A stretch of 64,000 bases of DNA from the NCBI RefSeq assembly GCF_003124125.1, contig NZ_QCXQ01000002.1:464426-528425 (forward strand), given 5' to 3'. Made by a program: the position numbers and the translations under genes. The stretch comes from Levilactobacillus bambusae. GTDB lineage: Bacteria; Bacillota; Bacilli; Lactobacillales; Lactobacillaceae. This document shows, one piece after another, positions 1-64,000 of the stretch; within the stretch, counting starts at the first letter, position 1, and every line of letters starts with the position of its first letter. The notes under the pieces were generated by a model. It was not told where the DNA came from. It did not search any database and was given only the letters and a program-made list of their open reading frames with translations.

Positions 1-225
1 AACGGCCTTAATGGCTTGTGAACGTCCAGTAATGTGGTCGTTATCGGCCTGATACGTTTTCACCTGATTTGACGAACTCTCAGACTTTGAGTGCTGACTA
101 ACTCGGGTTTGCGACACCGCGATCGCCTCATGCCGGCTTTGATTTTGCCGTTGGTCATGAAACTCTAACAACCCGAACCCGCCAAAAATAACGATGGCCG
201 CAGCCACCCATCCTCTATACCGCAT
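1..225 (-). CDS. Partial membrane-anchored protein of unknown function (N-terminus only)
   Basis: The minus strand is open from an ATG at 225 to the window edge, giving 75 codons with no stop. A GGGGG ribosome binding site lies 6 bases before this ATG; an ATG two codons upstream has no room for one. Residues 6-20 form a hydrophobic segment (AAAIVIFGGFGLLEF) after a short basic start, so the product is probably anchored in or exported across the membrane. The following residues are polar and Ser/Gln-rich, as in a linker. The rest of the gene lies outside the window, so no family can be assigned. Confidence 0.6.
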   Translation of the reverse strand, partial: MRYRGWVAAAIVIFGGFGLLEFHDQRQNQSRHEAIAVSQTRVSQHSKSESSSNQVKTYQADNDHITGRSQAIKAV

Positions 226-329
226 CTTCATCCCCCGTTTCAAACACCGATCAGTTACATATTTTGCTAGTATATCATGTGACAACGAAAACGGTAAGTC
301 GCCGTTAAATTCCACTAAAAAAGAGGCTA

Positions 330-540
330 GAGATAGTAAGTCCGCTTCACTTAAAAAGGCGATTCTTGCAGCATGGTCCGAAAGCCCTTCATCCTTAGTC
401 GGATGCTTTCGGACCCGTAGTTACGGGATATAAGACAGACCACAACCCAATAAAACAAAGGACCAAATTCGATAAAAAAACAATCGAATCTGGTCCTTCG
501 CTTTATTTGGCATGGTCTAAACGTCTTATCTCCCAGCCTT
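330..540. repeat. Family A nested-hairpin repeat, copy A1, with bidirectional terminator core
   Basis: This fills the gap between the partial gene and the ABC transporter. From left to right there is a hairpin at 375-415 (GGTCCGAAAGC with GCTTTCGGACC), an outer stem (GGGATATAAGAC at 425-436 with GTCTTATCTCCC near 523-534), and inside it a terminator stem (GGACC at 460-464 with GGTCC at 492-496, loop rich in A). Copies A2 (16781), A3 (52432) and A4 (24785) share this plan. The A- and T-rich flanks suggest termination in both directions. Confidence 0.75.
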
Positions 541-550
541 GTTTATTAGT

Positions 551-2533
551 TTAATCTGCCGCAAGGGCATCAATTGGATTCAGTTTTGAAGCGTGCCGTG
601 CGGGTAGGACTGCGGCTAGGAGGGAAATCACGATGGCAATCACAAAGGTCGTGATCACATCACCCGCCGTAATTTGAATGAAACTGTATGAGGCAATTTT
701 AGCCAGCAACGCATTGGCGCCAGCACCGACCCCGTAGGCTAAGGCCGTGGCAAGAACGGCACTGAGGACCCCCATAATCAGGGATTCACTCACAAAGAGC
801 CGCCGAATATCCTTCTTACTCTCACCTAACGCCCGAAGCACCCCAATTTCTTTGGTCCGTGCACTCACCGACATGTACATTGTCACGATAATCATAAGGG
901 CCGAAACCACTAATGAAATGGCCGCAATCACCGCTAAAATAGTGGAAGCCAAGTGAATGTAAGTTTGAACGGTATCAATCATTGATGCAATTGAAGTTGA
1001 CGTAAACTGCCGTTTACCATCAATCTTAATCTTGTTAATCTGCTTGCTAACCGTCTTAGCATTGTCGAGGGTATTCACGCTCACGATCATGGCCTGAGGA
1101 TTCGTATCAACGTTCTTGGCCTTCATTGCGTCTGCCAGGGTCTCCGTATTGACTCCGTTAACGGCAGAGGCTCCCGTTTGGTTCTTCCCAATTCCGGAAA
1201 CCTTGGCGTTAAACTTAACGGTTACGATCTGGCCCGACTTGCTTTGAGCTTTATAGGATAACGTAACGGTCTTTCCAATTAGGGCCTTCCAGTCCTGCTT
1301 GTCTAACTTCTTAGCCACGGAAGTCTTATCAAGCAGCACCTCACCCTTCTTAGGGGCGTGACCAGCTTCAATGGATGACTTCGGGTAGAGGGCCGTCCAG
1401 TTGGTTAAGTTGGAAATGCTGGCCGATTTGCCATCCCGTTTGACGGTAACACTATTTGCCGTGTACATCTTTTCCACCTTATCAACGTGGTCCAGATCCT
1501 TCAGCTTATTAATCTGCTTAGTGTCGAAAGTTGGTACCTTGGTCAAACTGGCCTGCTGCATCATGCCAGCACCGCCCTGCTGATCATTGTCGCTCTTCTT
1601 TTGGTAGCGTGAAACCGAAATAACCTTCGGGTTTGCCACGTCCGTAATTTGTTTATTAATGTAGCCGCTAATTCCGTTACCCAGTCCCGAAAATAAAATG
1701 ACGGCAAACAGACCAATGGCGGTCCCCAGCACGATCAGGAAGTTTCGGCCGAAGTTGTACTTAAAGTGTTTCCAAGCGGTCCGGTAGCTCACGCTCGCTG
1801 GCAGCAGCCGTGATTTAAATCCCGGATCCTTCGTGTCCACCACATAGGGTTCACGAACCTGTTCATCACTCGCAATTTTACCGTCCACTAACTTGACGAT
1901 CCGAGTTCCTGAATCAGCAACATCCTGTGAGTGCGTTACCGTAATGACTAACCGGCCTTCGGAAGCGATCCTGTTTAAGATCTCCAAGACTTCCTTCGTG
2001 TTTTGGGAATCCAACGCACCAGTGGGTTCATCAGCGATTATGACCTTCGGGTTGCTAGCTAACGCCCGGGCAATGGCCACCCGCTGTTTTTGACCCCCGG
2101 AAAGCTGGTTCGGGTATTTCTTTTCCTGCCCGGTTAACCCAACTTCGGCCAATAGTTCTTTGGCCCGCGTCTTTTTGGCCTCCCCGCTAAGGGACGTCAT
2201 ATCAAGTGAAATTAAAACGTTATCTAACACAGTGAGGTGGCTAATTAAATTATAGGATTGGTAAATGTAGCCAATCGTCTCGCGCCGGTAACGGTCCATG
2301 TCCTTTTCGTTTGTATGGTCTAACTTCTTACCGTCAACTAGGATACTTCCCTTAAAGTTACGGTCCAGCCCCCCAATGATGTTCATTAAGGTGGACTTAC
2401 CGCCTCCGGATTCACCAAGGATTGACACAAACTCACCCAAATTAAAATCGAGCGAAATTCCCTTTAATACCGGAAACTCTTCTTTACCTAAATAGTAAGA
2501 CTTATAAACGTCTCGGACTTCCAAAAAGGCCAT
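551..2533 (-). CDS. ABC transporter, fused ATPase and FtsX-type permease (MacB-like)
   Basis: The 660-residue protein has an ATPase domain at about 1-225 with Walker A GESGGGKS, signature LSGGQ and Walker B VIIADEPTG. A membrane part follows: a first helix near 265-285, a large extracytoplasmic domain at about 290-530, and three C-terminal helices. This is the MacB/FtsX layout with both functions in one chain. Relatives export peptides, lipoproteins or antimicrobials, or act in cell-envelope stress; the substrate here is unknown. The start has a good GGAGG site. No two-component system is adjacent, which is usual for bacitracin-type members, so a specific role is not supported. Confidence 0.9.
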   Translation of the reverse strand: MAFLEVRDVYKSYYLGKEEFPVLKGISLDFNLGEFVSILGESGGGKSTLMNIIGGLDRNFKGSILVDGKKLDHTNEKDMDRYRRETIGYIYQSYNLISHLTVLDNVLISLDMTSLSGEAKKTRAKELLAEVGLTGQEKKYPNQLSGGQKQRVAIARALASNPKVIIADEPTGALDSQNTKEVLEILNRIASEGRLVITVTHSQDVADSGTRIVKLVDGKIASDEQVREPYVVDTKDPGFKSRLLPASVSYRTAWKHFKYNFGRNFLIVLGTAIGLFAVILFSGLGNGISGYINKQITDVANPKVISVSRYQKKSDNDQQGGAGMMQQASLTKVPTFDTKQINKLKDLDHVDKVEKMYTANSVTVKRDGKSASISNLTNWTALYPKSSIEAGHAPKKGEVLLDKTSVAKKLDKQDWKALIGKTVTLSYKAQSKSGQIVTVKFNAKVSGIGKNQTGASAVNGVNTETLADAMKAKNVDTNPQAMIVSVNTLDNAKTVSKQINKIKIDGKRQFTSTSIASMIDTVQTYIHLASTILAVIAAISLVVSALMIIVTMYMSVSARTKEIGVLRALGESKKDIRRLFVSESLIMGVLSAVLATALAYGVGAGANALLAKIASYSFIQITAGDVITTFVIAIVISLLAAVLPARHASKLNPIDALAAD

Positions 2534-2631
2534 CTACCATTCCTCCTGTTACCTCTAATTTTTTACTGGCTCCTAGGATACGCATTCGTTGTATCAATGT
2601 CAACTTAATTAACAAAAGAGGGCTATAAAAT

Positions 2632-2660
2632 AAAAAGGTTGGCTTCAAAAGCCAACCTTG
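2632..2660 (-). terminator. Intrinsic terminator downstream of the PPOX gene
   Basis: A hairpin with arms AAGGTTGGCTT and AAGCCAACCTT and a 3-base loop is followed on the minus strand by a T-rich stretch. It lies after three family B repeats that follow the gene ending at 3154. Confidence 0.8.
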
Positions 2661-2730
2661 CCATCATATCGAGTTTAATTTATAAACGCAAGCCGTTGCA
2701 CTTAAAAACCGATGCATCCACCAAAGTTTT

Positions 2731-2748
2731 CGAGGAGTTCGACACCCT
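2731..2748. repeat. Family B end fragment (B0)
   Basis: Only the right end of a family B unit (GAGGAGTTC then GACACCCT) is present, abutting copy B1. It shows that units join end to end. Confidence 0.5.
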
Positions 2749-2750
2749 TT

Positions 2751-2867
2751 AGTCGGGTTCCACCGCTCAGATCTCTGCGGTTAACCCAGGCATCGAATAA
2801 TGCCTAAAACCAGCATTTTCCGATGCCTCAGTTATTCCTCAAGATCTACCGAGCTGCTCTACACCCT
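2751..2867. repeat. Family B covarying hairpin repeat, copy B1
   Basis: The unit begins AGTCGGGTTCC and ends ACACCCT. Paired arms from outside to inside are GCTC/GAGC, AGATCT/AGATCT, GGTTAAC/GTTATTCC and AGGCATCG/CGATGCCT, around a constant loop containing AATAATGC and CAGCATT. The inner and outer arm sequences differ from those of other copies, but pairing is kept. Confidence 0.8.
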
Positions 2868-2870
2868 GTT

Positions 2871-3035
2871 AGTCGGGTTCCATCCCTCAACTTCTTGTGG
2901 CTAACTCCGTCACCGAATAATACCCTAGACCGGGATTTTTCGGTGACGGAGTTAGCCACAAGAATAATACCCTAGACCGGGATTTTTCGGTGACGCCCTT
3001 AGTCCTCAGAAGTTAATCGAGGGATTCCACACCCT
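2871..3035. repeat. Family B copy B2 with internal tandem and perfect inverted duplication
   Basis: This copy is longer than the others. Positions 2892-2917 and 2939-2964 are perfect 26-base inverted arms separated by 21 bases. A 34-base direct repeat is found at 2915-2948 and 2962-2995. The unit then continues to the usual ACACCCT end. The structure looks like a template-switching product. Confidence 0.75.
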
Positions 3036-3038
3036 TTT

Positions 3039-3155
3039 AGTCAGGCCTCTCTCCTCAACTCCTTCCCGTTAACCCAAGAATCAAATTATGCTAAGGACCA
3101 GCATATTTTGATTCTTACGTTAATCCTCGGGAGTTACCGAGGAGTTCGGCACCCT
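3039..3155. repeat. Family B copy B3, touching the PPOX stop codon
   Basis: Arms are CTCCTC/GAGGAG, AACTCC/GGAGTT, GTTAAC/GTTAAT and AAGAATCAAA/TTTGATTCTT around the constant loop. Its last bases overlap the stop codon (3154-3156) of the minus-strand gene, so it is the first thing transcribed after that gene. Confidence 0.8.
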
Positions 3156-3588
3156 ATCCAAACGTCATCTCCGTCTTTTTTTCGCCTAGACCGGCGTCCA
3201 CCGTGACGGTATGGAGCTTAATTTCATAAACCACTAGGGACTTTCCGATCATGTCGTATACTTTTTGGTATCCGGGCACCGTTTCAAGGTATCGTGGCAA
3301 CAAGTCGTCAATCGTTTTAGTCGATTTTTGAACCGTAACGTGTTGGCCGCGCACAAACGGATTGGTTTTTTCACTATCGTAGGGCACCGTAATAAACGCT
3401 ACATCCGGATTTTGGTCGTAAATTTTAACGGCGTCCGTATCCTTAACGGATGAAAAGTACAGGGTATCTGGTTCATCAGGGTACCACACATAGTTGACGA
3501 TTTTGACATCGGCATCATGATCGAGTGATGTACTTAACGCAATCTTATCGGCAGTCCCTAACACTTGTTGCAAAAAATTCGTATCCAT
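3154..3588 (-). CDS. Pyridoxamine 5'-phosphate oxidase-like flavin-binding barrel protein
   Basis: The 144-residue protein fits the split-barrel flavin-binding family: an N-terminal helix (FLQQVLGTADKIAL), then strands with VKIVNYVWYPDEPDTLYFSS, and an FITVPYDSE/RGQHVTVQ core. Related proteins bind FMN or F420 and are mostly of unknown activity. The start at 3588 (MDTNFL) is preferred because an AGGG site lies upstream; the longer open frame begins in the promoter area. A paralogue with the same MDT start and similar layout is at 57729-58136. A family B repeat starts at its stop codon. Confidence 0.75.
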   Translation of the reverse strand: MDTNFLQQVLGTADKIALSTSLDHDADVKIVNYVWYPDEPDTLYFSSVKDTDAVKIYDQNPDVAFITVPYDSEKTNPFVRGQHVTVQKSTKTIDDLLPRYLETVPGYQKVYDMIGKSLVVYEIKLHTVTVDAGLGEKKTEMTFG

Positions 3589-3708
3589 GATTAATCCCTC
3601 GCTTATCTCATTTATGGTACCTTTAGTGTACCATAAAGTGGGAACGTACATTCGTTTTTTACCCTTAAAAACGAGCTGTACAGAGATGATTTTAGTATAA
3701 ATTAAGTA

Positions 3709-5073
3709 TTAAGTCTGCTCAATTTCCTGATTTGGCACGAGAATCTTACTTAATATTCTAAAGAAGATAATAATTGAAATGATAGACGTTACACCGTCAC
3801 ATAGTGGTTGAGCAAAAAATGCTGCCTGAGGTGTGAATAAAAACGGTAGAATCAAAACGCCGGCTATGTATAGTGCTTTCCGTAATAAAGAACAGAATAA
3901 GGCCATTTTCATCTGGCCCATGGCTATTCCCATATCGGTAACAGTCCATTGAGCGGCCATACATAAAACTGCAGCAAGATAAATTTTGAGTGCTGTGACA
4001 GTTTGAGTAATTAATGGCGAATCATTGGTAAACAAACGGACAAAATAAGGTGAAGCAAAAATTGTAATCAAAAATATGATACTGCAAAAACTAAGGCAGA
4101 CTAGATAAACACACCATAATGCATTTTTAACGCGTTTAAAATCCTTGGCCCCAAAGTTGAAGCTAACAATTCCTTGGCATCCCAACGTAATACCACTTAA
4201 TGGGGAAGTTACCAGTAAGAGATAACTTTGAATAATAGTTGCCGTAGTGACCAATCGATCACCCAATCCTACGCCACCGGTTCTTTGCAAAGTAGTGTTT
4301 AATAAAATGAGTAGGCAACTATCCAACGCATAGGTTAGAAAAGGTGCTAAGCCTAATCCGATAATTTTTATACAAAGATCTGGTCTAAAGTGGCCCCATG
4401 TTAGGTTAACAGGTAGATCCCAAAAGCATAGACAAAATAATGCAAATAAAGCTGAAATTATTTGTGAAAAAATGGTCGAATAAGCGGCACCTGCAACTCC
4501 AAGATGACAAACAAAAATAAGAATTGGATCAAGACTAACATTTAAGAGGGCACCAATTAAAACGGTTGTTACGCCAAGCCCCGAGTGACCTTGAGCAATC
4601 AAAAAGCTATTTAATCCACCAGAAATAAGTGCAAAGACGGTTCCGTAAATATAAATTGTCAAAAAAGATAAGGCATATGGATAGGTAGCCGAACTAACAC
4701 CGAACCACCATAGAAATCGTTTACGAAAAATGAGAAATAAAATGGTTAGTGATAGTCCTAAAACCAGTAAAATTCGAAAGCAATTAGAGAGGATTTCTTT
4801 AGCTGATTTTAAATTACCAGCGCCCATTTGCATGGCCATTAGTGGCGTGCCACCTTGACCTACCAGATAAGCAAATGCATATAAAACTGAAATGATTGGG
4901 CCACAGACACCAACACCAGCAAGCGATAAAGTGCCAATTCCTGGAATATGGCCGATAAACATTCGATCAACTATTGTATATAACACATTGACAAACTGGG
5001 CCAACATAGTGGGTAATGCTAACTTTAAAACAAGTGGTAGTACTTGATCTTTGCCAAGATCGACACTTTTCAT
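3709..5073 (-). CDS. MATE-family multidrug/Na+ efflux pump
   Basis: The 454-residue protein is all-helical, with about 12 membrane segments in two similar halves and the N-terminal MATE pattern PTMLAQFVNVLYTIVDRMFIG. Members exchange Na+ or H+ for cationic drugs and other organic molecules at the cytoplasmic membrane. It starts 14 bases after the WYL regulator on the same strand, so the two form an operon in which the regulator probably controls the pump. Base composition is clearly more AT-rich than in the flanks, and a transposase remnant lies upstream, both signs of transfer. Confidence 0.9.
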   Translation of the reverse strand: MKSVDLGKDQVLPLVLKLALPTMLAQFVNVLYTIVDRMFIGHIPGIGTLSLAGVGVCGPIISVLYAFAYLVGQGGTPLMAMQMGAGNLKSAKEILSNCFRILLVLGLSLTILFLIFRKRFLWWFGVSSATYPYALSFLTIYIYGTVFALISGGLNSFLIAQGHSGLGVTTVLIGALLNVSLDPILIFVCHLGVAGAAYSTIFSQIISALFALFCLCFWDLPVNLTWGHFRPDLCIKIIGLGLAPFLTYALDSCLLILLNTTLQRTGGVGLGDRLVTTATIIQSYLLLVTSPLSGITLGCQGIVSFNFGAKDFKRVKNALWCVYLVCLSFCSIIFLITIFASPYFVRLFTNDSPLITQTVTALKIYLAAVLCMAAQWTVTDMGIAMGQMKMALFCSLLRKALYIAGVLILPFLFTPQAAFFAQPLCDGVTSIISIIIFFRILSKILVPNQEIEQT

Positions 5074-5087
5074 AAAAACAAACCTCT

Positions 5088-5999
5088 TTAATTTGCTTCA
5101 TATAGTTGAAGTATTTTTTTTGCGGTTTGAAGGAGTTCAATTTTAATCGATTGAGGTTCCAGTATTTCAACATCGTTACCAAAAGTCAGGAGCCATTGAT
5201 ACAAACTCTCTGAATTGCTGTAATCACCTTGGAGCAGCAAACGGCCATCAGTTTGTTTGGCTAAGTTATCAGTGCCAAATTCTTCAACGACCCGCCAAGC
5301 AACTTTGTTGTTAAATAAAGCTTTGAATTTAATATGATTGGTCTGGGTTTTACGAACTGCTGGATCAGGAATGGGCGCCGGACGAGGTTGAAATATTTCA
5401 TCCATTAATTTGAGTTGGGAAATTCGCATTAGTTTAAACAAACGAAAGTCCTGTTTTTCAGTACTCCAACCCCATAAATACCAATTGGACCATTTGAACA
5501 CGAGATAATACGGCTCCACTTGACGCTGACTTTTACCAGCTTGCGCAAAATAAGCAAAACTGATTTTTTGGTTTGTTTCAATCGCATTTTGAATTAATTG
5601 AAATTTTGGAACAAGGGTAGGCTGATACCATGAAGCTAAATCTATCAAAATATTTTCTTGACCATTAATTAATTCCGAAGAGCCTGCCTGGATTTTTTCC
5701 ATTAATTGTCGATAATAATGACTGCCACTGACACTATCTATCCCCCTTAACCCTGTTAAAATCCCTTGCATTTCTTTGGATGTCAGTAAAGTCCGATCTA
5801 TTCGATAATCATCTATGATTCGAATGCCACCACCTGAACCACGAGTTGTATAAATTGGGATTCCGGCTTCTGCCAAACTATCAATATCACGATAGATTGT
5901 TCGTTGAGACACTTCGAATTTCTGCGCCAACTTAACTGCAGTTGTTTCATTTTCTTGCAATAACACTGATAAAATCCCGACTAACCGATTGATTTTCAT
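5088..5999 (-). CDS. WYL-domain transcriptional regulator (DeoR-type HTH)
   Basis: The 303-residue protein has an N-terminal HTH at about 1-60 (VKLAQKFEVSQRTIYRDIDSLAEAGIPIYTTRGSGGG is split here by the recognition helix SQRTIYRDI) and a WYL domain at about 130-220 with the SNWYLWGWSTEKQDFRLFKL signature. WYL regulators sense small ligands or nucleic acids. The start at 5999 (MKINRLV) has GGAG 5 bases upstream; the longer reading lies in the operator. It leads the MATE gene, and a 22-base near-palindrome lies just upstream of it. Confidence 0.88.
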   Translation of the reverse strand: MKINRLVGILSVLLQENETTAVKLAQKFEVSQRTIYRDIDSLAEAGIPIYTTRGSGGGIRIIDDYRIDRTLLTSKEMQGILTGLRGIDSVSGSHYYRQLMEKIQAGSSELINGQENILIDLASWYQPTLVPKFQLIQNAIETNQKISFAYFAQAGKSQRQVEPYYLVFKWSNWYLWGWSTEKQDFRLFKLMRISQLKLMDEIFQPRPAPIPDPAVRKTQTNHIKFKALFNNKVAWRVVEEFGTDNLAKQTDGRLLLQGDYSNSESLYQWLLTFGNDVEILEPQSIKIELLQTAKKILQLYEAN

Positions 6000-6036
6000 A
6001 TGAACTCCTTCAACAAATGCCATCTTAGCAAAGTGA

Positions 6037-6058
6037 ATATGACAACTAGCTGTCATAT
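6037..6058. promoter_or_regulatory. Probable operator of the WYL regulator
   Basis: Inverted arms ATATGACA and TGTCATAT with a 6-base centre lie 38 bases before the regulator start. The position and symmetry suggest autoregulation of the regulator/MATE operon. Confidence 0.55.
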
Positions 6059-6109
6059 TTGTCCAAAAAATAGTTTAACAAATTTTGAAAAGGACAAAAG
6101 GTTAAATGT

Positions 6110-6430
6110 AGTGTCAAAGCAAAGTTTAGATATCAAAATAAAAGAGGCCGTCTCCGTGGCGAGAGGGAACTGTAACCAGTTTTTGAAACAAATAAATATC
6201 GGAACAGATTTGGACACAACTATTAATACCTTTCAAAAAACCTAAAATATAGTCAAAATTCTTTAAGTTGCCAGTATTCGAATGGTCCACTCAAAGGCCT
6301 AATTCGAAAAATAGAACAAATTCGCAGAACTGAATACGGTTATCGCAACATGCAAAGTTTATTTACCAGAATTCGGCTTGAAATTGCATCAAAAAGAATC
6401 CGAATCATAGATCTGAGTTCAATATATTAA
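6110..6430 (+). pseudogene. Degenerate C-terminal remnant of an ISL3-family transposase
   Basis: From 6275 the plus strand reads YSNGPLKGLIRKIEQIRR, then TEYGYRNMQSLFTRIRLEI, and a stop at 6428. This is the conserved C-terminal block of ISL3/IS1165-type transposases (SNGPxEGxNxKIKxIKRxxYGYRNxxxFxxRI). Just upstream, in another frame, comes LDTTINTFQK and a stop at 6243, consistent with a frameshift and the preceding part of the same protein. The rest of the element is missing. It lies beside the AT-rich MATE cassette and may mark how that cassette arrived. The remainder of this gap holds no gene. Confidence 0.7.
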
Positions 6431-6455
6431 TCCATCACACTATTTAACATAGAAC

Positions 6456-6491
6456 CAAAAAACGGACAGCGGTCATTGGCCGCTATCCGTT
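6456..6491 (-). terminator. Intrinsic terminator after the acetoin/diacetyl reductase gene
   Basis: Arms AACGGACAGCGG and CCGCTATCCGTT enclose a short loop and are followed on the minus strand by a T run. Confidence 0.8.
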
Positions 6492-6512
6492 CCAATATTT
6501 CTCTATTAGTGG

Positions 6513-7286
<774 letters not shown>

Positions 7287-7363
7287 CTACGTTTTCTCCT
7301 TGTGAATAAAATAACTAATGGTGTTATTTTACCACTCTAATCCCTCTTTGCCCATTAAAATTT

Positions 7364-8218
7364 TTAATAGCGGCGATAGAGATAACTGCCAATTGCCTTA
7401 TCAACCCGCTGATTTTCGTGCAACCGGCTGTGTTGTGCCGAGGGCCCGTTAAACTGCAGCTCCGTGTAACTCTTTGCACGTTTTCCCACCAAGTAGTAAA
7501 GCGAGCGGGAAGACACGTTGGTGACGTCACCGTCTGAATTGGTTCCGTTTCGGAGATTTCCGTACACGTTCAAGATATCAACCTGATTTTTAGGAAACTG
7601 ATTTTGGTTAGCCAACAGTTCCCGGTAGGTACTATCCATTATTTTGGGTTTCCCGTTAGCGGCTAAGGAATTCTGGTTGGGCCGGTCATCCAGCTGCACG
7701 ATTCCGTCGAAGTGGCCCGCAATATTGACCTCCTTTTGAAGCTGTGGCATCCCGGATTCATGGCTGTCAAACAGGGTTTCATACATCAGCGACATGTTCC
7801 CCATGGAATGAGCAACCGCGTTAAACCGGGAAAACGAATGCTGCTTCTTAACGGCCAGTAAGACGTTTCTAAACCACCGGCCGTCCGTTTTAAAGTTTCG
7901 CTGGCGTGGATTTTGGTAGACCACCTGAACAATGGGATGGGTAACTTGGCCGGTCCACCTACCACGCAGCGTGACCTTTCCGTTGGGAGCCACGACGGCT
8001 TGAATAACTTTAGTGGCCCCATTATGCTGAACCGCATAGTCAATCATGCCGTTCGTCGAATTAGCCGAGCCCCCGTACCCGTGCAGGTAAAACGTCGGCA
8101 CCCCATCCGCACTTGGTTGCACTGAATTTGACTCCCGGCGGCCAAGTTGAAAACATATCGCACTGACCATTGCAACGATCAGCACAACTAGACCAATCCA
8201 CCATTTTCTTTGTTTCAC
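7364..8218 (-). CDS. Membrane-anchored or secreted alpha/beta hydrolase, DUF915 family
   Basis: The 284-residue protein has an N-terminal hydrophobic helix (WWIGLVVLIVAMVSAICF), then the hydrolase fold: FYLHGYGGSANST oxyanion region, the nucleophile elbow AHSMGN (Ser near residue 140), and acid and His residues later (near the C-terminal QHSRLHEN). DUF915 proteins are putative cell-surface lipases or esterases in lactobacilli. The GTG at 8218 is chosen because AGGAGG lies 9 bases before it; the TTG three codons earlier directly touches that site. Confidence 0.8.
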   Translation of the reverse strand: MKQRKWWIGLVVLIVAMVSAICFQLGRRESNSVQPSADGVPTFYLHGYGGSANSTNGMIDYAVQHNGATKVIQAVVAPNGKVTLRGRWTGQVTHPIVQVVYQNPRQRNFKTDGRWFRNVLLAVKKQHSFSRFNAVAHSMGNMSLMYETLFDSHESGMPQLQKEVNIAGHFDGIVQLDDRPNQNSLAANGKPKIMDSTYRELLANQNQFPKNQVDILNVYGNLRNGTNSDGDVTNVSSRSLYYLVGKRAKSYTELQFNGPSAQHSRLHENQRVDKAIGSYLYRRY

Positions 8219-8292
8219 AAACCTCAACCTCCTCCTGATTAGTCCACATTATAGCCGTAAGCGCGCCTAACTTAAAGCAAAGGCTCCGGCCA

Positions 8293-8352
8293 AAAAACGG
8301 CGAACCCTAACTCCCAATCCACAAGCGCTTGGGTGAGAATCCGTCGTTTATT
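8293..8352 (-). terminator. Probable terminator of the MerR-SDR-cupin-CMD operon
   Basis: On the minus strand an imperfect stem (AACGACG...CGCCGTT, with CTCACCCAA facing TTGGGAG) is followed by six T. It lies 33 bases after the stop of the CMD gene. Confidence 0.55.
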
Positions 8353-8384
8353 TGCGGGCTGATCCACCGCAGTTTCATCTGGAA

Positions 8385-8705
8385 CTAATCGGCATAAATT
8401 TCTTTCGCTCGACTAAACGCCGACCAGGCTTTGGGCCAGCCAACGTAAAAGGCCAGGTGGGTGATTTCAGCCACAATTTCATCCTGGGTAATACCATTTT
8501 GTTTGCCAATCTTTAAGTGGGCGTCTAACTGTTCTAAGTTCCCCCCTGAAATGAGGGCCGCAACGGTAATCATACTTCGATCGTGGGCGGACAGGGCCGC
8601 CTCGTTTGACCAAACTTCACCAAACAGAACATCATCATTTAAAGTCGCAAACTGGGGAGCAAAGTCACCCAACTGATCCCGACCAGCCGTTTGTTTTTCT
8701 GCCAT
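8385..8705 (-). CDS. Carboxymuconolactone decarboxylase-family protein
   Basis: The 106-residue protein fits the CMD fold, with the core LSAHDRSMITVAALISGGNL and the pattern EIVAEITHLAFYVGWPKAWSA. Unlike AhpD-type members it lacks a CxxC pair, so peroxidase activity is unlikely; related enzymes are lactone decarboxylases or are uncharacterised. It is the last gene of a four-gene operon (MerR regulator, SDR, cupin, CMD), starting 11 bases after the cupin gene. That context suggests handling of a small carbonyl or phenolic compound, but the substrate is unknown. Confidence 0.85.
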   Translation of the reverse strand: MAEKQTAGRDQLGDFAPQFATLNDDVLFGEVWSNEAALSAHDRSMITVAALISGGNLEQLDAHLKIGKQNGITQDEIVAEITHLAFYVGWPKAWSAFSRAKEIYAD

Positions 8706-8716
8706 TTTGACGCCTC

Positions 8717-9133
8717 CTATTCCTTAGGCAATGCGTCATAATCGGCGGCGCTAACGGGTTCTAACCATTCAGCCGTTCCCGCTGTAATTGCAATATGACT
8801 AAACCAACTGTCCCTGGTTGCACCATGCCAATGTTTGATGCCATCCTTAGTAACGACCACGTCGCCGACCCGCAGTTTACGTGGCGCTTGACCCCATTCT
8901 TGGTACCAGCCCTCGCCCGCCGTCACGAGTAAAATTTGAAACCCATCGTGGTGGATATGCCAGTCATTTCGGCAGGCCGGTTCAAACGAAACGTTGCCCA
9001 CGTTAACGCTTACGTCGGGATCCGCCACCAACGTTTTTAAGAAGCTTTGACCCTGAAAGAATTGGGCGTATTCGGTATTCAGTTCACCGAACCCAAAGGG
9101 ATTATTTTTTACAATCATCTGATTATCATTCAT
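8717..9133 (-). CDS. Cupin-domain protein
   Basis: The 138-residue single-domain cupin has both motifs: motif 1 near 55-75 (NDWHIHHDGFQILLVTAGEGWYQEWG) with HxH metal ligands, and motif 2 near 90-105 (GDVVVTKDGIKHWHGATRDSWFSHIAI). Such proteins often accompany CMD-family enzymes in lactobacilli and may act as metal-dependent isomerases or dioxygenases; the reaction is not known. It lies between the SDR and CMD genes on the same strand with gaps of about 12 bases, so it is co-transcribed. Confidence 0.85.
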   Translation of the reverse strand: MNDNQMIVKNNPFGFGELNTEYAQFFQGQSFLKTLVADPDVSVNVGNVSFEPACRNDWHIHHDGFQILLVTAGEGWYQEWGQAPRKLRVGDVVVTKDGIKHWHGATRDSWFSHIAITAGTAEWLEPVSAADYDALPKE

Positions 9134-9145
9134 GAATGGTCCCTC

Positions 9146-9889
9146 CTATCCTTGCTTAGTGGGGTAAATGGTTAAGTCGTGCATTTCGACGTCATCGGGT
9201 GGATCAATCGCAAAGTTGACGGCCCGCGCCACGGCATCCGGAGAGATCCCGACCTGATCGTAGAACTGATCCATTCCGGCCTTAGCATTTTGATCGGTAA
9301 TGTGATCAACTAACTCCGTATTAATGGCACCGGGGTACAAACTGGTGGTCCGGATATTAGTTCCCTCCTGGGCGCTTTCCATCCGCAGAATCTCCATCAT
9401 ATCCCGAACCGCAAACTTCGTGGCCCCGTATACGCCGGCTCCGAGGTAGGGATTTAAGCCAGCCACGGAGGACGTCGTAATCACGTGCCCGTGTTTCTGG
9501 GCGGTAAAGGTAGGTAAAACGGCTGCGACCCCGTTTAAGACCCCCTTTAAGTTAATATCAACCATTTGATCCCATTCATCGGTTTTTAGCTCGCTAAGCG
9601 GGGACGTCAGCATGACGCCGGCGTTATTAAATATCACGTCAATGCCGCCGAAGTGATCCTTGGCAAGTTCAACTAACGCCTTAACGTCCGCCATCTTAGT
9701 GACATCGGTGACCCGGTAAATGGCTTCGCCCCCGTCAGCCTTAATTTGGTCAACTAAAGCCTGTAGTTTAGCTTCCCGCCGAGCCCCTAAGACGACCCGT
9801 GCTCCATTTTTAGCCAGTAATTCAGCGGTTGCCTCGCCAATTCCGGACGAGGCTCCCGTAATGACGACAATTTTATTCTTCACTGTCAA
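9146..9889 (-). CDS. Short-chain dehydrogenase/reductase (NADP-type)
   Basis: The 247-residue protein has TGASSGIG (residues 11-18), NNAG near 88-91, catalytic Ser (TTSSVAG) and YGATK. The sequence GARREAKL after strand beta2, with adjacent arginines, points to NADPH preference. It resembles the clavaldehyde dehydrogenase/YdfG-like group of broad-range SDRs. It is the second gene of the MerR operon, 14 bases after the regulator. Genes of this MerR group are commonly linked to aldehyde or electrophile stress, which would suit a carbonyl reductase; this is inference. Confidence 0.87.
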   Translation of the reverse strand: MTVKNKIVVITGASSGIGEATAELLAKNGARVVLGARREAKLQALVDQIKADGGEAIYRVTDVTKMADVKALVELAKDHFGGIDVIFNNAGVMLTSPLSELKTDEWDQMVDINLKGVLNGVAAVLPTFTAQKHGHVITTSSVAGLNPYLGAGVYGATKFAVRDMMEILRMESAQEGTNIRTTSLYPGAINTELVDHITDQNAKAGMDQFYDQVGISPDAVARAVNFAIDPPDDVEMHDLTIYPTKQG

Positions 9890-9903
9890 TGCTGTTCGCT
9901 CCT

Positions 9904-10341
9904 TTAATCTTGATCGCTAAACTGGCTCAGGTACTCTGCAAAACTTTCGTTATCCGCAATTTGATGGTCCAGTTTACCGTCGTACCAATCAATCTTATGG
10001 GACAGTACCTTTAGACTGGCCTCCCGTTCCCGAATTTCTGCCAAACTGGCTTCACGAACCTGTTCTAAAAGGTCCCGCCGTTGGGGAATGGTTTGATCCC
10101 CCTGTGCCCGCCACTTCACGTACTGCTTTAACTCCGTCAGCTTCATTCCGGTGCCCTTTAGGTGAAGGAGAAACCCAATCCAGCCAATATCATTTACCGT
10201 GTAGTAACGTTGGTCGTTTTCATCCCGCCGAGCGCGAATAAGGCCTTCGTCTTCGTAGTAACGTAGGGTGTAGGTTGATAAACCGACTAATGCGCCAAAC
10301 TCTCCAATTCGATACCGTTTTTCTGGATCTAACGCCGTCAT
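9904..10341 (-). CDS. MerR-family transcriptional regulator
   Basis: The 145-residue protein has the MerR wHTH at about 8-75 (YRIGEFGALVGLSTYTLRYYEDEGLI) and a coiled dimerisation helix with LEQVREASLAEIREREASL. It lacks the cysteine ligands of metal sensors, so it probably belongs to the group that responds to aldehydes or other electrophiles. The start at 10341 has AGGAGG 7 bases upstream; the longer open frame runs into the promoter. It heads the operon with SDR, cupin and CMD, and its own promoter carries a typical MerR dyad. Confidence 0.88.
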   Translation of the reverse strand: MTALDPEKRYRIGEFGALVGLSTYTLRYYEDEGLIRARRDENDQRYYTVNDIGWIGFLLHLKGTGMKLTELKQYVKWRAQGDQTIPQRRDLLEQVREASLAEIREREASLKVLSHKIDWYDGKLDHQIADNESFAEYLSQFSDQD

Positions 10342-10371
10342 ACTGTCACCTCCTGATTTGATTGTGCCCCT

Positions 10372-10402
10372 ACTGTAACCCTTCGAGTCGACTCTAAGGC
10401 AA
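10372..10402 (-). promoter_or_regulatory. MerR-type promoter with 19-base spacer and operator dyad
   Basis: On the minus strand the -35 TTGCCT (10397-10402) and -10 TACAGT (10372-10377) are 19 bases apart, the over-long spacing used by MerR activators. The spacer contains a 20-base dyad at 10380-10399 (CCTTAGAGT and ACTCGAAGG halves). It drives the operon 10341 to 8385. Confidence 0.8.
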
Positions 10403-10447
10403 GCCAAAACTTTAAAAAATTTCAGTGTAGCCGTTGAACCGCTGTCC

Positions 10448-11212
10448 TTACTGACTCCCCGCGGGGTTATCGGAGTTTGCATCCTGGTTATCAGTTGATC
10501 CCTGTGACTGATTTTGATCGCTCGATCCGTTATCGTTAAACGGTGACTGTTCGGTTGAATTATGGTTCGTATCCCCGTTGTTATTAGAATTGCCGTTATT
10601 AATATCATCCAAGATTCGCGATTGAATGGAGGAGTTTGTGGGATTCGTCACCGTATTAACACTGTTGTTAATGTTCGTTTGGTTCACCGGTGGCTGCTGT
10701 AATTGATGAGCAAATTGGCCGTTATGCTTTAGGTTCTGGGCCAGCTGGCTAAACTGGTTTTGCAAGACAACCTTCGCGGTACTCGTATTAAGTTGATTGA
10801 GCTGCTGTAAAATTTGGGAAACATCCGGGGTTTTCACCGCCGTACTATGCTGGGGATCCAGCGCTAAATTAAATCCCGGCACTGGCTGGCCTTGATCGTC
10901 GAAGGTCGTCGCGGGGGATAAGTGTAAGTGCTGGTCCTGTGAATCATTAGGCGTTAACCCCGATAGGGACTGCTGGTTGAGGGCCGCCGTTAGCAACTGT
11001 TTTACCCGGGCAACGTTACTCGCCGTCACCATAAACCGGGCAAACCCATCACCCTGGTTATCTGGCACCCTGAACTCTACTTGCACGTTTGGTACGAGCG
11101 TCACCTGACCAGGCTCCGTCATTTGGACGTTGGGAGCCTTAACTTCGTACCCTAACTGTCCCGTTCCAAACCCCAGCAAACTAAAAAATAGTGATTGTAA
11201 ATCCTGCGTCAT
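10448..11212 (-). CDS. Hypothetical protein with Asn/Gln/Ser-rich tail
   Basis: The 254-residue protein matches no family I recognise. Residues 1-75 look like a folded domain with strand-rich text (VTLVPNVQVEFRVPDNQGDGFARFMVTAS). Residues 85-185 contain Gln-rich helices (VSQILQQLNQLNTSTAKVVLQNQFSQLAQNL is such a stretch, split at QNQF). Residues 185-254 are low-complexity Asn, Ser, Asp and Gln. There is no signal peptide and no LPXTG, so it is probably cytoplasmic. The start has AGGAG 9 bases upstream. It lies directly before the MerR promoter on the same strand. Confidence 0.7.
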   Translation of the reverse strand: MTQDLQSLFFSLLGFGTGQLGYEVKAPNVQMTEPGQVTLVPNVQVEFRVPDNQGDGFARFMVTASNVARVKQLLTAALNQQSLSGLTPNDSQDQHLHLSPATTFDDQGQPVPGFNLALDPQHSTAVKTPDVSQILQQLNQLNTSTAKVVLQNQFSQLAQNLKHNGQFAHQLQQPPVNQTNINNSVNTVTNPTNSSIQSRILDDINNGNSNNNGDTNHNSTEQSPFNDNGSSDQNQSQGSTDNQDANSDNPAGSQ

Positions 11213-11261
11213 CTTAATCGCTCCTTTTAGCCCACCGTACCAAATATTAGCGAAAAAAGTA

Positions 11262-11298
11262 AAAAGCCCGCTCAGAAATATTTCTGAACGAGCTTATA
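11262..11298 (-). terminator. Intrinsic terminator after the NmrA-like gene
   Basis: Arms GCTCAGAAA and TTTCTGAACG-AGC form a hairpin with a short AT loop, followed on the minus strand by a T-rich tract. Confidence 0.8.
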
Positions 11299-11319
11299 GT
11301 GAAGATTAGATTCGATAGA

Positions 11320-11943
11320 CTATTCGGTCTTAGGCAGGTTAATTCCGACGTTGGCCCGGTTATCTAACTGATCGTCCTGGCTTAAGGCCAATACGTACGC
11401 TGCAATGCTTTCCCTCGAGGTTGTTGGGCCACCAAACGGTTCATTTCGCTGGGTGATTTGGTAGTTTGTCACCTTCATAACTGGTTCCCGATACCAGCCT
11501 GGTCGGATAATGGTATAGTTCAAATCCGAGGCTTCGATTTCATCCGCTGCCACCCGAAACGGTGCTAAAATTGGGTCGTTATAGGGATCATCTAACTGAC
11601 TACCCATCCATTCGGCGGGCGCCTCGTTGTAAATCCCCATGGCATCGATAAACACCAGCCGACTCACTGCCTCCTCATCCATCGCTTGAATAATGGCTGA
11701 AGCAAAGGCGGGCATATCCCCCTTGAGGGCCACAAACACCAAGTCCTGCCCCTTAACCGCTCCCCGCAACGCCGATGGATCGGTAGCGTCTCCCGAAACG
11801 TGAGTTTCCCGGCTTTGATCAATGGCTAGCTGACCCGCGGACCGAGAAAACAGGGTCAGTTGGTCGTCTGTTTGGTCTAAAAGGGTTTGGCGCACCACTT
11901 GCCCCACCGAACCCGTAGCACCAATAATTAAAACGTTTTTCAT
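11320..11943 (-). CDS. NAD(P)-binding atypical SDR (NmrA/SDR_a5-like)
   Basis: The 207-residue protein begins with the Rossmann motif IGATGSVG (residues 6-13) and continues with the extended-SDR text DPSALRGAVKGQDLVFVAL and YTIIRPGWYRE. It lacks the classical YxxxK, as is usual for atypical SDRs, which may be redox sensors or reductases. The start has a GGAGG site. It is 10 bases upstream-linked to the cyclophilin-like gene at 11953-12318 on the same strand, so the two are probably one transcript. Confidence 0.83.
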   Translation of the reverse strand: MKNVLIIGATGSVGQVVRQTLLDQTDDQLTLFSRSAGQLAIDQSRETHVSGDATDPSALRGAVKGQDLVFVALKGDMPAFASAIIQAMDEEAVSRLVFIDAMGIYNEAPAEWMGSQLDDPYNDPILAPFRVAADEIEASDLNYTIIRPGWYREPVMKVTNYQITQRNEPFGGPTTSRESIAAYVLALSQDDQLDNRANVGINLPKTE

Positions 11944-11952
11944 TATAACCTC

Positions 11953-12318
11953 CTACTCATCGTCCCGAGCAACCGTGAGCAAAAGGTGTTCCGGCGCCGC
12001 TTTGAGAACCGTCGTTAATTCCGTATCCTTAAAGTGGCCAATCTCAATGTAATCATCCGCGCCGTCAACATCCTTTAACTGAAAAATCAAACGGTGACTA
12101 ACGATTCCATAGTAAAGTTTGTTATCTAATAGGTGGTGAGTATGATCGGTATCCGCATTGGTTAAAGCAACAGGAAGTGAAGCGTAATAGGCTTCGCCGT
12201 TACTCTGGAAGTCTAAATCAAGCGGCAGGTGCTGGTCTAAATCCGTGGCCGTCACGTTACCGTTTAAAATCATTCCGTATCGTTGACCGTTAATCATAAT
12301 ATTAATGTTATTATCCAT
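11953..12318 (-). CDS. Cyclophilin-like fold protein
   Basis: The 121-residue protein fits the small bacterial cyclophilin-like fold family by length and strand pattern. It has INIMINGQRYGMILNGNVTATDLDQHLPLDLDF (read as INIMINGQRYGMIL then TATDLDQHLPLDL), an aromatic YYASLPVAL strand, and a C-terminal HFKDTELTTVL segment. Members of this group have no proven isomerase activity. The ATG at 12318 has GGGGG 9 bases upstream; an in-frame GTG at 12348 has a weaker context. It is followed closely by the NmrA-like gene. Confidence 0.6.
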   Translation of the reverse strand: MDNNINIMINGQRYGMILNGNVTATDLDQHLPLDLDFQSNGEAYYASLPVALTNADTDHTHHLLDNKLYYGIVSHRLIFQLKDVDGADDYIEIGHFKDTELTTVLKAAPEHLLLTVARDDE

Positions 12319-12403
12319 TTGAAATCGCCCCCAATTTTTCTGTTGCACCCCTAATTCTCGCTAAAACGGGGGCAAAATCAAGTATTTGGCTTAGTAGCTT
12401 TAG

Positions 12404-12922
12404 CTACTCGGCCCGCGTCCGCCGCCATTTATCGAGCTGCGGTCGAATTACCGGCCGCCATAGGGCTCGCAGTAACCCATATCCGATGATGGTCCCAACT
12501 AGGGCGCTCATAAAAAAGCTGGGGATGAATAACCACAGGGCACCCTTGCTCCCCAAGAACCACGCTGCAACGGGATAGGCCGCCAATGCACCAATAATCC
12601 CATCACCCACAAGTTCGCCAACCGCAGTGCTTATAAGGGAGCCGGTCCACCGAAAGACCCAACCCGCAATAAACGCCCCAAAGAGGCTGCCCGGAAAGGC
12701 CAGCACGGTTCCCGTTCCCATAACGTTACGTAACACTGAAGTTGCTAGCGCTTGGCCAAGCGCCCACCACGGACCCAGCAGGACGGCACTCACCAAGTTA
12801 ATTAAGTGCTGCATGGGCGCTACCTTAGCCACCCCGATTGTAAAGGAAAACAGACTTCCACCGATGACCCCTAAGGCCACTAACAGGGATGCTAGCGTTA
12901 ACCGTCGAACAGAATTTGACAT
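12404..12922 (-). CDS. thiW: ThiW, ECF-type substrate-binding component for hydroxyethylthiazole
   Basis: The 172-residue integral membrane protein has about five helices and ECF S-component features: GVIGGSLFSFTIGVAKVAPMQHL and the PG/FPGSLFGAFIAG turn. It imports the thiazole part of thiamine together with the shared EcfAA'T energising module, which is not in this window. The assignment rests on family text and on the TPP riboswitch directly upstream. The start at 12922 has GGAGG 8 bases before it. That site lies inside the expression terminator of the riboswitch. No thiM, thiD or thiE follows. Confidence 0.88.
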   Translation of the reverse strand: MSNSVRRLTLASLLVALGVIGGSLFSFTIGVAKVAPMQHLINLVSAVLLGPWWALGQALATSVLRNVMGTGTVLAFPGSLFGAFIAGWVFRWTGSLISTAVGELVGDGIIGALAAYPVAAWFLGSKGALWLFIPSFFMSALVGTIIGYGLLRALWRPVIRPQLDKWRRTRAE

Positions 12923-12957
12923 AAAAAAGCCTCCAATTGTGCACGACAAAAGGAGGC
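12923..12957 (-). terminator. Riboswitch expression platform: terminator that also holds the thiW ribosome binding site
   Basis: On the minus strand GCCTCC (12952-12957) pairs with GGAGGC (12929-12934), followed by six T that run into the thiW ATG. When the hairpin forms it would stop transcription and also mask GGAGG. Confidence 0.75.
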
Positions 12958-13029
12958 TCACTTTCCTACGCCGGAATTATCCGGATCAGGTTCGAGGGTA
13001 CTTCTCAGCCAAATGGCGCCCCTAGTGTC
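12958..13029 (-). promoter_or_regulatory. TPP (THI-box) riboswitch
   Basis: On the minus strand the sequence has the conserved blocks CTGAGAAGTACCC, ACCTGATCCGGATAAT and CCGGCGTAGGAAAG, preceded by GGGGCGCC. These are the pyrimidine and pyrophosphate sensor helices of the thiamine pyrophosphate aptamer. It lies 36 bases before thiW. Confidence 0.95.
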
Positions 13030-13153
13030 ATACGCTTATTTTTTTAACCCCCTTAGCTTATCAGACAATCAGCCGTTGCGCAATCGATTGTCGGTTGCGT
13101 TTCCCCGCAAATCCCGTTAAGCTGGACTTACTCATCACTTAGGAGGTTATACC

Positions 13154-14353
13154 ATGGGGACTAAATTTAGAACGACGGGCGTTCCGCTAATTATCAGCCC
13201 CTTTGCTTCCCAGCTGGGGACTGCTGTCTACTTAATCGGCTTAGACTGGCTGCTCGTTCAAGCCACCGGAACCACGAAACTGCTCGGAATCATTCAAGGA
13301 ATTGGCGGGATTTCCTTCTTATTCGGGGATATTCTGGTGGGCGGATTGGTTGACCACTATAACCGTAAACGGGTCCTCGTTTGGACCGACATCATTTCGG
13401 CACTGGCCTGCATTTTAGGCGGCCTACTGGTTAATAATGCGGCCCCGCAGACCGGTTTATTGATTATGATTACCCTCGTTCTCAACCTAATGGTGGCCAT
13501 TAACTTTCCAGCGGCCAAATCAATTATTCCGGAGGTCATCCCCAGTGACCGACTCCAGCGGTTTAACGCCGCTTCGAACACCCTCTTTAGTCTGGCCAAC
13601 ATCTTTTCGCCCATCGTCGGCGGGACCCTCTTAGCGATTAAGCAAATCGATTTTACGGACTTCATGCTGTTTAACGCCACCTCCTTTATTCTGGCAGCCG
13701 TGTTAAATAGCCTGATCATTTATCCCCATCCTCACTCTCAGCCGAGTTCCAAAGCCTGGTACCGAGGACTTCTCACCGATACCATCGAGGGCCTCAAATA
13801 CGTTTTTCGGCACGGCAAACTCGTTCAGTTCATGTTTGCCATGGGGATCTTTAACTTTATTTATGCTGGCTTTCTGCTGCTATCACCGTACGTCGGCAAA
13901 CACAATTTTGGCGGGCATTCCATCAATTACAGCCTCTTTTTAACGGTAAGCGCCATCGGTGGCATCATTGGCGGCCTCCGCCTTATGTTTCAAACGAACC
14001 GGGTCAAACCGGTTAGCGTCTACCGGGAACAATTAATCTACGCTGCCGTTCTGATTCTGGGCGGGACCCTCTTTAACTTCTGGACGTGGCTGCTAATTGG
14101 ATTAACTTACGGCATCGTTCAGTCCCGCCTGTTTGGCAGCATCACGACCTTTATCCAGGATGCTACGGATGACGCCTACATGGGCCGAATTTTTGGGTTG
14201 ATGTTCCTTTGTTACGATGGCATTCAACCCGTTGGCAGCCTCCTCTTTGGGGGCGTTATTCCAATCCTCCACCACTGGACCTACATCGTTCTTGGCTTAC
14301 TCGCCCTCGTGGCCTTCTCCGTACTGATTCGACTGGACAAAAAAACGGGGTAG
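13154..14353 (+). CDS. MFS transporter (MFS_3/macrolide-efflux-like)
   Basis: The 399-residue protein has about 12 helices and the MFS motif A variant GGLVDHYNRKRVLVWTDI between helices 2 and 3. The start FRTTGVPLIISPFASQLGTAVYLIGLDWLL and the overall length resemble the efflux branch that includes macrolide and siderophore exporters. AGGAGG lies 8 bases before the ATG. It is transcribed divergently from thiW, and the two share the 13030-13153 interval. No substrate can be inferred from neighbours. Confidence 0.85.
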   Translation: MGTKFRTTGVPLIISPFASQLGTAVYLIGLDWLLVQATGTTKLLGIIQGIGGISFLFGDILVGGLVDHYNRKRVLVWTDIISALACILGGLLVNNAAPQTGLLIMITLVLNLMVAINFPAAKSIIPEVIPSDRLQRFNAASNTLFSLANIFSPIVGGTLLAIKQIDFTDFMLFNATSFILAAVLNSLIIYPHPHSQPSSKAWYRGLLTDTIEGLKYVFRHGKLVQFMFAMGIFNFIYAGFLLLSPYVGKHNFGGHSINYSLFLTVSAIGGIIGGLRLMFQTNRVKPVSVYREQLIYAAVLILGGTLFNFWTWLLIGLTYGIVQSRLFGSITTFIQDATDDAYMGRIFGLMFLCYDGIQPVGSLLFGGVIPILHHWTYIVLGLLALVAFSVLIRLDKKTG

Positions 14354-14376
14354 GATGTGGAACCACTTTGCTCACT

Positions 14377-14435
14377 AAATAAGGACCCATACCAGATTCG
14401 GTTTTCAATCGAATTTGGTATGGGTCCTTATTTTT
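14377..14435. terminator. Bidirectional terminator between convergent genes
   Basis: Long arms AAATAAGGACCCATACCA and TGGTATGGGTCCTTATTT enclose the ATTCG/CGAAT inner stem. A and T tracts on both sides allow termination of the MFS gene and of the ABC exporter gene. The inner ATTCG motif is shared with the cores of family A repeats. Confidence 0.85.
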
Positions 14436-14459
14436 GGAGTTGGAGCTTCTTACTCATAC

Positions 14460-16217
14460 CTACTTAAACTGAGCGTTATACAACTTAGCGTACGCCCCGT
14501 TTTGATCAAGCAAGGCTTGGTGGGTCCCCTTCTCGACAACCCGGCCATTATCAATCACCACAATTTGATCTGCATTGTATATGGTCGAAAGCCGGTGGGC
14601 AATGACCAAGGTGGTCCGGGTCTGGGTGAGGTTATCTAGGGCGTGCTGGATCTGTTTTTCCGCTTCGTTATCGAGGCTAGCAGTCGCTTCGTCCAAGATC
14701 ACAATTGGGGCATCCTTCAACAGTGCCCGGGCAATGGACAGCCGCTGTTTCTGGCCACCCGACAGTTTCACCCCGCGTTCACCGACCTGGGTTTCAATCC
14801 CGTCGGGCAAGCTGGCAACAAACTGGGTGAGATCCGCCATTTCAATCACCCGCTGAATTTGCTCATCCGTGGCCTCTTGCCGCCCGTAAACGATGTTATC
14901 CCGCAGCGTTCCGTCCAGAATAAACATGTCCTGCGAGACGATCGAAATATGGCGACGAAGATCCTCCAGCCGAAAGTCCGTAATATCAATGCCGTTAATC
15001 GCAATCTCACCGCTCTCAATGTCATATAACCGGTCAATCAGTTTGGTAATGGTCGTCTTTCCGGATCCGGAATGGCCCACTAGCGCCGTCGTTTTCCCGC
15101 CTAGGACATCAAACGTCACGTCTTTTAGCGTGGATTCATTGGCCTCCACTTGGTACGCAAAATTCACGTGGTCCAGCTGAATCCCTAAGTTTCCCGTCGG
15201 AAAGGCAACGGGATGAGCCGGTTCCTCAATGGTTGGCCGCACCTGAGAAATTTCATTAATCCGCCCGTAGGAAACGAGGGACTGCTGAATTTGGTTTAGG
15301 AGCTGGGTAAACGACCGAATCGGGCTTTGGAGCATCCCCACGTAGGTGAGGTAAGCCACCAGCGTCCCGACCGTCATCTGTTTCTGCATCACAAAGTAGG
15401 CACCCAGGGCTAAAATGATGGCGACCTCCAAATAGTTGACCCCGTCGATCAGCGGGGAGAAAAGAGCGCCGTTTTGGGTGGCCCGGATCATATCCTGTTT
15501 ATTCTGCTCTGACGTTTCGTTAAAGTGGTCCTGAGCCAGATCTTCATTTGTATAACTTTTAATGAGGTCGATTTGGGTCAGCGTATTCTGCATTTGGTTG
15601 GACATCTTCGTTTGCGACAACCTAGCGGCCCGGTAAGCCTTGTGAATCCGATCCCGAAAGACCCGGTAGATGATAAACATGAGCGGGAAGGTCACACTGA
15701 CCGCTAGCGCCATCTGCCAATTCACGATGAAAATGAACACGAGGACCCCCACAAATGTGAACATGTTGCCCACCATCGAGAGCATGTTTGCTGAAATCAT
15801 ACTTTGGAGGTTATTGATATCGCTCGTCAAACGGACCATTAAGTCCCCCGTCTTACTCGTTTCAAAAAACTGGGTATCCTGGGTGAGCAGGTCATGATAG
15901 AGGTCATTTCGCAGATCGGTAATGGCTGACTGGCTCATGACCCCCATGTAGTAAGTCGAGACGTAGTTCAAAATCCCTAGCACGACAGCAGTTAATAATA
16001 ACCCGCCAATGACTAACGCTAGCCACTGAAAATTATGCGTTGGAATCACCTGGTCAATAATCAGCTTTTCAAATTGCGGCATCACAAATTGCAGCGCCGT
16101 GATTAACGTCAGTGCCAAAACGTTCAGCACTAAAATCCAGCGCTGGTTCAAAACCTTATTAAAGACAAACCCCAGCATGTCCTTAGTGGTTACCTGTTGC
16201 AATGGTTCTTGCTGCAT
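14460..16217 (-). CDS. ABC exporter, fused membrane and ATPase domains (LmrA/MsbA type)
   Basis: The 585-residue half-transporter has a six-helix membrane domain at about 15-320 and an ATPase domain at about 335-580. The latter shows Walker A GHSGSGKT, signature LSGGQKQR, Walker B VILDEATASLD and the H-loop AHRLS. It would work as a homodimer exporting hydrophobic compounds. It lies 12 bases after a MarR-type regulator on the same strand, so it is most likely a regulated drug-efflux system. All catalytic motifs are intact. Confidence 0.93.
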   Translation of the reverse strand: MQQEPLQQVTTKDMLGFVFNKVLNQRWILVLNVLALTLITALQFVMPQFEKLIIDQVIPTHNFQWLALVIGGLLLTAVVLGILNYVSTYYMGVMSQSAITDLRNDLYHDLLTQDTQFFETSKTGDLMVRLTSDINNLQSMISANMLSMVGNMFTFVGVLVFIFIVNWQMALAVSVTFPLMFIIYRVFRDRIHKAYRAARLSQTKMSNQMQNTLTQIDLIKSYTNEDLAQDHFNETSEQNKQDMIRATQNGALFSPLIDGVNYLEVAIILALGAYFVMQKQMTVGTLVAYLTYVGMLQSPIRSFTQLLNQIQQSLVSYGRINEISQVRPTIEEPAHPVAFPTGNLGIQLDHVNFAYQVEANESTLKDVTFDVLGGKTTALVGHSGSGKTTITKLIDRLYDIESGEIAINGIDITDFRLEDLRRHISIVSQDMFILDGTLRDNIVYGRQEATDEQIQRVIEMADLTQFVASLPDGIETQVGERGVKLSGGQKQRLSIARALLKDAPIVILDEATASLDNEAEKQIQHALDNLTQTRTTLVIAHRLSTIYNADQIVVIDNGRVVEKGTHQALLDQNGAYAKLYNAQFK

Positions 16218-16229
16218 AAAACAGCCCCC

Positions 16230-16700
16230 TTACTCGTTGATTTGTTGCATGGCTTTCAAGAAATGATAGATCGTCTGTTGTTCCCGGTCGGAAAATTGGC
16301 TTAGCTGATCTGCTTGCTGATCAAACCGTAGCTGCAGTTGCTGTATCATAGTCGTATAAAACTGCTGGCCCATTGGCGTTAACTGGTACCAGTGCTCCCG
16401 TTTATTATCCGGGTTAATCATTTCCTGAACGATCCCGTGCTTCATTAAGTGATGAAGCCGCTTTGAGAGGGTTCCCGGGAGACAGTCCAGGGTCTGGCTA
16501 ACCGCTTTGGCGTTAGTCTGCGGGTAGGCCGCTAAATAGTCCAGAAGCTGCCGCAGTCCTGCGTTCGCCTGGTAATGGTGCTGAAAATGATTAAAGTGCC
16601 GGTTTAATTCGGGTGTCGCTAAAGTACCCGCCGGTTCGGCCACTTGGTTTCCCTGCTGAAGCAAGCTCTGGTACAACCGAATAATTTCTTCTTCACTCAT
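16230..16700 (-). CDS. MarR-family transcriptional regulator
   Basis: The 156-residue protein has a winged helix at about 55-115 (AKAVSQTLDCLPGTLSKRLHHLMKHGIVQ) followed by the wing NPDNKREHWYQLTPMGQQFY, the MarR pattern. The ATG at 16700 has GGAG 8 bases upstream; the in-frame TTG two codons earlier is too close. It precedes the ABC exporter by 12 bases and is probably its repressor. Two similar TTTC-N5-GAAA dyads lie in its promoter at 16720-16732 and 16751-16763. Confidence 0.88.
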   Translation of the reverse strand: MSEEEIIRLYQSLLQQGNQVAEPAGTLATPELNRHFNHFQHHYQANAGLRQLLDYLAAYPQTNAKAVSQTLDCLPGTLSKRLHHLMKHGIVQEMINPDNKREHWYQLTPMGQQFYTTMIQQLQLRFDQQADQLSQFSDREQQTIYHFLKAMQQINE

Positions 16701-16719
16701 GCGCAAATCTCCTAATTAG

Positions 16720-16763
16720 TTTCTGACGGAAAATATCATAGCACAGATTGTTTCCAATGGAAA
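16720..16763 (-). promoter_or_regulatory. Paired MarR operators in the ABC-exporter promoter
   Basis: Dyads TTTCCAATGGAAA (16751-16763) and TTTCTGACGGAAA (16720-16732) flank a TATGAT -10 on the minus strand. Their common form TTTC-N5-GAAA suggests binding of the downstream MarR protein. Confidence 0.55.
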
Positions 16764-16780
16764 ATATTTGAATAAAATAA

Positions 16781-16890
16781 ATAGGCTGGAACATAAGACG
16801 TTTAGACCATGCCAAATAGGGGCGATGACCAGGTTCGATTGTTTTTTAATCGGATTTGGTTATCGCCCCTATTTGGTTGTGGTCTGTCTT
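16781..16890. repeat. Family A copy A2, first part (interrupted by B4), with terminator core
   Basis: The left outer arm (GGAACATAAGACG then TAGACC) and right arm (GGTCTGTCTT) enclose a terminator stem at 16812-16876 (AAATAGGGGCGAT with ATCGCCCCTATTT). The element breaks off at 16890, where a family B unit begins, and resumes at 17009. Confidence 0.75.
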
Positions 16891-16891
16891 T

Positions 16892-17008
16892 AGTCGGGTT
16901 CCGCTTCTCAACTTCCTGCGGTTAACCAAGCTCACAAATAATACTAAAACCCAGTATTTTTTGTGAGCTCCGTTAATCCTCAAAAGTGAGCGAGAAGTTC
17001 CACACCCT
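16892..17008. repeat. Family B copy B4, inserted in a family A repeat
   Basis: Arms are CTTCTC/GAGAAG, GGTTAAC/GTTAATCC and GAGCTCACAAA-like AGCTCACAAA/TTTGTGAGCT around the constant loop with AATACT and AGTATT. It is bounded by TA on both sides and splits family A copy A2, so it looks like an insertion. Confidence 0.8.
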
Positions 17009-17107
17009 ATCCCGTCACTACTGACCCGAAAGCATCCTGTTAAGGATGAAAGACTTTCGGACCATGTTGCAAGAGTCGAATTTCTAAGCGACGCGGGCCT
17101 AATGTCC
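17009..17107. repeat. Family A copy A2, second part
   Basis: After the B4 unit the A sequence resumes with ATCCCGT, then the hairpin CCGAAAGCATCC / GGATGAAAGACTTTCGG, then GTTGCAAGAGTCG and the GGGCCTAATGTCC end. The order matches A3 read on the other strand. Confidence 0.75.
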
Positions 17108-17138
17108 TAAACTTGAGTATTCATAGTGCTGTCAATTT

Positions 17139-18326
17139 TCACTTTGCCGTGTTGAACGGCGTCTTAGGCAGAACCAGACTGCTGAGCCAGACACAGAGGC
17201 TGAGGCCCACCAGTAAGATGAGAGTTGGCCCGCACACAAAGTTATAGTGCTGAATCCAACTATAGGCAAACACGCCAATGATCCACCATAAAAAGTTAAC
17301 GATCATTGGCAAACGCCCGTGCATGATAAAGTAGCTCACGAACAGAATGGCAAACAGCGGTGCAAAGACCGCCCCAATGGCGTATAAAAAGTTTTCGTAG
17401 TAACTCATGGAAATCCCCAGTGCAATCAGCGTTCCCAGTCCGGTGATGATCACCGCAATCCAATTGACGTTGCGCTGTCCCGTGATGTTGGTGATGTTAG
17501 TTGCGGCCGAATAGGCATCCATAAACGTAGTGGTGACGGTCGAAAACACAATAATGAACAAGGCCACCAGCCCCAGTTTGGAGTGGGTCAATACCGTGGC
17601 AAAGTCACTTTCATGGGTCAACACCACCGTCAGCAGCCCAATTGAAAACATCGTGACGCTCCCAATGAAGTAGCCCAGCACACTCACCACGCTGATGGCT
17701 ACGGGGCGCTTAGTCTGTTTTGTATAGTCCCCAATCAGTGGCAGCCAAGACAGCGCCATGGTAACGTTTAATTCAACGGCTGCTCCAAACGTCATGCTGC
17801 CGCTTGGTCCGCCAGCCCTCAGAATGCCAACGTGTGTCACGGCCCACAGCATGAGCATCGTGCCTAACGCCAACAGCAGCACTACGCCATTGTTAATCCG
17901 AAATAACCAATCATGATCTAAAATCAGCCAAACAATGATTAGTACGGCAACAATCAGCGTCATCACCCACTTCGATTCATACCCGAATAGCTTACTCGTA
18001 ATCCCATTCATGGCAATTTGAGCGTTCACCAGCATTACCGCCGTCCATCCCAATAGTTGAAGGGCGTTTAATCCGGAAAATAAAATTTTCCCGGGGGTGC
18101 CGAAAACCATCCCCGTCGTTTGAATGGCCGTCTGCGACTGGTTCGCCGATATGTAGGCTGCCGGCAGTAAAAAGAGGCCGCACCCAATTAAATGGCCGAT
18201 AATAATTGCTAACATCCCCTGCTTCAGGCCGAGGGGACCTAGCAGCGTCCCCGTCACAATTTCTGCGATGGAAATCGCTGCACCTAACCATAGCAGGAAT
18301 AAACTGCTCAATTTCGTTTTCTCCAT
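17139..18326 (-). CDS. cytX: CytX-like NCS1 transporter, putative hydroxymethylpyrimidine permease
   Basis: The 395-residue protein has about 12 helices and the NCS1 N-terminal pattern FLLWLGAAISIAEIVTGTLL with a GLLG-like turn. Its length is that of the short CytX branch, which takes up HMP, the pyrimidine precursor of thiamine. The thiazole transporter thiW lies 5 kb away, which fits thiamine salvage. However, no TPP riboswitch precedes this gene, so the substrate call is tentative and cytosine or another nucleobase is possible. It stands alone, between repeats and a divergent NTF2-like gene. Confidence 0.72.
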   Translation of the reverse strand: MEKTKLSSLFLLWLGAAISIAEIVTGTLLGPLGLKQGMLAIIIGHLIGCGLFLLPAAYISANQSQTAIQTTGMVFGTPGKILFSGLNALQLLGWTAVMLVNAQIAMNGITSKLFGYESKWVMTLIVAVLIIVWLILDHDWLFRINNGVVLLLALGTMLMLWAVTHVGILRAGGPSGSMTFGAAVELNVTMALSWLPLIGDYTKQTKRPVAISVVSVLGYFIGSVTMFSIGLLTVVLTHESDFATVLTHSKLGLVALFIIVFSTVTTTFMDAYSAATNITNITGQRNVNWIAVIITGLGTLIALGISMSYYENFLYAIGAVFAPLFAILFVSYFIMHGRLPMIVNFLWWIIGVFAYSWIQHYNFVCGPTLILLVGLSLCVWLSSLVLPKTPFNTAK

Positions 18327-18415
18327 GTCACCATTCCTCTCTATAAGTCATTATACTTCATCTTTCCCGCCCCTTGGCCCTATACTAGGATTAAGAAAAG
18401 AAAGGTGGTTATTTT

Positions 18416-18808
18416 ATGACACAGGAAGCTGACGTCCTCTCGGTTTACCATCAATTTATGCAGGGACTTCTTGATGGCGATACCACAAAGCTGGGCAAAC
18501 TCATTCGTTCTGATGCAATGATGCAGGACGTTACCGGTCTGGATCAAACTAAATCCGAATGGTTGGATTCCATCAATAGCAATAAACGCCGGTACAAAAA
18601 GATTTCGGAAACCTCCCATGAATTAGACATTCAGAACAACCACGCCAAACTCATTGCCACTAACGACATTACGAGTGAATTGAACGGCCACCAAGCAACC
18701 CTGCCCGTCCGCGGGGCCTTTGAAATGGACGATGACGGCCAAGGCTGGCTAATCACCCGCACGGTTGCCACCAGTGACGCTAAACTCGATGATTTGCGCT
18801 TAAAGTGA
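18416..18808 (+). CDS. NTF2-like (SnoaL/DUF4440-type) protein
   Basis: The 130-residue protein has the cone-shaped NTF2-like pattern: an N-terminal helix (DVLSVYHQFMQGLLDGDTTKLGKLI), then a long helix and strands ending in GWLITRTVAT. Members are ligand-binding proteins or small enzymes of unknown reaction. GGTGG lies 9 bases upstream of the ATG. It is a single gene with its own terminator, transcribed divergently from cytX. No catalytic assignment is possible. Confidence 0.7.
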   Translation: MTQEADVLSVYHQFMQGLLDGDTTKLGKLIRSDAMMQDVTGLDQTKSEWLDSINSNKRRYKKISETSHELDIQNNHAKLIATNDITSELNGHQATLPVRGAFEMDDDGQGWLITRTVATSDAKLDDLRLK

Positions 18809-18811
18809 ACT

Positions 18812-18864
18812 TGAAGCGGTCCTAACACTTACCCTCAGCGGGCAAAGTTGGGATCGCTTTTTTA
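18812..18864 (+). terminator. Intrinsic terminator after the NTF2-like gene
   Basis: Arms AAGCGGTCCTAAC and GTTGGGATCGCTT are followed by T6. Confidence 0.8.
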
Positions 18865-18908
18865 GATCGACGCCTCGATCCCCAATGTTTAATCCCCTCA
18901 ATTCGTTA

Positions 18909-18971
18909 TTGACAAGCCAACTAAAACCGACTAAGATGAATCTCGTTGCATTTATGTGCAATAACACATAA
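18909..18971 (+). promoter_or_regulatory. Promoter and MarR operator for the marR-MFS operon
   Basis: A near-consensus promoter has TTGACA at 18909-18914 and TAAGAT at 18932-18937, 17 bases apart. Downstream lie two overlapping dyads: TTGCA-N6-TGCAA at 18946-18961 and TTATGTG-N6-CACATAA at 18952-18971. A repressor bound there would block the start of transcription. Confidence 0.75.
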
Positions 18972-18989
18972 ATTAAGGAGATGAACGTG

Positions 18990-19433
18990 ATGGCAAATCA
19001 ATGGACGGAAGATGAAACCCAGGGACTGGGGATGCTAAGTCGCATTATGCGTAACGACCTCAACCGGGCGTTAAGACCAATGGGGCTCAACGACAGTAAC
19101 TACTTTTTCATTTTCTTTATTGCTGATCACCCGGGGGCCTCACAAGATGACCTCGTCCGAGCTGTTATTTTAGATCACAGTACCATTGCCCGATCGGTGG
19201 CCAAACTCGTTAAAATTGGTTATTTGGTTCGGCAGCCAGATCCAGTCGACGGGCGGGCCAGCCGATTATTTCTAACCCCCAGGGGTGAAGAAATTAAGTA
19301 TCAGCTCATCCCCATCACCCAGCATGCCATGAGCCTCGTGTTTGACAATTTAACGCCAACCGAGCAGGAAACGGTTCAGGCCCTCCTCACCAAATCCGCC
19401 CATCGGCATGAGAAAGAGAGAGAAAATCTATGA
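18990..19433 (+). CDS. MarR-family transcriptional regulator
   Basis: The 147-residue protein has the MarR winged helix (ASQDDLVRAVILDHSTIARSVAKLVKIGYL) and wing (DPVDGRASRLFLTPRGEEI). The ATG at 18990 is 9 bases after GGAG; the ATG at 18981 directly touches it. Its last four bases overlap the start of the 14-helix MFS pump (ATGA), so the two are translationally coupled and the regulator probably represses the pump gene through the dyads upstream. Confidence 0.9.
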   Translation: MANQWTEDETQGLGMLSRIMRNDLNRALRPMGLNDSNYFFIFFIADHPGASQDDLVRAVILDHSTIARSVAKLVKIGYLVRQPDPVDGRASRLFLTPRGEEIKYQLIPITQHAMSLVFDNLTPTEQETVQALLTKSAHRHEKERENL

Positions 19434-20836
19434 CTCATCAACCATCTGATTCAATTTCACGACGTGGGATGCTTGCGATTATCGCCGCTGCCATTATGGC
19501 CTTCGTAGGGGTCCTGATTGAAACATCAATGAACGTTACTTTTCCAACCTTAACCCAGCAGTTTCACGTTTCCCTGGCCACCGTCCAGTGGGTCACAACG
19601 GGCTACCTCTTAATGGTCTCCTTAGTGATCGTGTGCTCCTCCTACATTAAGAGCCGGTTCAACGAACGCCATATTTTTATGGCCGGCGTGCTCTTTTCAA
19701 TTGTCGGCGATCTGCTCTGTGCCCTTGCCCCCAGCTTTAGTGTACTGCTTTTGGGCCGGTTAGTTCAGGCCGTTGGCACGGGAATTGTGCTTCCCCTTCT
19801 GCTTAACATTATTTTAGAGCGGGCCCCCATGGCTAAACGGGGACTCTTCATGGGACTTGGCGGCCTTATCGTCTCCCTTGCTCCTGCACTGGGGCCCACA
19901 TTTGGCGGGATTGTCGTCTACTTTTTGAGTTGGCGGGACATCTTTTGGATTGTTCTACCCATTATGATTCTGGGGTTTTTCCTCGGTTTCTCAATCGATC
20001 AATTAGCCCCACTGTCAAAGCCTAAGTTTGATTGGCTCCGGCTTATCCTCTTAGCCGTTGTCTTTACAAGCTTAACCCTTGGATTTAACACGGTTAGTAC
20101 CTATGGATGGTTAAACGGTCGGTTTGGTCTCAGCCTGCTCGTCATGGTGGCCGCACTCTGGGCCTTCATTGCGGTTTCCAAGAAGTCGACCCGGATGTTA
20201 GTCAACATCCAAATTTTCAAAAATCCCGTTTTTACCCTGTCCCTATTAGCCTACGTGTTCATCCAGTTTACAAACATCGGCATGAACTTCATTCTCCCGA
20301 ACTACGCCCAAATTGTGGACCACGCTACCTCCCTGATTGCAGGGTTGATCTTACTCCCTGGGAGCCTGATTTCCGGCCTACTAAGCCCGCTTTGGGGCCG
20401 GCTCTACGATAACCTCGGGGCTAAACGGCCCATTACGACTGGCAACGCCATTTTCTTTTTGGCCATCGTTCTGTTTGCCTGCTTCAGTCTGAATATGTCA
20501 CCCTTAATGATTATGGGGATGTACTTCTTATTCGCCATTGGGATGACGATCTCCTTCTCAAACACCATGACGTACGCCCTGACCATTGTGGGACCGCAGT
20601 CAGAAGCTGACGCTAACGCTATCTTTAACACCCTGCAGCAGTTTGGGGGTTCCATCGGGACCGCCGTAGCTTCCAGCTTTTTAGCCTCTGGAACGGGCGC
20701 AACCGCCGGGGCAGTAATGAAGTCGGGGACTCAGCATGCCTTCACCTTCGTTGGTATTCTCATCTTCGTAAACTTTATTTTTTACCACTACGCCTTCAAA
20801 CTGGGGGCTGCTAAACAACCCGTTAAATCGCATTAA
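19430..20836 (+). CDS. MFS drug exporter, DHA2 (EmrB/QacA) type, 14 helices
   Basis: The 468-residue protein has motif C-like text (GLIVSLAPALGPTFGGIVV) and the N-terminal LIETSMNVTFPTL pattern of the DHA2 drug/H+ antiporters. The D1 motif of this family normally reads LDxTIVNVALP; here it is IETSMNVTFP, so the first acidic residue is Glu. It is the second gene of a MarR operon and is likely a regulated efflux pump for drugs or toxic compounds at the membrane. A strong terminator follows. Confidence 0.9.
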   Translation: MTHQPSDSISRRGMLAIIAAAIMAFVGVLIETSMNVTFPTLTQQFHVSLATVQWVTTGYLLMVSLVIVCSSYIKSRFNERHIFMAGVLFSIVGDLLCALAPSFSVLLLGRLVQAVGTGIVLPLLLNIILERAPMAKRGLFMGLGGLIVSLAPALGPTFGGIVVYFLSWRDIFWIVLPIMILGFFLGFSIDQLAPLSKPKFDWLRLILLAVVFTSLTLGFNTVSTYGWLNGRFGLSLLVMVAALWAFIAVSKKSTRMLVNIQIFKNPVFTLSLLAYVFIQFTNIGMNFILPNYAQIVDHATSLIAGLILLPGSLISGLLSPLWGRLYDNLGAKRPITTGNAIFFLAIVLFACFSLNMSPLMIMGMYFLFAIGMTISFSNTMTYALTIVGPQSEADANAIFNTLQQFGGSIGTAVASSFLASGTGATAGAVMKSGTQHAFTFVGILIFVNFIFYHYAFKLGAAKQPVKSH

Positions 20837-20841
20837 ATTCG

Positions 20842-20892
20842 CTAAAAAGCGCTAACCTACTCCGCTGATCGGATCAGGTTAGCGCTTTTTAG
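20842..20892. terminator. Bidirectional terminator
   Basis: Arms CTAAAAAGCGCTAACCT and AGGTTAGCGCTTTTTAG serve the MFS gene and the convergent MerR gene. Confidence 0.88.
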
Positions 20893-21336
20893 TTAGTCTT
20901 CTTCGATAACGAATCGAGTTTGATCATCCCTGACTTCACCGTACAGGTGCTGGTGGGGATGTGAGTCAATGACCCCGAAATCAATTCGGCCGGTCCCTTG
21001 ATGATCGTCATCTAATTCAATACTTTGGATGTTTTGCGATAAAAAGCGTTTGAGCAGGGGCATGACGGCTTCTAGTGCGTGGGCCCGTTTGACGGCCGCC
21101 TGTAAGGTATAACCCGCATCAATAAATTGGGCGATCCCCATCACCGTCATGAGATTTTTGAGATCAAACTGTCGGGTACCGCCCTGACTGTTGTCAATGC
21201 TGGCAATATACCCCTGCTGCTCCCAGTACCGCAGCTTTCGGGGCGACACACCCGTGATTTTGCTCACCTGTCCGATCCCAAAAATCAAATTCAAATGATT
21301 AAACCGATCTAAAAACTCTACCTTTAGTTCCGCCAT
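20893..21336 (-). CDS. MerR-family regulator, GlnR/TnrA-like HTH
   Basis: The 147-residue protein has the MerR helix-turn-helix at about 18-85 (FGIGQVSKITGVSPRKLRYWEQQGYI), close in style to GlnR and to lactobacillar stress MerR proteins. The second half is not a known effector domain and ends in a strand-rich acidic tail. The start has GGAGG 6 bases upstream. It is a single gene: GlnR would normally precede glnA, which is absent here, so nitrogen control is not supported. Targets are unknown. Confidence 0.82.
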   Translation of the reverse strand: MAELKVEFLDRFNHLNLIFGIGQVSKITGVSPRKLRYWEQQGYIASIDNSQGGTRQFDLKNLMTVMGIAQFIDAGYTLQAAVKRAHALEAVMPLLKRFLSQNIQSIELDDDHQGTGRIDFGVIDSHPHQHLYGEVRDDQTRFVIEED

Positions 21337-21411
21337 TGTGATCCTCCTGTTCTCCTTGAAATTATATCAGTGAACGAAAATCCTCACAAGGCGGTTCTGA
21401 ACAGAAACCCG

Positions 21412-22287
21412 TTATTTTTCGTACGCCCGCAAAGCTAAGGCGAAGTTTCCTAACGTGGCGGAACCGTTATTTTTCACCAGCGGCATCACTAAATAATCGT
21501 TTAAGTCCCCAACGGCCACGTAGTCGTTCATTAACTCGCCGAACTGCTCCCGAATTTTAGCCAGAAACGGTTCAGAAATAACGCCCCCGCCAAACACAAT
21601 TTTATTTGGCCGCAGCGTTAACGTCGTTTGCATGGCGGCTTGGGCAATATAGTACGCCATAATGTCCCAAACGTGATCCGTCAACGGAACATCTTGTCCC
21701 TTTTTATGGAGCCGGGCTTCAAAGGTGGGGCCTGATACTAACCCTTCCAAACAGTCCCCATGGTAGGGACAAATCCCCGCAAAGTTCAGGTCGTCGGGAT
21801 GCCGTTTTAAGGCGACGTGGCCCATCTCGGGATGACCCAACGTCCCCACAAACTGACCGTTAATGACGGTCCCCGCGCCCACACCGGTGCCAATGGTATA
21901 GTACGTGAGAGAATCAATTTTTTCATTAAACAGGGTTGAAACAACGTATTCCCCGAACGCAGATCCATTCACATCGGTCGTCCAGCAAATCGGAACGTCC
22001 AGTTCTGCCTTCAAGCGCCCCACAAAATCAGTATTGGCCCACCCCACCTTGGGGGTATTCGTAATGTAACCGTAGCGGTCAGAATTATGGCGCAGTTCAA
22101 TCGGACCAAAGGATGCCACCCCAATGGCCTTCAAGTCATCAAATTGTTTAAAGTAATCAACCGTTTTTTGCAAGGTCTCAGCCGGAGTAGTGGTTGGAAA
22201 CACCGTTTCATCCTCCGTCCGGTAGTCCTCATTGCCAACGGCACACACAAACTTCGTTCCACCGGCTTCTACGCTGCCCAATCTCAT
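21412..22287 (-). CDS. scrK: ROK-family fructokinase
   Basis: The 291-residue protein begins with the ATP-binding EAGGTKF motif and has the ROK zinc site in GHPEMGHVALKRHPDD and ICPYHGDCLEGL (His and three Cys). Length and text match the short fructokinases (ScrK/GmuE) that phosphorylate fructose to fructose 6-phosphate. It stands alone; no sucrose hydrolase or fructose transporter is adjacent. A cre-like site lies 23-36 bases upstream, pointing to catabolite control. A related ROK glucokinase is less likely because of the length and the zinc motif. Confidence 0.87.
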   Translation of the reverse strand: MRLGSVEAGGTKFVCAVGNEDYRTEDETVFPTTTPAETLQKTVDYFKQFDDLKAIGVASFGPIELRHNSDRYGYITNTPKVGWANTDFVGRLKAELDVPICWTTDVNGSAFGEYVVSTLFNEKIDSLTYYTIGTGVGAGTVINGQFVGTLGHPEMGHVALKRHPDDLNFAGICPYHGDCLEGLVSGPTFEARLHKKGQDVPLTDHVWDIMAYYIAQAAMQTTLTLRPNKIVFGGGVISEPFLAKIREQFGELMNDYVAVGDLNDYLVMPLVKNNGSATLGNFALALRAYEK

Positions 22288-22309
22288 CTAAAACATCTCC
22301 CTTATCTTT

Positions 22310-22323
22310 TTAAAGCGCTTTCA
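22310..22323. promoter_or_regulatory. cre-like site before fructokinase gene
   Basis: The minus-strand text TGAAAGCGCTTTAA agrees with the CcpA consensus TGWAANCGNTNWCA except for one base near the end. Confidence 0.5.
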
Positions 22324-22359
22324 GTATATCATCATTTTGCTCCCTTCCAGGAGCTTAAA

Positions 22360-22404
22360 ACGGGACGCCTTGCTACCCTAACGGCTAACAAATCGCGTCC
22401 CGAT
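22360..22404 (-). terminator. Intrinsic terminator after the DHA2 pump gene
   Basis: Arms CGGGACGC and GCGTCCCG are followed by TTTT on the minus strand. Confidence 0.7.
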
Positions 22405-22423
22405 CAACATACAATCGTTTGTA

Positions 22424-23893
22424 TTAATTTTGGGCAGCAAACCGCCGTTTGGACCAAGCATTAATCAAAAACGCCACCACTAACACAACTAATGATGTCA
22501 CCATGATGTTATGCAAGCCGCTGTGTAGAATTGTCCGCATGGCTGGGATTAACCGCTGGGGCAACGTCTTCACACTGCTGGCATCGCTCAGCTGATTCAT
22601 CATTTTCATCGTAATGGTCCCGTGGGAAGTCGCCACGCCATGATAGAGGGCCTGATTTAAGATGAGACTGAGAATGGACGCCATAAACGTCTGGCTTAGC
22701 ATTCGAACGAGATAGCTAAATGATGTCGCGGCCGCAACATCCTGACTATCCGCATTTTGCTGAACCTGAATCTGCAGAACGTTAAAACAGATTCCAACCC
22801 CGAAGCCTTCAAAGATTCCCGCCACCAAAAGCAGCCAGTACGGCATTGTTTGGCTGAGGCTGACCATCACCACAAAGGCAATCATGATACTCACAATCCC
22901 AATGCCAATGACGGTCTGGGTCGTCATCTTCGCCCGTAAGGCTACTACCCGTTCCGAGCCGATAAAATTGGTCACCGCCCCCGGAATCTGGGTCACCCCA
23001 CCGATCACCGCTGAGGTTCCCATAATTCCCTGAGCCCACATCGGAACGTAGGTATTAAACCCTGAAAAAGCCCCCCATATGAGAGCAAACAGTGCAAAAT
23101 CAACGAGTAGGTGGGCATTCTTAAACAGACTGCCCGGAATAATTGGATCAACCGCCAGACGTTCGACGTAGATTAGGGCCGCTAAAAACAGCAGGGCTGC
23201 CAAAAGGGTCAAAATAACGAGCAGTGGCGCAACCGTTCCGATCATTTCAATCCCGATCAGCAAGCAAATGAGGCCGGCGCTCAAAAGCAGGCCGCCCAAG
23301 TAATCAACGGGCTGGCTAGCAGTTTCTTCGTGTGCCGGCGTCTTAAAGAAGACCTGAATGATAGCAATGGATAACAGTCCTAATGGAACGTTAACGTAAA
23401 ATACCCAGTGCCAGCTGAAGTTATCGACGATCCAGCCCCCGAATAACGGGCCAATAATGGTGGCAAAGCTAAAGGCCGCCGTCACAAACCCAAAAATCTT
23501 CGTCCGCTGCTTCGGGTCCTGATATAACTTAGCGTAAATAATATAGGGAATGGACGTCATTCCACCGCCGCCAATTCCCATAACAGCCCGGGCTGCAATC
23601 AGAAAGACCATGTTGGGGGCTAACCCTTCTAGAAGCGAGCCAATGACGAAGAAAATCGTGGCTAACTGGTACGCCGTTTTATTTCCAATGTGTTCGCCCA
23701 ATTTACTCCATAGGGGCGTCGTCACCGCTAATCCCAGCAGGTAGACGGCAATGACCCATCCAATCAGGTTAATTCCGTGCAGGTCACTGGTAATGGCGGG
23801 TAAAGCTGTGGTAATGATGGTACTGTCGAGGCCGCTCATGGCGTTAGACATTAGTAGGGCTAACGTCACAATAATCGTGCTTCGTTTTGACAA
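22424..23893 (-). CDS. MFS drug exporter, DHA2 (EmrB/QacA) type
   Basis: The 489-residue, 14-helix protein has the D1 motif GLDSTIITTALPAI near residues 21-34, motif A near WSKLGEHIGNK, and motif C FATIIGPLFGGWIVDNFSW. These are the hallmarks of the QacA/EmrB drug/H+ antiporters, with the membrane Asp conserved. The start is a TTG with AGGGG 7 bases upstream. No regulator is adjacent, unlike the similar pump at 19430-20836. Confidence 0.9.
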   Translation of the reverse strand: MSKRSTIIVTLALLMSNAMSGLDSTIITTALPAITSDLHGINLIGWVIAVYLLGLAVTTPLWSKLGEHIGNKTAYQLATIFFVIGSLLEGLAPNMVFLIAARAVMGIGGGGMTSIPYIIYAKLYQDPKQRTKIFGFVTAAFSFATIIGPLFGGWIVDNFSWHWVFYVNVPLGLLSIAIIQVFFKTPAHEETASQPVDYLGGLLLSAGLICLLIGIEMIGTVAPLLVILTLLAALLFLAALIYVERLAVDPIIPGSLFKNAHLLVDFALFALIWGAFSGFNTYVPMWAQGIMGTSAVIGGVTQIPGAVTNFIGSERVVALRAKMTTQTVIGIGIVSIMIAFVVMVSLSQTMPYWLLLVAGIFEGFGVGICFNVLQIQVQQNADSQDVAAATSFSYLVRMLSQTFMASILSLILNQALYHGVATSHGTITMKMMNQLSDASSVKTLPQRLIPAMRTILHSGLHNIMVTSLVVLVVAFLINAWSKRRFAAQN

Positions 23894-24013
23894 ATTGGTT
23901 CCCCTTCTCTAAACATTAGTGTCCACCTGAATCCAAGGTGGCCGGTGGTAGCCATTGCATCTCCCTATGCTATACTAAACGTAAACTAGATAAAGTTAAA
24001 GGGGACGATTAGG

Positions 24014-24766
24014 TTGGTAAAAATTAATATTAATGAACATGTACGTCAATACTTTGATGATCATCATGTTTCGTTTGGCGGTCAACTAGTAGACGGTTTT
24101 CAAATTATTAGTGCCGATAACGTTCAAATTGAAACAGATACTGGTTTCTGGTTTGGAGCTGCGACTAAGCTTCTAACTAATATTGGTTGCCACAGTTACA
24201 CAAACAGTGAACTTTCCCTAACCTCAAAAATCGGTCGCTATTCTTCAGTGGGACCGCATGTTCAAATTATGGGTTCCCAGCATGCTGTCAATCGGTTTTC
24301 CGTTTCTCCTTTAACCTACTGGGACGTCAAACCTGAGTATGGCAAAGATTCCGAAAACCAATTTAATCCCGTCCCCTTTAACGACTTAGGGGGCGATGAC
24401 AAGCGCAAGGTCACCATCGGAAACGATGTTTGGGTGGGCCAGGACGTCCTCTTCAAAGCGGGAGTGACGGTCGGGGACGGTGCGATCATTGGCGCCAGAG
24501 CTGTGGTAACCAAGAACGTTCCACCCTACGCCATTATTGGTGGCGTCCCCGCAAAGGTTATTCGGTACCGTTATCCCCGATACATAATCGATAAGCTGCT
24601 TGAACTCCAGTGGTGGAATTATTCCATTCGGGACTTTAAGGGGATTTACGGCGACGACCTAATCGATAACTTCATCGACAAATTGGCCACCCTAATTCGT
24701 AACGGTGAGATTGAGGAGTTCCATCCAACAGTGATTACCGCATCGGATTTGGACGAACTAAATTAA
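24014..24766 (+). CDS. CatB-related hexapeptide-repeat O-acetyltransferase
   Basis: The 250-residue protein has left-handed beta-helix hexapeptide repeats at about 55-185, including VTIGNDVWVGQDVLFKAGV and VTVGDGAIIGARAVVTKNV, with the active-site His near GSQHAVNRF. The layout matches the xenobiotic/CatB-Vat branch and surface-glycan acetyltransferases, which use acetyl-CoA. The start is a TTG with GGGG 9 bases upstream. A convergent glycosyltransferase gene lies downstream, so glycan modification is a reasonable guess; antibiotic acetylation is the alternative. Confidence 0.78.
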   Translation: MVKININEHVRQYFDDHHVSFGGQLVDGFQIISADNVQIETDTGFWFGAATKLLTNIGCHSYTNSELSLTSKIGRYSSVGPHVQIMGSQHAVNRFSVSPLTYWDVKPEYGKDSENQFNPVPFNDLGGDDKRKVTIGNDVWVGQDVLFKAGVTVGDGAIIGARAVVTKNVPPYAIIGGVPAKVIRYRYPRYIIDKLLELQWWNYSIRDFKGIYGDDLIDNFIDKLATLIRNGEIEEFHPTVITASDLDELN

Positions 24767-24784
24767 ATTCTAATCATTAAAAAC

Positions 24785-25000
24785 GAGGCTGCGACATTAG
24801 TCGTTTAAGCCTGGCAAAATAAGGATTCTCCCGTAAGACGAACGTCCTTTGTTCGTGTTTTGGGAGGATCCTTATTTTGATTTGGCTTGACTAATGTCAC
24901 GTAACTATTGGCACGAAGGCATCCGTACTTTGGATGTTGGGCTTCGTGCCAAGCTGCAGACTTGTGTTTTCTGAGCGAAGCGGACTTATATCACAGCGTC
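24785..25000. repeat. Family A copy A4 with exchanged stem sequences
   Basis: The outer stem here is GACATTAGTC/GACTAATGTC with AAGCC/GGCTT, in place of GATATAAGAC-type arms in the other copies. The core is a bidirectional terminator at 24816-24877 (AAAATAAGGAT with ATCCTTATTTT). The second hairpin is GGCACGAAGGCATCC with GGATG and GGCTTCGTGCC (24910-24950), where other copies have GGTCCGAAAGC/GCTTTCGGACC. The order of modules is the same. Confidence 0.75.
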
Positions 25001-25039
25001 ATTTTTCCAAACGTCATGAACAGAATAATTAATCACTGC

Positions 25040-26104
25040 TTAATTAAACTCGGCGTGCGCCAGCAAGAGCTCACCCTGCATCTTAAACACCGCCTGCTTT
25101 AAAAAGTAGCCGGAGCGAATCACATTTCCGATACGATGGGTGTTGCTTAAAATGGCGTGGTACTCTTCCGGTGTCAGTGCTGCCAGTCGAGGTGCCAAAT
25201 CCGTTAAGGAATCAATCACTAACCCAACGTGGTTTTCTCGAACAAAGTTGGCGACCCCAGCCCCCGACCACACAATAACGGGTTCGTTAGCTGATAAATA
25301 AAGCGACAGTTTGCTTGGCGTGTTATACCTCGTATATTCCGCAAACTTACCAGTCACATCGGTGTAGGACTCCGAATCCCAAACGAGGCCGAAGCTCCCA
25401 TCAATAATGTGGGGAATAACGTCTGGATCATAGGTTCCCTTGACGTTGATTCCCTCCGGAACTGGTGCACCGTCATCCACGTTGGCATAGATATTCACCG
25501 GAACTTGGGTAGCGAGCTCCGCTAAGAAGGGCGCCTTATGTAGTCCCCCTGCATAGTCAATCGGAGTCCCAAGGGTGCGGTCTTTTTGGTCGTATAGACT
25601 CGTCACGTATCCCCCGGGTCCCCGGACAACCATAGCCTGATTATCAGCCAAGTTGAGTTGTTGCCGTAACTGGGCGGCCATTTTGGGGGTTTGGGCAATG
25701 ATCCCGTCACTATCCGTTAGAAATGGTTCGTCAAACGGCTGATCATAGTCCCCGTTTATTTGCCACTGTTTAACGTCATCAATGTGGGTGACAACCCTTG
25801 CTCCCCGGTTATGGACCTGCGCAATAAATTGGCGTTGGGTTGCCTTATCAAACATAAGGATCGGATAGTGGATAATTACGATATCATCCCACTTCAATCC
25901 GCCAAGCATGCCATCAAACCGGATTCGCCGCTGATCGGCGTCTTCAGTGTCGTCCCGGTACACAAAGTAATTCAAGGTTTTTCCACCAATTTGATTGACA
26001 AACTGAATGGCGTCAGCCGCCGCTTTACCCATCACTCCGGTGGTCCACTGGCTATAAAACGTGTCGTCGAAGTTCCCGTTCTGTTGGACGATATAAATTG
26101 AAAT
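25040..26104 (-). CDS. Gtf3-like glycosyltransferase with unclear start codon
   Basis: The frame encodes a GT-B-like sugar transferase similar in style to Gtf3 of Gram-positive surface glycosylation: DDIVIIHYPILMFDK, ARVVTHIDDVKQW, and a C-terminal half with NTPSKLSLYLSANEPVIVWS. The first ATG is at 26035, but the in-frame text before it (IYIVQQNGNFDDTF, then YSQWTTGVM) reads like the normal N-terminus of this family. The frame is open back to a stop at 26111-26113 and contains no ATG or TTG there, only a GTG directly before the ATG and ATT codons at 26104 and 26098. I give the ATT-based extent; a canonical start would be 26035 or 26038. Confidence 0.65.
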   Translation of the reverse strand: MSIYIVQQNGNFDDTFYSQWTTGVMGKAAADAIQFVNQIGGKTLNYFVYRDDTEDADQRRIRFDGMLGGLKWDDIVIIHYPILMFDKATQRQFIAQVHNRGARVVTHIDDVKQWQINGDYDQPFDEPFLTDSDGIIAQTPKMAAQLRQQLNLADNQAMVVRGPGGYVTSLYDQKDRTLGTPIDYAGGLHKAPFLAELATQVPVNIYANVDDGAPVPEGINVKGTYDPDVIPHIIDGSFGLVWDSESYTDVTGKFAEYTRYNTPSKLSLYLSANEPVIVWSGAGVANFVRENHVGLVIDSLTDLAPRLAALTPEEYHAILSNTHRIGNVIRSGYFLKQAVFKMQGELLLAHAEFN

Positions 26105-26194
26105 TTGATCTCAGCTCTTTTCTATTAGATGTTCCCATTCTCTTCACACTATGAAGTATATCACACGGGACCCCAATTCCTGTTAAGGTCATTA

Positions 26195-26240
26195 AAAAAT
26201 CCCCCAAGATATCGGTCATGAACCGGTTTCTTGGGGGATT
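26195..26240. terminator. Bidirectional terminator after mapA
   Basis: Arms AAATCCCCCAAGA and TCTTGGGGGATTT with an inner CGGT/ACCG stem lie between the mapA stop and the glycosyltransferase upstream region. Confidence 0.88.
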
Positions 26241-26243
26241 TCA

Positions 26244-28505
26244 TTACTTCAGGTTAACCGCCGTTCCCGCTAGATCAACGGTAAGGGGGGCACCACTAAT
26301 CAGGTGTAACGTCGTCCCGGTTTCATCAACGTGAACGTCAATGACCCGGCCCCGGAACAGCTGCCGGAACTGGTAACTGGTCCACTTCTTCGGTAGGAAC
26401 GGAGCAAAGTGCAGGCGGTCATTGCGGACTCGCATCCCGGCAAACCCCTGAACAACAGCAATCCATCCTCCAGTCATCGCGGTAATGTGCAAGCCGTCGA
26501 CCGTATCGCCGTTATAGTTATCCAGGTCCAATCGGGCCGTCCGTTCGTACAACTCATAAGCTTTATCTTCGTACCCAATATCCGAGGCTAAAACGGAATA
26601 GATCGCAGGCGATAAGCTGGATTCATGAACGGTTAATGGTTCGTAGAAGTCGAAGTTTGCCTTCTTTTCGCCGGGGGTAAAATCATCGATGAAGTCCCAT
26701 AGCCCCTGAATCACATCCCCCTGCTTAATGTACGGCGACCGTAAAATTTTATCCCACGACCAGTGTTGGTTAAGGGGGAGCTCCTCAGCCGGAATTTCAG
26801 TAGCGGGCTTTAGTTCCTTGTCTAAAAAGCCGTCCTGTTGCAGGATAATGTGCCGGTCAGAATCGGTTGGCAGGTACATTTTATTAACGATCGTCTGCCA
26901 CTGCAGCTTTTCAGCGTCACTAACGGCTAAGTCATTGGCGACTTCTGCGTCCACCCCATCAAGAATTTGCAGGGTATACTTTAACGTCCACTGGGCTAAG
27001 TAGTTGGTGTACCAATTATTATCAACGTTATTTTCATACTCGTCAGGTCCCGTTACTCCGCCCATCATATAGCAGTCTTTAATGGCATTGTAGTGAACCC
27101 GGTCAGCCCAAAACCGCGAAATTTCGGTAAGCACCTTGGCGCCCTCATGATGAACGTACTGGTCATCACCGGTATAACGCGTGTAGTTATAGATGGCGAA
27201 CGCAATATCACCGTTCCGGTGGATCTCTTCGAACGTAATTTCCCATTCGTTATGGCACTCAATTCCGTTAAACGTCACCATTGGGAAGAGGGCCCCCTTT
27301 AGACCCTGTTCCTGCGCATTATGGTAGGCCCCGTCTAATTGGTTATACCGGTATAATAAGAGGTTTTTAACCACGCCCGGGTCAGCAACCCCAAGGTAGA
27401 CGGGAACGCAGAAGGCTTCGGTATCCCAGTAGGTTCCCCCACCGTACTTTTCACCGGTAAAGCCCTTCGGCCCAATATTCAACCGGGAGTCATCCCCGTA
27501 ATACGTGGAAAAGAGGTTAAACAGGTTAAACCGAATCCCCTGCTGCGATTCATCATCGCCCTCAATCGTCACATCGGAGCGGGTCCAACGTTTGGCCCAC
27601 GCATCCGTATGGGCTTTAAATAACGTTGCGTAACTTTGTTGTTCAACCTGAGCCATTAAGCTTTGCATCCCGGATTCCAGATCGGCGGTCGTTTCATAAT
27701 CCCTTGACGTCACCACGATCACCCGTTTTTCGAGGTGGGCACTTTGCCGGGGCGCTAAGGTACCAACAAAGGAATTCGCAATGGCGCTAGTCGTTGGCTG
27801 GGCAATCGGTTGGGCCGTCAGGTTGGTGGCGTGATTGTGCATTAACATGTCCGATGTAAACTGTGGGGTACCGAACGTGTTCGGTGTGGTTTGAGCCATC
27901 ACGGAGCCAGAGTCCAACTGCTGATCCGTCTTTAAAATCTCCCAAAACGTTTCATCGTAGTTCGCGTCTTCATTCTTTACGTTGCCATCAATGGCTGGCA
28001 GTAACTGAACGTTCAGTTGGTCATCAGCCAAATTGGTCACCGTTACCCGCTGAACCGAGAGCTGCGGGGTCGCAATGCTTAAAAACCGATCAAACACCAC
28101 GTTAGCCTTGGCGTGTGGCGTTGTTACCGTAAACGTCCGGGTTAACCGCGCCTGTTTCATATCTAAATCTAGTTCAAAATCACTAATATCATCCCGGTTA
28201 AGGTCAACTTGGTCGCCGTTTAACACCACGTTCAGCTTGATAAAATTGACGGCATTAATCACCTTGCCAAAGTAGAGGGGGTAGCCGTTTTTCCACCAGC
28301 CCACCCGGGTTTTATCGGGGTACCAAACCCCGCCCAGGTAAACACCCGGCAGCGTATCACCGGAGTAATCTTCCTCATAAAACCCGCGCATCCCCATGTA
28401 GCCATTGCCCAGACTGGTCATGGACTCTTGGAGCCGTTTATCGTCCTTATCCATGCGGTGCGTCGTCACATGCCAGGGCGCAATTTCAAATGTTCGTTTC
28501 ATCAT
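26244..28505 (-). CDS. mapA: Maltose phosphorylase, GH65
   Basis: The 753-residue protein matches the length and text of Lactobacillus maltose phosphorylase. The conserved GPDEYENNVDNNWYTNYL block holds the general-acid Glu, and the N-terminal FEIAPWHV and C-terminal FRGRVIDVHV segments are typical. It converts maltose and phosphate to glucose and beta-glucose 1-phosphate in the cytoplasm, saving ATP. It lies 23 bases after malT on the same strand, so uptake and phosphorolysis are one operon. The usual partner beta-phosphoglucomutase is not adjacent in this window. Confidence 0.95.
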   Translation of the reverse strand: MMKRTFEIAPWHVTTHRMDKDDKRLQESMTSLGNGYMGMRGFYEEDYSGDTLPGVYLGGVWYPDKTRVGWWKNGYPLYFGKVINAVNFIKLNVVLNGDQVDLNRDDISDFELDLDMKQARLTRTFTVTTPHAKANVVFDRFLSIATPQLSVQRVTVTNLADDQLNVQLLPAIDGNVKNEDANYDETFWEILKTDQQLDSGSVMAQTTPNTFGTPQFTSDMLMHNHATNLTAQPIAQPTTSAIANSFVGTLAPRQSAHLEKRVIVVTSRDYETTADLESGMQSLMAQVEQQSYATLFKAHTDAWAKRWTRSDVTIEGDDESQQGIRFNLFNLFSTYYGDDSRLNIGPKGFTGEKYGGGTYWDTEAFCVPVYLGVADPGVVKNLLLYRYNQLDGAYHNAQEQGLKGALFPMVTFNGIECHNEWEITFEEIHRNGDIAFAIYNYTRYTGDDQYVHHEGAKVLTEISRFWADRVHYNAIKDCYMMGGVTGPDEYENNVDNNWYTNYLAQWTLKYTLQILDGVDAEVANDLAVSDAEKLQWQTIVNKMYLPTDSDRHIILQQDGFLDKELKPATEIPAEELPLNQHWSWDKILRSPYIKQGDVIQGLWDFIDDFTPGEKKANFDFYEPLTVHESSLSPAIYSVLASDIGYEDKAYELYERTARLDLDNYNGDTVDGLHITAMTGGWIAVVQGFAGMRVRNDRLHFAPFLPKKWTSYQFRQLFRGRVIDVHVDETGTTLHLISGAPLTVDLAGTAVNLK

Positions 28506-28528
28506 TCAAATTCCTTTCATTTTTACGG

Positions 28529-29902
28529 TTAAGCCCGGTAGGTTTCCTTAATGGTTCCCACGCTAAATGCCCCTAACAGCATAACAATTCCAGCTAGCAG
28601 GAACATGTTGATCTGACTGCTGCCGAGGAGTGGAAAGAGGGCAAAACTAGCTAATGAGGCCACAATCTGTGGCAAACAAATCGACCCGTTAAAGAGGCCT
28701 AGGTACGTCCCCATGTGGGCTCCCGTTAAGGCGTTCGTCACCATGGTCAGCGGGTAGGTGTTCATTGCGGCCCACGCCATTCCAATTAGGGCAAAGGCAA
28801 TAATCAGCGTGTATTGAGAATGAATAAAGAACACGGCGATAAACCCGACCGACCCCAATAGAAGACTGAAGGCGTAGTCAAACTTATGGTGGGAATTCGG
28901 CAGTTTGGCCAGGACGTAGGACCAAATGACAGCGGCAATGGATTGGACGGCCGCTAACACACCGTACCAGTTCCCCGCCGCTTGGTACCCAGCACTCGCT
29001 GCGTTGGTGGTATGCCAAACGTTAGAAGCAATGGCGCCCGCGGAATAAGTCCAGAGATACTGAAAGGCCATCCAGCAGAAGAATTGAACCAGGGTCACCG
29101 TCCAAAAGACCTTGGGTGCCGATTTCAAGAGGGTCCACCAGTTACCTCCCGTACTATTGGCTTCCTCGGAAATTCCGTGGTACAGGGCGTAATGTTCTGG
29201 ATCGTATTCCTTAACCTTTAACAGGGTAAATAAACTCGTTACCACAAGAATGGCTGCCCCCACGTAAAAGGAAATCACAACGGATTGTGGGACGACCCCT
29301 TTCTTGGCGGTATTGCTAATTCCCCACCAAGCAAACAGGAAGGGTAAGATCGCCGCTAGCACGGCACCCGTATTGGATAAGAAACTTTGAATTCCGTATG
29401 CGTAACTCTTTTGATTATCATTTACCATGTCGCCGACCATCATTTTAAACGGCTGCATCGCAATGTTGGATGATAAGTCCAGCAGGGCCACGGTTACCGC
29501 ACCAAACATCAGGGCGGCAAAGGAACCGTAACCGAACCCAAGACTGCCCGAGTTTGGAAGCAGACACATGACAATCACAGCAATAATGGTACCTAAAGCT
29601 AAGTAGGGTAACCGGCGGCCGCCAAACTTCGGCGACCACGTTCTGTCGGAGTAATACCCGACAATGGGCTGAACAATTAGTCCAGCTAGGGGTGGCAAAA
29701 TAAAAAACCACCCTAAGTTATTGGGGTTGGCCCCAATCGTTTGAAAGATCCGACTCATTTGAGAACTCTGCAGTGTAAAGGCCGTCTGAACCCCTAGGAA
29801 CCCAAGGTTAATCATCCAAATCATACTTGGCGTTAACTTGGGCAGCCCTGATTGAGACTCTAAAACGACCTGACCGTTATCTGGTTGTACGGTGTCAGCC
29901 AT
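28529..29902 (-). CDS. malT: MFS/GPH-type maltose permease
   Basis: The 457-residue protein has 12 helices and the sucrose/maltose-transporter pattern YYSDRTWSPKFGGRRLPYL in the helix 2-3 loop (RxGRRxP). It is the type linked to maltose phosphorylase in heterofermentative lactobacilli and probably takes up maltose with protons. The start at 29902 (MADTVQ) has AAGGAGG 9 bases upstream; the longer frame lacks a site. Promoter and three LacI-type operators lie upstream, and malR is the next gene in the same direction. Confidence 0.9.
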   Translation of the reverse strand: MADTVQPDNGQVVLESQSGLPKLTPSMIWMINLGFLGVQTAFTLQSSQMSRIFQTIGANPNNLGWFFILPPLAGLIVQPIVGYYSDRTWSPKFGGRRLPYLALGTIIAVIVMCLLPNSGSLGFGYGSFAALMFGAVTVALLDLSSNIAMQPFKMMVGDMVNDNQKSYAYGIQSFLSNTGAVLAAILPFLFAWWGISNTAKKGVVPQSVVISFYVGAAILVVTSLFTLLKVKEYDPEHYALYHGISEEANSTGGNWWTLLKSAPKVFWTVTLVQFFCWMAFQYLWTYSAGAIASNVWHTTNAASAGYQAAGNWYGVLAAVQSIAAVIWSYVLAKLPNSHHKFDYAFSLLLGSVGFIAVFFIHSQYTLIIAFALIGMAWAAMNTYPLTMVTNALTGAHMGTYLGLFNGSICLPQIVASLASFALFPLLGSSQINMFLLAGIVMLLGAFSVGTIKETYRA

Positions 29903-29981
29903 GCTATTTTCCTCCTTAAGCAATATAACTTTAACGTCCACGGTGCTTGTTCAATCAAAATGATCATTTATGATTGGCTCC

Positions 29982-30055
29982 ATTATGAAACCGTTTGCAA
30001 AATAATGCAACCGTTTGCGTAAAAATAATTTAATTACCTTTGCAACCGTTTACAA
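29982..30055 (-). promoter_or_regulatory. malT-mapA promoter with three LacI/MalR-type operators
   Basis: On the minus strand TTGCAT (30005-30010) and CATAAT (29982-29987) are 17 bases apart. Operators are at 29986-30000 (TGAAACCGTTTGCAA), 30006-30019 (TGCAACCGTTTGCG) and 30041-30055 (TGCAACCGTTTACAA). The first lies in the spacer and -10, the second on the -35, and the third upstream, so a repressor would cover the promoter and could loop. The sites also resemble cre, so CcpA may share them. Confidence 0.75.
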
Positions 30056-30069
30056 ACGTGATATATTAA

Positions 30070-30262
30070 TCATTGTTCGTTATCTTGTGAAATTAACGGT
30101 TCATTAATCCCAATCCTACCGGGGGCATAGCGAAGTTCATGGATCTCCTGCACGTCATGGCCATTGCAAAACAAAAAGGGATTATGATCAAATCCGATTA
30201 CGACTAACCGAATCCGGTAACAATCCCTGTCAAAATGGTCTGGATGCTTGAGGTTCCCACTC
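30070..30262 (-). other. Open frame without a start codon; possible gene remnant
   Basis: Between malR and malT the minus strand is open for about 62 codons (SGNLKHPDHFDRDCYRIRLV and onward to NEPLISQDNEQ, stop at 30070-30072), but no ATG, GTG or TTG begins it. I do not recognise the product. It may be a decayed gene fragment or chance. Confidence 0.25.
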
Positions 30263-30274
30263 CAACATCAATTT

Positions 30275-31237
30275 TTAATTAATTTCAAACGGAATCAGCC
30301 GGTGCCGGGCCCTTGTCGATTCATCGGACTGAAACAGCAATTGAGCTGCAGCCTCCCCCATCCGTTCCGGAAACAGATTAATGGAGTGAAATTCATTATC
30401 CACCAACTGTTTGGCGACCGTCTGGTTAAAACTAATGAAGGGAATGGTTTCCGTCTGGGTCAGGTGCCATAGGCGGTAGAATTCCATTGCTCGATCATCA
30501 TCGGTGGCAATCACCCCGTCGATGGCCGGATTATTCTCAATGGCGTGAATGGTTTCTGTATTTGAAGTCTCGGCCGTGATCGAAATAATCCGAACCGGAA
30601 TGTGGTAAGCTGCCATGACCCGTTCGAATCCCTCCCGCCGGTTCATTTCATACTCCCAACCTTGATTAGACTCCACAAAGACGGGGTGTTTCACGTGATA
30701 GTGGGTGAGGAGATACCGTGCGGCAGCGGCACCCGCTTCAAAGTTATCATTATCCACAAAGAGGTCGTCCCCGTGGTCAATTGGATGGCCCACGATTACA
30801 AAGGGAATGTCTTGATCCCTTAACCATTGAGCGACTTCATCATTAACATCTGAGTAAAGAAAAATAAACTTCTTAATGTGACTTTGCTGAACCATTGCCC
30901 GCACGTTCTGCAGCAGCATTTCGGGCGTGCTGCCAATCGCAATGGATAACACAGCGTGGTGGGCCACTAATTCTAAGTTGATGCCTCGCAATAGGTCAAT
31001 GTAAAATGGATTGGCTTGTGCCACCCGATCACTCGTTGGAAAAATAACGCCAACGGCATTCGCTTCACCGTTCGTCAGGTTTTTAGCGTTCAAATTGGGG
31101 ACGTACCCCATTTGTTCCGCCAGCTGCTGCACCCGCTGCCGGGTAGCTTGGGAGACATGTGGATTATCATTTAATGCTCTGGACGCTGTCGATACTGATA
31201 CACCGGCTTCTTTAGCGATGTCCCGAATCGTTACCAT
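30275..31237 (-). CDS. malR: LacI-family regulator of maltose genes
   Basis: The 320-residue protein has the LacI HTH at residues 3-25 (TIRDIAKEAGVSVSTASRAL), the hinge helix near 50-58 (NLNAKNL), and a periplasmic-binding-like ligand domain at about 62-320 with VDNDNFEAGAAAARYL and GVIATDDDRAMEF. It lies directly upstream of malT-mapA, whose promoter carries three matching operators, so a maltose-responsive repressor is the natural reading. The regulator carries its own start and a GAGGG site. Its own promoter has no obvious operator. Confidence 0.88.
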   Translation of the reverse strand: MVTIRDIAKEAGVSVSTASRALNDNPHVSQATRQRVQQLAEQMGYVPNLNAKNLTNGEANAVGVIFPTSDRVAQANPFYIDLLRGINLELVAHHAVLSIAIGSTPEMLLQNVRAMVQQSHIKKFIFLYSDVNDEVAQWLRDQDIPFVIVGHPIDHGDDLFVDNDNFEAGAAAARYLLTHYHVKHPVFVESNQGWEYEMNRREGFERVMAAYHIPVRIISITAETSNTETIHAIENNPAIDGVIATDDDRAMEFYRLWHLTQTETIPFISFNQTVAKQLVDNEFHSINLFPERMGEAAAQLLFQSDESTRARHRLIPFEIN

Positions 31238-31421
31238 AAATATTCCCTCTTACTTAATCTTGGCTTAAGCCTAAAGAATCCGTTTTCCTCATCATACCAA
31301 TCCCCTAATCTGATAGCAACGCAAATTTATCCGGTCGTCATTCAAAATAGTCATAATTTTCTGCATCATAAAACTAGTCGAAACTGATAGGCTTAAACAA
31401 CGATAGGGGGAACCGAACGTC

Positions 31422-32567
31422 ATGACCAGTTTACTGTTAATTTTTATTTACCTTGCCTTTGTCAGCTTAGGCCTGCCTGACTCCCTGTTAGGCTCCGCCT
31501 GGCCCGCCATGCACCAATCATTAAACGTCCCCCTGGCGAGCGCCGGTCTTATTACAATGATTATTTCAATCGGCACCATCCTATCCAGTCTCTTTGCGAA
31601 CCGATTAATCCGTAAAAGGGGGACCGCAGCCGTCACTACCTGGAGTGTTTTTCTAACCGCCCTAGCTTTGCTGGGGTTTGCCCTCTCCCCCACATTTTGG
31701 GGGTTATGCCTGTTAGCCATTCCATATGGGCTCGGCGCCGGGGCCATTGATACCGCCCTAAACAACTTTGTCGCCCTGCATTTTTCCTCGCGCCACATGA
31801 ACTGGCTGCACTGCATGTGGGGTGTTGGCGCCACGCTAAGCCCCATCTTAATGGGCACCAGTCTTAGAAATGGCTTCGGGTGGCGGGGCGGCTACCTCTT
31901 GGTGGCTGGGATTCAAGCCATAATCTGGATTGCCCTCATCATCAGTCTGCCCCTTTGGCACCGTTTTGCCGAGGTCACTCCTACCGATGCGGAACCTCTG
32001 ATCACCGACCGGGAACCCCTTTGGCACATCAAGGGATTTAAAGCGGCAACTCTCAGTTTCTTTGTTTATAACGCCCTGGAACAAACAACGGGATTATGGA
32101 CCAGTAGTTTTCTCGTTAAGGGGCGGGCGATCTCCGTAGCGAGTGCCGCTCAATACACCGCCTTTTTCTACATGGGCATTATGACGGGCCGGTTCTTCGC
32201 CGGGGTCTTGGCCAATCGAGTTAGCGACCGACGCTTAATTCAAACGGGACTGGGTTGCTTGGCCCTAGGAACCCTTCTGCTTCTCATCCCAACCTCAGGT
32301 ACCGCCATTCTCGCTCTCCCCCTGATGGGACTAGGGTGTGCCCCCATTTACCCCTCTCTCATCCACGAAACGCCAACCACCTTTGGTCCCGCTCGATCGC
32401 AGGCCATGATCGGGTATCAAATGGCCAGCGCCTACACGGGTACGACCCTTTTGCCGCCCCTATTTGGCTGGCTCACGCAAACCATCGGAATCCAACTTTT
32501 CCCGCTCTTATTGGCGGGACTCGTTTTGATTCTTACTAGTGCCATTTACCGAATCCACCACCTCTAG
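31422..32567 (+). CDS. MFS transporter, sugar-type, unknown substrate
   Basis: The 381-residue protein has about 12 helices. Its start (LIFIYLAFVSLGLPDSLLGSAWP) and the loop GLGAGAIDTALNNFVALHF are typical of the short FucP/BsMFS branch that transports sugars or their derivatives. GGGGG lies 9 bases before the ATG. It is divergent from malR but separated by 184 bases without a clear shared operator, so linkage to maltose use is not supported. Confidence 0.82.
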   Translation: MTSLLLIFIYLAFVSLGLPDSLLGSAWPAMHQSLNVPLASAGLITMIISIGTILSSLFANRLIRKRGTAAVTTWSVFLTALALLGFALSPTFWGLCLLAIPYGLGAGAIDTALNNFVALHFSSRHMNWLHCMWGVGATLSPILMGTSLRNGFGWRGGYLLVAGIQAIIWIALIISLPLWHRFAEVTPTDAEPLITDREPLWHIKGFKAATLSFFVYNALEQTTGLWTSSFLVKGRAISVASAAQYTAFFYMGIMTGRFFAGVLANRVSDRRLIQTGLGCLALGTLLLLIPTSGTAILALPLMGLGCAPIYPSLIHETPTTFGPARSQAMIGYQMASAYTGTTLLPPLFGWLTQTIGIQLFPLLLAGLVLILTSAIYRIHHL

Positions 32568-32644
32568 TGCGGCTGCCAGACCACTGCCCGGATATCAGTG
32601 AGACTCAGCAGTGCTGATCCAACATAGCATTCTGAATCGCAAAC

Positions 32645-32938
32645 CTAGTCGACGATTCCGGTCGCAAAGTTGTGGGCGTTTGTTTGGCCGTCAATGGACA
32701 GCTGTTGAACTAAAACGGGCCGCTGCTTATGGACCGCCTGAACCAGCCGCCGCTTAATTTCTGGTTGGGATTGGCGGGGCAGCGGCTGGGTTTTCCATTG
32801 GTTATCTGACTGTGCCTCCTTGATTGCTGACGTGTGATCAGAGAGAAAATATCCCTGCCACTTCATTAATCCCCGGTCGTGATAATCAACGTCAAAAAAA
32901 TGCTGGACGTCCGCATCCGTAAATGGCGGTCGCTTCAT
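32645..32938 (-). CDS. YolD-like protein, probable partner of the SOS polymerase
   Basis: The 97-residue protein contains the YolD signature DRGLMKWQGYFLSDHTSAI near residues 22-40 and no other domain. YolD-like proteins are usually encoded next to UvrX/UmuC-type Y-family polymerases in Firmicutes and are SOS-induced. Here umuC is 1.4 kb upstream on the same strand, but an amidohydrolase on the plus strand lies between them. The ATG at 32938 has GGAGG 8 bases upstream; an in-frame start 7 codons earlier overlaps that site. Confidence 0.72.
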   Translation of the reverse strand: MKRPPFTDADVQHFFDVDYHDRGLMKWQGYFLSDHTSAIKEAQSDNQWKTQPLPRQSQPEIKRRLVQAVHKQRPVLVQQLSIDGQTNAHNFATGIVD

Positions 32939-33039
32939 TTTAATCCCACCTCCGTTCAAAAATAAGGGTTTATCGTTGCGTTTTGATCCTGATTAGGAGA
33001 TAAAAGAAGTAACTATTTTTAATTTTAGGGGGTCGTTTT

Positions 33040-34047
33040 ATGGTTAAAAAAATTGCGCTGGAAGAACATTTTTCTTCCCCAATGAACACAAAGCTTTGGC
33101 AGGACGTTGATACCGCCGCTGTTTTTGGTCCCACTGATGCCCAATTCATCCGGGAAAACCTCTGGGGTAACCAAAAAAATTACGTTCAGGAATTAAACGG
33201 AATGGCCATAGATCAGGTCGTCTTGTCCCTGAATTCCCCCGGCGTCCAAGGAATTAGCGACAAGCAGCAGGCGATTGCACTGGCAAAGGAAAGCAACGAT
33301 GCCGTGACGGAAGCCTATGTTAACGCTTATCCCGGCCGGTTTAGTGCTTTCGCCGCCGTGGCGCTCCAAGATCCGCAGGCTGCCGCTGACGAATTAGAAC
33401 GGGCGGTAACCCAGTTAGGGATGAAAGGCGCTTTAATTAATGGCTATACCAATTTAGCCGACCCCGACGAAGTGGTTTACTTGGACGATCCCTCAATGGC
33501 CGTTTTTTGGGCAAAGGTTAACGAACTAAACGTCCCCGTCTACCTTCATCCTAGAAATCCTCAACCGTCACAACAACGCATTTATGCGGGCTATCCGGGG
33601 TTAATCGGTTCAGCTTGGGGCTACACCCAAGAGACCGCCGTGCATACCGTTCGACTGATGATGAGCGGGCTTTTCGATCAGTATCCGAACTTGCACCTCA
33701 TTCTGGGTCACCTGGGCGAAGGCCTCTCCCAAACACTACCCCGGACGCAGGCCCGCCTATACAAACAGCGGCACGGTCAGACGGGGGCCAAGAACCTTCG
33801 ACCCCTGACGGATTACTTGCGCACAAACGTCTTTGCTACTACCAGCGGCCACTTTTCAACGGCCGCGTTTCTGGCGGCCCTAGAAGCATTTGGCCCCGAT
33901 CACATGTTATTTTCGCTAGATTTTCCCTACGTGACTAATGAAGAGGGTGCAAACTGGTTTGATCAGCTGCCAATTGACGACTCGCTCAAGGAACAAATTG
34001 GTTACCAAAACGCCGCTCACCTCTTAAACCTGCCATTAAGTGATTAA
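33040..34047 (+). CDS. Amidohydrolase 2 family decarboxylase (gamma-resorcylate/ACMSD-like)
   Basis: The 335-residue protein has the metal-binding ALEEHF start (E8 and H10), YLHPRNP near 173, ILGHLGEGL near 225 and the final FSLDFPYV with the metal Asp near 293. This is the pattern of non-oxidative decarboxylases such as 2,6-dihydroxybenzoate decarboxylase and ACMSD. A role in decarboxylating aromatic acids is likely; the substrate is not defined. GGGGG-type site lies upstream. Its 3' end overlaps the convergent gene at 34036 by 12 bases. Confidence 0.87.
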   Translation: MVKKIALEEHFSSPMNTKLWQDVDTAAVFGPTDAQFIRENLWGNQKNYVQELNGMAIDQVVLSLNSPGVQGISDKQQAIALAKESNDAVTEAYVNAYPGRFSAFAAVALQDPQAAADELERAVTQLGMKGALINGYTNLADPDEVVYLDDPSMAVFWAKVNELNVPVYLHPRNPQPSQQRIYAGYPGLIGSAWGYTQETAVHTVRLMMSGLFDQYPNLHLILGHLGEGLSQTLPRTQARLYKQRHGQTGAKNLRPLTDYLRTNVFATTSGHFSTAAFLAALEAFGPDHMLFSLDFPYVTNEEGANWFDQLPIDDSLKEQIGYQNAAHLLNLPLSD

Positions 34048-34344
34048 CTGGTTTGAACTCGGCCACCGCAACCCGTCAAACCCGGCGTAAACCACGGAAA
34101 TCTGGGTTGCACCCTTAATTTCGGTCATGATGGTTTCAAAATCCGCCAACTCCGTCGTTTTAACGGTATGGAGTGGAATGGAGCGCTGCCGGTGACCTAG
34201 TTTGTGAATTAAAATAAAGAAATTAATCCCGCCTTCATAGGGATCCCAGGCCACGGACAGTTGATAGATTGTTCGTGGCCGTTTTTTAAAGTGGTCGGCT
34301 AAGCGATCTAGAATAATAGCCGTTTCTCGGTGGCAATCAATCAT
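34036..34344 (-). CDS. Small hypothetical protein coupled to umuC
   Basis: The 102-residue protein is not recognised. It has an alternating helix/strand pattern (ETAIILDRLADHFKKRP; TIYQLSVAWDPYEGGINFFILI). The ATG at 34344 lies 8 bases inside the end of the Y-family polymerase gene, with GGGGGG upstream, so translation is coupled. A small gene in this place after lactobacillar umuC suggests a role in the same damage response; this is inference from position only. Confidence 0.65.
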   Translation of the reverse strand: MIDCHRETAIILDRLADHFKKRPRTIYQLSVAWDPYEGGINFFILIHKLGHRQRSIPLHTVKTTELADFETIMTEIKGATQISVVYAGFDGLRWPSSNQLIT

Positions 34345-35635
34345 AAGCGTTCCCCCCGTTATGTCCGCCCACAAGGCTGGCCCGCTGAATGGCCGTGGCC
34401 CCAGTCCGTAGGCTGCTCGCCTTAACGATGGCACTTGAGCCGTACCGCCGGCGAATTTGGTCGAGGGTCCGATTAATGGTGTTGGTCTGAATCTGCTGGT
34501 CAACCGGGTGAAAAAGATCCAGTTGCTGATGATTATCCGGGCTTAACCGGCCGAGCTGGACCGCAATATTGCGGACCGCCTGGCCCTCCCAGTATTTTTC
34601 AAAGAGAAACCGGAGCTGCCTGGCCACTTCCCGATTATCGTTGGTGGGTTCAAGCCTCATCCGGTGGCTAAACCCCGGGGTGCCCGTTTGGGTTATCGCC
34701 GGGTGGGCAAATCCAATCGATAACCCAATCTCTCCCGCAAGCTTGCCGTGCGCCCGAACCCGGGAAGCAACCTGCTCCCCAATTTCACGGATCACCACTT
34801 CAATTTCTTCTAACCGGTTGTAATCCCGGGCTAGAACCTGTGAATTACTAAAGCTGACGTCCCGAATCTTAAGGGGCTCCGTTAGTTGGCTTCGATCAAC
34901 ACCCCACGCCAGGGCAAACAATTGGAACCCCATCACACCAAACTCCGCCTTAAGGTCGTACGGGTTGGCCCGCGCTAAATCCGCCATTGAGTCAATATGT
35001 AATTGATTTAGTCGCTTTGCGGTCCGCCGCCCAATGCTCCATACATCCGTTAGCTGGGTCACCGGCCAGAGTCGTTCGGCCACCGTATCGTATTTGATCT
35101 GCCCAATTCGGTTAGGATCGTGTTTGGCATATAAGTCGAGCGCTAACTTGGCTTGAACCGGATTTTCGCCCACGCCAACGGTAGTGTAGAGACCAAGTTC
35201 CTGATAAATCTGCTGCTGGATTTGCTGAGCCACTTCTAACAGGTCATGGCCAAATAGGAACCAGCTCTTCGTCACATCCAGGAGGGATTCATCAATTGAA
35301 TACGGTAGAAGATCCGCCTTTGCCACGTACCGGTTGTAAATAGCGTTGATTTCCAGGTTCTTTCTAATGTATAAATTCATTCGAGGCGGCACCACTATCA
35401 GTCGTTCATCATCGGGCAGATCCCGTTGACGCGAGACGTTCGTGATGTGAAACAACTGCTTAGCCATGGGTGAAGCAGCTAAAATCAGTCCCCCGTTTGT
35501 ATTTTCCTGTTCAGACATCACCACTAAAATCGATTCTAGGGGGTCAATCCGCCGGGCCACACTCTCGCAGCTTGCATAAAAGGATTTGTTATCAATAAAA
35601 AAATAGACCCCGTGCGGCTCATTTGAATAGTCCAT
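34337..35635 (-). CDS. umuC: Y-family DNA polymerase, UmuC/UvrX type
   Basis: The 432-residue protein has the polymerase start FFIDNKSFYASCESV (first catalytic Asp), the YSIDESLLD motif (second acidic pair), and HhH text near 205-225 (DVWSIGRRTAKRLNQLHIDSMADL). A little-finger domain follows at about 255-370. Such enzymes carry out error-prone synthesis past DNA lesions. Two LexA-type boxes lie upstream. In this species the partner YolD-like gene appears separated. Alternative name dinP; UmuC/UvrX fits better by length. Confidence 0.9.
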   Translation of the reverse strand: MDYSNEPHGVYFFIDNKSFYASCESVARRIDPLESILVVMSEQENTNGGLILAASPMAKQLFHITNVSRQRDLPDDERLIVVPPRMNLYIRKNLEINAIYNRYVAKADLLPYSIDESLLDVTKSWFLFGHDLLEVAQQIQQQIYQELGLYTTVGVGENPVQAKLALDLYAKHDPNRIGQIKYDTVAERLWPVTQLTDVWSIGRRTAKRLNQLHIDSMADLARANPYDLKAEFGVMGFQLFALAWGVDRSQLTEPLKIRDVSFSNSQVLARDYNRLEEIEVVIREIGEQVASRVRAHGKLAGEIGLSIGFAHPAITQTGTPGFSHRMRLEPTNDNREVARQLRFLFEKYWEGQAVRNIAVQLGRLSPDNHQQLDLFHPVDQQIQTNTINRTLDQIRRRYGSSAIVKASSLRTGATAIQRASLVGGHNGGNAYD

Positions 35636-35669
35636 TTGATCACTTCCAAACCGTGTTTATTCGTCATCC

Positions 35670-35712
35670 GAACGTACGTTCTCGTTTTACTCTATCACAC
35701 GAACATACGTTT
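35670..35712 (-). promoter_or_regulatory. Two SOS (LexA-type) boxes before umuC
   Basis: GAACGTACGTTC at 35670-35681 is a perfect 12-base palindrome, and GAACATACGTTT at 35701-35712 is a close variant. They agree with the Gram-positive GAACN4GTTC consensus. Confidence 0.82.
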
Positions 35713-35823
35713 GAAAAGCAAAAGCTACATCAGTATTTAATTCACAATCTTCAAATAGTCTGTCCCGGGAATGAAACAGATAACCTTAAAGTTCCTCCTT
35801 CGTATATTTAATACTGTGAATTA

Positions 35824-35852
35824 TTTACTTCGTGTGCTAGTCTGAATATGAT
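35824..35852 (+). promoter_or_regulatory. Promoter of the LPXTG surface protein gene
   Basis: TTTACT at 35824-35829 and TATGAT at 35847-35852 are separated by 17 bases, and the start codon follows 51 bases later behind a GAGGAAAG site. Confidence 0.5.
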
Positions 35853-35903
35853 GGTTGACGGTCGTGCCAACCAACTTCAGAGACGAAAGAAGAGGAAAGA
35901 AAT

Positions 35904-38660
35904 ATGGGATCGCAAAATCATAACGGGGTAAAAAAGACCGTTCGTTATAAAATGTATAAATCCAAGAAAAATTGGATGGTTGCTGGAATTGCCTTATTTT
36001 CATTTGGCTTAGCTACCTTCCAGGCACCTACCGCTCATGCCGACACGACAAATGTGAAAACGGTTGCTGTTTCAAGTTCAGCGCCGACTTCTAGTGCGGC
36101 GTCAAGTACCCCAGCCAGCTCTAGTGTAGCAGCTAGTGATGCCAAGGCAGCAACCGCTAGCTCAGCTGCCTCAAGTGCTTCGGTTACAAAGACATCTGAA
36201 TCAACGGTTAAGACGACTTCGTCAGCTGCTTCAAGTTCGGCAAGTTCCGAATCCTCAGCAGCGGCTAAACAAACGGTCGCTTCATCAGCCGCTAAGTCAT
36301 CCTCCTCGGCTGCGACCCCAACTTCGAGTGCCGCCTCTAAGTCGACTAGCAAGACGACCCAGTCATCGGCCGCTAAGACAAGCACCGTTACGGCTTCATC
36401 TTCATCCGCAGCATCTAAATCTGCTGCCGCTGATGAAGTCTACGATGGCCAAGGCTACTGGGATGGTTACAATAACTCCGGCAATATGGCCAGTCATTAC
36501 TCGGATTCCGATTTTGACCAATACAATTCTGATTACAACCGGGGCGTTAAAGATTCCAGCGTTGGCCCAGCTAACTTGGGTGGTAACCCCCACGTCGATG
36601 GAAAGGGAGTTATTGATGATGGAACCTTTAACAACTACCAAATCATTGATAACACCGGGAACGGCAAGCCAAGCCTCTCCCTTTCTAATTCCAATACTTC
36701 TAAACAACAAAACCAAGAAACCTTAAACACCATTAAGGATAATGCGGGTAAGAGCGTTTACGTCACCAACTGGGGCAACCCATTAGTTGGTAACGTCTAC
36801 GGGACCATTAAGAAGCAAAAGCCATTAATTGTTAGTGGCGGGGTCATCCATATTTCGTCAGACGGCCGCGTTTTAAACGCCCCAGCTGACCTTGATTTAT
36901 CCTCAATCCTACCGTACATCCGGACCATTAACGGTTACACACTGAACGAGACGATTGCCCAGTTAACGAGTAACTCTTACTACATTGGCAAGGATGGTCA
37001 GAAGCACGTCGTTGGCTTTACCTATGACCCTAAGACTCAAAAGCTCACGCTATCCATTGCTCAAATGCAAGCCTGGTTTGACGCTCAGGGTCGGTCCCTT
37101 TACTACTACAGTCCAATTGGGATTAACATCGTGGATCCTGCAAACGGCGTTAACACCGTGGAATCCTTTAACGCCCTCTACGCCTTTGAATACGATCAAC
37201 CCGTTGTCTTAAACGTAACGGGAACCCAAACGATCACCGAAGGCACCAAGTGGACCAACGATGAAGGTTACGTTTCGGGAACGGATGAACATGGGGACAA
37301 CTTAAGTTACTCCCAATTAACTTCCGTTACCGGGGACGTTGATTACAACACCCCAGGAACTTACCACGTCACCTATTCTTACACTGATGACGCAAACAAC
37401 TTCACCTCCAAGGTCGTTGAAGTTATCGTAACAGCAGCTGACGAATCCGTTACCGTTAACTACGTTGATCAAGACGGCAACGTTTTGAAGTCAACCACGT
37501 TAACCGGTAAGGATGGCGAAACCGTCGATATTCCAAGTCAGTCCTTTGACGGGTACGACTTAAAGGATGGTCAGCCAACCACTTACACGTACAACAAGGA
37601 TGCCAACCAAACCGTAACGGTGAGTTACATTCAAAAGGCTTCCGTCGTTGTAAACTACGTCGACCAAGATGGCAACGTCTTAGGCACCAAGACCATTAAC
37701 GGCCACGTTAATGATCAAGTCAGCATTCCCGATGAAACCTTCGCTGGTTACACTAAGGAAGCTAACCAGCCTAACTCATACACGTTAACTAAGGATGCTA
37801 ACCAAACTGTAACGGTGAAGTACGATAAGAACGCCGAACCCGATCACGATGCTTCCGTCGTTGTCAACTACGTGGATGAAGATGGCAACGTCTTAGGTAC
37901 TGAAACCATTAAGGGCCACGTTGGCGACAAGGTTAACATTCCAGGCAAGTCATTTACTGGCTACACCTTAGATGCCGACCAACCAACTTCATATACCCTT
38001 ACCGATGCAGCTAACCAAACTGTAACGGTGAAGTATTCGAAGAAGGCCACTGAACCAACCAATCCAGATCCAGATATCACGGTTACCATTCACTACGTTG
38101 ACCATGACGGCAACGTCTTAGCCACTCGAACGGTAACGGGGAAGGCTGGGGAACAAATCCAGATTCCTAGTGTAACCATCGATGGTTACACCTTAGACCC
38201 TGATCAAGCAACGACGTACACCATTACGGACGCTGATAACCAGGTGGTAACAGTATCCTACAGTAAGAACGAAGATGGATCCACCACGACCCCAGGGAAC
38301 AACGGTGACAATAATACCGATAACTCTGGCGATAATAGCACCGATAATGGAAATCACCAAACTGGTAGCGACAACAACACCAGTAAGGATGACAACCAAA
38401 CGAACACTAACCCATCCGATCACAATAACAACGGTGGGGTAACGGATGTTGCCACGGGATCGGTTACCGGTAACGGAAGTCAAACGGTGATCACCACCCC
38501 AACCGTTTCCAATAAGAAAGCGGACGCTAACACAACCACCACTCTGCCACAAACGGGCGAAGCCGAAAACCATGCTCAATCATTCGGACTGGTTGCTGCC
38601 GCACTCTCAATTCTAGGCCTCTTTGGTTTAGGCGTAGACCGGAAGCGGAAAAACGACTAA
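35904..38660 (+). CDS. LPXTG-anchored mucin-binding (MucBP) surface protein
   Basis: The 918-residue protein starts with a KxYKxGKxW-like signal peptide (KMYKSKKNW, then hydrophobic VAGIALFSFGLATF, cleavage near AHA-DT at about 47). In it the Gly of the motif is replaced by Lys. A Ser/Ala/Thr-rich stretch covers 50-175. A unique domain follows at about 180-430, then an Ig-like segment at about 435-510, and four MucBP repeats starting near 515, 579, 650 and 724. An Asn/Asp/Thr linker leads to LPQTG at 881-885, a hydrophobic helix and RKRKND. It is a sortase-anchored adhesin likely to bind mucus glycans. Confidence 0.93.
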   Translation: MGSQNHNGVKKTVRYKMYKSKKNWMVAGIALFSFGLATFQAPTAHADTTNVKTVAVSSSAPTSSAASSTPASSSVAASDAKAATASSAASSASVTKTSESTVKTTSSAASSSASSESSAAAKQTVASSAAKSSSSAATPTSSAASKSTSKTTQSSAAKTSTVTASSSSAASKSAAADEVYDGQGYWDGYNNSGNMASHYSDSDFDQYNSDYNRGVKDSSVGPANLGGNPHVDGKGVIDDGTFNNYQIIDNTGNGKPSLSLSNSNTSKQQNQETLNTIKDNAGKSVYVTNWGNPLVGNVYGTIKKQKPLIVSGGVIHISSDGRVLNAPADLDLSSILPYIRTINGYTLNETIAQLTSNSYYIGKDGQKHVVGFTYDPKTQKLTLSIAQMQAWFDAQGRSLYYYSPIGINIVDPANGVNTVESFNALYAFEYDQPVVLNVTGTQTITEGTKWTNDEGYVSGTDEHGDNLSYSQLTSVTGDVDYNTPGTYHVTYSYTDDANNFTSKVVEVIVTAADESVTVNYVDQDGNVLKSTTLTGKDGETVDIPSQSFDGYDLKDGQPTTYTYNKDANQTVTVSYIQKASVVVNYVDQDGNVLGTKTINGHVNDQVSIPDETFAGYTKEANQPNSYTLTKDANQTVTVKYDKNAEPDHDASVVVNYVDEDGNVLGTETIKGHVGDKVNIPGKSFTGYTLDADQPTSYTLTDAANQTVTVKYSKKATEPTNPDPDITVTIHYVDHDGNVLATRTVTGKAGEQIQIPSVTIDGYTLDPDQATTYTITDADNQVVTVSYSKNEDGSTTTPGNNGDNNTDNSGDNSTDNGNHQTGSDNNTSKDDNQTNTNPSDHNNNGGVTDVATGSVTGNGSQTVITTPTVSNKKADANTTTTLPQTGEAENHAQSFGLVAAALSILGLFGLGVDRKRKND
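37447..38270 (+). repeat. Four tandem MucBP-coding repeats
   Basis: Four units of about 63-74 codons begin near 37447, 37640, 37853 and 38075. Each encodes a variant of VNYVDQDGNVL and ends in QTVTVSY-like text. Units 2 and 3 are most alike. Confidence 0.85.
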
Positions 38661-38717
38661 TTACCTCCACTCGTTTCTCACTCTGCGAAATTAAATCGGC
38701 TAATCTTAGTCCCGCTT

Positions 38718-38775
38718 AAACGGCGACCTTCCAAAACTTGACGTGCTTTCAGTCAAGTTTTGGGGGTCGCCGTTT
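38718..38775. terminator. Bidirectional terminator after the surface protein gene
   Basis: Arms AAACGGCGACC and GGTCGCCGTTT with inner CCAAAACTTGAC/GTCAAGTTTTGG form a long hairpin. The next gene cannot start here, although its frame is open. Confidence 0.88.
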
Positions 38776-38865
38776 CGGTTTATTTTTAACTTCCCATTTC
38801 AGTTTGCCCCACAATTAGTTACACTAGACACATCCACAAAATTGTCGATTGAAAGTTGGGAGAAC

Positions 38866-39768
38866 ATGCAGACTCATTCACGGGGAATTTGGCTAGCCGT
38901 TATTGGTACAACGTTATGGGGGGTATCGGGCACCGTCGCTCAGGCCCTCTTTGACCATTTTGCCGTCAACACCAGCTGGATGATTGTTGCCCGGATGTTA
39001 ACAGCGGGAGGATTAATCCTGTTATTAGGCGCCCTTCAGGAAGGCCGCCACCTATTTGATATTTGGCGGGATTCCCATGATGCCTGGCTGCTTTTGGCCT
39101 TCAGTATCTTTGGTATGTTAGGTGTTCAATCTACCTATTTCTTTGCCATTCAGGCGGGAAACAGCGCTACGGCAACCGTACTTCAGTTTTTAAACCCCAC
39201 CCTCATTATCATTGTCATGGCCATCTATCAACGAATTTGGCCCCGGCGGGTTGACACCCTATCCGTCATCATGGCAACCGTGGGGACCTTCTTAGTGGTG
39301 ACTTCGGGGCACTTAAACACCCTCTCCGTTCCTCTCATGGCAGTCTTTTGGGGCCTGCTATCAGCGATCGGTGCTATGCTGTATACGATTTTGCCCGTGC
39401 GGCTCATTAAGGTGTACGGTGCCATTCCGGTTGTGGGTTGGTCCATGCTTATCGGAGGCATAATTTTTAACTGCTACCATCCCATTTGGCGTAGTGTCCC
39501 AGCGGCCCAGCCTCTTACCTGGGGGCTGATTGCCTTTGTCATTATCGGTGGGACCCTCCTGGGGTATTTACTCTACCTTGCCAGCCTACGCGACATTACC
39601 CCCACCACAGCGGGAGTAATTGATGCCTGTGAGCCCCTATCCGCAACGATTCTATCCGTGCTATTCTTAAACGTTCACCTCACATCCGCCGCAATTGTTG
39701 GGACCCTGCTGATTATCTCAACGGTCTTTGTACAAGCGTGGGGAACGCAGCGAACCGCAACTAAATAA
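38866..39768 (+). CDS. EamA/DMT-family transporter
   Basis: The 300-residue protein has ten helices in two EamA halves (residues about 10-140 and 155-295), with the typical starts GIWLAVIGTTLWGVSGTVAQALF and VIDACEPLSATILSVLFL. DMT carriers export amino acids or metabolites. The ATG at 38866 has GGGAG upstream; an upstream in-frame ATG at 38743 lies inside the terminator and is rejected. A perfect long palindrome follows the stop. Confidence 0.88.
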   Translation: MQTHSRGIWLAVIGTTLWGVSGTVAQALFDHFAVNTSWMIVARMLTAGGLILLLGALQEGRHLFDIWRDSHDAWLLLAFSIFGMLGVQSTYFFAIQAGNSATATVLQFLNPTLIIIVMAIYQRIWPRRVDTLSVIMATVGTFLVVTSGHLNTLSVPLMAVFWGLLSAIGAMLYTILPVRLIKVYGAIPVVGWSMLIGGIIFNCYHPIWRSVPAAQPLTWGLIAFVIIGGTLLGYLLYLASLRDITPTTAGVIDACEPLSATILSVLFLNVHLTSAAIVGTLLIISTVFVQAWGTQRTATK

Positions 39769-39776
39769 AAATCATG

Positions 39777-39821
39777 CCCAATAGGGGCGCTAACCAAAAT
39801 TTGGTTAGCGCCCCTATTGGG
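39777..39821. terminator. Perfect 22-base palindrome, bidirectional terminator (family A core)
   Basis: Arms of 22 bases (beginning CCCAATAGGGGCGC) are perfectly complementary with a single central base. It lies between convergent genes and has an A tract before it. The flanks (ATGCCC before, GGGTTGTAGTCC after) resemble family A outer arms. Confidence 0.8.
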
Positions 39822-39828
39822 TTGTAGT

Positions 39829-39868
39829 CCGTTAATCCTCCAGGTCTACCGAGTGGCTCCACACCCTA
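39829..39868. repeat. Half of a family B unit, ending at a stop codon
   Basis: Only the right half is present (CCGTTAATCCTC, then CTACCGAGTGGCTCCACACCCT). It runs into the stop codon of the minus-strand gene at 39866. Confidence 0.65.
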
Positions 39869-40240
39869 AAGGTCCTGTTCACTTTCAATTTTAACGACTT
39901 GATCAAACAGGGGAAACTGTCCCTGCTTTAATGATACCCAGTAAATACGCTGGTTAATCTTCATTGGGTAGTATGAAATATCCGCACTGCCTTGATCATC
40001 CGCTTGAACGGATACCTTAATCGGGTGCTTCAGTCGCTTTAATTGATGGTACGTTCGCTGTGAGCCGCTCACCCGTTTTAGTTTCGGTGCCTCCTGGGTT
40101 CTTAACTCCCGGGATAAGAACCGCTGCGTCACAAATCCGTCCTGCAAGTCAGCCGTGACCCAAATTGTCACGTAGGCTGCCCCGCAGACTAAGAGGCCAA
40201 TAACGACTGATTTCACCAGTTGTCTCTTCCTCCATGCCAT
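39866..40240 (-). CDS. Small membrane-anchored hypothetical protein
   Basis: The 124-residue protein has a basic start (MAWRKRQLVK), one membrane helix at about 11-30 (SVVIGLLVCGAAYVTIWV) and an extracytoplasmic domain of about 90 residues rich in Lys and Gln. I do not recognise the family. It is a single gene between a DMT transporter and the riboflavin operon, on the same strand as the latter but separated from it by a terminator. Confidence 0.65.
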   Translation of the reverse strand: MAWRKRQLVKSVVIGLLVCGAAYVTIWVTADLQDGFVTQRFLSRELRTQEAPKLKRVSGSQRTYHQLKRLKHPIKVSVQADDQGSADISYYPMKINQRIYWVSLKQGQFPLFDQVVKIESEQDL

Positions 40241-40336
40241 CTTAACGCCCCCACTTCATTCTGATTATCCGATCTACATTCTATACAAACACTTATGTCT
40301 CAATTGTTCAACCCCGTTCAAACATAATTCCCAAAC

Positions 40337-40399
40337 AAATGAGGCAGACACCCCCATTCGATCAGAGAATCGTCGAATTCCAGGGCGTCTGCCTCATTT
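40337..40399. terminator. Terminator of the riboflavin operon
   Basis: Arms AAATGAGGCAGAC and GTCTGCCTCATTT with an inner CCC/GGG and ATTCGA/TCGAAT stem lie 34 bases after the ribH stop. Confidence 0.88.
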
Positions 40400-40432
40400 A
40401 GTTGTCTGCCAGGTTGGTGATAGTCCCCCTGG

Positions 40433-40903
40433 TTAACGTGATTGGACTTGCGCGTTCACGTCCATCATTTCCAGCAGGTCCTCTGCCACCGCACTACCTT
40501 CATTACCCGCTTTGCCACCGGCCCGCGCCTGGGCCTGTTCAACAGTATCCGTTGTCAAAACCCCAAAGACGACGGGAACCGAACTGGTCAGGGCAAGCTG
40601 GCTAATTCCCTTAACGGTCTCACCACTAATGTATTGGTAATGGTCAGTTTCGCCCCGGATAACCGCTCCCAAGGTAATCACCCCATCATATTTATTCAGG
40701 GCCAGTAATCGGTGGACCATTCCCGGAATTTCAAAGGCGCCAGGGACCCATACCACGTCGATTTGCTCGGATGAAACATTGTGACGTAACAGCGTATCTT
40801 GAGCTCCCGCAACTAAGTTCGTGGTTATTTCAGCGTTAAACCGGCTAACGATAATGGCAATTCTGCCCGTCGTCGCATTGTAGTGTCCTGTATATACTGT
40901 CAT
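40433..40903 (-). CDS. ribH: 6,7-dimethyl-8-ribityllumazine synthase
   Basis: The 156-residue protein has the conserved IAIIVSRFN start, the GAFEIP motif near 55-60, and GAVIRGETDHY near 80-90 with the catalytic His. It joins 5-amino-6-ribitylaminouracil and dihydroxybutanone phosphate to form the lumazine precursor of riboflavin, as a 60-mer or pentamer. It is the last gene of ribD-ribE-ribBA-ribH, 2 bases after ribBA, and is followed by a terminator. Confidence 0.97.
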   Translation of the reverse strand: MTVYTGHYNATTGRIAIIVSRFNAEITTNLVAGAQDTLLRHNVSSEQIDVVWVPGAFEIPGMVHRLLALNKYDGVITLGAVIRGETDHYQYISGETVKGISQLALTSSVPVVFGVLTTDTVEQAQARAGGKAGNEGSAVAEDLLEMMDVNAQVQSR

Positions 40904-40905
40904 TA

Positions 40906-42111
40906 TTAATCCTCCAAGTGTAGGTGATGGTGAAACTTTTGCTGTTTGGTTTTCAAGTAGCCGCGATCCTCCGGAAAAACTTCGGCTTCAAGCGGGACTA
41001 AGTCGTCCACCACGATCCCATACTGCGCTAATCCCTCAGCCTTAGCCGGGTTATTGGTCAGCAGCCGAACGTGTGTCAAGCCCCGTTCGTGTAAGATAGC
41101 GGCTGCCAGCCCATAGTCCCGTTCATCCGGAGCAAAGCCTAAGTATTCGTTAGCTTCGACCGTATCGTACCCCTGCTCTTGTAAGGCATACGCCCGCAGC
41201 TTCTGTTTCAGACCAATGCCCCGGCCTTCCTGCCGGAGATAAAGGACGTAGCCCCCCTCCTGGTTAATCCGGTCCAAGGCCATTTGCAGTTGTTGCCCAC
41301 AGTCACACCGCTTGGAGCCGAACACATCACCCGTTAAGCATTCTGAATGCAACCGAACTAGGGGGGCTCCTGTGGGGATTGGCGTCTGGCTTTCAATTAA
41401 AAGCTGGAGGCGATTATCCACCACGCTCGTATAATCCGTTAGGGTAAACCGGCCGTACCGGCTCGGAAGGGCCACGGTACGATCCGCCGTGACTACCCCC
41501 TGATCGTGTGCATAACGGTAAGCCGCTAACTCTGCGATGGTTAACCTGGGCATGCCTAACTTGTCAGCTAGCCTTTTCAACCCATCGGTTCGCTGCATGT
41601 GGCCGTCAGGCGCCAGCGTTTCACAAATATACGCTGACGTCGATTTGGCTCCGGCTAACCGCGCCAAATCAACGGCAGCTTCCGTATGACCCGGACGCGT
41701 TAAGACACCCCCGGGCTGGGCGATAAGAGGAAAGACGTGGCCGGGGCGGTTAAAATCGGTCGGCTGAGCAGCTGGATTGGCTAACTGCCGAATGGTTGCG
41801 GCGCGCTCGAAAGCGGAAATCCCCGTCGTAGTCGTTCGAGCATCAACACTAACGGTAAACGCCGTTCCGAAGTGTTCCGTATTCTGATTCGTCATGGATT
41901 CTAAGTGCAAGAGCTTGGCCCGGTCGGCGGTGATGGGGACACAGATAAGGCCCCGCCCGTACTGGGTCATCAGGTTAACCGTTTCGGGAGTTGCCAGTTC
42001 GCTTAACCCGATTAAATCCCCCTCGGCTTCCCGATGGTCATCATCGACGACTAACACTAATTGGCCGGCCCGCAATGCGGTAAGTGCGGCCTCAATATTG
42101 GTTGATTTCAT
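40906..42111 (-). CDS. ribBA: Bifunctional DHBP synthase / GTP cyclohydrolase II
   Basis: The 401-residue protein has the RibB part at about 1-200 with [16 protein letters not shown] and [16 protein letters not shown], and the RibA part at about 205-400 with the zinc cysteines in [15 protein letters not shown] and the [11 protein letters not shown] motif. In RibB the usual DxExxE reads [10 protein letters not shown]. It supplies both precursors of riboflavin, from ribulose 5-phosphate and from GTP. Its start overlaps the end of ribE by 20 bases, so it is translationally coupled. Confidence 0.97.
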
Positions 42112-42703
42112 TTTGCTGATTCCTCCCTAGGTGGGCTAAGTACCGAAAAACCAAATCAATTTCTAGATTAACCAGCTGCCCAACCCGGACGTTTGCTAAC
42201 GTGGTTCGGGCTTGAGTTTCCGGAATTAATCCGATGCTAAACTGGGTGGGGCGAGCTTCAATGACGGTGAGACTGGCCCCGTCTACCGTAATGGCCCCCT
42301 TCGTAACCAACTGATTTCGAAGTTGGGGCGGTAGACTAATCGTCACAATCTGAGCGTTTTCGACCCGGTGGTTCGCCGTTACCCGTCCCGTACCATCAAC
42401 ATGTCCGGTAACTAGGTGACCGTCAAACCGGCCGGTAACGGGGAGGGCCCGTTCCAAGTTAACCACGGCCCCAACGTCGAGTTTTCCTAACGTGGTCTTT
42501 TCATACGTTTCTGGCATCACATCCGCCGTAAATTCACCGTCGGCTAGGTTAGTAGCCGTTAAACAGATTCCGTTCACGGCTAGGCTTTCCCCAACTTTCA
42601 TCCCGGTAAATTCTTGGGGCGTTTGGAGGGTAATCCGCATGGCGTTCCCCCTGCGCTGTAATCGGCTAATCCGACCTGAAGCTTGTATAATTCCCGTAAA
42701 CAT
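42092..42703 (-). CDS. ribE: Riboflavin synthase, alpha subunit
   Basis: The 203-residue protein starts MFTGII and has two lumazine-binding halves (about 1-95 and 96-190) with NGICLT and DGASLTV, and the GHVDGTG segment. It converts two lumazine molecules to riboflavin and a pyrimidine. It lies 2 bases after ribD. GGGAGG precedes the ATG by 8 bases. Confidence 0.96.
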
Positions 42704-42705
42704 CG

Positions 42706-43761
42706 TTATTGCCTCCCCGCTAAAATTCGAAGGGCGTTGCCCACCTGCATAATGTTTCTTGGGCTAAACTTCTGCCGGCGATCCTCGGGGCCCGTAAAGG
42801 CGGGTAATGAAAGTCTGCCAAACACTTCAAACACTTGATAAATCAACAGCTGATCCACTAAGTCAGCCGCCAAGAAGGCGTTCTGGATGTGCGCTCCGCC
42901 TTCCACCATCAGTGACTGGATCCCTAATTGACCCAATTGCTGCACCACTGCCGCAACAGGCCACCGTTTGGCAACGAAAATGCGGACCTGCGGGTAGGCC
43001 GAGAACCGTTCGGCCACGTGGCAATTAGTGGTAAACAGCCAGATGGGCACGTCGCACTTAAGAAGTCGCAGCGGAGGTACAAGCCGGCCCCGCCGATCCA
43101 AAATCACCCGGACTGGTGCGTATTCTAACGGCTGACGAACCAAAAGCTGCGGGTCATCATCTAATACCGTTTGACTGCCCACTAAAATAGCTTGCTGTTC
43201 CGCCCGGTCATCATCAATCATAACGTTAGCTTCCGCATCCGTTAGGTACGTGCGGGCCGCGTACGGAAGGGCAATCTTTCCGTCTAAGCTCTGGGCCGTT
43301 TTGACCGTCACTAGTGGGCGTTTGTGGCGGTAATAAAAGTTGTAGGTCTCGTTAAGCTGTTCAGCTTCCGTGCTTAAGACCCCCATTTTTACGGTTACCC
43401 CGTGGGCTTCCAAGTATGAAATGCCCTGACCCTTCACCAACGGATTCGGATCCATCTGAGCCACCACCACCTCTTTAACCCCCCAATCCACAATTTGGTG
43501 CGCACACGGTGGCGTTTTACCCGTGTGGCAGCAGGGCTCAAGGGTCACGTAGAGGGTTGAATTTTTCACATCTTCGGGATGTTGAACCTGATTAAAGGCA
43601 TCCACTTCGGCATGGGATTGACCAAAATGGACGTGATGACCGGCACCTAATACTTGATCGTCTTTCACAAGCACGGCGCCTACAAGCGGATTCCGGTAAG
43701 TTAATCCCCGACCCCTCTGTGCTTCATGAAGGGCTAGTCGCATGTAAGCTTCATCATTCAT
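42706..43761 (-). CDS. ribD: Bifunctional pyrimidine deaminase/reductase
   Basis: The 351-residue protein has a zinc deaminase domain at about 1-145 with HAEVDAF and PCCHTGKTPPC, and an NADPH reductase domain at about 150-345 with KTAQSLDGKIA and VEGGAHI. It carries out steps two and three of riboflavin synthesis. The ATG at 43761 is preferred; the longer frame lies in the riboswitch terminator. It is the first gene of the operon. Confidence 0.96.
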   Translation of the reverse strand: MNDEAYMRLALHEAQRGRGLTYRNPLVGAVLVKDDQVLGAGHHVHFGQSHAEVDAFNQVQHPEDVKNSTLYVTLEPCCHTGKTPPCAHQIVDWGVKEVVVAQMDPNPLVKGQGISYLEAHGVTVKMGVLSTEAEQLNETYNFYYRHKRPLVTVKTAQSLDGKIALPYAARTYLTDAEANVMIDDDRAEQQAILVGSQTVLDDDPQLLVRQPLEYAPVRVILDRRGRLVPPLRLLKCDVPIWLFTTNCHVAERFSAYPQVRIFVAKRWPVAAVVQQLGQLGIQSLMVEGGAHIQNAFLAADLVDQLLIYQVFEVFGRLSLPAFTGPEDRRQKFSPRNIMQVGNALRILAGRQ

Positions 43762-43790
43762 TCTTTCCACCCCATTTCTTAAATAACAGA

Positions 43791-43826
43791 CTAAAAACGC
43801 CCCGTGACTTCCATCACGGGGCGTTA
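43791..43826 (-). terminator. Riboswitch-controlled attenuator before ribD
   Basis: On the minus strand AACGCCCCGTGA and TCACGGGGCGTT form a strong stem followed by TTTT, 30 bases before the ribD start. Confidence 0.85.
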
Positions 43827-43896
43827 CATCATCATGAGTAGACGGCACAAAAAAACGTGCCAAAGAAGCGACTGGTAGAACCCACCAGTCAACTTC

Positions 43897-44024
43897 ATTT
43901 CTTCTCCCATCCAGACTTTCACTGTCGGTTGCAGAATTTCACTGCATCCACCGCATAATGCGGGTCACGGACTGTCGCGTTAACGAATCACCGTCGGTCG
44001 GGAGTTTCACCCTGCCCCGAAGAA
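43897..44024 (-). promoter_or_regulatory. FMN riboswitch (RFN element)
   Basis: On the minus strand the aptamer begins CTTCGGGGCAGGGTG and contains CCGACCGACGGTGA, GCGACAGTCCGTGAC, GGTGGATGCAGTGAAA and the closing AGTCTGGATGGGAGAAG. These are the conserved FMN-binding blocks. It controls the operon by the downstream attenuator. Confidence 0.97.
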
Positions 44025-44046
44025 ATGGTTATATTCAACTACTTTT

Positions 44047-44075
44047 AAATTAGCTAATTTATTCACGATTGTCAA
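44047..44075 (-). promoter_or_regulatory. Promoter of the riboflavin operon
   Basis: On the minus strand TTGACA-like TTGACA (44070-44075) and TAATTT (44047-44052) are 17 bases apart, about 25 bases before the aptamer. Confidence 0.72.
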
Positions 44076-44137
44076 GATAGAATTAATTAACTTCCAAAAA
44101 CTAACGCTGGCATTGCTCGGCAGTCCATTAAACAAAA

Positions 44138-45730
44138 TCACCTGAGGGTCGACACTTTCAAGGGACGCCCCAAGACCCGGGTCGCTACCCCTGTGACGTT
44201 TGCTAGCCACACGTATAGTAATGCAAAAATCCCACCAAAAACACAGGCAAATAGAAAGGCCGTGAGTTTCGTTTCCGGCTGAAGCCATGCGTTGAATCCT
44301 AAACTCACACTAAACGTCACAACACCATAACCCAGATTCATCCCCAGCAAACGGCCAAACTGGCGGAGCCGAAGATGGTACTGGCCAAAGATCTTGGTCA
44401 TCCACAACAGGTCAACGACCCCAAATCCAATCGCGGTGGCAGCAATGGCACCAAATCCCTGCCACAGATAGACCATGGGGAATTGTAGCAGCAATTTGAC
44501 GACCAACCCAATACTAAGGTACACCATTGCCCGCTTGCTTTCATGCAGAGCTTGTAGCAGCGTTAGGCCGTCGATGGCAATTCCCAAAATAATGCTCTGA
44601 AAAATATTAGCCACTAGGTAGTGAGTCCCTAACGGATTAAACGAAAAGAAGATGCCATAAATTTCTGGCGCTAGTGCCCCTAAAATAGTGACGGAGGGTA
44701 GAAGTGTAAACAGCAGTAAATTAAGGTTTTGGCTAATGATATTCGCTGTCCCGCCCTTTCCCGCGGCCTTATTGGTCGCTAACAACGGCAGCGTCGTTTC
44801 CGCAATGGCAATAGCCAGGGAAACAATCACCGTGGTAATTTTCGTGGGGTTCGCAGAAAACAGCGTATAAATATATTGTGCAGTCGCCACAGTCTGATGT
44901 CGTACGCCCACCATCACCTGTTTGAAAAATAGCTGGTCAATCAGCTGGGTGAGCGTAATCCCAGCCCCCACAAATACAAACGGAATGGATTCATACGCAA
45001 TCATCAGTAGGGAGTGGCCGACCCCGTGCAAATCAAACGGCTGACTTTGTTCGGCCTGCAACCGGTACGTGGGCTCCTGCTTCCGGTAATACCACCAGAG
45101 GTAAACGTAACTAGCTACGGCACCGACGAACGCCCCGAAAACACTGTAGTAGACCGCTAAAACAAAGTCTAAGTGATAAACGTCAATGATGAGGTAGGTG
45201 GCCGCTAAGATAAAGGTAATTCGGAGCAGCTGTTCCCAAAGCTGGGAAATTCCGAAGGGTTTGAGATCTTGGTTACCCTGGAACCACCCCCGTAAAATGC
45301 TCATCGACGGCAAAATAATAATGGCGGGCACGAGGACCCGAATCGCAATTACCGCGTCGTGAACGGAAACGACCGCACTATTTTTAGCAAGTGTGGGAGC
45401 TAATAAATACAGCAGTAGACCGCAGAGGGCACCCGATCCTGCCATAACGGCAAACCCCATCTTAGCGAGGTAGCGGCTGTTTAAAAACTTATCTTCCCCA
45501 TTATAAATTGCAATCCGCCGGGCAATCGCCGACGGAAAGCCCGCCGTTCCCAGCGAAATAAACAGCGCATAGGGCTGATAAGCCACATTAAACAGCGCCT
45601 GGGCCGCTTCCTTGTGGGCCGGGGCCCCCATCATGACTAACCAGGGAATTAAGTAAACAATTCCCAGCACCCGGGACATGATGCTACCAAATGATAGCCA
45701 AAACGAGCCCGAAACCATTTTACGATTCAT
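44138..45730 (-). CDS. MVF-family flippase, MurJ/YtgP-like
   Basis: The 530-residue protein has about 14 helices and the pattern SGSFWLSFGSIMSRVLGIVYLIPW, AGFPSAIARRIA and LRGWFQGNQDLKPFGISQLWEQ of the polysaccharide-biosynthesis/lipid-II flippase group. YtgP-type members move lipid-linked peptidoglycan precursors across the membrane. No wall-synthesis genes are adjacent, so export of another lipid-linked sugar is possible. It is read in the same direction as the MarR gene 88 bases upstream. Confidence 0.85.
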   Translation of the reverse strand: MNRKMVSGSFWLSFGSIMSRVLGIVYLIPWLVMMGAPAHKEAAQALFNVAYQPYALFISLGTAGFPSAIARRIAIYNGEDKFLNSRYLAKMGFAVMAGSGALCGLLLYLLAPTLAKNSAVVSVHDAVIAIRVLVPAIIILPSMSILRGWFQGNQDLKPFGISQLWEQLLRITFILAATYLIIDVYHLDFVLAVYYSVFGAFVGAVASYVYLWWYYRKQEPTYRLQAEQSQPFDLHGVGHSLLMIAYESIPFVFVGAGITLTQLIDQLFFKQVMVGVRHQTVATAQYIYTLFSANPTKITTVIVSLAIAIAETTLPLLATNKAAGKGGTANIISQNLNLLLFTLLPSVTILGALAPEIYGIFFSFNPLGTHYLVANIFQSIILGIAIDGLTLLQALHESKRAMVYLSIGLVVKLLLQFPMVYLWQGFGAIAATAIGFGVVDLLWMTKIFGQYHLRLRQFGRLLGMNLGYGVVTFSVSLGFNAWLQPETKLTAFLFACVFGGIFALLYVWLANVTGVATRVLGRPLKVSTLR

Positions 45731-45822
45731 TCTCTTCTTCTCTCTTCCGTTTCAATGTCTTCCACCCATTGTACGTGAAGAAGTGGGTAAAGACGAGGCC
45801 AAACACCAGGCCGTTTTTTCAA
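45727..45822 (-). other. Possible tiny overlapping ORF between marR and the flippase gene
   Basis: A TTG at 45822 overlaps the marR stop (TTGA) and the frame runs 31 codons to a TGA at 45727 that overlaps the flippase ATG (ATGA). A second open frame in the same interval encodes hydrophobic text (GLVFGLVFTHFFTYNGW). Neither has a clear ribosome binding site. Confidence 0.2.
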
Positions 45823-46295
45823 TCCGTCTCATTAATGACCTGTAAAAAGGCCCTCACAGCGTTCAAATCCCCATCAGAAAACTGGTTTAAGGCGGCAGCC
45901 ATTCGTTGATCCATGTCACGGTGGTAGCGCCGGTGCAGCTCATGGATCAGCTCTCCGTTCGGTAATAACCGTAAGTAGGTCGTTTTTTGGTTGCCAGGTT
46001 CGTGAAATTTCTCTAAGAAGCCAGCCTGATCGAGCTTTGCCGCAATCTTAGAAATCGTTCCCTGTCGAATCGTGGTGTACTTCGTAAAATCACTCAACCG
46101 TTCATCGGGATGGTTCGCAACCAGATCAATAATATCTAAATCATTTAACGTCATTTTTTGGACGGCATCCTTCAATTCATTCGGGCTGTTTTTGAGGTAC
46201 CAGGTCATGGTTTCTTCATCAATTTGGCGGTTTCTAAACTCGGCTAATTCCGTTCGAATCGTATCCGATAACTCTTTTCGGGATAGTTCACTCAT
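45819..46295 (-). CDS. MarR-family transcriptional regulator
   Basis: The 158-residue protein has a winged helix at about 60-125 (RLSDFTKYTTIRQGTISKIAAKLDQAGFLEKF is the recognition region; wing at EPGNQKTTYLRLLP). Helices at both ends would dimerise. GGAGG lies 7 bases before the ATG. It is divergent from the quinone-reductase-like gene; two similar ATTCN4GAAT sites lie in between, so it most likely represses that gene and itself. Confidence 0.88.
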   Translation of the reverse strand: MSELSRKELSDTIRTELAEFRNRQIDEETMTWYLKNSPNELKDAVQKMTLNDLDIIDLVANHPDERLSDFTKYTTIRQGTISKIAAKLDQAGFLEKFHEPGNQKTTYLRLLPNGELIHELHRRYHRDMDQRMAAALNQFSDGDLNAVRAFLQVINETD

Positions 46296-46316
46296 TTTTT
46301 ATTCCTCCGAATATAC

Positions 46317-46432
46317 TTGACATCTTGTCATAATGACTTTATACTCCATGATATATTCTCGAGAATAAATAATCAAGACCCAACGGAAAAATAGCGGACT
46401 AGTTTTACTGGTTCCTATTCATTCCTAAGAAT
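46317..46432 (+). promoter_or_regulatory. Promoter and two operators for the quinone reductase gene
   Basis: TTGACA (46317-46322) and TATACT (46340-46345) are 17 bases apart on the plus strand. Downstream are a perfect 14-base palindrome TATTCTCGAGAATA (46354-46367) and a second site ATTCCTAAGAAT (46421-46432). Both fit ATTC-N4-GAAT, probably the MarR binding site. Confidence 0.78.
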
Positions 46433-46455
46433 AAATATCAGAAAGAAGTCTTCCT

Positions 46456-47049
46456 ATGAAAACCGTTATTGTTTTTGATCACCCCTACACCATTAAGGCC
46501 AGTGAAAACCAGCCCCACTTCCGCAGTTATAGTGCGGCGATCGCTAAGGAAGCCAGCACGTCTATCACGGCACACGGCGGTGAAGTTGACCTAATTGACC
46601 TGCACGCCGATCACTTCGATCCCGTTATGCACCAAGCCGACCTCGAAAATTGGCGGACGAAGCGGCCGATTAACGCCCAAGCGGAGGATTACTATCAGCG
46701 ATTAGCCTCGGCCGACCGAATTATCTTTATTTTCCCGATTTGGTGGGAAGTGATGCCGGCCATGACTAAGGGGTTCATTGATAAAGTCTTAACCAAATAC
46801 CACTACGCCAAAAAATCGCCCCACGTTTTACCCCGCAACCCCGAAATTGACGTTTTAACCGTCTCTGGCACGCCTACGCCACTCTACCGGCTAATCTTCG
46901 GAAATCCCGTCACAAAGGCGCTCAAACGCGGAACGTTCGGTAAGCTAGGGTTACGGCACTACCACTGGCAAAACTTTAATCCTGAACACCAAACTGAAAT
47001 CCAGCGGCAAAAAGCCCTAAAAAAGGTGGATCGGCTCTTAAAGGCCTAA
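46456..47049 (+). CDS. NAD(P)H:quinone oxidoreductase-like flavodoxin-fold protein
   Basis: The 197-residue protein has the flavodoxin-like NQO fold with VIVFDHPYT at the N-terminus, FIFPIWWEVMPAMTKGFIDKVL near 95-115 and the FMN/FAD-binding TVSGTPTPLY segment. Relatives (KefF, MdaB, YwrO) reduce quinones by two electrons and protect from electrophiles and redox stress. It is a single gene under the divergent MarR regulator, as in quinone- or diamide-responsive systems. Confidence 0.88.
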   Translation: MKTVIVFDHPYTIKASENQPHFRSYSAAIAKEASTSITAHGGEVDLIDLHADHFDPVMHQADLENWRTKRPINAQAEDYYQRLASADRIIFIFPIWWEVMPAMTKGFIDKVLTKYHYAKKSPHVLPRNPEIDVLTVSGTPTPLYRLIFGNPVTKALKRGTFGKLGLRHYHWQNFNPEHQTEIQRQKALKKVDRLLKA

Positions 47050-47056
47050 CCTCCCC

Positions 47057-48256
47057 TTACTTCTGTTGGGTAATATCCAGCGGTAACACGAGCACCCGAT
47101 CGGTAATTTCCGGCCGGTGCCGGTAGCTACCTTCCTCGCGGTACTTCTTTGCCCCGCTTTCAAACAGGAGGGCCACACGGGAATTCGTGGGCTTATTAAT
47201 GCTAATTTGTTCCACGGACGGTGGAACAATGAGGCTGGTGCTCCCCGAAATATTCTTCGTAGAAAAGGTAAATTCAGGGCCGGCAGTGAGATTTGACTGC
47301 CTGACAATCAGTTTAGAATCCCGGTTGCCGTTGGACTGCGAAATGATTGTAATCCCGTCACGGGTAATCGCAATTCCCTGCATCCGATCGTAACCGTTAG
47401 CTACGGACATAAGCTGCCCCTGTTTGAACAACGCGTCTAAGTAACCGTACAGCGATAGGTTGCCCTGCAAGGCCGGAATTTGGCTAATATTTTTAGCCGG
47501 CAGTCCCGTTTGGGCGTTTAAACCAACGAAGATGACCTGCCGATTAGCTTTATTGGCCCCATACTGGATGATGGCCATTTTATTATTATAGAATTCAATG
47601 CCCGAAGTTCGGTTGGCCCAGGGAATGCTAATGGACTTGGTCTGAATCGGACGATGGACTTTTTGGGCATCGTAACTTTGAATCGTTGACATAGAGGCAT
47701 AGGAAAGACCAGCAAACTGGGTATGGTCGGTGGACCACCATAACCGGTGGTGACCTTGATCGTACGTGATTCCACCCACGTGTGACTTAGTGGGTAACAA
47801 AAGGGATTTTTCATACTTTCCCGTTCGCTTACTGACCATAAAAATTAGCGAATTGAGCCGGTGACTCCCGTCGTAGGCGCTAATATAATAGTCCTTTGGC
47901 GTTTCGGTAATTCCCTGCGGTACCCAATCCGTCCCGAACGCCAACCGTTTTGTCTGATGATTAATGGACCAAGCGCCCCGGAGACCCGGAATGACAAAGG
48001 ACTTTGCTGCCTGGTTCTTTTTAACCGCTTTAACCCCTTTATTTCGGTTCAACGTCTCGTGAACGTCCTTTTGAAACTGGGAGTGCGAAATTAACGGGTG
48101 ATCATCGGCCGACCATTTTGCCACTTCACTGGGTTTAGCCACCATTGCCCGGTAAGTTTGCCGGTCCTGAAGGTAGGCGTGCAGGTTAACGCCCCCTACA
48201 CCCAAACCAAACAGAATGACAAGCCCCAATATAAAAATCCCGATTCGTTTTCGCAT
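47057..48256 (-). CDS. Membrane-anchored hypothetical protein, beta-propeller-like
   Basis: The 399-residue protein has an N-terminal signal anchor (IGIFILGLVILFGLGVGGVNL) and a large extracytoplasmic domain. Text such as GGITYDQGHHRLWWSTD, SGIEFYNNKMAIIQYG and QGIAITRDGITIISQSNG recurs about every 45-60 residues, as in blades of a propeller. I do not recognise the family. The ATG at 48256 has GGGGG upstream; the 22 codons before it are not needed. Its stop is 7 bases from the convergent quinone reductase stop. Confidence 0.68.
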   Translation of the reverse strand: MRKRIGIFILGLVILFGLGVGGVNLHAYLQDRQTYRAMVAKPSEVAKWSADDHPLISHSQFQKDVHETLNRNKGVKAVKKNQAAKSFVIPGLRGAWSINHQTKRLAFGTDWVPQGITETPKDYYISAYDGSHRLNSLIFMVSKRTGKYEKSLLLPTKSHVGGITYDQGHHRLWWSTDHTQFAGLSYASMSTIQSYDAQKVHRPIQTKSISIPWANRTSGIEFYNNKMAIIQYGANKANRQVIFVGLNAQTGLPAKNISQIPALQGNLSLYGYLDALFKQGQLMSVANGYDRMQGIAITRDGITIISQSNGNRDSKLIVRQSNLTAGPEFTFSTKNISGSTSLIVPPSVEQISINKPTNSRVALLFESGAKKYREEGSYRHRPEITDRVLVLPLDITQQK

Positions 48257-48397
48257 ATCCCAATCCCCCAGCTTAATTTTTCCGTTTAGGCCGCTCCCCG
48301 TTAGCGTTTCAATCACGTTCATTGTACCAAAAACTAGTCATTTGAGTGGCGATAAGGCCCTCAGCATCTACTATCATTAGCCATTTTGACAATGCCA

Positions 48398-48436
48398 AAT
48401 AAGGCGAATGACCAGATCAGGTCATCCGCCTTATTT
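48398..48436. terminator. Hairpin terminator (family A core)
   Basis: Arms AAATAAGGCGAATGACC and GGTCATCCGCCTTATTT enclose a short loop, with A and T tracts at the ends. Confidence 0.75.
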
Positions 48437-48446
48437 AGATGTAGTC

Positions 48447-48464
48447 AGTCGGGTTCCACACCCT
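48447..48464. repeat. Internally deleted family B unit
   Basis: Only the two ends are left, AGTCGGGTTCC joined to ACACCCT. It shows the ends as a unit without the hairpin. Confidence 0.5.
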
Positions 48465-48467
48465 TTC

Positions 48468-48584
48468 AGTCGGGTTGTAAGCCTCAACTCTTTCCGGTTA
48501 ACCCAAGAAGCAAATAATACTAAAACCCAGTATTTTTTGCTTCCTACGTTAATCCTCGAGTGTTACCGAGGCTCTCCACACCCT
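48468..48584. repeat. Family B copy B5
   Basis: Inner arms AAGAAGCAAA/TTTGCTTCCT pair around the constant loop with AATACT/AGTATT. Outer pairs are GCCTC/GAGGC and GGTTAAC/GTTAATCC. Confidence 0.78.
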
Positions 48585-48586
48585 TT

Positions 48587-48703
48587 AGTCGGGTTCCTCC
48601 ACTCAGATCCCTCCGGATAACCCAAGAAACAAATGATGCTAAGGCCCAGCATATTTTGTTTCTTACGTTACTCCTCAGGATCTACCGAGTGGCTCCACAC
48701 CCT
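48587..48703. repeat. Family B copy B6
   Basis: Arms are CCACTC/GAGTGG, AGATCC/GGATCT, AAGAAACAAA/TTTGTTTCTT and ATGCT/AGCAT. It ends 7 bases before the stop codon of the R-ADH gene. Confidence 0.82.
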
Positions 48704-48709
48704 TCATCT

Positions 48710-49468
48710 CTATTGCGCGAGGTAACCTCCGTCAACCACAAATTCAGATCCCGTGGCAAACTTAGATTCATTTGAGGCTAAGTAAACGCACATGTAGGCA
48801 ATGTCATCAGGTTCACCAATGTGGCCCATTGGCGTCTTATCCCGTTGTGACATAGCCGCTTCGGCTCCCGGTAAATCATCCACTAACGGTGTCTTAATAT
48901 AGCCGGGGTGCACAGTGTTCACCCGGACATCGTAATCATTCAACGCACAGTGAAGGGCTGCCGACTTTGAGAAAATCCGAACCGCACCCTTAGAAGCATT
49001 GTAGGCCGCTAAGTTAGGATCGCCCACAAAACCTTCAATGGAAGACATGTTAATGATGGAGGCCCCCAAGTTCTTGTTCTTCATTCGAATAATTCCCAGT
49101 TTCGTTCCGTAGAAGACCCCATCCAAGTTAACGGACATCAATTTGTGCCAGTCCTCAGCGGTCGTTTCCTCGATGTTCTTATTGATCGCAATTCCAGCGT
49201 TGTTTACGATCGTTGTTACAGGACCAAATGCCTCTTCTGTAGCATCAAAGACTTCGTCCCAGCGGGCTTCATCAGAAGTATCCTGTTGGACAAACCGAAT
49301 CACATCTGGGCCGCCAATTTTCTTGGCGGCTGCTTCACCAACGTCAGAATGCCGGCCAGTAATCACGACCTTAGCGCCCTCATCCACAAATCGGTGCGCA
49401 ATGGCTTCCCCGATTCCTAGTGTTCCACCCGTCACAATCGCAACTTTTCCGTCTAATCGATGACTCAT
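48710..49468 (-). CDS. R-specific secondary alcohol dehydrogenase (NADPH, SDR family)
   Basis: The 252-residue protein is very close in text to the R-ADH of L. brevis and L. kefiri: TGGTLGIG cofactor loop (14-21), TGRHSDVG with the NADP-binding Arg-His, NNAG near 90, IINMSSIEG, YNASK (Tyr156-type), and the final Gln that coordinates Mg2+ in the tetramer. The enzyme reduces ketones such as acetophenone to R-alcohols with NADPH. It is a single gene. Family B repeats start 7 bases after its stop codon. Confidence 0.93.
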   Translation of the reverse strand: MSHRLDGKVAIVTGGTLGIGEAIAHRFVDEGAKVVITGRHSDVGEAAAKKIGGPDVIRFVQQDTSDEARWDEVFDATEEAFGPVTTIVNNAGIAINKNIEETTAEDWHKLMSVNLDGVFYGTKLGIIRMKNKNLGASIINMSSIEGFVGDPNLAAYNASKGAVRIFSKSAALHCALNDYDVRVNTVHPGYIKTPLVDDLPGAEAAMSQRDKTPMGHIGEPDDIAYMCVYLASNESKFATGSEFVVDGGYLAQ

Positions 49469-49554
49469 CTGAATCCCTCCATATTTTAAGATATGTTCAT
49501 TATGTCACAATAAAGCTGATTTAGAAAGCCTTTTCATCAATCTTAAATCTAAAA

Positions 49555-49602
49555 AAACACCCGAAAAACTTACCTTTGACCGGTAAGTTCAGGTGTTCTT
49601 GG
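49555..49602 (-). terminator. Intrinsic terminator after the small acidic protein gene
   Basis: On the minus strand AACACC-TGAACTTACC and GGTAAGTTTTTCGGGTGTT form a stem followed by T7. Confidence 0.85.
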
Positions 49603-49609
49603 TTAGTCA

Positions 49610-49873
49610 TTAGTTATCAAAATCTTGAACTGCTTTATCGTAGTCCTTAACGAATTGGTTGTATGCATCTTCATCGTAATCGTCGTACTTGCCGACTTCA
49701 TGAAGGGCCTTCTTGATTTCATGAATGGCACGGTGTTCTTCGAACCATGCCCGCGTCCGATAATCCTTATCTACATCAGTGTCTTCTTTACCAAGTGTGG
49801 TATCTAACTTACTCAATGTATTGCTGATTCGATCCAATGTTTCGTCTTCACGCTTATCATAATTTTCTGCCAT
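49610..49873 (-). CDS. Small acidic hypothetical protein
   Basis: The 87-residue protein is rich in Asp, Glu, Lys and Tyr, with a helical pattern (ETLDRISNTLSKLDTTL; RAIHEIKKALHEVG) and an acidic tail ending DFDN. No membrane segment or known domain is seen. The ATG at 49873 has AAGGGAG 8 bases upstream; the longer frame is not needed. It stands alone with its own terminator. Function unknown. Confidence 0.72.
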   Translation of the reverse strand: MAENYDKREDETLDRISNTLSKLDTTLGKEDTDVDKDYRTRAWFEEHRAIHEIKKALHEVGKYDDYDEDAYNQFVKDYDKAVQDFDN

Positions 49874-49961
49874 AATACAAAACTCCCTTCGTTTATCTGA
49901 ATTCATCTTAACACGCCAACCAAGTTAGGGTGTTGATTTAGCTTGAGGAATTTTAGGGGAA

Positions 49962-50078
49962 GATGCGCCATCCCTCGGGTAACTTCCGAGGACTAACATA
50001 GTAACTGGAAAATGCTGGGCTTTAGCATTATTTGCCTCTTGGGTTAACCGCAGAAAGCTGAGGAGCGAAACCCAACTG
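49962..50078. repeat. Family B copy B7 (reversed orientation, mismatched inner stem)
   Basis: The unit reads GCGCCATCCCTCGGG to AACCCAACT. The loop AAATGCTGGGCTTTAGCATT is conserved, but the inner arms AGTAACTG and TTGCCTCTT are not complementary. The left arm is nearly that of the neighbouring B8, suggesting conversion between copies. Confidence 0.7.
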
Positions 50079-50196
50079 AGGGTGCGCCACCCCTCGGGTA
50101 ACTTCTGAGGATTAACATAGCAACTGGAAAATGCTGGGCTTTAGCATTATTCAGTTGCTGAGTTAACCGAAAGAAGTTGAGGGATGAAGCCCGACT
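50079..50196. repeat. Family B copy B8 (reversed orientation)
   Basis: Inner arms AGCAACTG/CAGTTGCT are perfect around the conserved loop, and outer arms CCTC.../GAGGG pair. It is in tandem with B7; a fragment of a third unit follows at 50197-50217. Confidence 0.75.
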
Positions 50197-50249
50197 ATGG
50201 GTGCGCCGATCCTCGGGCTGATTAATCTTCCCTCACCTACCAGTACCAA

Positions 50250-50355
50250 CATCAACCAGGCCACAACCAAATAAAGCCCCGGACCAAATCCGATCAAAAT
50301 ACAATCGAATCTGATCCGGGGCCCTATTTAGCATGGCCTGAACGTTTTATGCCCC
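50250..50355. repeat. Family A part with bidirectional terminator core
   Basis: Outer arms GGCCACAACC and GGCCTGAACG-TTTTATGCCCC enclose the terminator at 50269-50329 (GCCCCGGA with TCCGGGGC and inner CGAT/ATCG). It lies after the DUF1541 gene read on the minus strand. Confidence 0.65.
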
Positions 50356-50383
50356 TGCCACACTGCGCTAGGAAGACTTTCGG

Positions 50384-50884
50384 TTATTTCTGTAATGGCT
50401 TCATTTCATCTTGGAGGAACCAACGGTGATTGTTCATCGCTGGCTGTCCATCATAAGGAGGAACATCCACGATGTAGACGTTGCCGGCTTGAGAGGAAAC
50501 AATCGTCCCGGTTGCACCCTTCATACCAGCCATGTGGTTGGCTTCCATCGTGATTTCCGTTCCGTTAGCTAACGGTGCAGAATCATCCGTCTGGCCCTTA
50601 ATTTCCCGTTGAATGACCCACTTGTGATCCTTAACGTAGGTGTGGTCGTTCGTGGTGTAAAAGTCGACGGCGTATGCCCGAGTATTGTAACCTGCTACGA
50701 TAGTTGCAGGAGCCCCCTTCATCTTCATAATCATATGTGCCATCACATGGTCAACCAGTAATGTCACCTGATCGCCCTTTTTGTAGCAGGGTTCTTGAGC
50801 GGGTTTTAAACCGTCCAAGGATACCTGATCATTCGGATTATAATTCGGGTCTGAAGCACCCATGTTCATACCATTCATGTTCAT
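50384..50884 (-). CDS. DUF1541 (YdhK-like) protein without signal peptide
   Basis: The 166-residue protein has two DUF1541 repeats: about 35-95 (VTLLVDHVMAHMIMKMKGAPATI) and about 100-160 (GTEITMEANHMAGMKGATGTI). The usual members are lipoproteins of the YdhK type; this one begins MNMNGMNMGASDP without a signal or lipobox, so it seems cytoplasmic or has lost export. It is rich in Met and His, which could bind copper or another metal. The start has GGGGGAG upstream. Confidence 0.78.
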   Translation of the reverse strand: MNMNGMNMGASDPNYNPNDQVSLDGLKPAQEPCYKKGDQVTLLVDHVMAHMIMKMKGAPATIVAGYNTRAYAVDFYTTNDHTYVKDHKWVIQREIKGQTDDSAPLANGTEITMEANHMAGMKGATGTIVSSQAGNVYIVDVPPYDGQPAMNNHRWFLQDEMKPLQK

Positions 50885-50973
50885 TGAAACTCCCCCTTCC
50901 AAGCATTACAGTCTAATGCTTACCCACATTATACGGCGAGTTTCAAAAATAGGTTTAGATTTAGTTTTGTTGT

Positions 50974-52341
50974 TTAGAACCGGGCATTGCCTAATGCGTT
51001 TTGCGCAGCCAAGTTTAGCAGGCTCCACTGCCGATCAAAGCCGGGTTGAAAGAAGAAATCGGCTTCCGCTAAATCTTCAATCGTCATCCGTTGGGCCACA
51101 GCTAAGGCCAAGACATTTCCTTGCGCCGTAATATCATAGGTGGACATGACTGCCCCGCCTAAGATCTGGTGGCTTTCCGGTGCATACGTCAAACTAACGC
51201 AGACTTTCGCGTTATCCTGATCCGGAATGTAAGCGGGCCGGAGCCGATCTTCATAAAAGCTCGTAGTTGAAGCAACGTTCGCTTTCTTAGCTGTAACGGC
51301 GTTCAACCCAGCGGTCGCAAAGTGCTGGTCAAAGACGCTGAGGGCAGATGCCCCAACAATCCCCTTAAATGGCCGGGATGGTCGTTTTTCAAAGAGGTGG
51401 TTAACCACGTACTGGGCTTCACGCCGGGCGGTAGTGGCAAGTGCCACTGGCATTGGCTGGTTGGCCGGAATGTCGAACGGTTTAATGGCGTCGCCAATGG
51501 CAGAAACGTTCTTAATGTTGGTGTGCAAATAAGCATCCGTTTCAATAAATCCACGGCTATCTAACGCCACGGTGCCCTTTAACCAATCGGTCGCTGGCGT
51601 CACGCCCGTTGCACAAATCACTAAATCAGCCGGCACAGTTTCATCCGCGGTCGTTACGGCCGTCACACTGCCGTTTCCTTCAAAACCGGTAACGGAGACG
51701 CCCATTTTAACGTTCACCCCGTGATCCACTAACGTTTTAGTAATGAGATCCGCCATTTCATCGTTTAAGTAAGTCATGAGGGGTTTGGGAGTCACATCCA
51801 TCAAGGTCACGTTCTTGCCGGCCTTCGTAAAGGCTTCGGTCGCTTCAATCCCGATGTAGCCGGCCCCAATCACCACCACATTTTTTACTTGCTCGTTATC
51901 AATGGCTGCCTTAAGTTTAGTCGCCCAATCGTAGCCCCGCATATCATCCACGTTTTCGAGGTTGCTGCCGGGAACGTTCAACGCGTGGGGGGTAACCCCA
52001 GAACTCAAGATCAGCTTATCGTAAGCCACTTGCTGAGTCGTCTGATCCTGGGTATTCTTAACCGTTACCTGCTGGTTATCGGTATCAATGCTTGTGACCA
52101 AGGAGTTATTGTAGACGTGGCCCCCCTTTTCGGTGATCTCTTCTGGCCGGAAATTGCGAACATCATTTTGAGCCGTCACTTGATTTTCCAAGAACAGTTC
52201 CATCCCACAAGACATGAACGAAACGAAATTGCCGGCTTCAAAAATGGTAACATCCACATCATCATACTTATCTAATAGTTCAATGGCTGATTCATGCCCG
52301 CCATGTGAAGCCCCAACAATAACAATTTTACTCTGTTGCAT
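50974..52341 (-). CDS. nox: NADH oxidase (water-forming type), FAD-dependent
   Basis: The 455-residue protein has two Rossmann motifs: IVGASHGGHESA near 5-16 (FAD) and VVIGAGYIGIEATEAF near 155-170 (NADH), and the redox-active Cys in FVSFMSCGMELFL near 42. This single-Cys layout is that of NADH oxidases that reduce O2 to water (some reduce peroxide or CoA disulfide). It regenerates NAD+ and removes oxygen. The ATG at 52341 has AGGAGG upstream. A 7-1-7 palindrome of the PerR/Fur/Zur type lies 20-35 bases before it. Confidence 0.9.
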   Translation of the reverse strand: MQQSKIVIVGASHGGHESAIELLDKYDDVDVTIFEAGNFVSFMSCGMELFLENQVTAQNDVRNFRPEEITEKGGHVYNNSLVTSIDTDNQQVTVKNTQDQTTQQVAYDKLILSSGVTPHALNVPGSNLENVDDMRGYDWATKLKAAIDNEQVKNVVVIGAGYIGIEATEAFTKAGKNVTLMDVTPKPLMTYLNDEMADLITKTLVDHGVNVKMGVSVTGFEGNGSVTAVTTADETVPADLVICATGVTPATDWLKGTVALDSRGFIETDAYLHTNIKNVSAIGDAIKPFDIPANQPMPVALATTARREAQYVVNHLFEKRPSRPFKGIVGASALSVFDQHFATAGLNAVTAKKANVASTTSFYEDRLRPAYIPDQDNAKVCVSLTYAPESHQILGGAVMSTYDITAQGNVLALAVAQRMTIEDLAEADFFFQPGFDRQWSLLNLAAQNALGNARF

Positions 52342-52361
52342 TTTAATCCCCTCCTGATTTA

Positions 52362-52376
52362 TTAGAATCATTCTAA
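52362..52376 (-). promoter_or_regulatory. 7-1-7 palindrome (PerR/Fur-type box) before nox
   Basis: TTAGAATCATTCTAA is a perfect 7-1-7 inverted repeat and differs from the PerR consensus TTATAATNATTATAA at one symmetric base pair in each arm. A -10-like TATACT lies just upstream on the minus strand, so a repressor would block the start of transcription. Confidence 0.68.
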
Positions 52377-52431
52377 CCAACAACTTAAGTATAACGGTTC
52401 TAAACTAAAAAACAACCTTAAAAAATGGTTT

Positions 52432-52645
52432 GGAACATTAGGCTCGCTTCGCTTAAAATTGCCGACTCTTGCAACATGGTCCGAAAGCTTTTCATCCTTG
52501 AATAGGATGCTTTCGGACCAGATAGTTACGGGATATAAGACAGACCATAACCCTAAAAAAAGAATGACCAAATTCGATCAAAAGACAATCGAACCTGGTC
52601 ATTCTCCTTTTTTGGCAGGGTCTGAACGTCTTATATCCCAGCCTC
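52432..52645. repeat. Family A copy A3 with terminator core
   Basis: Modules from left: GGAACATTAGGC..., GACTCTTGCAAC, hairpin TGGTCCGAAAGC/GCTTTCGGACCA (52477-52520), outer stem GGGATATAAGAC/GTCTTATATCCC, and terminator core at 52554-52613 (AGAATGACC/GGTCATTCT). It matches A1 over most of its length and fills the gap between nox and the transporter gene. Confidence 0.78.
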
Positions 52646-52682
52646 ATTATTTCACATTCACTTAATTTGTCACCTGATATGC

Positions 52683-54038
52683 TTAGTGTTCTGCCACTAA
52701 GTCAGGGTTCTTCTTATCATAACGGTATTCAATTAACCAGTAAACCGTTAGGAAGAGGAAGCAGAGCATTGGCACGAAGAAGGACCACTGCATAGATCCC
52801 GTTGCATCCGACATTAAACCTTGGATAGCTGGAACAAAGGCACCCCCAACAATTCCCATAACCACAATGGCACCAGCCGTTTCATTGTACTTCTTATCTT
52901 GGACCGTATCCAAGGCGTGAGAGTAAATTGTTGGCCATTCGGGGCCGAAGAAGAAACTGGTGGCAATTGCCATGTAAATTGCCGTAATGTTGGGAATGGT
53001 CATCGTCAAAATCAAAGCAACCGTCCCTAACAGGGAGTAAATCGTCAGAACTAAGGTGATGGAGAATCGGTTCATAAGAAAGTTGGCGACGACCTTACCA
53101 GCAAACCAAGCGATATAACTGTAAATCATGAACGTTGATGCAGCACTATCCGTTAAACTGTGGTCGAGGTTTAACGCTAACCGAATGGTAAATGACCACA
53201 CCGTTGTCTGCATCCCAACGTAGATGAACTGAGCTAAGACCGCCTTTTTAAACCGGGTGTTTTTGGCTAAGTAACGGACGGTTTCGCGCAGCGTTGGTTT
53301 TTCAACGACTTCCCCGTTCTTGGTGTCAGCCATGGCTTTAGCGGACGGCATCTTCGTGAAGGCTAAGATAACAAGCATCACAATTAAAACGATCAAGATG
53401 TACTTGTATGGCCGCAGGGTTAATTGCAGCATCTTTTCCCCGTAAGCAATCCGTTCTGCACCATGCATGTGGCTCATTTTTTCGGATAGGTTGCCCACGG
53501 AACCAAAAATCAGGTACTTCCCAAGGACAATTCCTAAGATGTCACCAATTGGCACTAGGGTTCCGGCAAAGTTGATCCGGAAATTGGCGCTCTTCTTCGG
53601 CCCAAGCATGGAACTGTAGGTTTCACAGGAGGTTTCCAGGAAGCTTAGTCCAATCGCAATGGCGAAGATTGCGGCCAAGAACATACCGTAAGTGGCAACG
53701 CGGGAGGCAGGGAAGAATAATGCACACCCAATAATGTAGGCAATCAGCCCAATCATAATGGCAAATTTATAGCTAAACTTTTTGATGACTAATGATGCGG
53801 GGATGGCAATTAAGAAGTAACCCCCGTAAAATGCACTTTGAACGAAGGCAGTGGCCGCATCGTTCAACATAAAGACTGACTTAAACTGCGTAATTAAAAT
53901 ATCATTTAGACTGGCAGCCGCCCCCCAGAGAGGGAACATTAAGCAAACTAACAGGAACTGAAACACGGGAGTTTTACTTAAGTATCCGTCAGAAAGCTGC
54001 ACGTAACCGTGCGACTCAGTAGTTGAATTTGTATCCAA
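52683..54038 (-). CDS. MFS sugar:H+ symporter, FucP family (probably ribose-type sugar)
   Basis: The 451-residue protein has 12 helices and the FucP text FVQSAFYGGYFLIAIPASLVIKKFSYK and LSFLETSCETY. FucP members carry L-fucose, galactose or other sugars with protons. It is the third gene of an operon with rbsK and rbsD, so D-ribose or another pentose is the likely substrate. A TTG at 54038 is 8 bases after GGAG; the GTG three codons earlier overlaps that GGAG. No ABC ribose transporter is present in this locus. Confidence 0.82.
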   Translation of the reverse strand: MDTNSTTESHGYVQLSDGYLSKTPVFQFLLVCLMFPLWGAAASLNDILITQFKSVFMLNDAATAFVQSAFYGGYFLIAIPASLVIKKFSYKFAIMIGLIAYIIGCALFFPASRVATYGMFLAAIFAIAIGLSFLETSCETYSSMLGPKKSANFRINFAGTLVPIGDILGIVLGKYLIFGSVGNLSEKMSHMHGAERIAYGEKMLQLTLRPYKYILIVLIVMLVILAFTKMPSAKAMADTKNGEVVEKPTLRETVRYLAKNTRFKKAVLAQFIYVGMQTTVWSFTIRLALNLDHSLTDSAASTFMIYSYIAWFAGKVVANFLMNRFSITLVLTIYSLLGTVALILTMTIPNITAIYMAIATSFFFGPEWPTIYSHALDTVQDKKYNETAGAIVVMGIVGGAFVPAIQGLMSDATGSMQWSFFVPMLCFLFLTVYWLIEYRYDKKNPDLVAEH

Positions 54039-54059
54039 AATCGTCACTCCAATCGTTAA

Positions 54060-54455
54060 TTAAAAGGTTACGCCGCTCTCTAAAATAATGTTTGAGTACG
54101 GCGTCATTTCACCCGTCCGCACAAAAGCGTGGGTTTGACTCAGATCCTTCTTTAGTTCACTATGCGGCACGTAGGTGATTTCAACGCCCGGCATTAAATC
54201 CTTGATGGCTTGGAGTTGCTCAGGGTTCTGGTCAACGATTTCTTCGGCCAGGTAGATCCGTTGAACTTCAAGTTCCGCTAAGACGTTCTTTAGGACGTCG
54301 ATAAAGCTAGGCAGTTGTTTCGTCACCGCCAAGTCAATCTTTTGGGTTCCCATGGGAACGGGCATTCCAGCATCCCCAATGGATAACCAGTCCATGTGCC
54401 CCATTCCGGCAATTACCGTTGATAATTCTGAATTAATAACCGTTGTCTTTTTCAC
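54060..54455 (-). CDS. rbsD: D-ribose pyranase
   Basis: The 131-residue protein has the RbsD catalytic segment [16 protein letters not shown] near residues 17-32 with the key His, and the C-terminal [15 protein letters not shown]. It interconverts pyranose and furanose forms of ribose before phosphorylation. The GTG at 54455 has AGGAG 8 bases upstream; the longer frame lies within rbsK. It begins 1 base after the rbsK stop. Confidence 0.93.
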
Positions 54456-54456
54456 G

Positions 54457-55389
54457 CTACTTCTCCTCGTCTTTCTCCTGGGCCGCATTAATTTCAGCCA
54501 GCGTAGGAATTGATGGCATCGCCCCAAGTTTTTGCACCGTTAGCGAACTTGCACGCTGGGCAAACATGAGGGCTTCTTTGACGTTGCTTAAATCCGGTTT
54601 TAGCTGGGACGATAGGGCGCCAATAAAGGTATCGCCAGCGGCCGTTGGGTCCACTGCATGTACTTTATAGGCTGGTACAAAACCGTGGCCCGCACTTTCC
54701 GTATTGTAGTAGGCACCCTTATCCCCAATCGTAATAATGAGGTTTTTAACGCCCATTTCCCGGAACTTGGCGGCGTTGGCGTCCATTGACGCTTCATCCG
54801 TAACTTCAATCCCCGTTAACGTCGCGCTTTCCGTCTCATTTGGAATAATGAGATCCGTTACCTTTAAGAGATCGGGACTAATTTCACTGGCCGGCGCCGG
54901 GTTTAAAATGGTGGTGACGTGATTTTCCTTTGCAATCTGAAACGCTAAAACGGCGTCTTCCTGTGGGGTTTCAAACTGGGTAATTAAGAAGTCGGACGCC
55001 GCAATTTGGCTTTTGGCAGCCTTAACTTCCGTCAACGTCACTTCCTGGTTGGCCCCACCGTAAACTAAAATATTATTCTGACCGTCGCCGTAGACCAAGA
55101 TCGTGGCACTCCCGGTCCCATGCTTCTTGTCCTCGGCAATGTGCGTTGTATCAATGTTATTTTTTTGCAGGGTTTTCAGCATCTTGTTTCCAAGATCATC
55201 CTTCCCTACCTTTCCGATAAAGGCTGTGTCCGCACCGGCCCGGGCAGCAGCAACCGCTTGATTGGCGCCCTTCCCTCCAGCCGCATTGGATTTTTCGTTC
55301 ACAGCTAGCGTTTCTCCCGGAACCGCAACCCGTGATAACTGTAAAATCGTGTCCACGTTAATACTGCCCAATACCATGACTTTAACCAT
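54457..55389 (-). CDS. rbsK: Ribokinase (first copy)
   Basis: The 310-residue PfkB-family kinase has [15 protein letters not shown] near 40-54, and the catalytic [13 protein letters not shown] near 248-260; the usual Gly of the GAGD anion hole is here Ala (AAGD). It phosphorylates ribose at O5 with ATP. The ATG at 55389 has GAGGAG 8 bases upstream. It leads the operon with rbsD and the FucP-type transporter. A second ribokinase is at 56742-57668. Confidence 0.92.
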
Positions 55390-55436
55390 GTTCCACACTC
55401 CTCAAACGTGTCCTGAGTGGCTACAAATTAAAACTC

Positions 55437-55450
55437 GTAAAACGTTTTAC
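55437..55450. promoter_or_regulatory. LacI-type operator before rbsK
   Basis: GTAAAACGTTTTAC is a perfect 14-base palindrome 48 bases upstream of rbsK, as expected for an RbsR-like repressor. Confidence 0.65.
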
Positions 55451-55513
55451 ATTTTGGCAAAAGAACATCTCTGCACTCGATTAATTAATCAACAGGATTA
55501 ATCATAAAGGAAT

Positions 55514-55529
55514 TTGAAACCGATTTCAA
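55514..55529. promoter_or_regulatory. Second LacI-type operator in the divergent region
   Basis: TTGAAACCGATTTCAA is a near-perfect palindrome with central CG, in the middle of the divergent promoter region. Confidence 0.55.
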
Positions 55530-55597
55530 TACCTAATTTAATTTTTATGTGATTAATTTCTCATGACTTATTATAAGAAAAAAACTTTTCTAAAAAA

Positions 55598-55621
55598 GTT
55601 TTTGAAATTAATTTCAAAAAC
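55598..55621. promoter_or_regulatory. Perfect 24-base palindrome upstream of the epimerase-like gene
   Basis: Each 12-base arm (GTTTTTGAAATT and its complement) is perfect without a spacer. It directly precedes the -35 of the plus-strand promoter, a position suited to an activator or repressor. Confidence 0.6.
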
Positions 55622-55625
55622 ATTA

Positions 55626-55683
55626 TTTACATCTGACAATCGATTTGGTATGCTGTGGGTATTCAATATTGTAAGCGATTACA
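55626..55683 (+). promoter_or_regulatory. Promoter and cre site for the epimerase-ribokinase operon
   Basis: TTTACA (55626-55631) and TATGCT (55649-55654) are 17 bases apart. TGTAAGCGATTACA at 55670-55683 fits the CcpA consensus at every position and lies just past the expected transcription start, where it would block transcription when glucose is present. Confidence 0.78.
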
Positions 55684-55709
55684 TTACGTTTTTAAGGAGG
55701 TTCCTTACC

Positions 55710-56729
55710 TTGTCGAATTCACTCTTTTTAACCCCCCGTCAGTTCACGGAAGCACCGCACCTCATCTTTGAAAATGATCAATTTTCCGTAACGGCGTTTA
55801 CCTATCCTTCAGGCGTTCGGGCCCTGAAGTTGACTAATTCCCGGGGCTACCTGACTGTTTTACCATATATGGGGCTCATGATTTGGGACGCCGTTTTTGA
55901 CGGTCAATCCCTCAAAATGAAGGATATGTTTTCCCAACCCCTCCCGGGAACCGGAATTGTTGACACTTACGGCTGTTTTCAATTTTCATCCGGCCTGTTA
56001 GCCAACGGAACGCCGGGGCCAGAAGATGACTACCAACTCCATGGTGAATTTCCCACCTCCGAAATGACCCGGGCCACCATCAAATTTACGACGTCATCGC
56101 TCACCCTGACCAGTGAATTTGAATACGTCAAGGGGTTTGGCCACCACTACTTAGCCCGGCCAGCCGTTACCCTGCACCCTAACAGCGGATTATTTGACAT
56201 TCAAATGACCGTAAAAAACCTCTCTCACGCCCAAGACATGCCCTTGCAGTATATGTGCCACATGAATTATGCCTACGTTGATGATGCCACGCTGACCCAA
56301 AACATTCCGGACGGTGCGTTTCACCTGCGTGAATCCGTCCCCGACCACGTCCATCCCACGGCAGATTGGCTGGCTTATAACGCCGAACTATTAAAAAATC
56401 AGACGCTCATCAGTCAACTATCCGACCCCAACCACTACGATCCCGAAATTGTTTACTGCACGGATGATCTCAGTACCATAACACCGGAAGCCGTTTTTCA
56501 AATGCACCTGCCAACTGGAGCGACCTTCGAAACCCGGTTCAAGACGGCCGATTTTCCGATTGTTACTCGGTGGATTTTGCATAACCCTGATCAACAGGTG
56601 GGCGCCTTTGCGCTGCCGGGAACTAGTCGGCCAGAGGGTTACCACGCCGCCGAACAGGCTGGCACACTCATTTTCTTAGCTCCCCAAGCCGAAAAATCCT
56701 TTACCGTAACAACAGGCATAACTGAATAG
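55710..56729 (+). CDS. Aldose 1-epimerase-like protein (DUF4432)
   Basis: The 339-residue protein has the galactose-mutarotase-like beta-sandwich pattern of DUF4432: GCFQFSSGLLANGTPGPEDDYQLHGE near 90-120, and MCHMNYAYV near 185-195, with the His residues expected in the sugar site. These proteins are thought to act as sugar epimerases; the substrate is unknown. A TTG at 55710 is chosen because AGGAGG lies 9 bases before it; the longer frame crosses the promoter and cre. It is followed by a ribokinase 12 bases later. Confidence 0.8.
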   Translation: MSNSLFLTPRQFTEAPHLIFENDQFSVTAFTYPSGVRALKLTNSRGYLTVLPYMGLMIWDAVFDGQSLKMKDMFSQPLPGTGIVDTYGCFQFSSGLLANGTPGPEDDYQLHGEFPTSEMTRATIKFTTSSLTLTSEFEYVKGFGHHYLARPAVTLHPNSGLFDIQMTVKNLSHAQDMPLQYMCHMNYAYVDDATLTQNIPDGAFHLRESVPDHVHPTADWLAYNAELLKNQTLISQLSDPNHYDPEIVYCTDDLSTITPEAVFQMHLPTGATFETRFKTADFPIVTRWILHNPDQQVGAFALPGTSRPEGYHAAEQAGTLIFLAPQAEKSFTVTTGITE

Positions 56730-56741
56730 GAGGACAATTCC

Positions 56742-57668
56742 ATGACTGATATTACCGTGATCGGATCCAACATGATTGATTTAATCACCTACCTCGACCG
56801 TATGCCGGTTGAGGGCGAAACCATTGAGGCCCCAAGCTTTGAAATGGGGTTTGGTGGTAAGGGAGCCAATCAAGCGGTTGCCGCCGCCCGTTTGGGTTCA
56901 GACGTTGCCATGATCACCATGGTTGGCAACGATGAGTTTGGCAAACAGCAACTCCAAAATTTTAAAACTAACCAGATTAATACAGCCGGCGTTGGCATCG
57001 GTTCCTGCAGCAGCGGGACGGCCCCCATCTTCGTTGATCCCACGTCCGACAACCGGATTTTAATCATTAAGGGTGCCAACGCTGAACTTACACCAGCTGT
57101 TCTGGATCAGCACCAGGATCTCATTCGTCAGACCAAGCTCATCGTTTTACAGCAGGAAGTTCCCCTTGAAACGAACTATCACGCCATTGACCTGGCCCAA
57201 CAATTCGGGATTCCCGTATTGCTTAACCCCGCTCCGGCCAACCGGGAATTGAACGTCGATTACGTTTCAAAGGTGCAGTTCTTTACCCCTAATGAAACCG
57301 AATTGGCCACCTTAACCGGCATGCCAACCACTAATTTAATGGAAATCGAAGCGGCCGCTCAGCACCTGATTTCCCGTGGGGTTAGCAATATCATTGTGAC
57401 GGTAGGATCAAAGGGCGCCCTCTGGGTGACAGTCAACGGGAGCCAGCTCATTCCCGGCCAGCACGTCCACGCCGTTGATACAACCGGTGCCGGCGACTCC
57501 TTCATTGGTTCGTTTGCCCACTACTTTGCAGCCGGTGAACCCATCCCCGTCGCCCTCCGGCACGCCAACGAGTACGCATCCGTTACCGTAACACGTTACG
57601 GAACGCAAAAATCATACCCCACCCTTGCTGAACTCGATCAAGTTCAAACTGCGCCGGTTCGTCGATAG
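56742..57668 (+). CDS. Ribokinase-like PfkB carbohydrate kinase (second copy)
   Basis: The 308-residue protein has [15 protein letters not shown] near 38-52 and DTTGAGDSFIGSF near 245-257 with an intact anion hole and catalytic Asp. It is a close relative of ribokinase, but lies with a DUF4432 protein rather than RbsD, so it may act on another pentose, a deoxysugar or a nucleoside-derived sugar. It is the last gene of a two-gene operon ended by a strong terminator. Confidence 0.88.
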   Translation: MTDITVIGSNMIDLITYLDRMPVEGETIEAPSFEMGFGGKGANQAVAAARLGSDVAMITMVGNDEFGKQQLQNFKTNQINTAGVGIGSCSSGTAPIFVDPTSDNRILIIKGANAELTPAVLDQHQDLIRQTKLIVLQQEVPLETNYHAIDLAQQFGIPVLLNPAPANRELNVDYVSKVQFFTPNETELATLTGMPTTNLMEIEAAAQHLISRGVSNIIVTVGSKGALWVTVNGSQLIPGQHVHAVDTTGAGDSFIGSFAHYFAAGEPIPVALRHANEYASVTVTRYGTQKSYPTLAELDQVQTAPVRR

Positions 57669-57670
57669 TA

Positions 57671-57710
57671 AAAAACGGCTCTGTAACCATTTTCCGTTAC
57701 AGAGCCGCTT
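57671..57710. terminator. Bidirectional terminator
   Basis: Perfect arms CGGCTCTGTAAC and GTTACAGAGCCG enclose 8 bases, with A5 before, between convergent genes. Confidence 0.9.
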
Positions 57711-57728
57711 AAGTTAGCCATTCAGTTT

Positions 57729-58136
57729 TTAGAAGGTCACCACTTCCGTCTTAAAGCCGGCCGTAACCGTTACTGAGGTAAAATCGATAACGTACATGGC
57801 CGCATTCTCAATCATTTTCGCAGCGTCCGGAAACTTTGCCGTGTAGGTGGCCCGCAGCTCAGCAGTATTTTCAACGGGGTTAGCGGTAGCCGCCACAATT
57901 CGAACGGCATCCGTTCCCTTAACCGCTTGGGTGGTGACCGCCACTTGAGGATGGGCCTTTAGCTCGACAACCTTCTCGGTTTTCTCACCCGTAATGAACA
58001 GAATTTGGTGACTTTCGGGCAGGTATGTAAAGTGAACGATTCGAACGTCCGGGTGCCCGTCCTCCGTTACGGTTGCCAGCGATAAATCCGTTGCATTTGT
58101 CATAATATCATTAAAAACTGCCATTGTATCCATCAT
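57729..58136 (-). CDS. Pyridoxamine 5'-phosphate oxidase-like flavin-binding barrel protein
   Basis: The 135-residue protein has the split-barrel pattern LSLATVTEDGHPDVRIVHFTYLPESHQILFITG and VAVTTQAVKGTDAVRIVAA. It is a paralogue of the protein at 3154-3588 in layout and ending (VTVTAGFKTEVVTF versus VTVDAGLGEKKTEMTFG). Flavin or haem binding is likely, the reaction unknown. AGGAGG lies 5 bases before the first of two ATG codons (58136; the next is 58133). Confidence 0.78.
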   Translation of the reverse strand: MMDTMAVFNDIMTNATDLSLATVTEDGHPDVRIVHFTYLPESHQILFITGEKTEKVVELKAHPQVAVTTQAVKGTDAVRIVAATANPVENTAELRATYTAKFPDAAKMIENAAMYVIDFTSVTVTAGFKTEVVTF

Positions 58137-58262
58137 AACGACCTCCTTATTGTTACGTTCACTATAGCACAATTTCGCAAAATAATGAAAGCGTTTAACA
58201 AGCCTAACCTTTAGGTGTACTTCTTGCTATACTTAGAACAATAACAATTCAGGAGGTGCCAG

Positions 58263-58913
58263 ATGTTTCAATTAATCGGAGAAGCTCAAAACCAGGTTCC
58301 CATGGCAAAGTACATGAAGGATCAGTTTCCCTTTGTGGGAGTCAAATCCGTTTCACGTCGGCAACAGTCTAAGCCGCTGATTACCAAAAGCAAGACGTTG
58401 CCCATCGCTGACCTGCAGCAACTGATTGCTGACCTCTACGCCCGAACCGAACGAGAGTACCAGTACGTTGCCATTGACATGGCCCTAGCTAACGTTCGCC
58501 GTTTCACGCTCGACAACATGTGGGAGTTAAAGCCCTACGTCACCACTAAAGCATGGTGGGACAGCGTGGACAGTTGGCGAAAGGTATACACCCAGTTTAT
58601 TCTGCGCCACCCAGAAAGTACCCGGGAAGTCTTTGACTGGTTCTTTCACCCGGGCGCTGACTCATCAGCCGTTAACCTGTGGGAACGCCGGGTGGCCATC
58701 ACCCTTCAGCTGCTTATGAAGGATCAATTGAACCGGCACTTACTCACGACCGCCATTGAGGCGGAGCGCCTACACGATGAGTTTTTCATTCAAAAGGCCA
58801 TCGGTTGGTCCCTTCGTGACTACAGTAAAACGGATCCAGCTTGGGTTCGCCAATTCATTGTTGACCACCAGCTTAGTCCCCTGGCAGTTAAAGAGGGGTC
58901 TAAATACCTGTAA
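58263..58913 (+). CDS. DNA alkylation repair protein, AlkD family
   Basis: The 216-residue all-helical protein has the HEAT-like repeats of AlkD: DLYARTEREYQYVAIDMALANVRRF, KAWWDSVDSWRKVY and NLWERRVAITLQLL, ending in AIGWSLRDYSKTDPAWVRQFI. The WWDxVD and SLRDYSK motifs line the DNA site. AlkD glycosylases remove positively charged alkylated bases such as 7-methylguanine. AGGAGG lies 7 bases before the ATG. It is a single gene. Confidence 0.93.
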   Translation: MFQLIGEAQNQVPMAKYMKDQFPFVGVKSVSRRQQSKPLITKSKTLPIADLQQLIADLYARTEREYQYVAIDMALANVRRFTLDNMWELKPYVTTKAWWDSVDSWRKVYTQFILRHPESTREVFDWFFHPGADSSAVNLWERRVAITLQLLMKDQLNRHLLTTAIEAERLHDEFFIQKAIGWSLRDYSKTDPAWVRQFIVDHQLSPLAVKEGSKYL

Positions 58914-58941
58914 TTTTTCCCCAACTCCGCCAAAAACCCGA

Positions 58942-58947
58942 TATAAT
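58942..58947 (+). promoter_or_regulatory. -10 element of the antiporter gene
   Basis: A perfect TATAAT lies about 40 bases before the start region; the -35 is weak. The resulting leader is short and contains two candidate ribosome binding sites (AAGGAG and GTGGGGG). Confidence 0.5.
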
Positions 58948-58982
58948 AATGGAAGGAGTTTTTACAGAAAGTGGGGGTTTTT

Positions 58983-60299
58983 TTGAAAAACGATAATCAA
59001 CAAGATCAGGGCAGCTTCATTGGCTTAATTCCCCTTATCTTCTTTTTAGTGCTTTACATTAGCTGTGGGGTAATTAGCGGCAACTTCGAGGCGATGCCCC
59101 TCTTGATCGCAATGAGTCTAGCAACCATGGTTGCCTTAGCCATTCCGCATCATCATGAAACATTAGAGGAGAAACTGACCATCTTTTTTAAGGGCGCGGG
59201 ACAAGAGACCATGATGCTCATGATCGTTATTTTTATGTTGGCAGGTGCCTTTTACTACGTCACCAAATCCATGCATGCGGTTGATGCAGTCACCACCTTA
59301 GGGTTAACCTTTCTGCCCAAACAATTCATCATTCCAGGGGTCTTCGTCCTCGGCTGCCTCATCAGTTTTGCCATGGGAACGTCGATGGGAACCGTAGCGG
59401 CTTTAATGCCGATTGCCGCTAATATTGGTCAACTCGCTCACATTAACTTGGCACTTCTGGCGGGGGTTGTGGTGAGTGGTGCGATGTTTGGGGATGACCT
59501 ATCCTTAATCTCGGCCTCCGCCATTATTTCAGCTAAAACTCAGGGCGTCACCATCTTTGAAAAGTTTAAAACCAACGCCATTATGGTCCTGCCAGCCTTC
59601 CTCTTAACCACCGTGGCGCTTGCCTTCGTGCCCGTTGCCACCGTGAGTTTGGGCCACCTGGCACCCCTGCAGTGGTTGAACCTTCTCCCCTACGTGGTGG
59701 TCATTGTGCTCTCGTTTCTAAACATCAACGTGCTCATTGTGTTGCTGCTCGGAATTGTCACCGCCATTTTAATCGGGCTCAGCCACGGAGATTTTACGCT
59801 ATTTCAGTCCCTTACCCTGTTAAACAAGGGGATTTTATCCATGGCGGACGTATCCTTCATTTCCATTGTGGTGGGGGGTCTCGCAGAGTTAATGACCCAT
59901 ATGGGTGGCATTCAATGGTTGTTAACCAAGCTCACCCAACACGCCCGGGGCAAAATTGGGGGCAAGTTTTCCATCGCCTTTTTAGTCCTACTTTTGGACG
60001 TGATTACCACTAACAATACTGTTTCCATTATGATTGCCGGCCCCATATCCGAACGGCTTAGCAAAACCTACCAGATTTCCCCGTCCTACACCGCCAGTAT
60101 TTTAGATATTTACTCCTGCGTGGGTCAGGGGTTAATTCCGTACGGCGCCCAGCTGCTGATGGCGGGTTCCATCGTGGGCGTTTCGGCGACGGCCATCGTC
60201 CCGTATAGCTGGTACTGTATGAGTTTATTCGTCATCTCAAGTCTCTTTTTACTCTCACCATATTCACCTAAGGTTTCCACCAATTCAAATCCTACGTAA
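58983..60299 (+). CDS. NhaC-type Na+/H+ antiporter family protein
   Basis: The 438-residue protein has about 11 helices and the NhaC text AGVVVSGAMFGDDLSLISASAIISAKTQG and TTNNTVSIMIAGPISERL. Such carriers exchange Na+ or organic ions (malate/lactate in MleN) for protons. The TTG at 58983 follows GGGGG by 4 bases; the GTG at 58971 is the alternative. The next gene encodes a SorC-type regulator, 14 bases on, which is unusual for a pH-homeostasis antiporter and hints at transport of a metabolite. Confidence 0.85.
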   Translation: MKNDNQQDQGSFIGLIPLIFFLVLYISCGVISGNFEAMPLLIAMSLATMVALAIPHHHETLEEKLTIFFKGAGQETMMLMIVIFMLAGAFYYVTKSMHAVDAVTTLGLTFLPKQFIIPGVFVLGCLISFAMGTSMGTVAALMPIAANIGQLAHINLALLAGVVVSGAMFGDDLSLISASAIISAKTQGVTIFEKFKTNAIMVLPAFLLTTVALAFVPVATVSLGHLAPLQWLNLLPYVVVIVLSFLNINVLIVLLLGIVTAILIGLSHGDFTLFQSLTLLNKGILSMADVSFISIVVGGLAELMTHMGGIQWLLTKLTQHARGKIGGKFSIAFLVLLLDVITTNNTVSIMIAGPISERLSKTYQISPSYTASILDIYSCVGQGLIPYGAQLLMAGSIVGVSATAIVPYSWYCMSLFVISSLFLLSPYSPKVSTNSNPT

Positions 60300-60313
60300 A
60301 GAGGGCTAGCCCA

Positions 60314-61261
60314 ATGGATAGTACCAAACGGATTCAGCAAGCACTTGAAGCTTCCCGGTATTACTATCAAGATAACTACGATCAGAGCAAAATTGCCCGG
60401 GTGATGTCGCTTTCCCGGCCCACGATTTCGCGCCTGCTTCAGTTTGCCCGGGACAACGGTTACGTGACCATTCAAATTAACGATCCCTATGCGGACGTCA
60501 CGGACTTAGAGGCCCAGCTCAAACAAAAGTACGGCCTCGCGAACGTTGCCATTGCCTACGTGCCAACCGGTGACTACGACCATATCATTGACAAACTCGG
60601 TCAGGCAGCCGCTGACTACCTGCAGCGGACCGTTACCGACAACACCCTCATCGGCGTCACCTGGGGTAAAACCATGCAGCAGGTGGCGGCCCATTTAGAT
60701 CCAGCGCAAAACGAACAGCAGGGTGTCAAAATGGTTCAGCTAAAGGGCAGCGTTACTCACGCTCAGACCAGCAACTTCGCTAACGAAATTATTAACCAAT
60801 TTACCCAGGCCTTTCACGCTGAAACGGAAATGTTGCCCCTGCCCGTTATTTTTGATAACGCCAAAACCCACGATTTGGTGCTTGAGGATCGGCACATTCA
60901 ATATATTATTGATGAGGGCCGCCGGGCGGACGTTGCCATTTTTACGGTTGGAACGGTCAGGGACGATGCCCTGCTCTTTAAACTGGGCTACCTGAATTCC
61001 GATGAAATTTTGCGGCTCCAACGTCAGGCGGTGGGCGACATTAATTCCCGGTTTATCACCGCTACCGGTGAGATCGCCGACGAACCCATCAATGCCCGAA
61101 CCATCGGGGTCGACCTCAATGAACTACAGCACAAACGGGACTCCATCTTGGTTGCGGGGGGTGCCCGTAAGCTGGCCGCCATCCGGGGCGCCTTGGCCGG
61201 ACACTACGCTACCACTTTAATTACGGATGAAAAAACGGCGAAGGCCCTCCTCGCCGACTAA
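60314..61261 (+). CDS. SorC/DeoR-like sugar-binding transcriptional regulator
   Basis: The 315-residue protein has an N-terminal HTH at about 18-45 (DQSKIARVMSLSRPTISRLL) and a phosphosugar-binding SorC domain from about 60 (YGLANVAIAY, LIGVTWGKTMQQVAAHL, and VAGGARKLAAIRGAL). The text is close to deoxyribonucleoside regulators (DeoR of B. subtilis). It is co-transcribed with the NhaC-type carrier, so it may respond to a sugar phosphate and control that gene or distant ones. No deo genes are in the window. Confidence 0.87.
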   Translation: MDSTKRIQQALEASRYYYQDNYDQSKIARVMSLSRPTISRLLQFARDNGYVTIQINDPYADVTDLEAQLKQKYGLANVAIAYVPTGDYDHIIDKLGQAAADYLQRTVTDNTLIGVTWGKTMQQVAAHLDPAQNEQQGVKMVQLKGSVTHAQTSNFANEIINQFTQAFHAETEMLPLPVIFDNAKTHDLVLEDRHIQYIIDEGRRADVAIFTVGTVRDDALLFKLGYLNSDEILRLQRQAVGDINSRFITATGEIADEPINARTIGVDLNELQHKRDSILVAGGARKLAAIRGALAGHYATTLITDEKTAKALLAD

Positions 61262-61271
61262 CTGGAGAGCC

Positions 61272-61332
61272 AAAAAATTAGGCTGATAACCCGGGTTCGA
61301 TTAAATCGAATCGGGGTTATCAGCCTAATTTT
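61272..61332. terminator. Bidirectional terminator (family A core)
   Basis: Arms AAAATTAGGCTGATAACCC and GGGTTATCAGCCTAATTTT, with an inner CGATT/AATCG, lie between convergent genes. Confidence 0.88.
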
Positions 61333-61378
61333 GTTTCTTACGTTACTCCTCAAGATCTACCAAGCGGTTCCACACCCT
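61333..61378. repeat. Half of a family B unit at a stop codon
   Basis: Only the right half is present (GTTTCTTACGTTACTCCTC to TTCCACACCCT). It directly abuts the stop codon of the alarmone synthetase gene read on the minus strand. Confidence 0.65.
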
Positions 61379-62076
61379 TAATCTGGTTCCGTCTCATTCC
61401 GAATCGTTTCTTTGATGGCATTCATTTCGGTGTCTAATTGACTGACTAAGCCCGCCTTAGCCGTTAACGACCGGCGTAGTTGACCTTGATGGGGGACGTT
61501 CTTCTTATAATTGAGTTCATGTTCTAAGGAGGCCCAGAAGTTCATGGCGATCGTTCGAATTTGAATTTCGACCTCGACTTGCTCCTTGCCGGCAGACAGG
61601 TAAATGGGGACCGTGACAATCAAGTGTAGGCTCCGGTACCCGTTGGCCTTAGGGTGGCGAACGTAATCCTTTACCCGCACGATTTCCATATCATCCTGCT
61701 TGTCTAAGAAGGCCTTAACCTTCCAAATATCATCCAAAAACCGGACGATTAACCGCACCCCTGCAATATCATGAAGGTTGGTCGTTAAACTCTCAAAGGT
61801 GCGGGGAATACCCTTTCGTTCCGCCTTTTCTAGGATACTTCGGGGCTGTTTGATCCTTGACTGAAAACTATCAATGAGGGAATCGCCGTATAAAATTTTA
61901 TTCTCATCGTTTAAATACCGAACCTTATTTTGAACGGTTCGCGTCGCACTTTCGTACATCAGCATAATATTCTGAAACGTTTTTGCGTGTTCGGGGACGT
62001 TGATTAGTTCATCTAAGTTATGGGCTGCCAGCCACTGCTTGGTTGGCAGGGGAAACTCGTGGTCGCTGTTACTCAA
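61378..62076 (-). CDS. Small alarmone synthetase (RelP/RelQ type)
   Basis: The 232-residue protein consists of one RelA/SpoT synthetase domain (about 65-195) without hydrolase or regulatory domains. It has SFQSRIKQPRSILEKAERKG, DIAGVRLIVRFLDDIW, NGYRSLHLIVTVPIYL and VEIQIRTIAMNFWASLEHELNYK, holding the GTP-binding Tyr and catalytic Glu. It makes (p)ppGpp from GTP/GDP and ATP. The start is a TTG with AGGAGGGG upstream. Whether it is RelP or RelQ was not decided. Confidence 0.93.
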   Translation of the reverse strand: MSNSDHEFPLPTKQWLAAHNLDELINVPEHAKTFQNIMLMYESATRTVQNKVRYLNDENKILYGDSLIDSFQSRIKQPRSILEKAERKGIPRTFESLTTNLHDIAGVRLIVRFLDDIWKVKAFLDKQDDMEIVRVKDYVRHPKANGYRSLHLIVTVPIYLSAGKEQVEVEIQIRTIAMNFWASLEHELNYKKNVPHQGQLRRSLTAKAGLVSQLDTEMNAIKETIRNETEPD

Positions 62077-62168
62077 TATGATCCCCTCCTATCTCAATTC
62101 CATTGTAGGTAGTTCCACCAACCGCTTCAAGTACTTTTTCTAGGCCGCAACGAACCCTCAATGTGACT

Positions 62169-62222
62169 AAAATGAGAAAATTAACATTTACCCTTGTTAA
62201 TTCTCATTTTTATTGCTACACT
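62169..62222 (+). promoter_or_regulatory. Promoter of the POT leader with overlapping inverted repeat
   Basis: TTGTTA (62194-62199) and TACACT (62217-62222) are 17 bases apart. A hairpin or operator dyad with arms AAAATGAG-AATTAAC (62169-62185) and GTTAATTCTCATTTT (62196-62210) covers the -35, in the space between the alarmone synthetase and the POT gene. Confidence 0.6.
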
Positions 62223-62252
62223 ACAGTTATTCAATTTAAGGAGTGGTTTCTT

Positions 62253-62309
62253 ATGATTTCCATTAACCAACAACCACAATTGAATCTTTATTTTTGGTTT
62301 AGCTTTTAG
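62253..62309 (+). CDS. Aromatic-rich leader peptide of the POT transporter gene
   Basis: ATG at 62253 has GGAG 9 bases upstream. The 18-residue product is MISINQQPQLNLYFWFSF, whose last seven residues before the stop are L-Y-F-W-F-S-F: five aromatic codons (TAT, TTT, TGG, TTT, TTT) in six. This resembles pheA/trp-type leader peptides that slow ribosomes when charged aromatic tRNA is low. The stop (62307-62309) is 2 bases before the first arm of the alternative hairpins. The peptide was probably missed by gene callers because of its length. Confidence 0.7.
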   Translation: MISINQQPQLNLYFWFSF

Positions 62310-62311
62310 AA

Positions 62312-62504
62312 GACGTTCGGACCTGTCAAAGATGCGAACGTCGTGAACGCAACGTTCGTATCTATTAAGCTGACCATCTTTATGCTGTCGCCTAGTAGAT
62401 CGTTTATCAAATCTATTAGGCATGAAGCTTTCAGCTGATTAAAAAAGACCTTTACTTTATGCCGCTAGATTTGACCGTTGTGTCGAATTCTAACGGCTTT
62501 TTTA
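62312..62504 (+). promoter_or_regulatory. Attenuator leader of the POT transporter: competing hairpins and terminator
   Basis: Arm 1 (GACGTTCG, 62312-62319) pairs with arm 2 (CGAACGTC, 62335-62342); arm 2 pairs better with arm 3 (62331-62341 with 62352-62362, 11 pairs including a G-U). Further on, CCTAGTAGAT (62391-62400) pairs with ATCTATTAGG (62411-62420). The same right arm can instead pair with ATGCC-GC-TAGAT (62459-62470). The last arm is also the left side of a terminator (62461-62472 with 62486-62497, T6 following). Thus terminator and antiterminator exclude each other. Confidence 0.75.
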
Positions 62505-62530
62505 TTTTATCAACTGGAGGTTTCAAGCAT

Positions 62531-64000
62531 ATGGAAGAACAAGCAAACGAGTCAGATATTAAAACCCAGCCTAAACCGGCCCGGACCTTTTTCGGTCAGC
62601 CCGTGGCTTTAAAGACCCTGTTTATGACCGAATTTTGGGAACGATTCAGTTACTATGGCATGCGGGCAATTCTGTTGTACTACATGTACGACGCCACCGT
62701 TCGGGGCGGCCTAGGAATGTCCGTCCAGTTAGCGACATCCATTATGGCCATCTACGGTGCCCTCGTTTTCATGACGAGTGTCATTGGCGGATTTATCAGT
62801 GATCGTTTAATCGGGAGCGCACGATCTGTCCTATACGGAGGCCTACTCATCATGTTCGGCCACATCCTATTGTCAATGCCCTTCAAGATTGCCGGCCTAT
62901 ATGGATCGATTTTACTCATCACCTTAGGAACCGGGCTTTTAAAGCCCAACGTTTCCGAAACCGTTGGTGCCCTGTACGCGCCAGACGATCCCCGGCGTGA
63001 TTCAGCTTACAGCATTTTCGTCATGGGAATTAACCTGGGATCATTAATGGCGCCCCTACTCGTGTCCTGGGTCGGTCAGAGCTATAACTATCACGCCGGG
63101 TTCTCATTAGCCGCCTTAGGAATGGCGTTGGGACTCGTTGGCTACATTCGCAAGATGAAGTCACTGCCAGCGGCATCCCAGGTGGCGCCCGACCCCCTGC
63201 CAAAGGCCTTGCGCCAGCGTTACTTAAAACGAACTGGTTGGGGACTGGTTGGTCTAGGACTTGTCTTAGGCGGATTCGCTCTAACCCATCACCTCACCGC
63301 AAACGGGATCGTTCTCGGCCTAACCATCCTTGGCGTTTGCTTGCCCATTTACTACTTCATCGTTATGCTAACAAGCCCAAAGGTTTCCGCCGTTGAACGG
63401 CGGCACCTTAAGGCGTACATCCCGTTATTTATCTGTGAAGTCCTTTTCTGCCTCATTTTAGAGCAGGGCGGCGTTGTCCTAGCGCTGTTTGCCCAGGATC
63501 AAACTCAACTGCAAGTCGGCAGCTGGCACTTACAGGCGGGCCAATTTCAATCCCTGAACCCCCTCTTTATCATTCTCTACTCCCCCATTTTTGCGTGGTT
63601 ATGGACCAAACTGGGGACCAAACAGCCAACTGCCGCCACCAAGTTTGCTTGGAGCCTTATCTTTAGCGGGCTTTCCTTCTTAATCATGGCCATTCCCGTT
63701 CTAATGGTCGGGACCGCCCGGGTTAGTCCCCTGTGGTTAGTCGCAAGCTGGGCCATTCTCGAAATTGGCGAACTGCTTCTCTCGCCAATTGGCCTCTCCG
63801 TGACGTCAACGTTGGCCCCGACCGCCTACAAATCACAGATGATGAGTATGTGGTTTTTGGGCAACGCTGCCGCCCAGGCTTTAAATTCACAAATCGTTCG
63901 ATTCTACACCCCGCAAAACGAGGTGGCTTACTTCACCATAATCGGTGGAATTACCATTGTAGCAGCCATCATCATGTTTGCACTCGTACCCGCCATTAAC
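62531..64000 (+). CDS. dtpT: POT-family di-/tripeptide:H+ symporter (C-terminus cut off)
   Basis: The 490 codons present have the POT motif MTEFWERFSYYGMRAILLYYM (ExxERFxYYG) at about 32-52, GGFISDRLIG and the helix 5 FVMGINLGSL pattern. Members import di- and tripeptides with protons. The reading is open at the window end; usual length is about 495 residues, so little is missing. GGAGG lies 10 bases before the ATG. A long attenuator with an aromatic leader peptide precedes it, suggesting that peptide uptake responds to aromatic amino acid supply. Confidence 0.93.
   Translation, partial: MEEQANESDIKTQPKPARTFFGQPVALKTLFMTEFWERFSYYGMRAILLYYMYDATVRGGLGMSVQLATSIMAIYGALVFMTSVIGGFISDRLIGSARSVLYGGLLIMFGHILLSMPFKIAGLYGSILLITLGTGLLKPNVSETVGALYAPDDPRRDSAYSIFVMGINLGSLMAPLLVSWVGQSYNYHAGFSLAALGMALGLVGYIRKMKSLPAASQVAPDPLPKALRQRYLKRTGWGLVGLGLVLGGFALTHHLTANGIVLGLTILGVCLPIYYFIVMLTSPKVSAVERRHLKAYIPLFICEVLFCLILEQGGVVLALFAQDQTQLQVGSWHLQAGQFQSLNPLFIILYSPIFAWLWTKLGTKQPTAATKFAWSLIFSGLSFLIMAIPVLMVGTARVSPLWLVASWAILEIGELLLSPIGLSVTSTLAPTAYKSQMMSMWFLGNAAAQALNSQIVRFYTPQNEVAYFTIIGGITIVAAIIMFALVPAIN

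Follow-up and report, generated by a model that had tools for sequence, protein, structure and literature searches.

A probable ribosome-mediated transcription attenuator with an aromatic leader peptide before a POT-family peptide transporter gene in Levilactobacillus bambusae

The region upstream of a peptide transporter gene in the window, by which we mean the whole 64,000-nucleotide stretch of Levilactobacillus bambusae DNA that was analysed, is very likely an attenuator of the aromatic-amino-acid type, in which a translating ribosome governs transcription, situated here in front of the gene of a peptide importer. Comparison of related loci shows a leader ORF and a chain of seven coevolving helices that exclude one another, and from these features we infer a response to starvation. 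We further consider it probable that the locus is one member of an unrecognised, order-wide Lactobacillales regulon of aromatic leader-peptide attenuators, built on a single seven-helix RNA, that takes in biosynthesis operons, an ABC importer with a likely preference for Phe, a permease for amino acids and a peptide importer, that has in "Enterococcus sRNA 2410" a mislabelled branch, and in which the sensed amino acids are retuned gene by gene via the peptide.

The features of the locus are given in Table 1. A preliminary description of this DNA had reported an 18-residue aromatic ORF with its own ribosome binding site in front of a POT gene, and both parts are borne out: the ORF follows a Shine-Dalgarno sequence, its codons -6 to -3 relative to the stop encode Tyr-Phe-Trp-Phe, and profile searches identify the downstream gene as a POT transporter (TIGR00924, 402 bits; PF00854, 236 bits). 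The inverted repeat AAAATGAGAA...TTCTCATTTT, which lies 5' of the leader, is possibly an operator or transcription factor site, and a similar repeat also occurs in Lentilactobacillus laojiaonis, one of two POT-linked relatives. An operator shared by the family 5' of the leaders was considered; one motif form is present in just 6 of 44 cluster representatives, too few to establish it as a family trait. A small GTP diphosphokinase-like gene (61378-62076, minus strand; NF053588 below its cut-off) is divergent from the leader, and the window also contains an FMN riboswitch (43895-44028) and a TPP riboswitch (12946-13033), both on the minus strand and above the Rfam gathering threshold.

Table 1. 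Coordinates of features at the leader and transporter locus (window numbering)
Feature	Position	Strand	Remarks
Inverted repeat	62169..62210	.	5' of leader, within or near promoter; read from sequence; candidate operator
Shine-Dalgarno of leader ORF	62238..62244	+	AAGGAGT; sequence
Leader ORF	62253..62309	+	ATG 62253, stop TAG 62307-62309, 18 codons, predicted peptide MISINQQPQLNLYFWFSF*
Arm A	62295..62309	+	3' end of leader ORF; pairs with 3' part of D if ribosome-free; fold
Arm B	62312..62323	+	directly 3' of stop codon; pairs with C
Arm C	62329..62341	+	alternative partners B or D; coevolution, compensatory changes
Possible antiterminator closing helix, 5' strand	62349..62354	+	GCAACG; partner CGTTGT 62476-62481
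Arm D	62350..62372	+	alternative partners A, C or El (left arm of hairpin E)
Hairpin E	62390..62421	+	El about 62390-62400, Er about 62407-62421
Intrinsic terminator	62461..62504	+	Gl 62461-62474, Gr 62489-62497, U tract 62498-62504
Possible antiterminator closing helix, 3' strand	62476..62481	+	CGTTGT; partner GCAACG 62349-62354
POT-family oligopeptide:H+ symporter gene	62531..64000	+	extends beyond window end

The leader region has a minimum free energy of -88 kcal/mol, compared with -62.1 +/- 4.6 kcal/mol in dinucleotide shuffles (z -5.69, 0/100 as good), and positions 62310-62506 folded alone give z -4.94, with none of 200 shuffles as good. The terminator stem pairs the left arm GCCGCTAGA with the right arm TCTAACGGC, followed by TTTTTTA, and is not among the terminators listed by a consensus scan of the window. 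The preliminary description had an antiterminator that uses the left arm of the intrinsic terminator, and this arrangement stands, as does the existence of the antiterminator itself; its arms, given there as 62411-62423 and 62459-62470, were misplaced by a few bases, the main helix being formed by TCAAATCTA (62407-62415) and TAGATTTGA (62466-62474) with an extra pairing of GGC (62419-62421) with GCC (62461-62463). By folding and by coevolution, antiterminator and terminator are mutually exclusive. The possible closing helix comprises 6 pairs, which are 100% standard in all three POT-linked members, the ones compared, and include one compensatory pair. Absent from the preliminary description were arms A to D, the upstream part of the switch, through which the position of the ribosome is linked to the terminator. 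It had seen no T-box motif, in agreement with the Rfam covariance search, which gives none at gathering or at E <= 10, and no other Rfam family matches the leader region at gathering. Weak Rfam matches at the leader to STnc150, Ref84, DdR8 and TeloSII_ncR33 (E 1 to 8) were judged to be chance.

We propose a mechanism in which the leader ribosome selects between two alternative chains of helices. When Tyr-, Phe- and Trp-tRNA are charged, the ribosome would reach the stop codon and, sitting there, would cover arm B, such that C pairs with D, hairpin E (El:Er) forms and the terminator (Gl:Gr) ends transcription. A ribosome waiting at the Tyr-Phe-Trp-Phe codons would instead cover A and leave B free, in which case B:C, D:El and Er:Gl would pair, the terminator would be blocked and the POT gene would be transcribed. 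With no ribosome on the leader, A would pair with D, the terminator would form and the POT gene would be off. The purpose would be the uptake of aromatic-containing peptides by a cell in which neither chorismate synthase nor tryptophan synthase beta was found. Specifically, at E <= 0.001 neither aroC (chorismate synthase) nor trpB (tryptophan synthase beta) has a match in the genome that contains the window (1.97 Mb, 39 contigs, 99.7% complete), whereas each of them had matches in all 14 control genomes. Judging from its gene content, the host is most probably unable to synthesise aromatic amino acids, and uptake in an auxotroph therefore fits.

The evidence for the helices comes from the way in which their arms have changed together. 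In a swap test over 45 clusters, eight arms were defined per sequence and each of the 28 possible pairs was evaluated with its own partner and with partners from other clusters. All seven pairings of the model (A:D, B:C, C:D, D:El, El:Er, Er:Gl, and Gl:Gr) were stronger with their own partners. Together with El:Gr, they gained on average 2.3 to 7.4 kcal/mol at p values, inflated by kinship among the sequences, of about 1e-5 or less (A:D 1.1e-6, B:C 1.9e-8, D:El 3.2e-9, C:D and Gl:Gr both 5.7e-14). The coevolution of El with Gr is a by-product, because El resembles Gl, and the other 20 pairs differed by 0.7 kcal/mol or less, with p 0.02 for A:Er among them. Compensatory changes were found on 18 of the 21 pairs of C:D and hairpin E, in a large alignment fitted to that structure, and 0 of 500 shuffles scored as high. 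The covariation of the arms that the preliminary description had asked to see is hence present, in all seven pairings.

The family was delineated from the POT-linked loci outwards. The best 80 of 572 candidate loci with related transporters were taken, the upstream 450 bases (or up to the contig limit) were read for 28, and three conserved leader motifs, scanned over 111 loci, were present in L. laojiaonis (L001), Lapidilactobacillus dextrinicus (L051) and the window copy (L081) only. A covariance model of these three (R1), run over 397 Lactobacillaceae genomes, returned the three known members and one weak match, L115 (E 0.003), which has the arm order of the window, the leader MTCCLLKKVYYFDFAYFK*, and a downstream aro operon in which an MFS-chorismate mutase fusion is joined by aroC, aroA, tyrA and the genes of a 175-aa protein and a shikimate kinase relative; the kinase and the mutase domain score under NCBIfam cut-offs. 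L115 was kept despite its near-chance score because its leader, arms and operon fit, and the model of four sequences then built with it (R2, L115 being picked by eye) found many loci outside the seed, with matches in 175 of the 397 genomes and 25 of 40 genera at E <= 0.05, and E as low as 8e-16 for sequences outside the model. Other weak R1 matches were dismissed on by-eye reading, L138 as antisense to a T-box-like stretch and L139 and L140 as resembling coding sequence. In the window's genome, R2 has a strong match at the window copy only, and the four genus mates of the window organism that were examined have family members before an MFS gene (L171, L178) or a TrpX-like SBP gene (L211, L219).

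After 60 further places had been retrieved, 92 R2 matches from 90 sources, representing 91 distinct places (L228 and L229 share one), were examined, and the leader ORF is conserved across them, as the preliminary description had proposed to check. A script found the ORF in 91 of the 92, the window included, and 90 of the 92 have at least three aromatic residues among the last 10, the exceptions being L051, with a frameshift, and L001. Among the 44 cluster representatives that have a leader, the share of aromatic residues is 55% in the last ten positions and 4.5% elsewhere. Over the last nine codons, 240/396 are aromatic in frame (0.606) versus 27/396 (0.068) and 60/396 (0.152) in the other two frames, with a shuffle expectation of 0.234, and this enrichment in the reading frame indicates that the signal is in the peptide and not in the RNA alone. 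The residues near the stop include F at -2 in 40 of 44 representatives, and Phe, Tyr and Trp interchange at several positions.

Many of these leaders precede genes of the aromatic pathway. Naming the first downstream gene by BLAST to reference proteins gave 52 MFS genes, 11 TrpX-like SBPs, 10 chorismate mutases, 6 copies of a protein of about 176 aa, 3 POT, 3 aroE, one each of aroA, aroK and an amino-acid permease, and 4 unassigned cases among the 92 matches. Where more than 4 kb of sequence was available, 20 of 29 MFS loci also carry aroC, aroA, tyrA, aroK or aroE, and the other 9 of 29 have no shikimate-pathway gene within the stretch examined. The MFS first gene is in some loci apparently without a mutase part, and the stretch L141:6579-12651 (G043) contains an operon of the make-up listed above for L115, with the MFS-chorismate mutase fusion. 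When eight example proteins were checked against protein families, the aroE and aroA examples were above a family cut-off, the shikimate kinase and the BcaP-like permease were below theirs, the chorismate mutase was recognised by Pfam only, and two TrpX-like SBPs scored 297 and 339 bits, below the TrpX cut-off of 390. The permease (L231:2509-3888) follows the leader MNNWHTMQNFFNFAYFM* and is another transporter under a family leader.

It should be noted that the residues of the leader peptide track the downstream gene. Tyr is present in the last ten leader residues at 65 of 65 loci before MFS, chorismate mutase or aroE and at 1 of 17 before a TrpX-like SBP or the ~176-aa protein, a count that omits ten matches (3 POT, aroA, aroK, the permease and 4 with no assigned gene); by cluster, the figures are 27/27 and 1/9 (Fisher p 3e-7). 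The leaders before the TrpX-like SBPs (L179, L185, L191, L194, L201, L203, L206, L211, L219, L232, and L237) contain Phe but hardly any Tyr or Trp, and this richness in Phe suggests that the TrpX-like ABC binding protein is part of a phenylalanine importer. The six leaders before the ~176-aa protein likewise have Phe and no Tyr. One copy of this protein (L167:1352-1879) has no match in Pfam or NCBIfam within the limits applied and none in the PDB, and the 175-aa copy at L141:9212-9739 has none in NCBIfam; the protein resembles a prephenate dehydratase relative and is possibly an unrecognised Phe-branch enzyme.

These patterns bear on whether the ribosome is stalled by its codons or by its peptide. 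In TnaC and the macrolide leaders, the nascent peptide stalls the ribosome on a free aromatic amino acid or an antibiotic, and an arrest peptide of this type, sensing a drug or a free aromatic amino acid, would be expected to operate the same RNA switch by identical RNA logic; the nearly fixed residues by the stop, with F at -2, could reflect such a peptide signal. We nevertheless regard an arrest peptide as very unlikely. The identified downstream genes are the aromatic pathway, its MFS companion and amino-acid or peptide transporters rather than resistance genes, the composition of the leader follows the downstream gene (Phe versus Tyr plus Phe) as fits codon-specific starvation, and the three aromatic residues replace one another in a way unlike a fixed arrest motif. 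The drug-stalled ribosome that the preliminary description offered as an alternative trigger thus gains nothing from the family pattern, given the aro-gene context and the peptide that tracks the gene, while its main proposal, that stalling at aromatic codons promotes peptide uptake in an auxotroph, is strengthened by the ORF, the covariation, the aro-gene context and the lack of aroC and trpB matches.

Whether codon-specific stalling would throw the switch was simulated by folding 44 sequences (41 at the stop) at equilibrium with a ribosome masking the RNA at each codon. In transcripts extending to El, a ribosome-free leader has D paired mostly with the A side; an A site anywhere in codons -9 to -3 shifts D mostly to El, and from -2 to the stop its pairing with C exceeds that with El. 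In the window, El is favoured at -7 to -2, a range that contains the Tyr-Phe-Trp-Phe codons, and at the stop codon C is ahead of El by a narrow margin (11.2 versus 9.3 base pairs). The codons at which the ribosome would stall in the window thus lie, in this model, where the antiterminator path is chosen. How well aromatic codons coincide with the permissive range depends on the footprint assumed, the AUC being 0.70, 0.61 and 0.54 for footprints of 10, 13 and 16 nt. In transcripts to Er, the average favours El:Er wherever the ribosome stands. In transcripts to Gl, the predicted antiterminator in the window reaches 0.96 at the Trp codon and 0.25 at the stop, as the model requires, and, against the model, 0.98 without a ribosome, and the means over the 44 sequences are 0.75 at codon -4, 0.56 at the stop and 0.38 without a ribosome, a modest contrast. 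Equilibrium folding hence backs the choice of partner by D and partly backs the later steps of the switch, and since it is not fully cooperative, the switch as we propose it would have to work by kinetic trapping.

The POT-linked subset is thin, with two relatives in the searched genomes, one of them decayed. The transporters of L. laojiaonis, L. dextrinicus and the window form one clade in a 33-row tree with support of 100/100, L. dextrinicus being on a long branch and represented by a protein fragment only. The ordinary transporter copy of the window's genome (L082) lies outside this clade and groups with its genus, and from this separation the leader and the transporter seem to travel together. 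None of 113 plasmid records compared carries a POT protein at 60% identity or more. A transporter of the L. dextrinicus type is present in 1 of 8 genomes of that genus, and in L. dextrinicus itself the leader is out of frame through a frameshift and the POT gene is broken, so that we consider it a decayed copy. The leader of L. laojiaonis has one Trp and one Tyr among its last ten residues, and the full aromatic run is found within the subset in the window peptide alone. These features, with three POT copies known, one leader poor in aromatics and another broken, would fit a POT copy that kept the cis switch, lost its amino-acid specificity and reports a general slow-down of translation. We judge this unlikely, as the Tyr-Phe-Trp-Phe codons of the window sit inside the permissive range in the simulated ribosome folding, and both intact POT leaders, those of the window and L. 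laojiaonis, have a Trp codon four before the stop. The preferred reading for the POT gene is accordingly still a switch governed by aromatic codons.

Part of the family already has an entry in Rfam. RF02863 (sRNA_2410) overlaps R2 matches at eight SBP-type loci, at L237 above gathering (83.7 versus 61 bits); it has no match at gathering at 18 family loci tested and none in the window at gathering or E <= 10. At E <= 1e-3 it matches 107 of 198 Lactobacillales genomes (48 above the cut-off) and 0 of 14 controls. In a class-wide draw, 13 of 250 genomes match at E <= 1e-6, and three of these are outside Lactobacillales (G876, G885, G895; E 2e-8 to 1.5e-7). Of nine RF02863 loci viewed, eight have leaders, for example MITNRITPTQLNNFFFSYFR*, that of L240 being missed by the ribosome-site rule, and the next gene by eye is a TrpX-like SBP at seven and aroE at two. 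The order of arms, by eye, is that of the window family, from which RF02863 differs in being filed as an sRNA gene. From its name we take the E. faecium sRNA_2410 to be the founder of RF02863. The terminated leader could be a trans-acting small RNA, a role implied by the label "Enterococcus sRNA 2410" that Rfam gives to a relative, and the E. faecium RNA, of 195 nt, gave two transcripts by Northern blot (PMC5593968); the main text of that paper contains neither "leader" nor "attenuat" (PMC5593968). A trans-acting role is in our view extremely unlikely for the window family: the conserved ORF, the position before a gene, the terminator and the coevolving terminator and antiterminator arms are traits of cis leaders, and a terminated cis leader would show up as such an RNA anyway.

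If the proposal of a cis-acting attenuator family is correct, common food and gut bacteria control their aromatic supply via the translating ribosome, where T-boxes are usually assumed, and one reusable RNA device serves this control in Lactobacillales. The Rfam "sRNA" would become a cis-acting leader, and a multi-step attenuator would be accessible to simple reporter tests. Transporter substrates could also be predicted directly from the peptide, which names the amino acids sensed, for instance from nearly Phe-only leaders for the TrpX-like importer and from Tyr, Phe and Trp for the POT transporter.

The class of mechanism is known. In the trpL, pheL and hisL attenuators of Enterobacteria, a short ORF containing codons of the amino acid under control precedes mutually exclusive hairpins and a terminator, and termination occurs if the leader is untranslated. 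The window leader is like them in its ORF with aromatic codons, its exclusive hairpins and its intrinsic terminator, and it differs in having a longer chain of helices (A:D, B:C, C:D, D:El, El:Er, Er:Gl, Gl:Gr, in place of 1:2, 2:3, 3:4), in being found in Lactobacillales, and in its placement here before a peptide importer and not a biosynthesis operon. What is new is apparently the helix chain, the order-wide spread, the gene-by-gene retuning of the peptide and the placement before a peptide importer, and the titles and abstract openings returned by searches of open PMC yielded no description of the family as an attenuator. The Leu/phe leader of Lactococcus lactis (RF01743), listed as cis-regulatory (Weinberg 2010, PMC2864571), is likewise a leader found in a lactic acid bacterium; taking the searched Rfam library to include RF01743, neither the window nor the related loci tested gave a match to it. 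By their descriptions, the branched-chain leader-peptide attenuators of Staphylococcus aureus (PMC5794164) and Listeria (PMC5864092) and the his leaders in bacilli (PMC2965389) are also cases of leader-peptide attenuation in Firmicutes, but for other amino acids. In other Firmicutes, the same regulatory task at aromatic genes is done by T-boxes (PMC2494555), and unlike a T-box, which binds the tRNA directly, the window leader would sense its amino acids via the translating ribosome.
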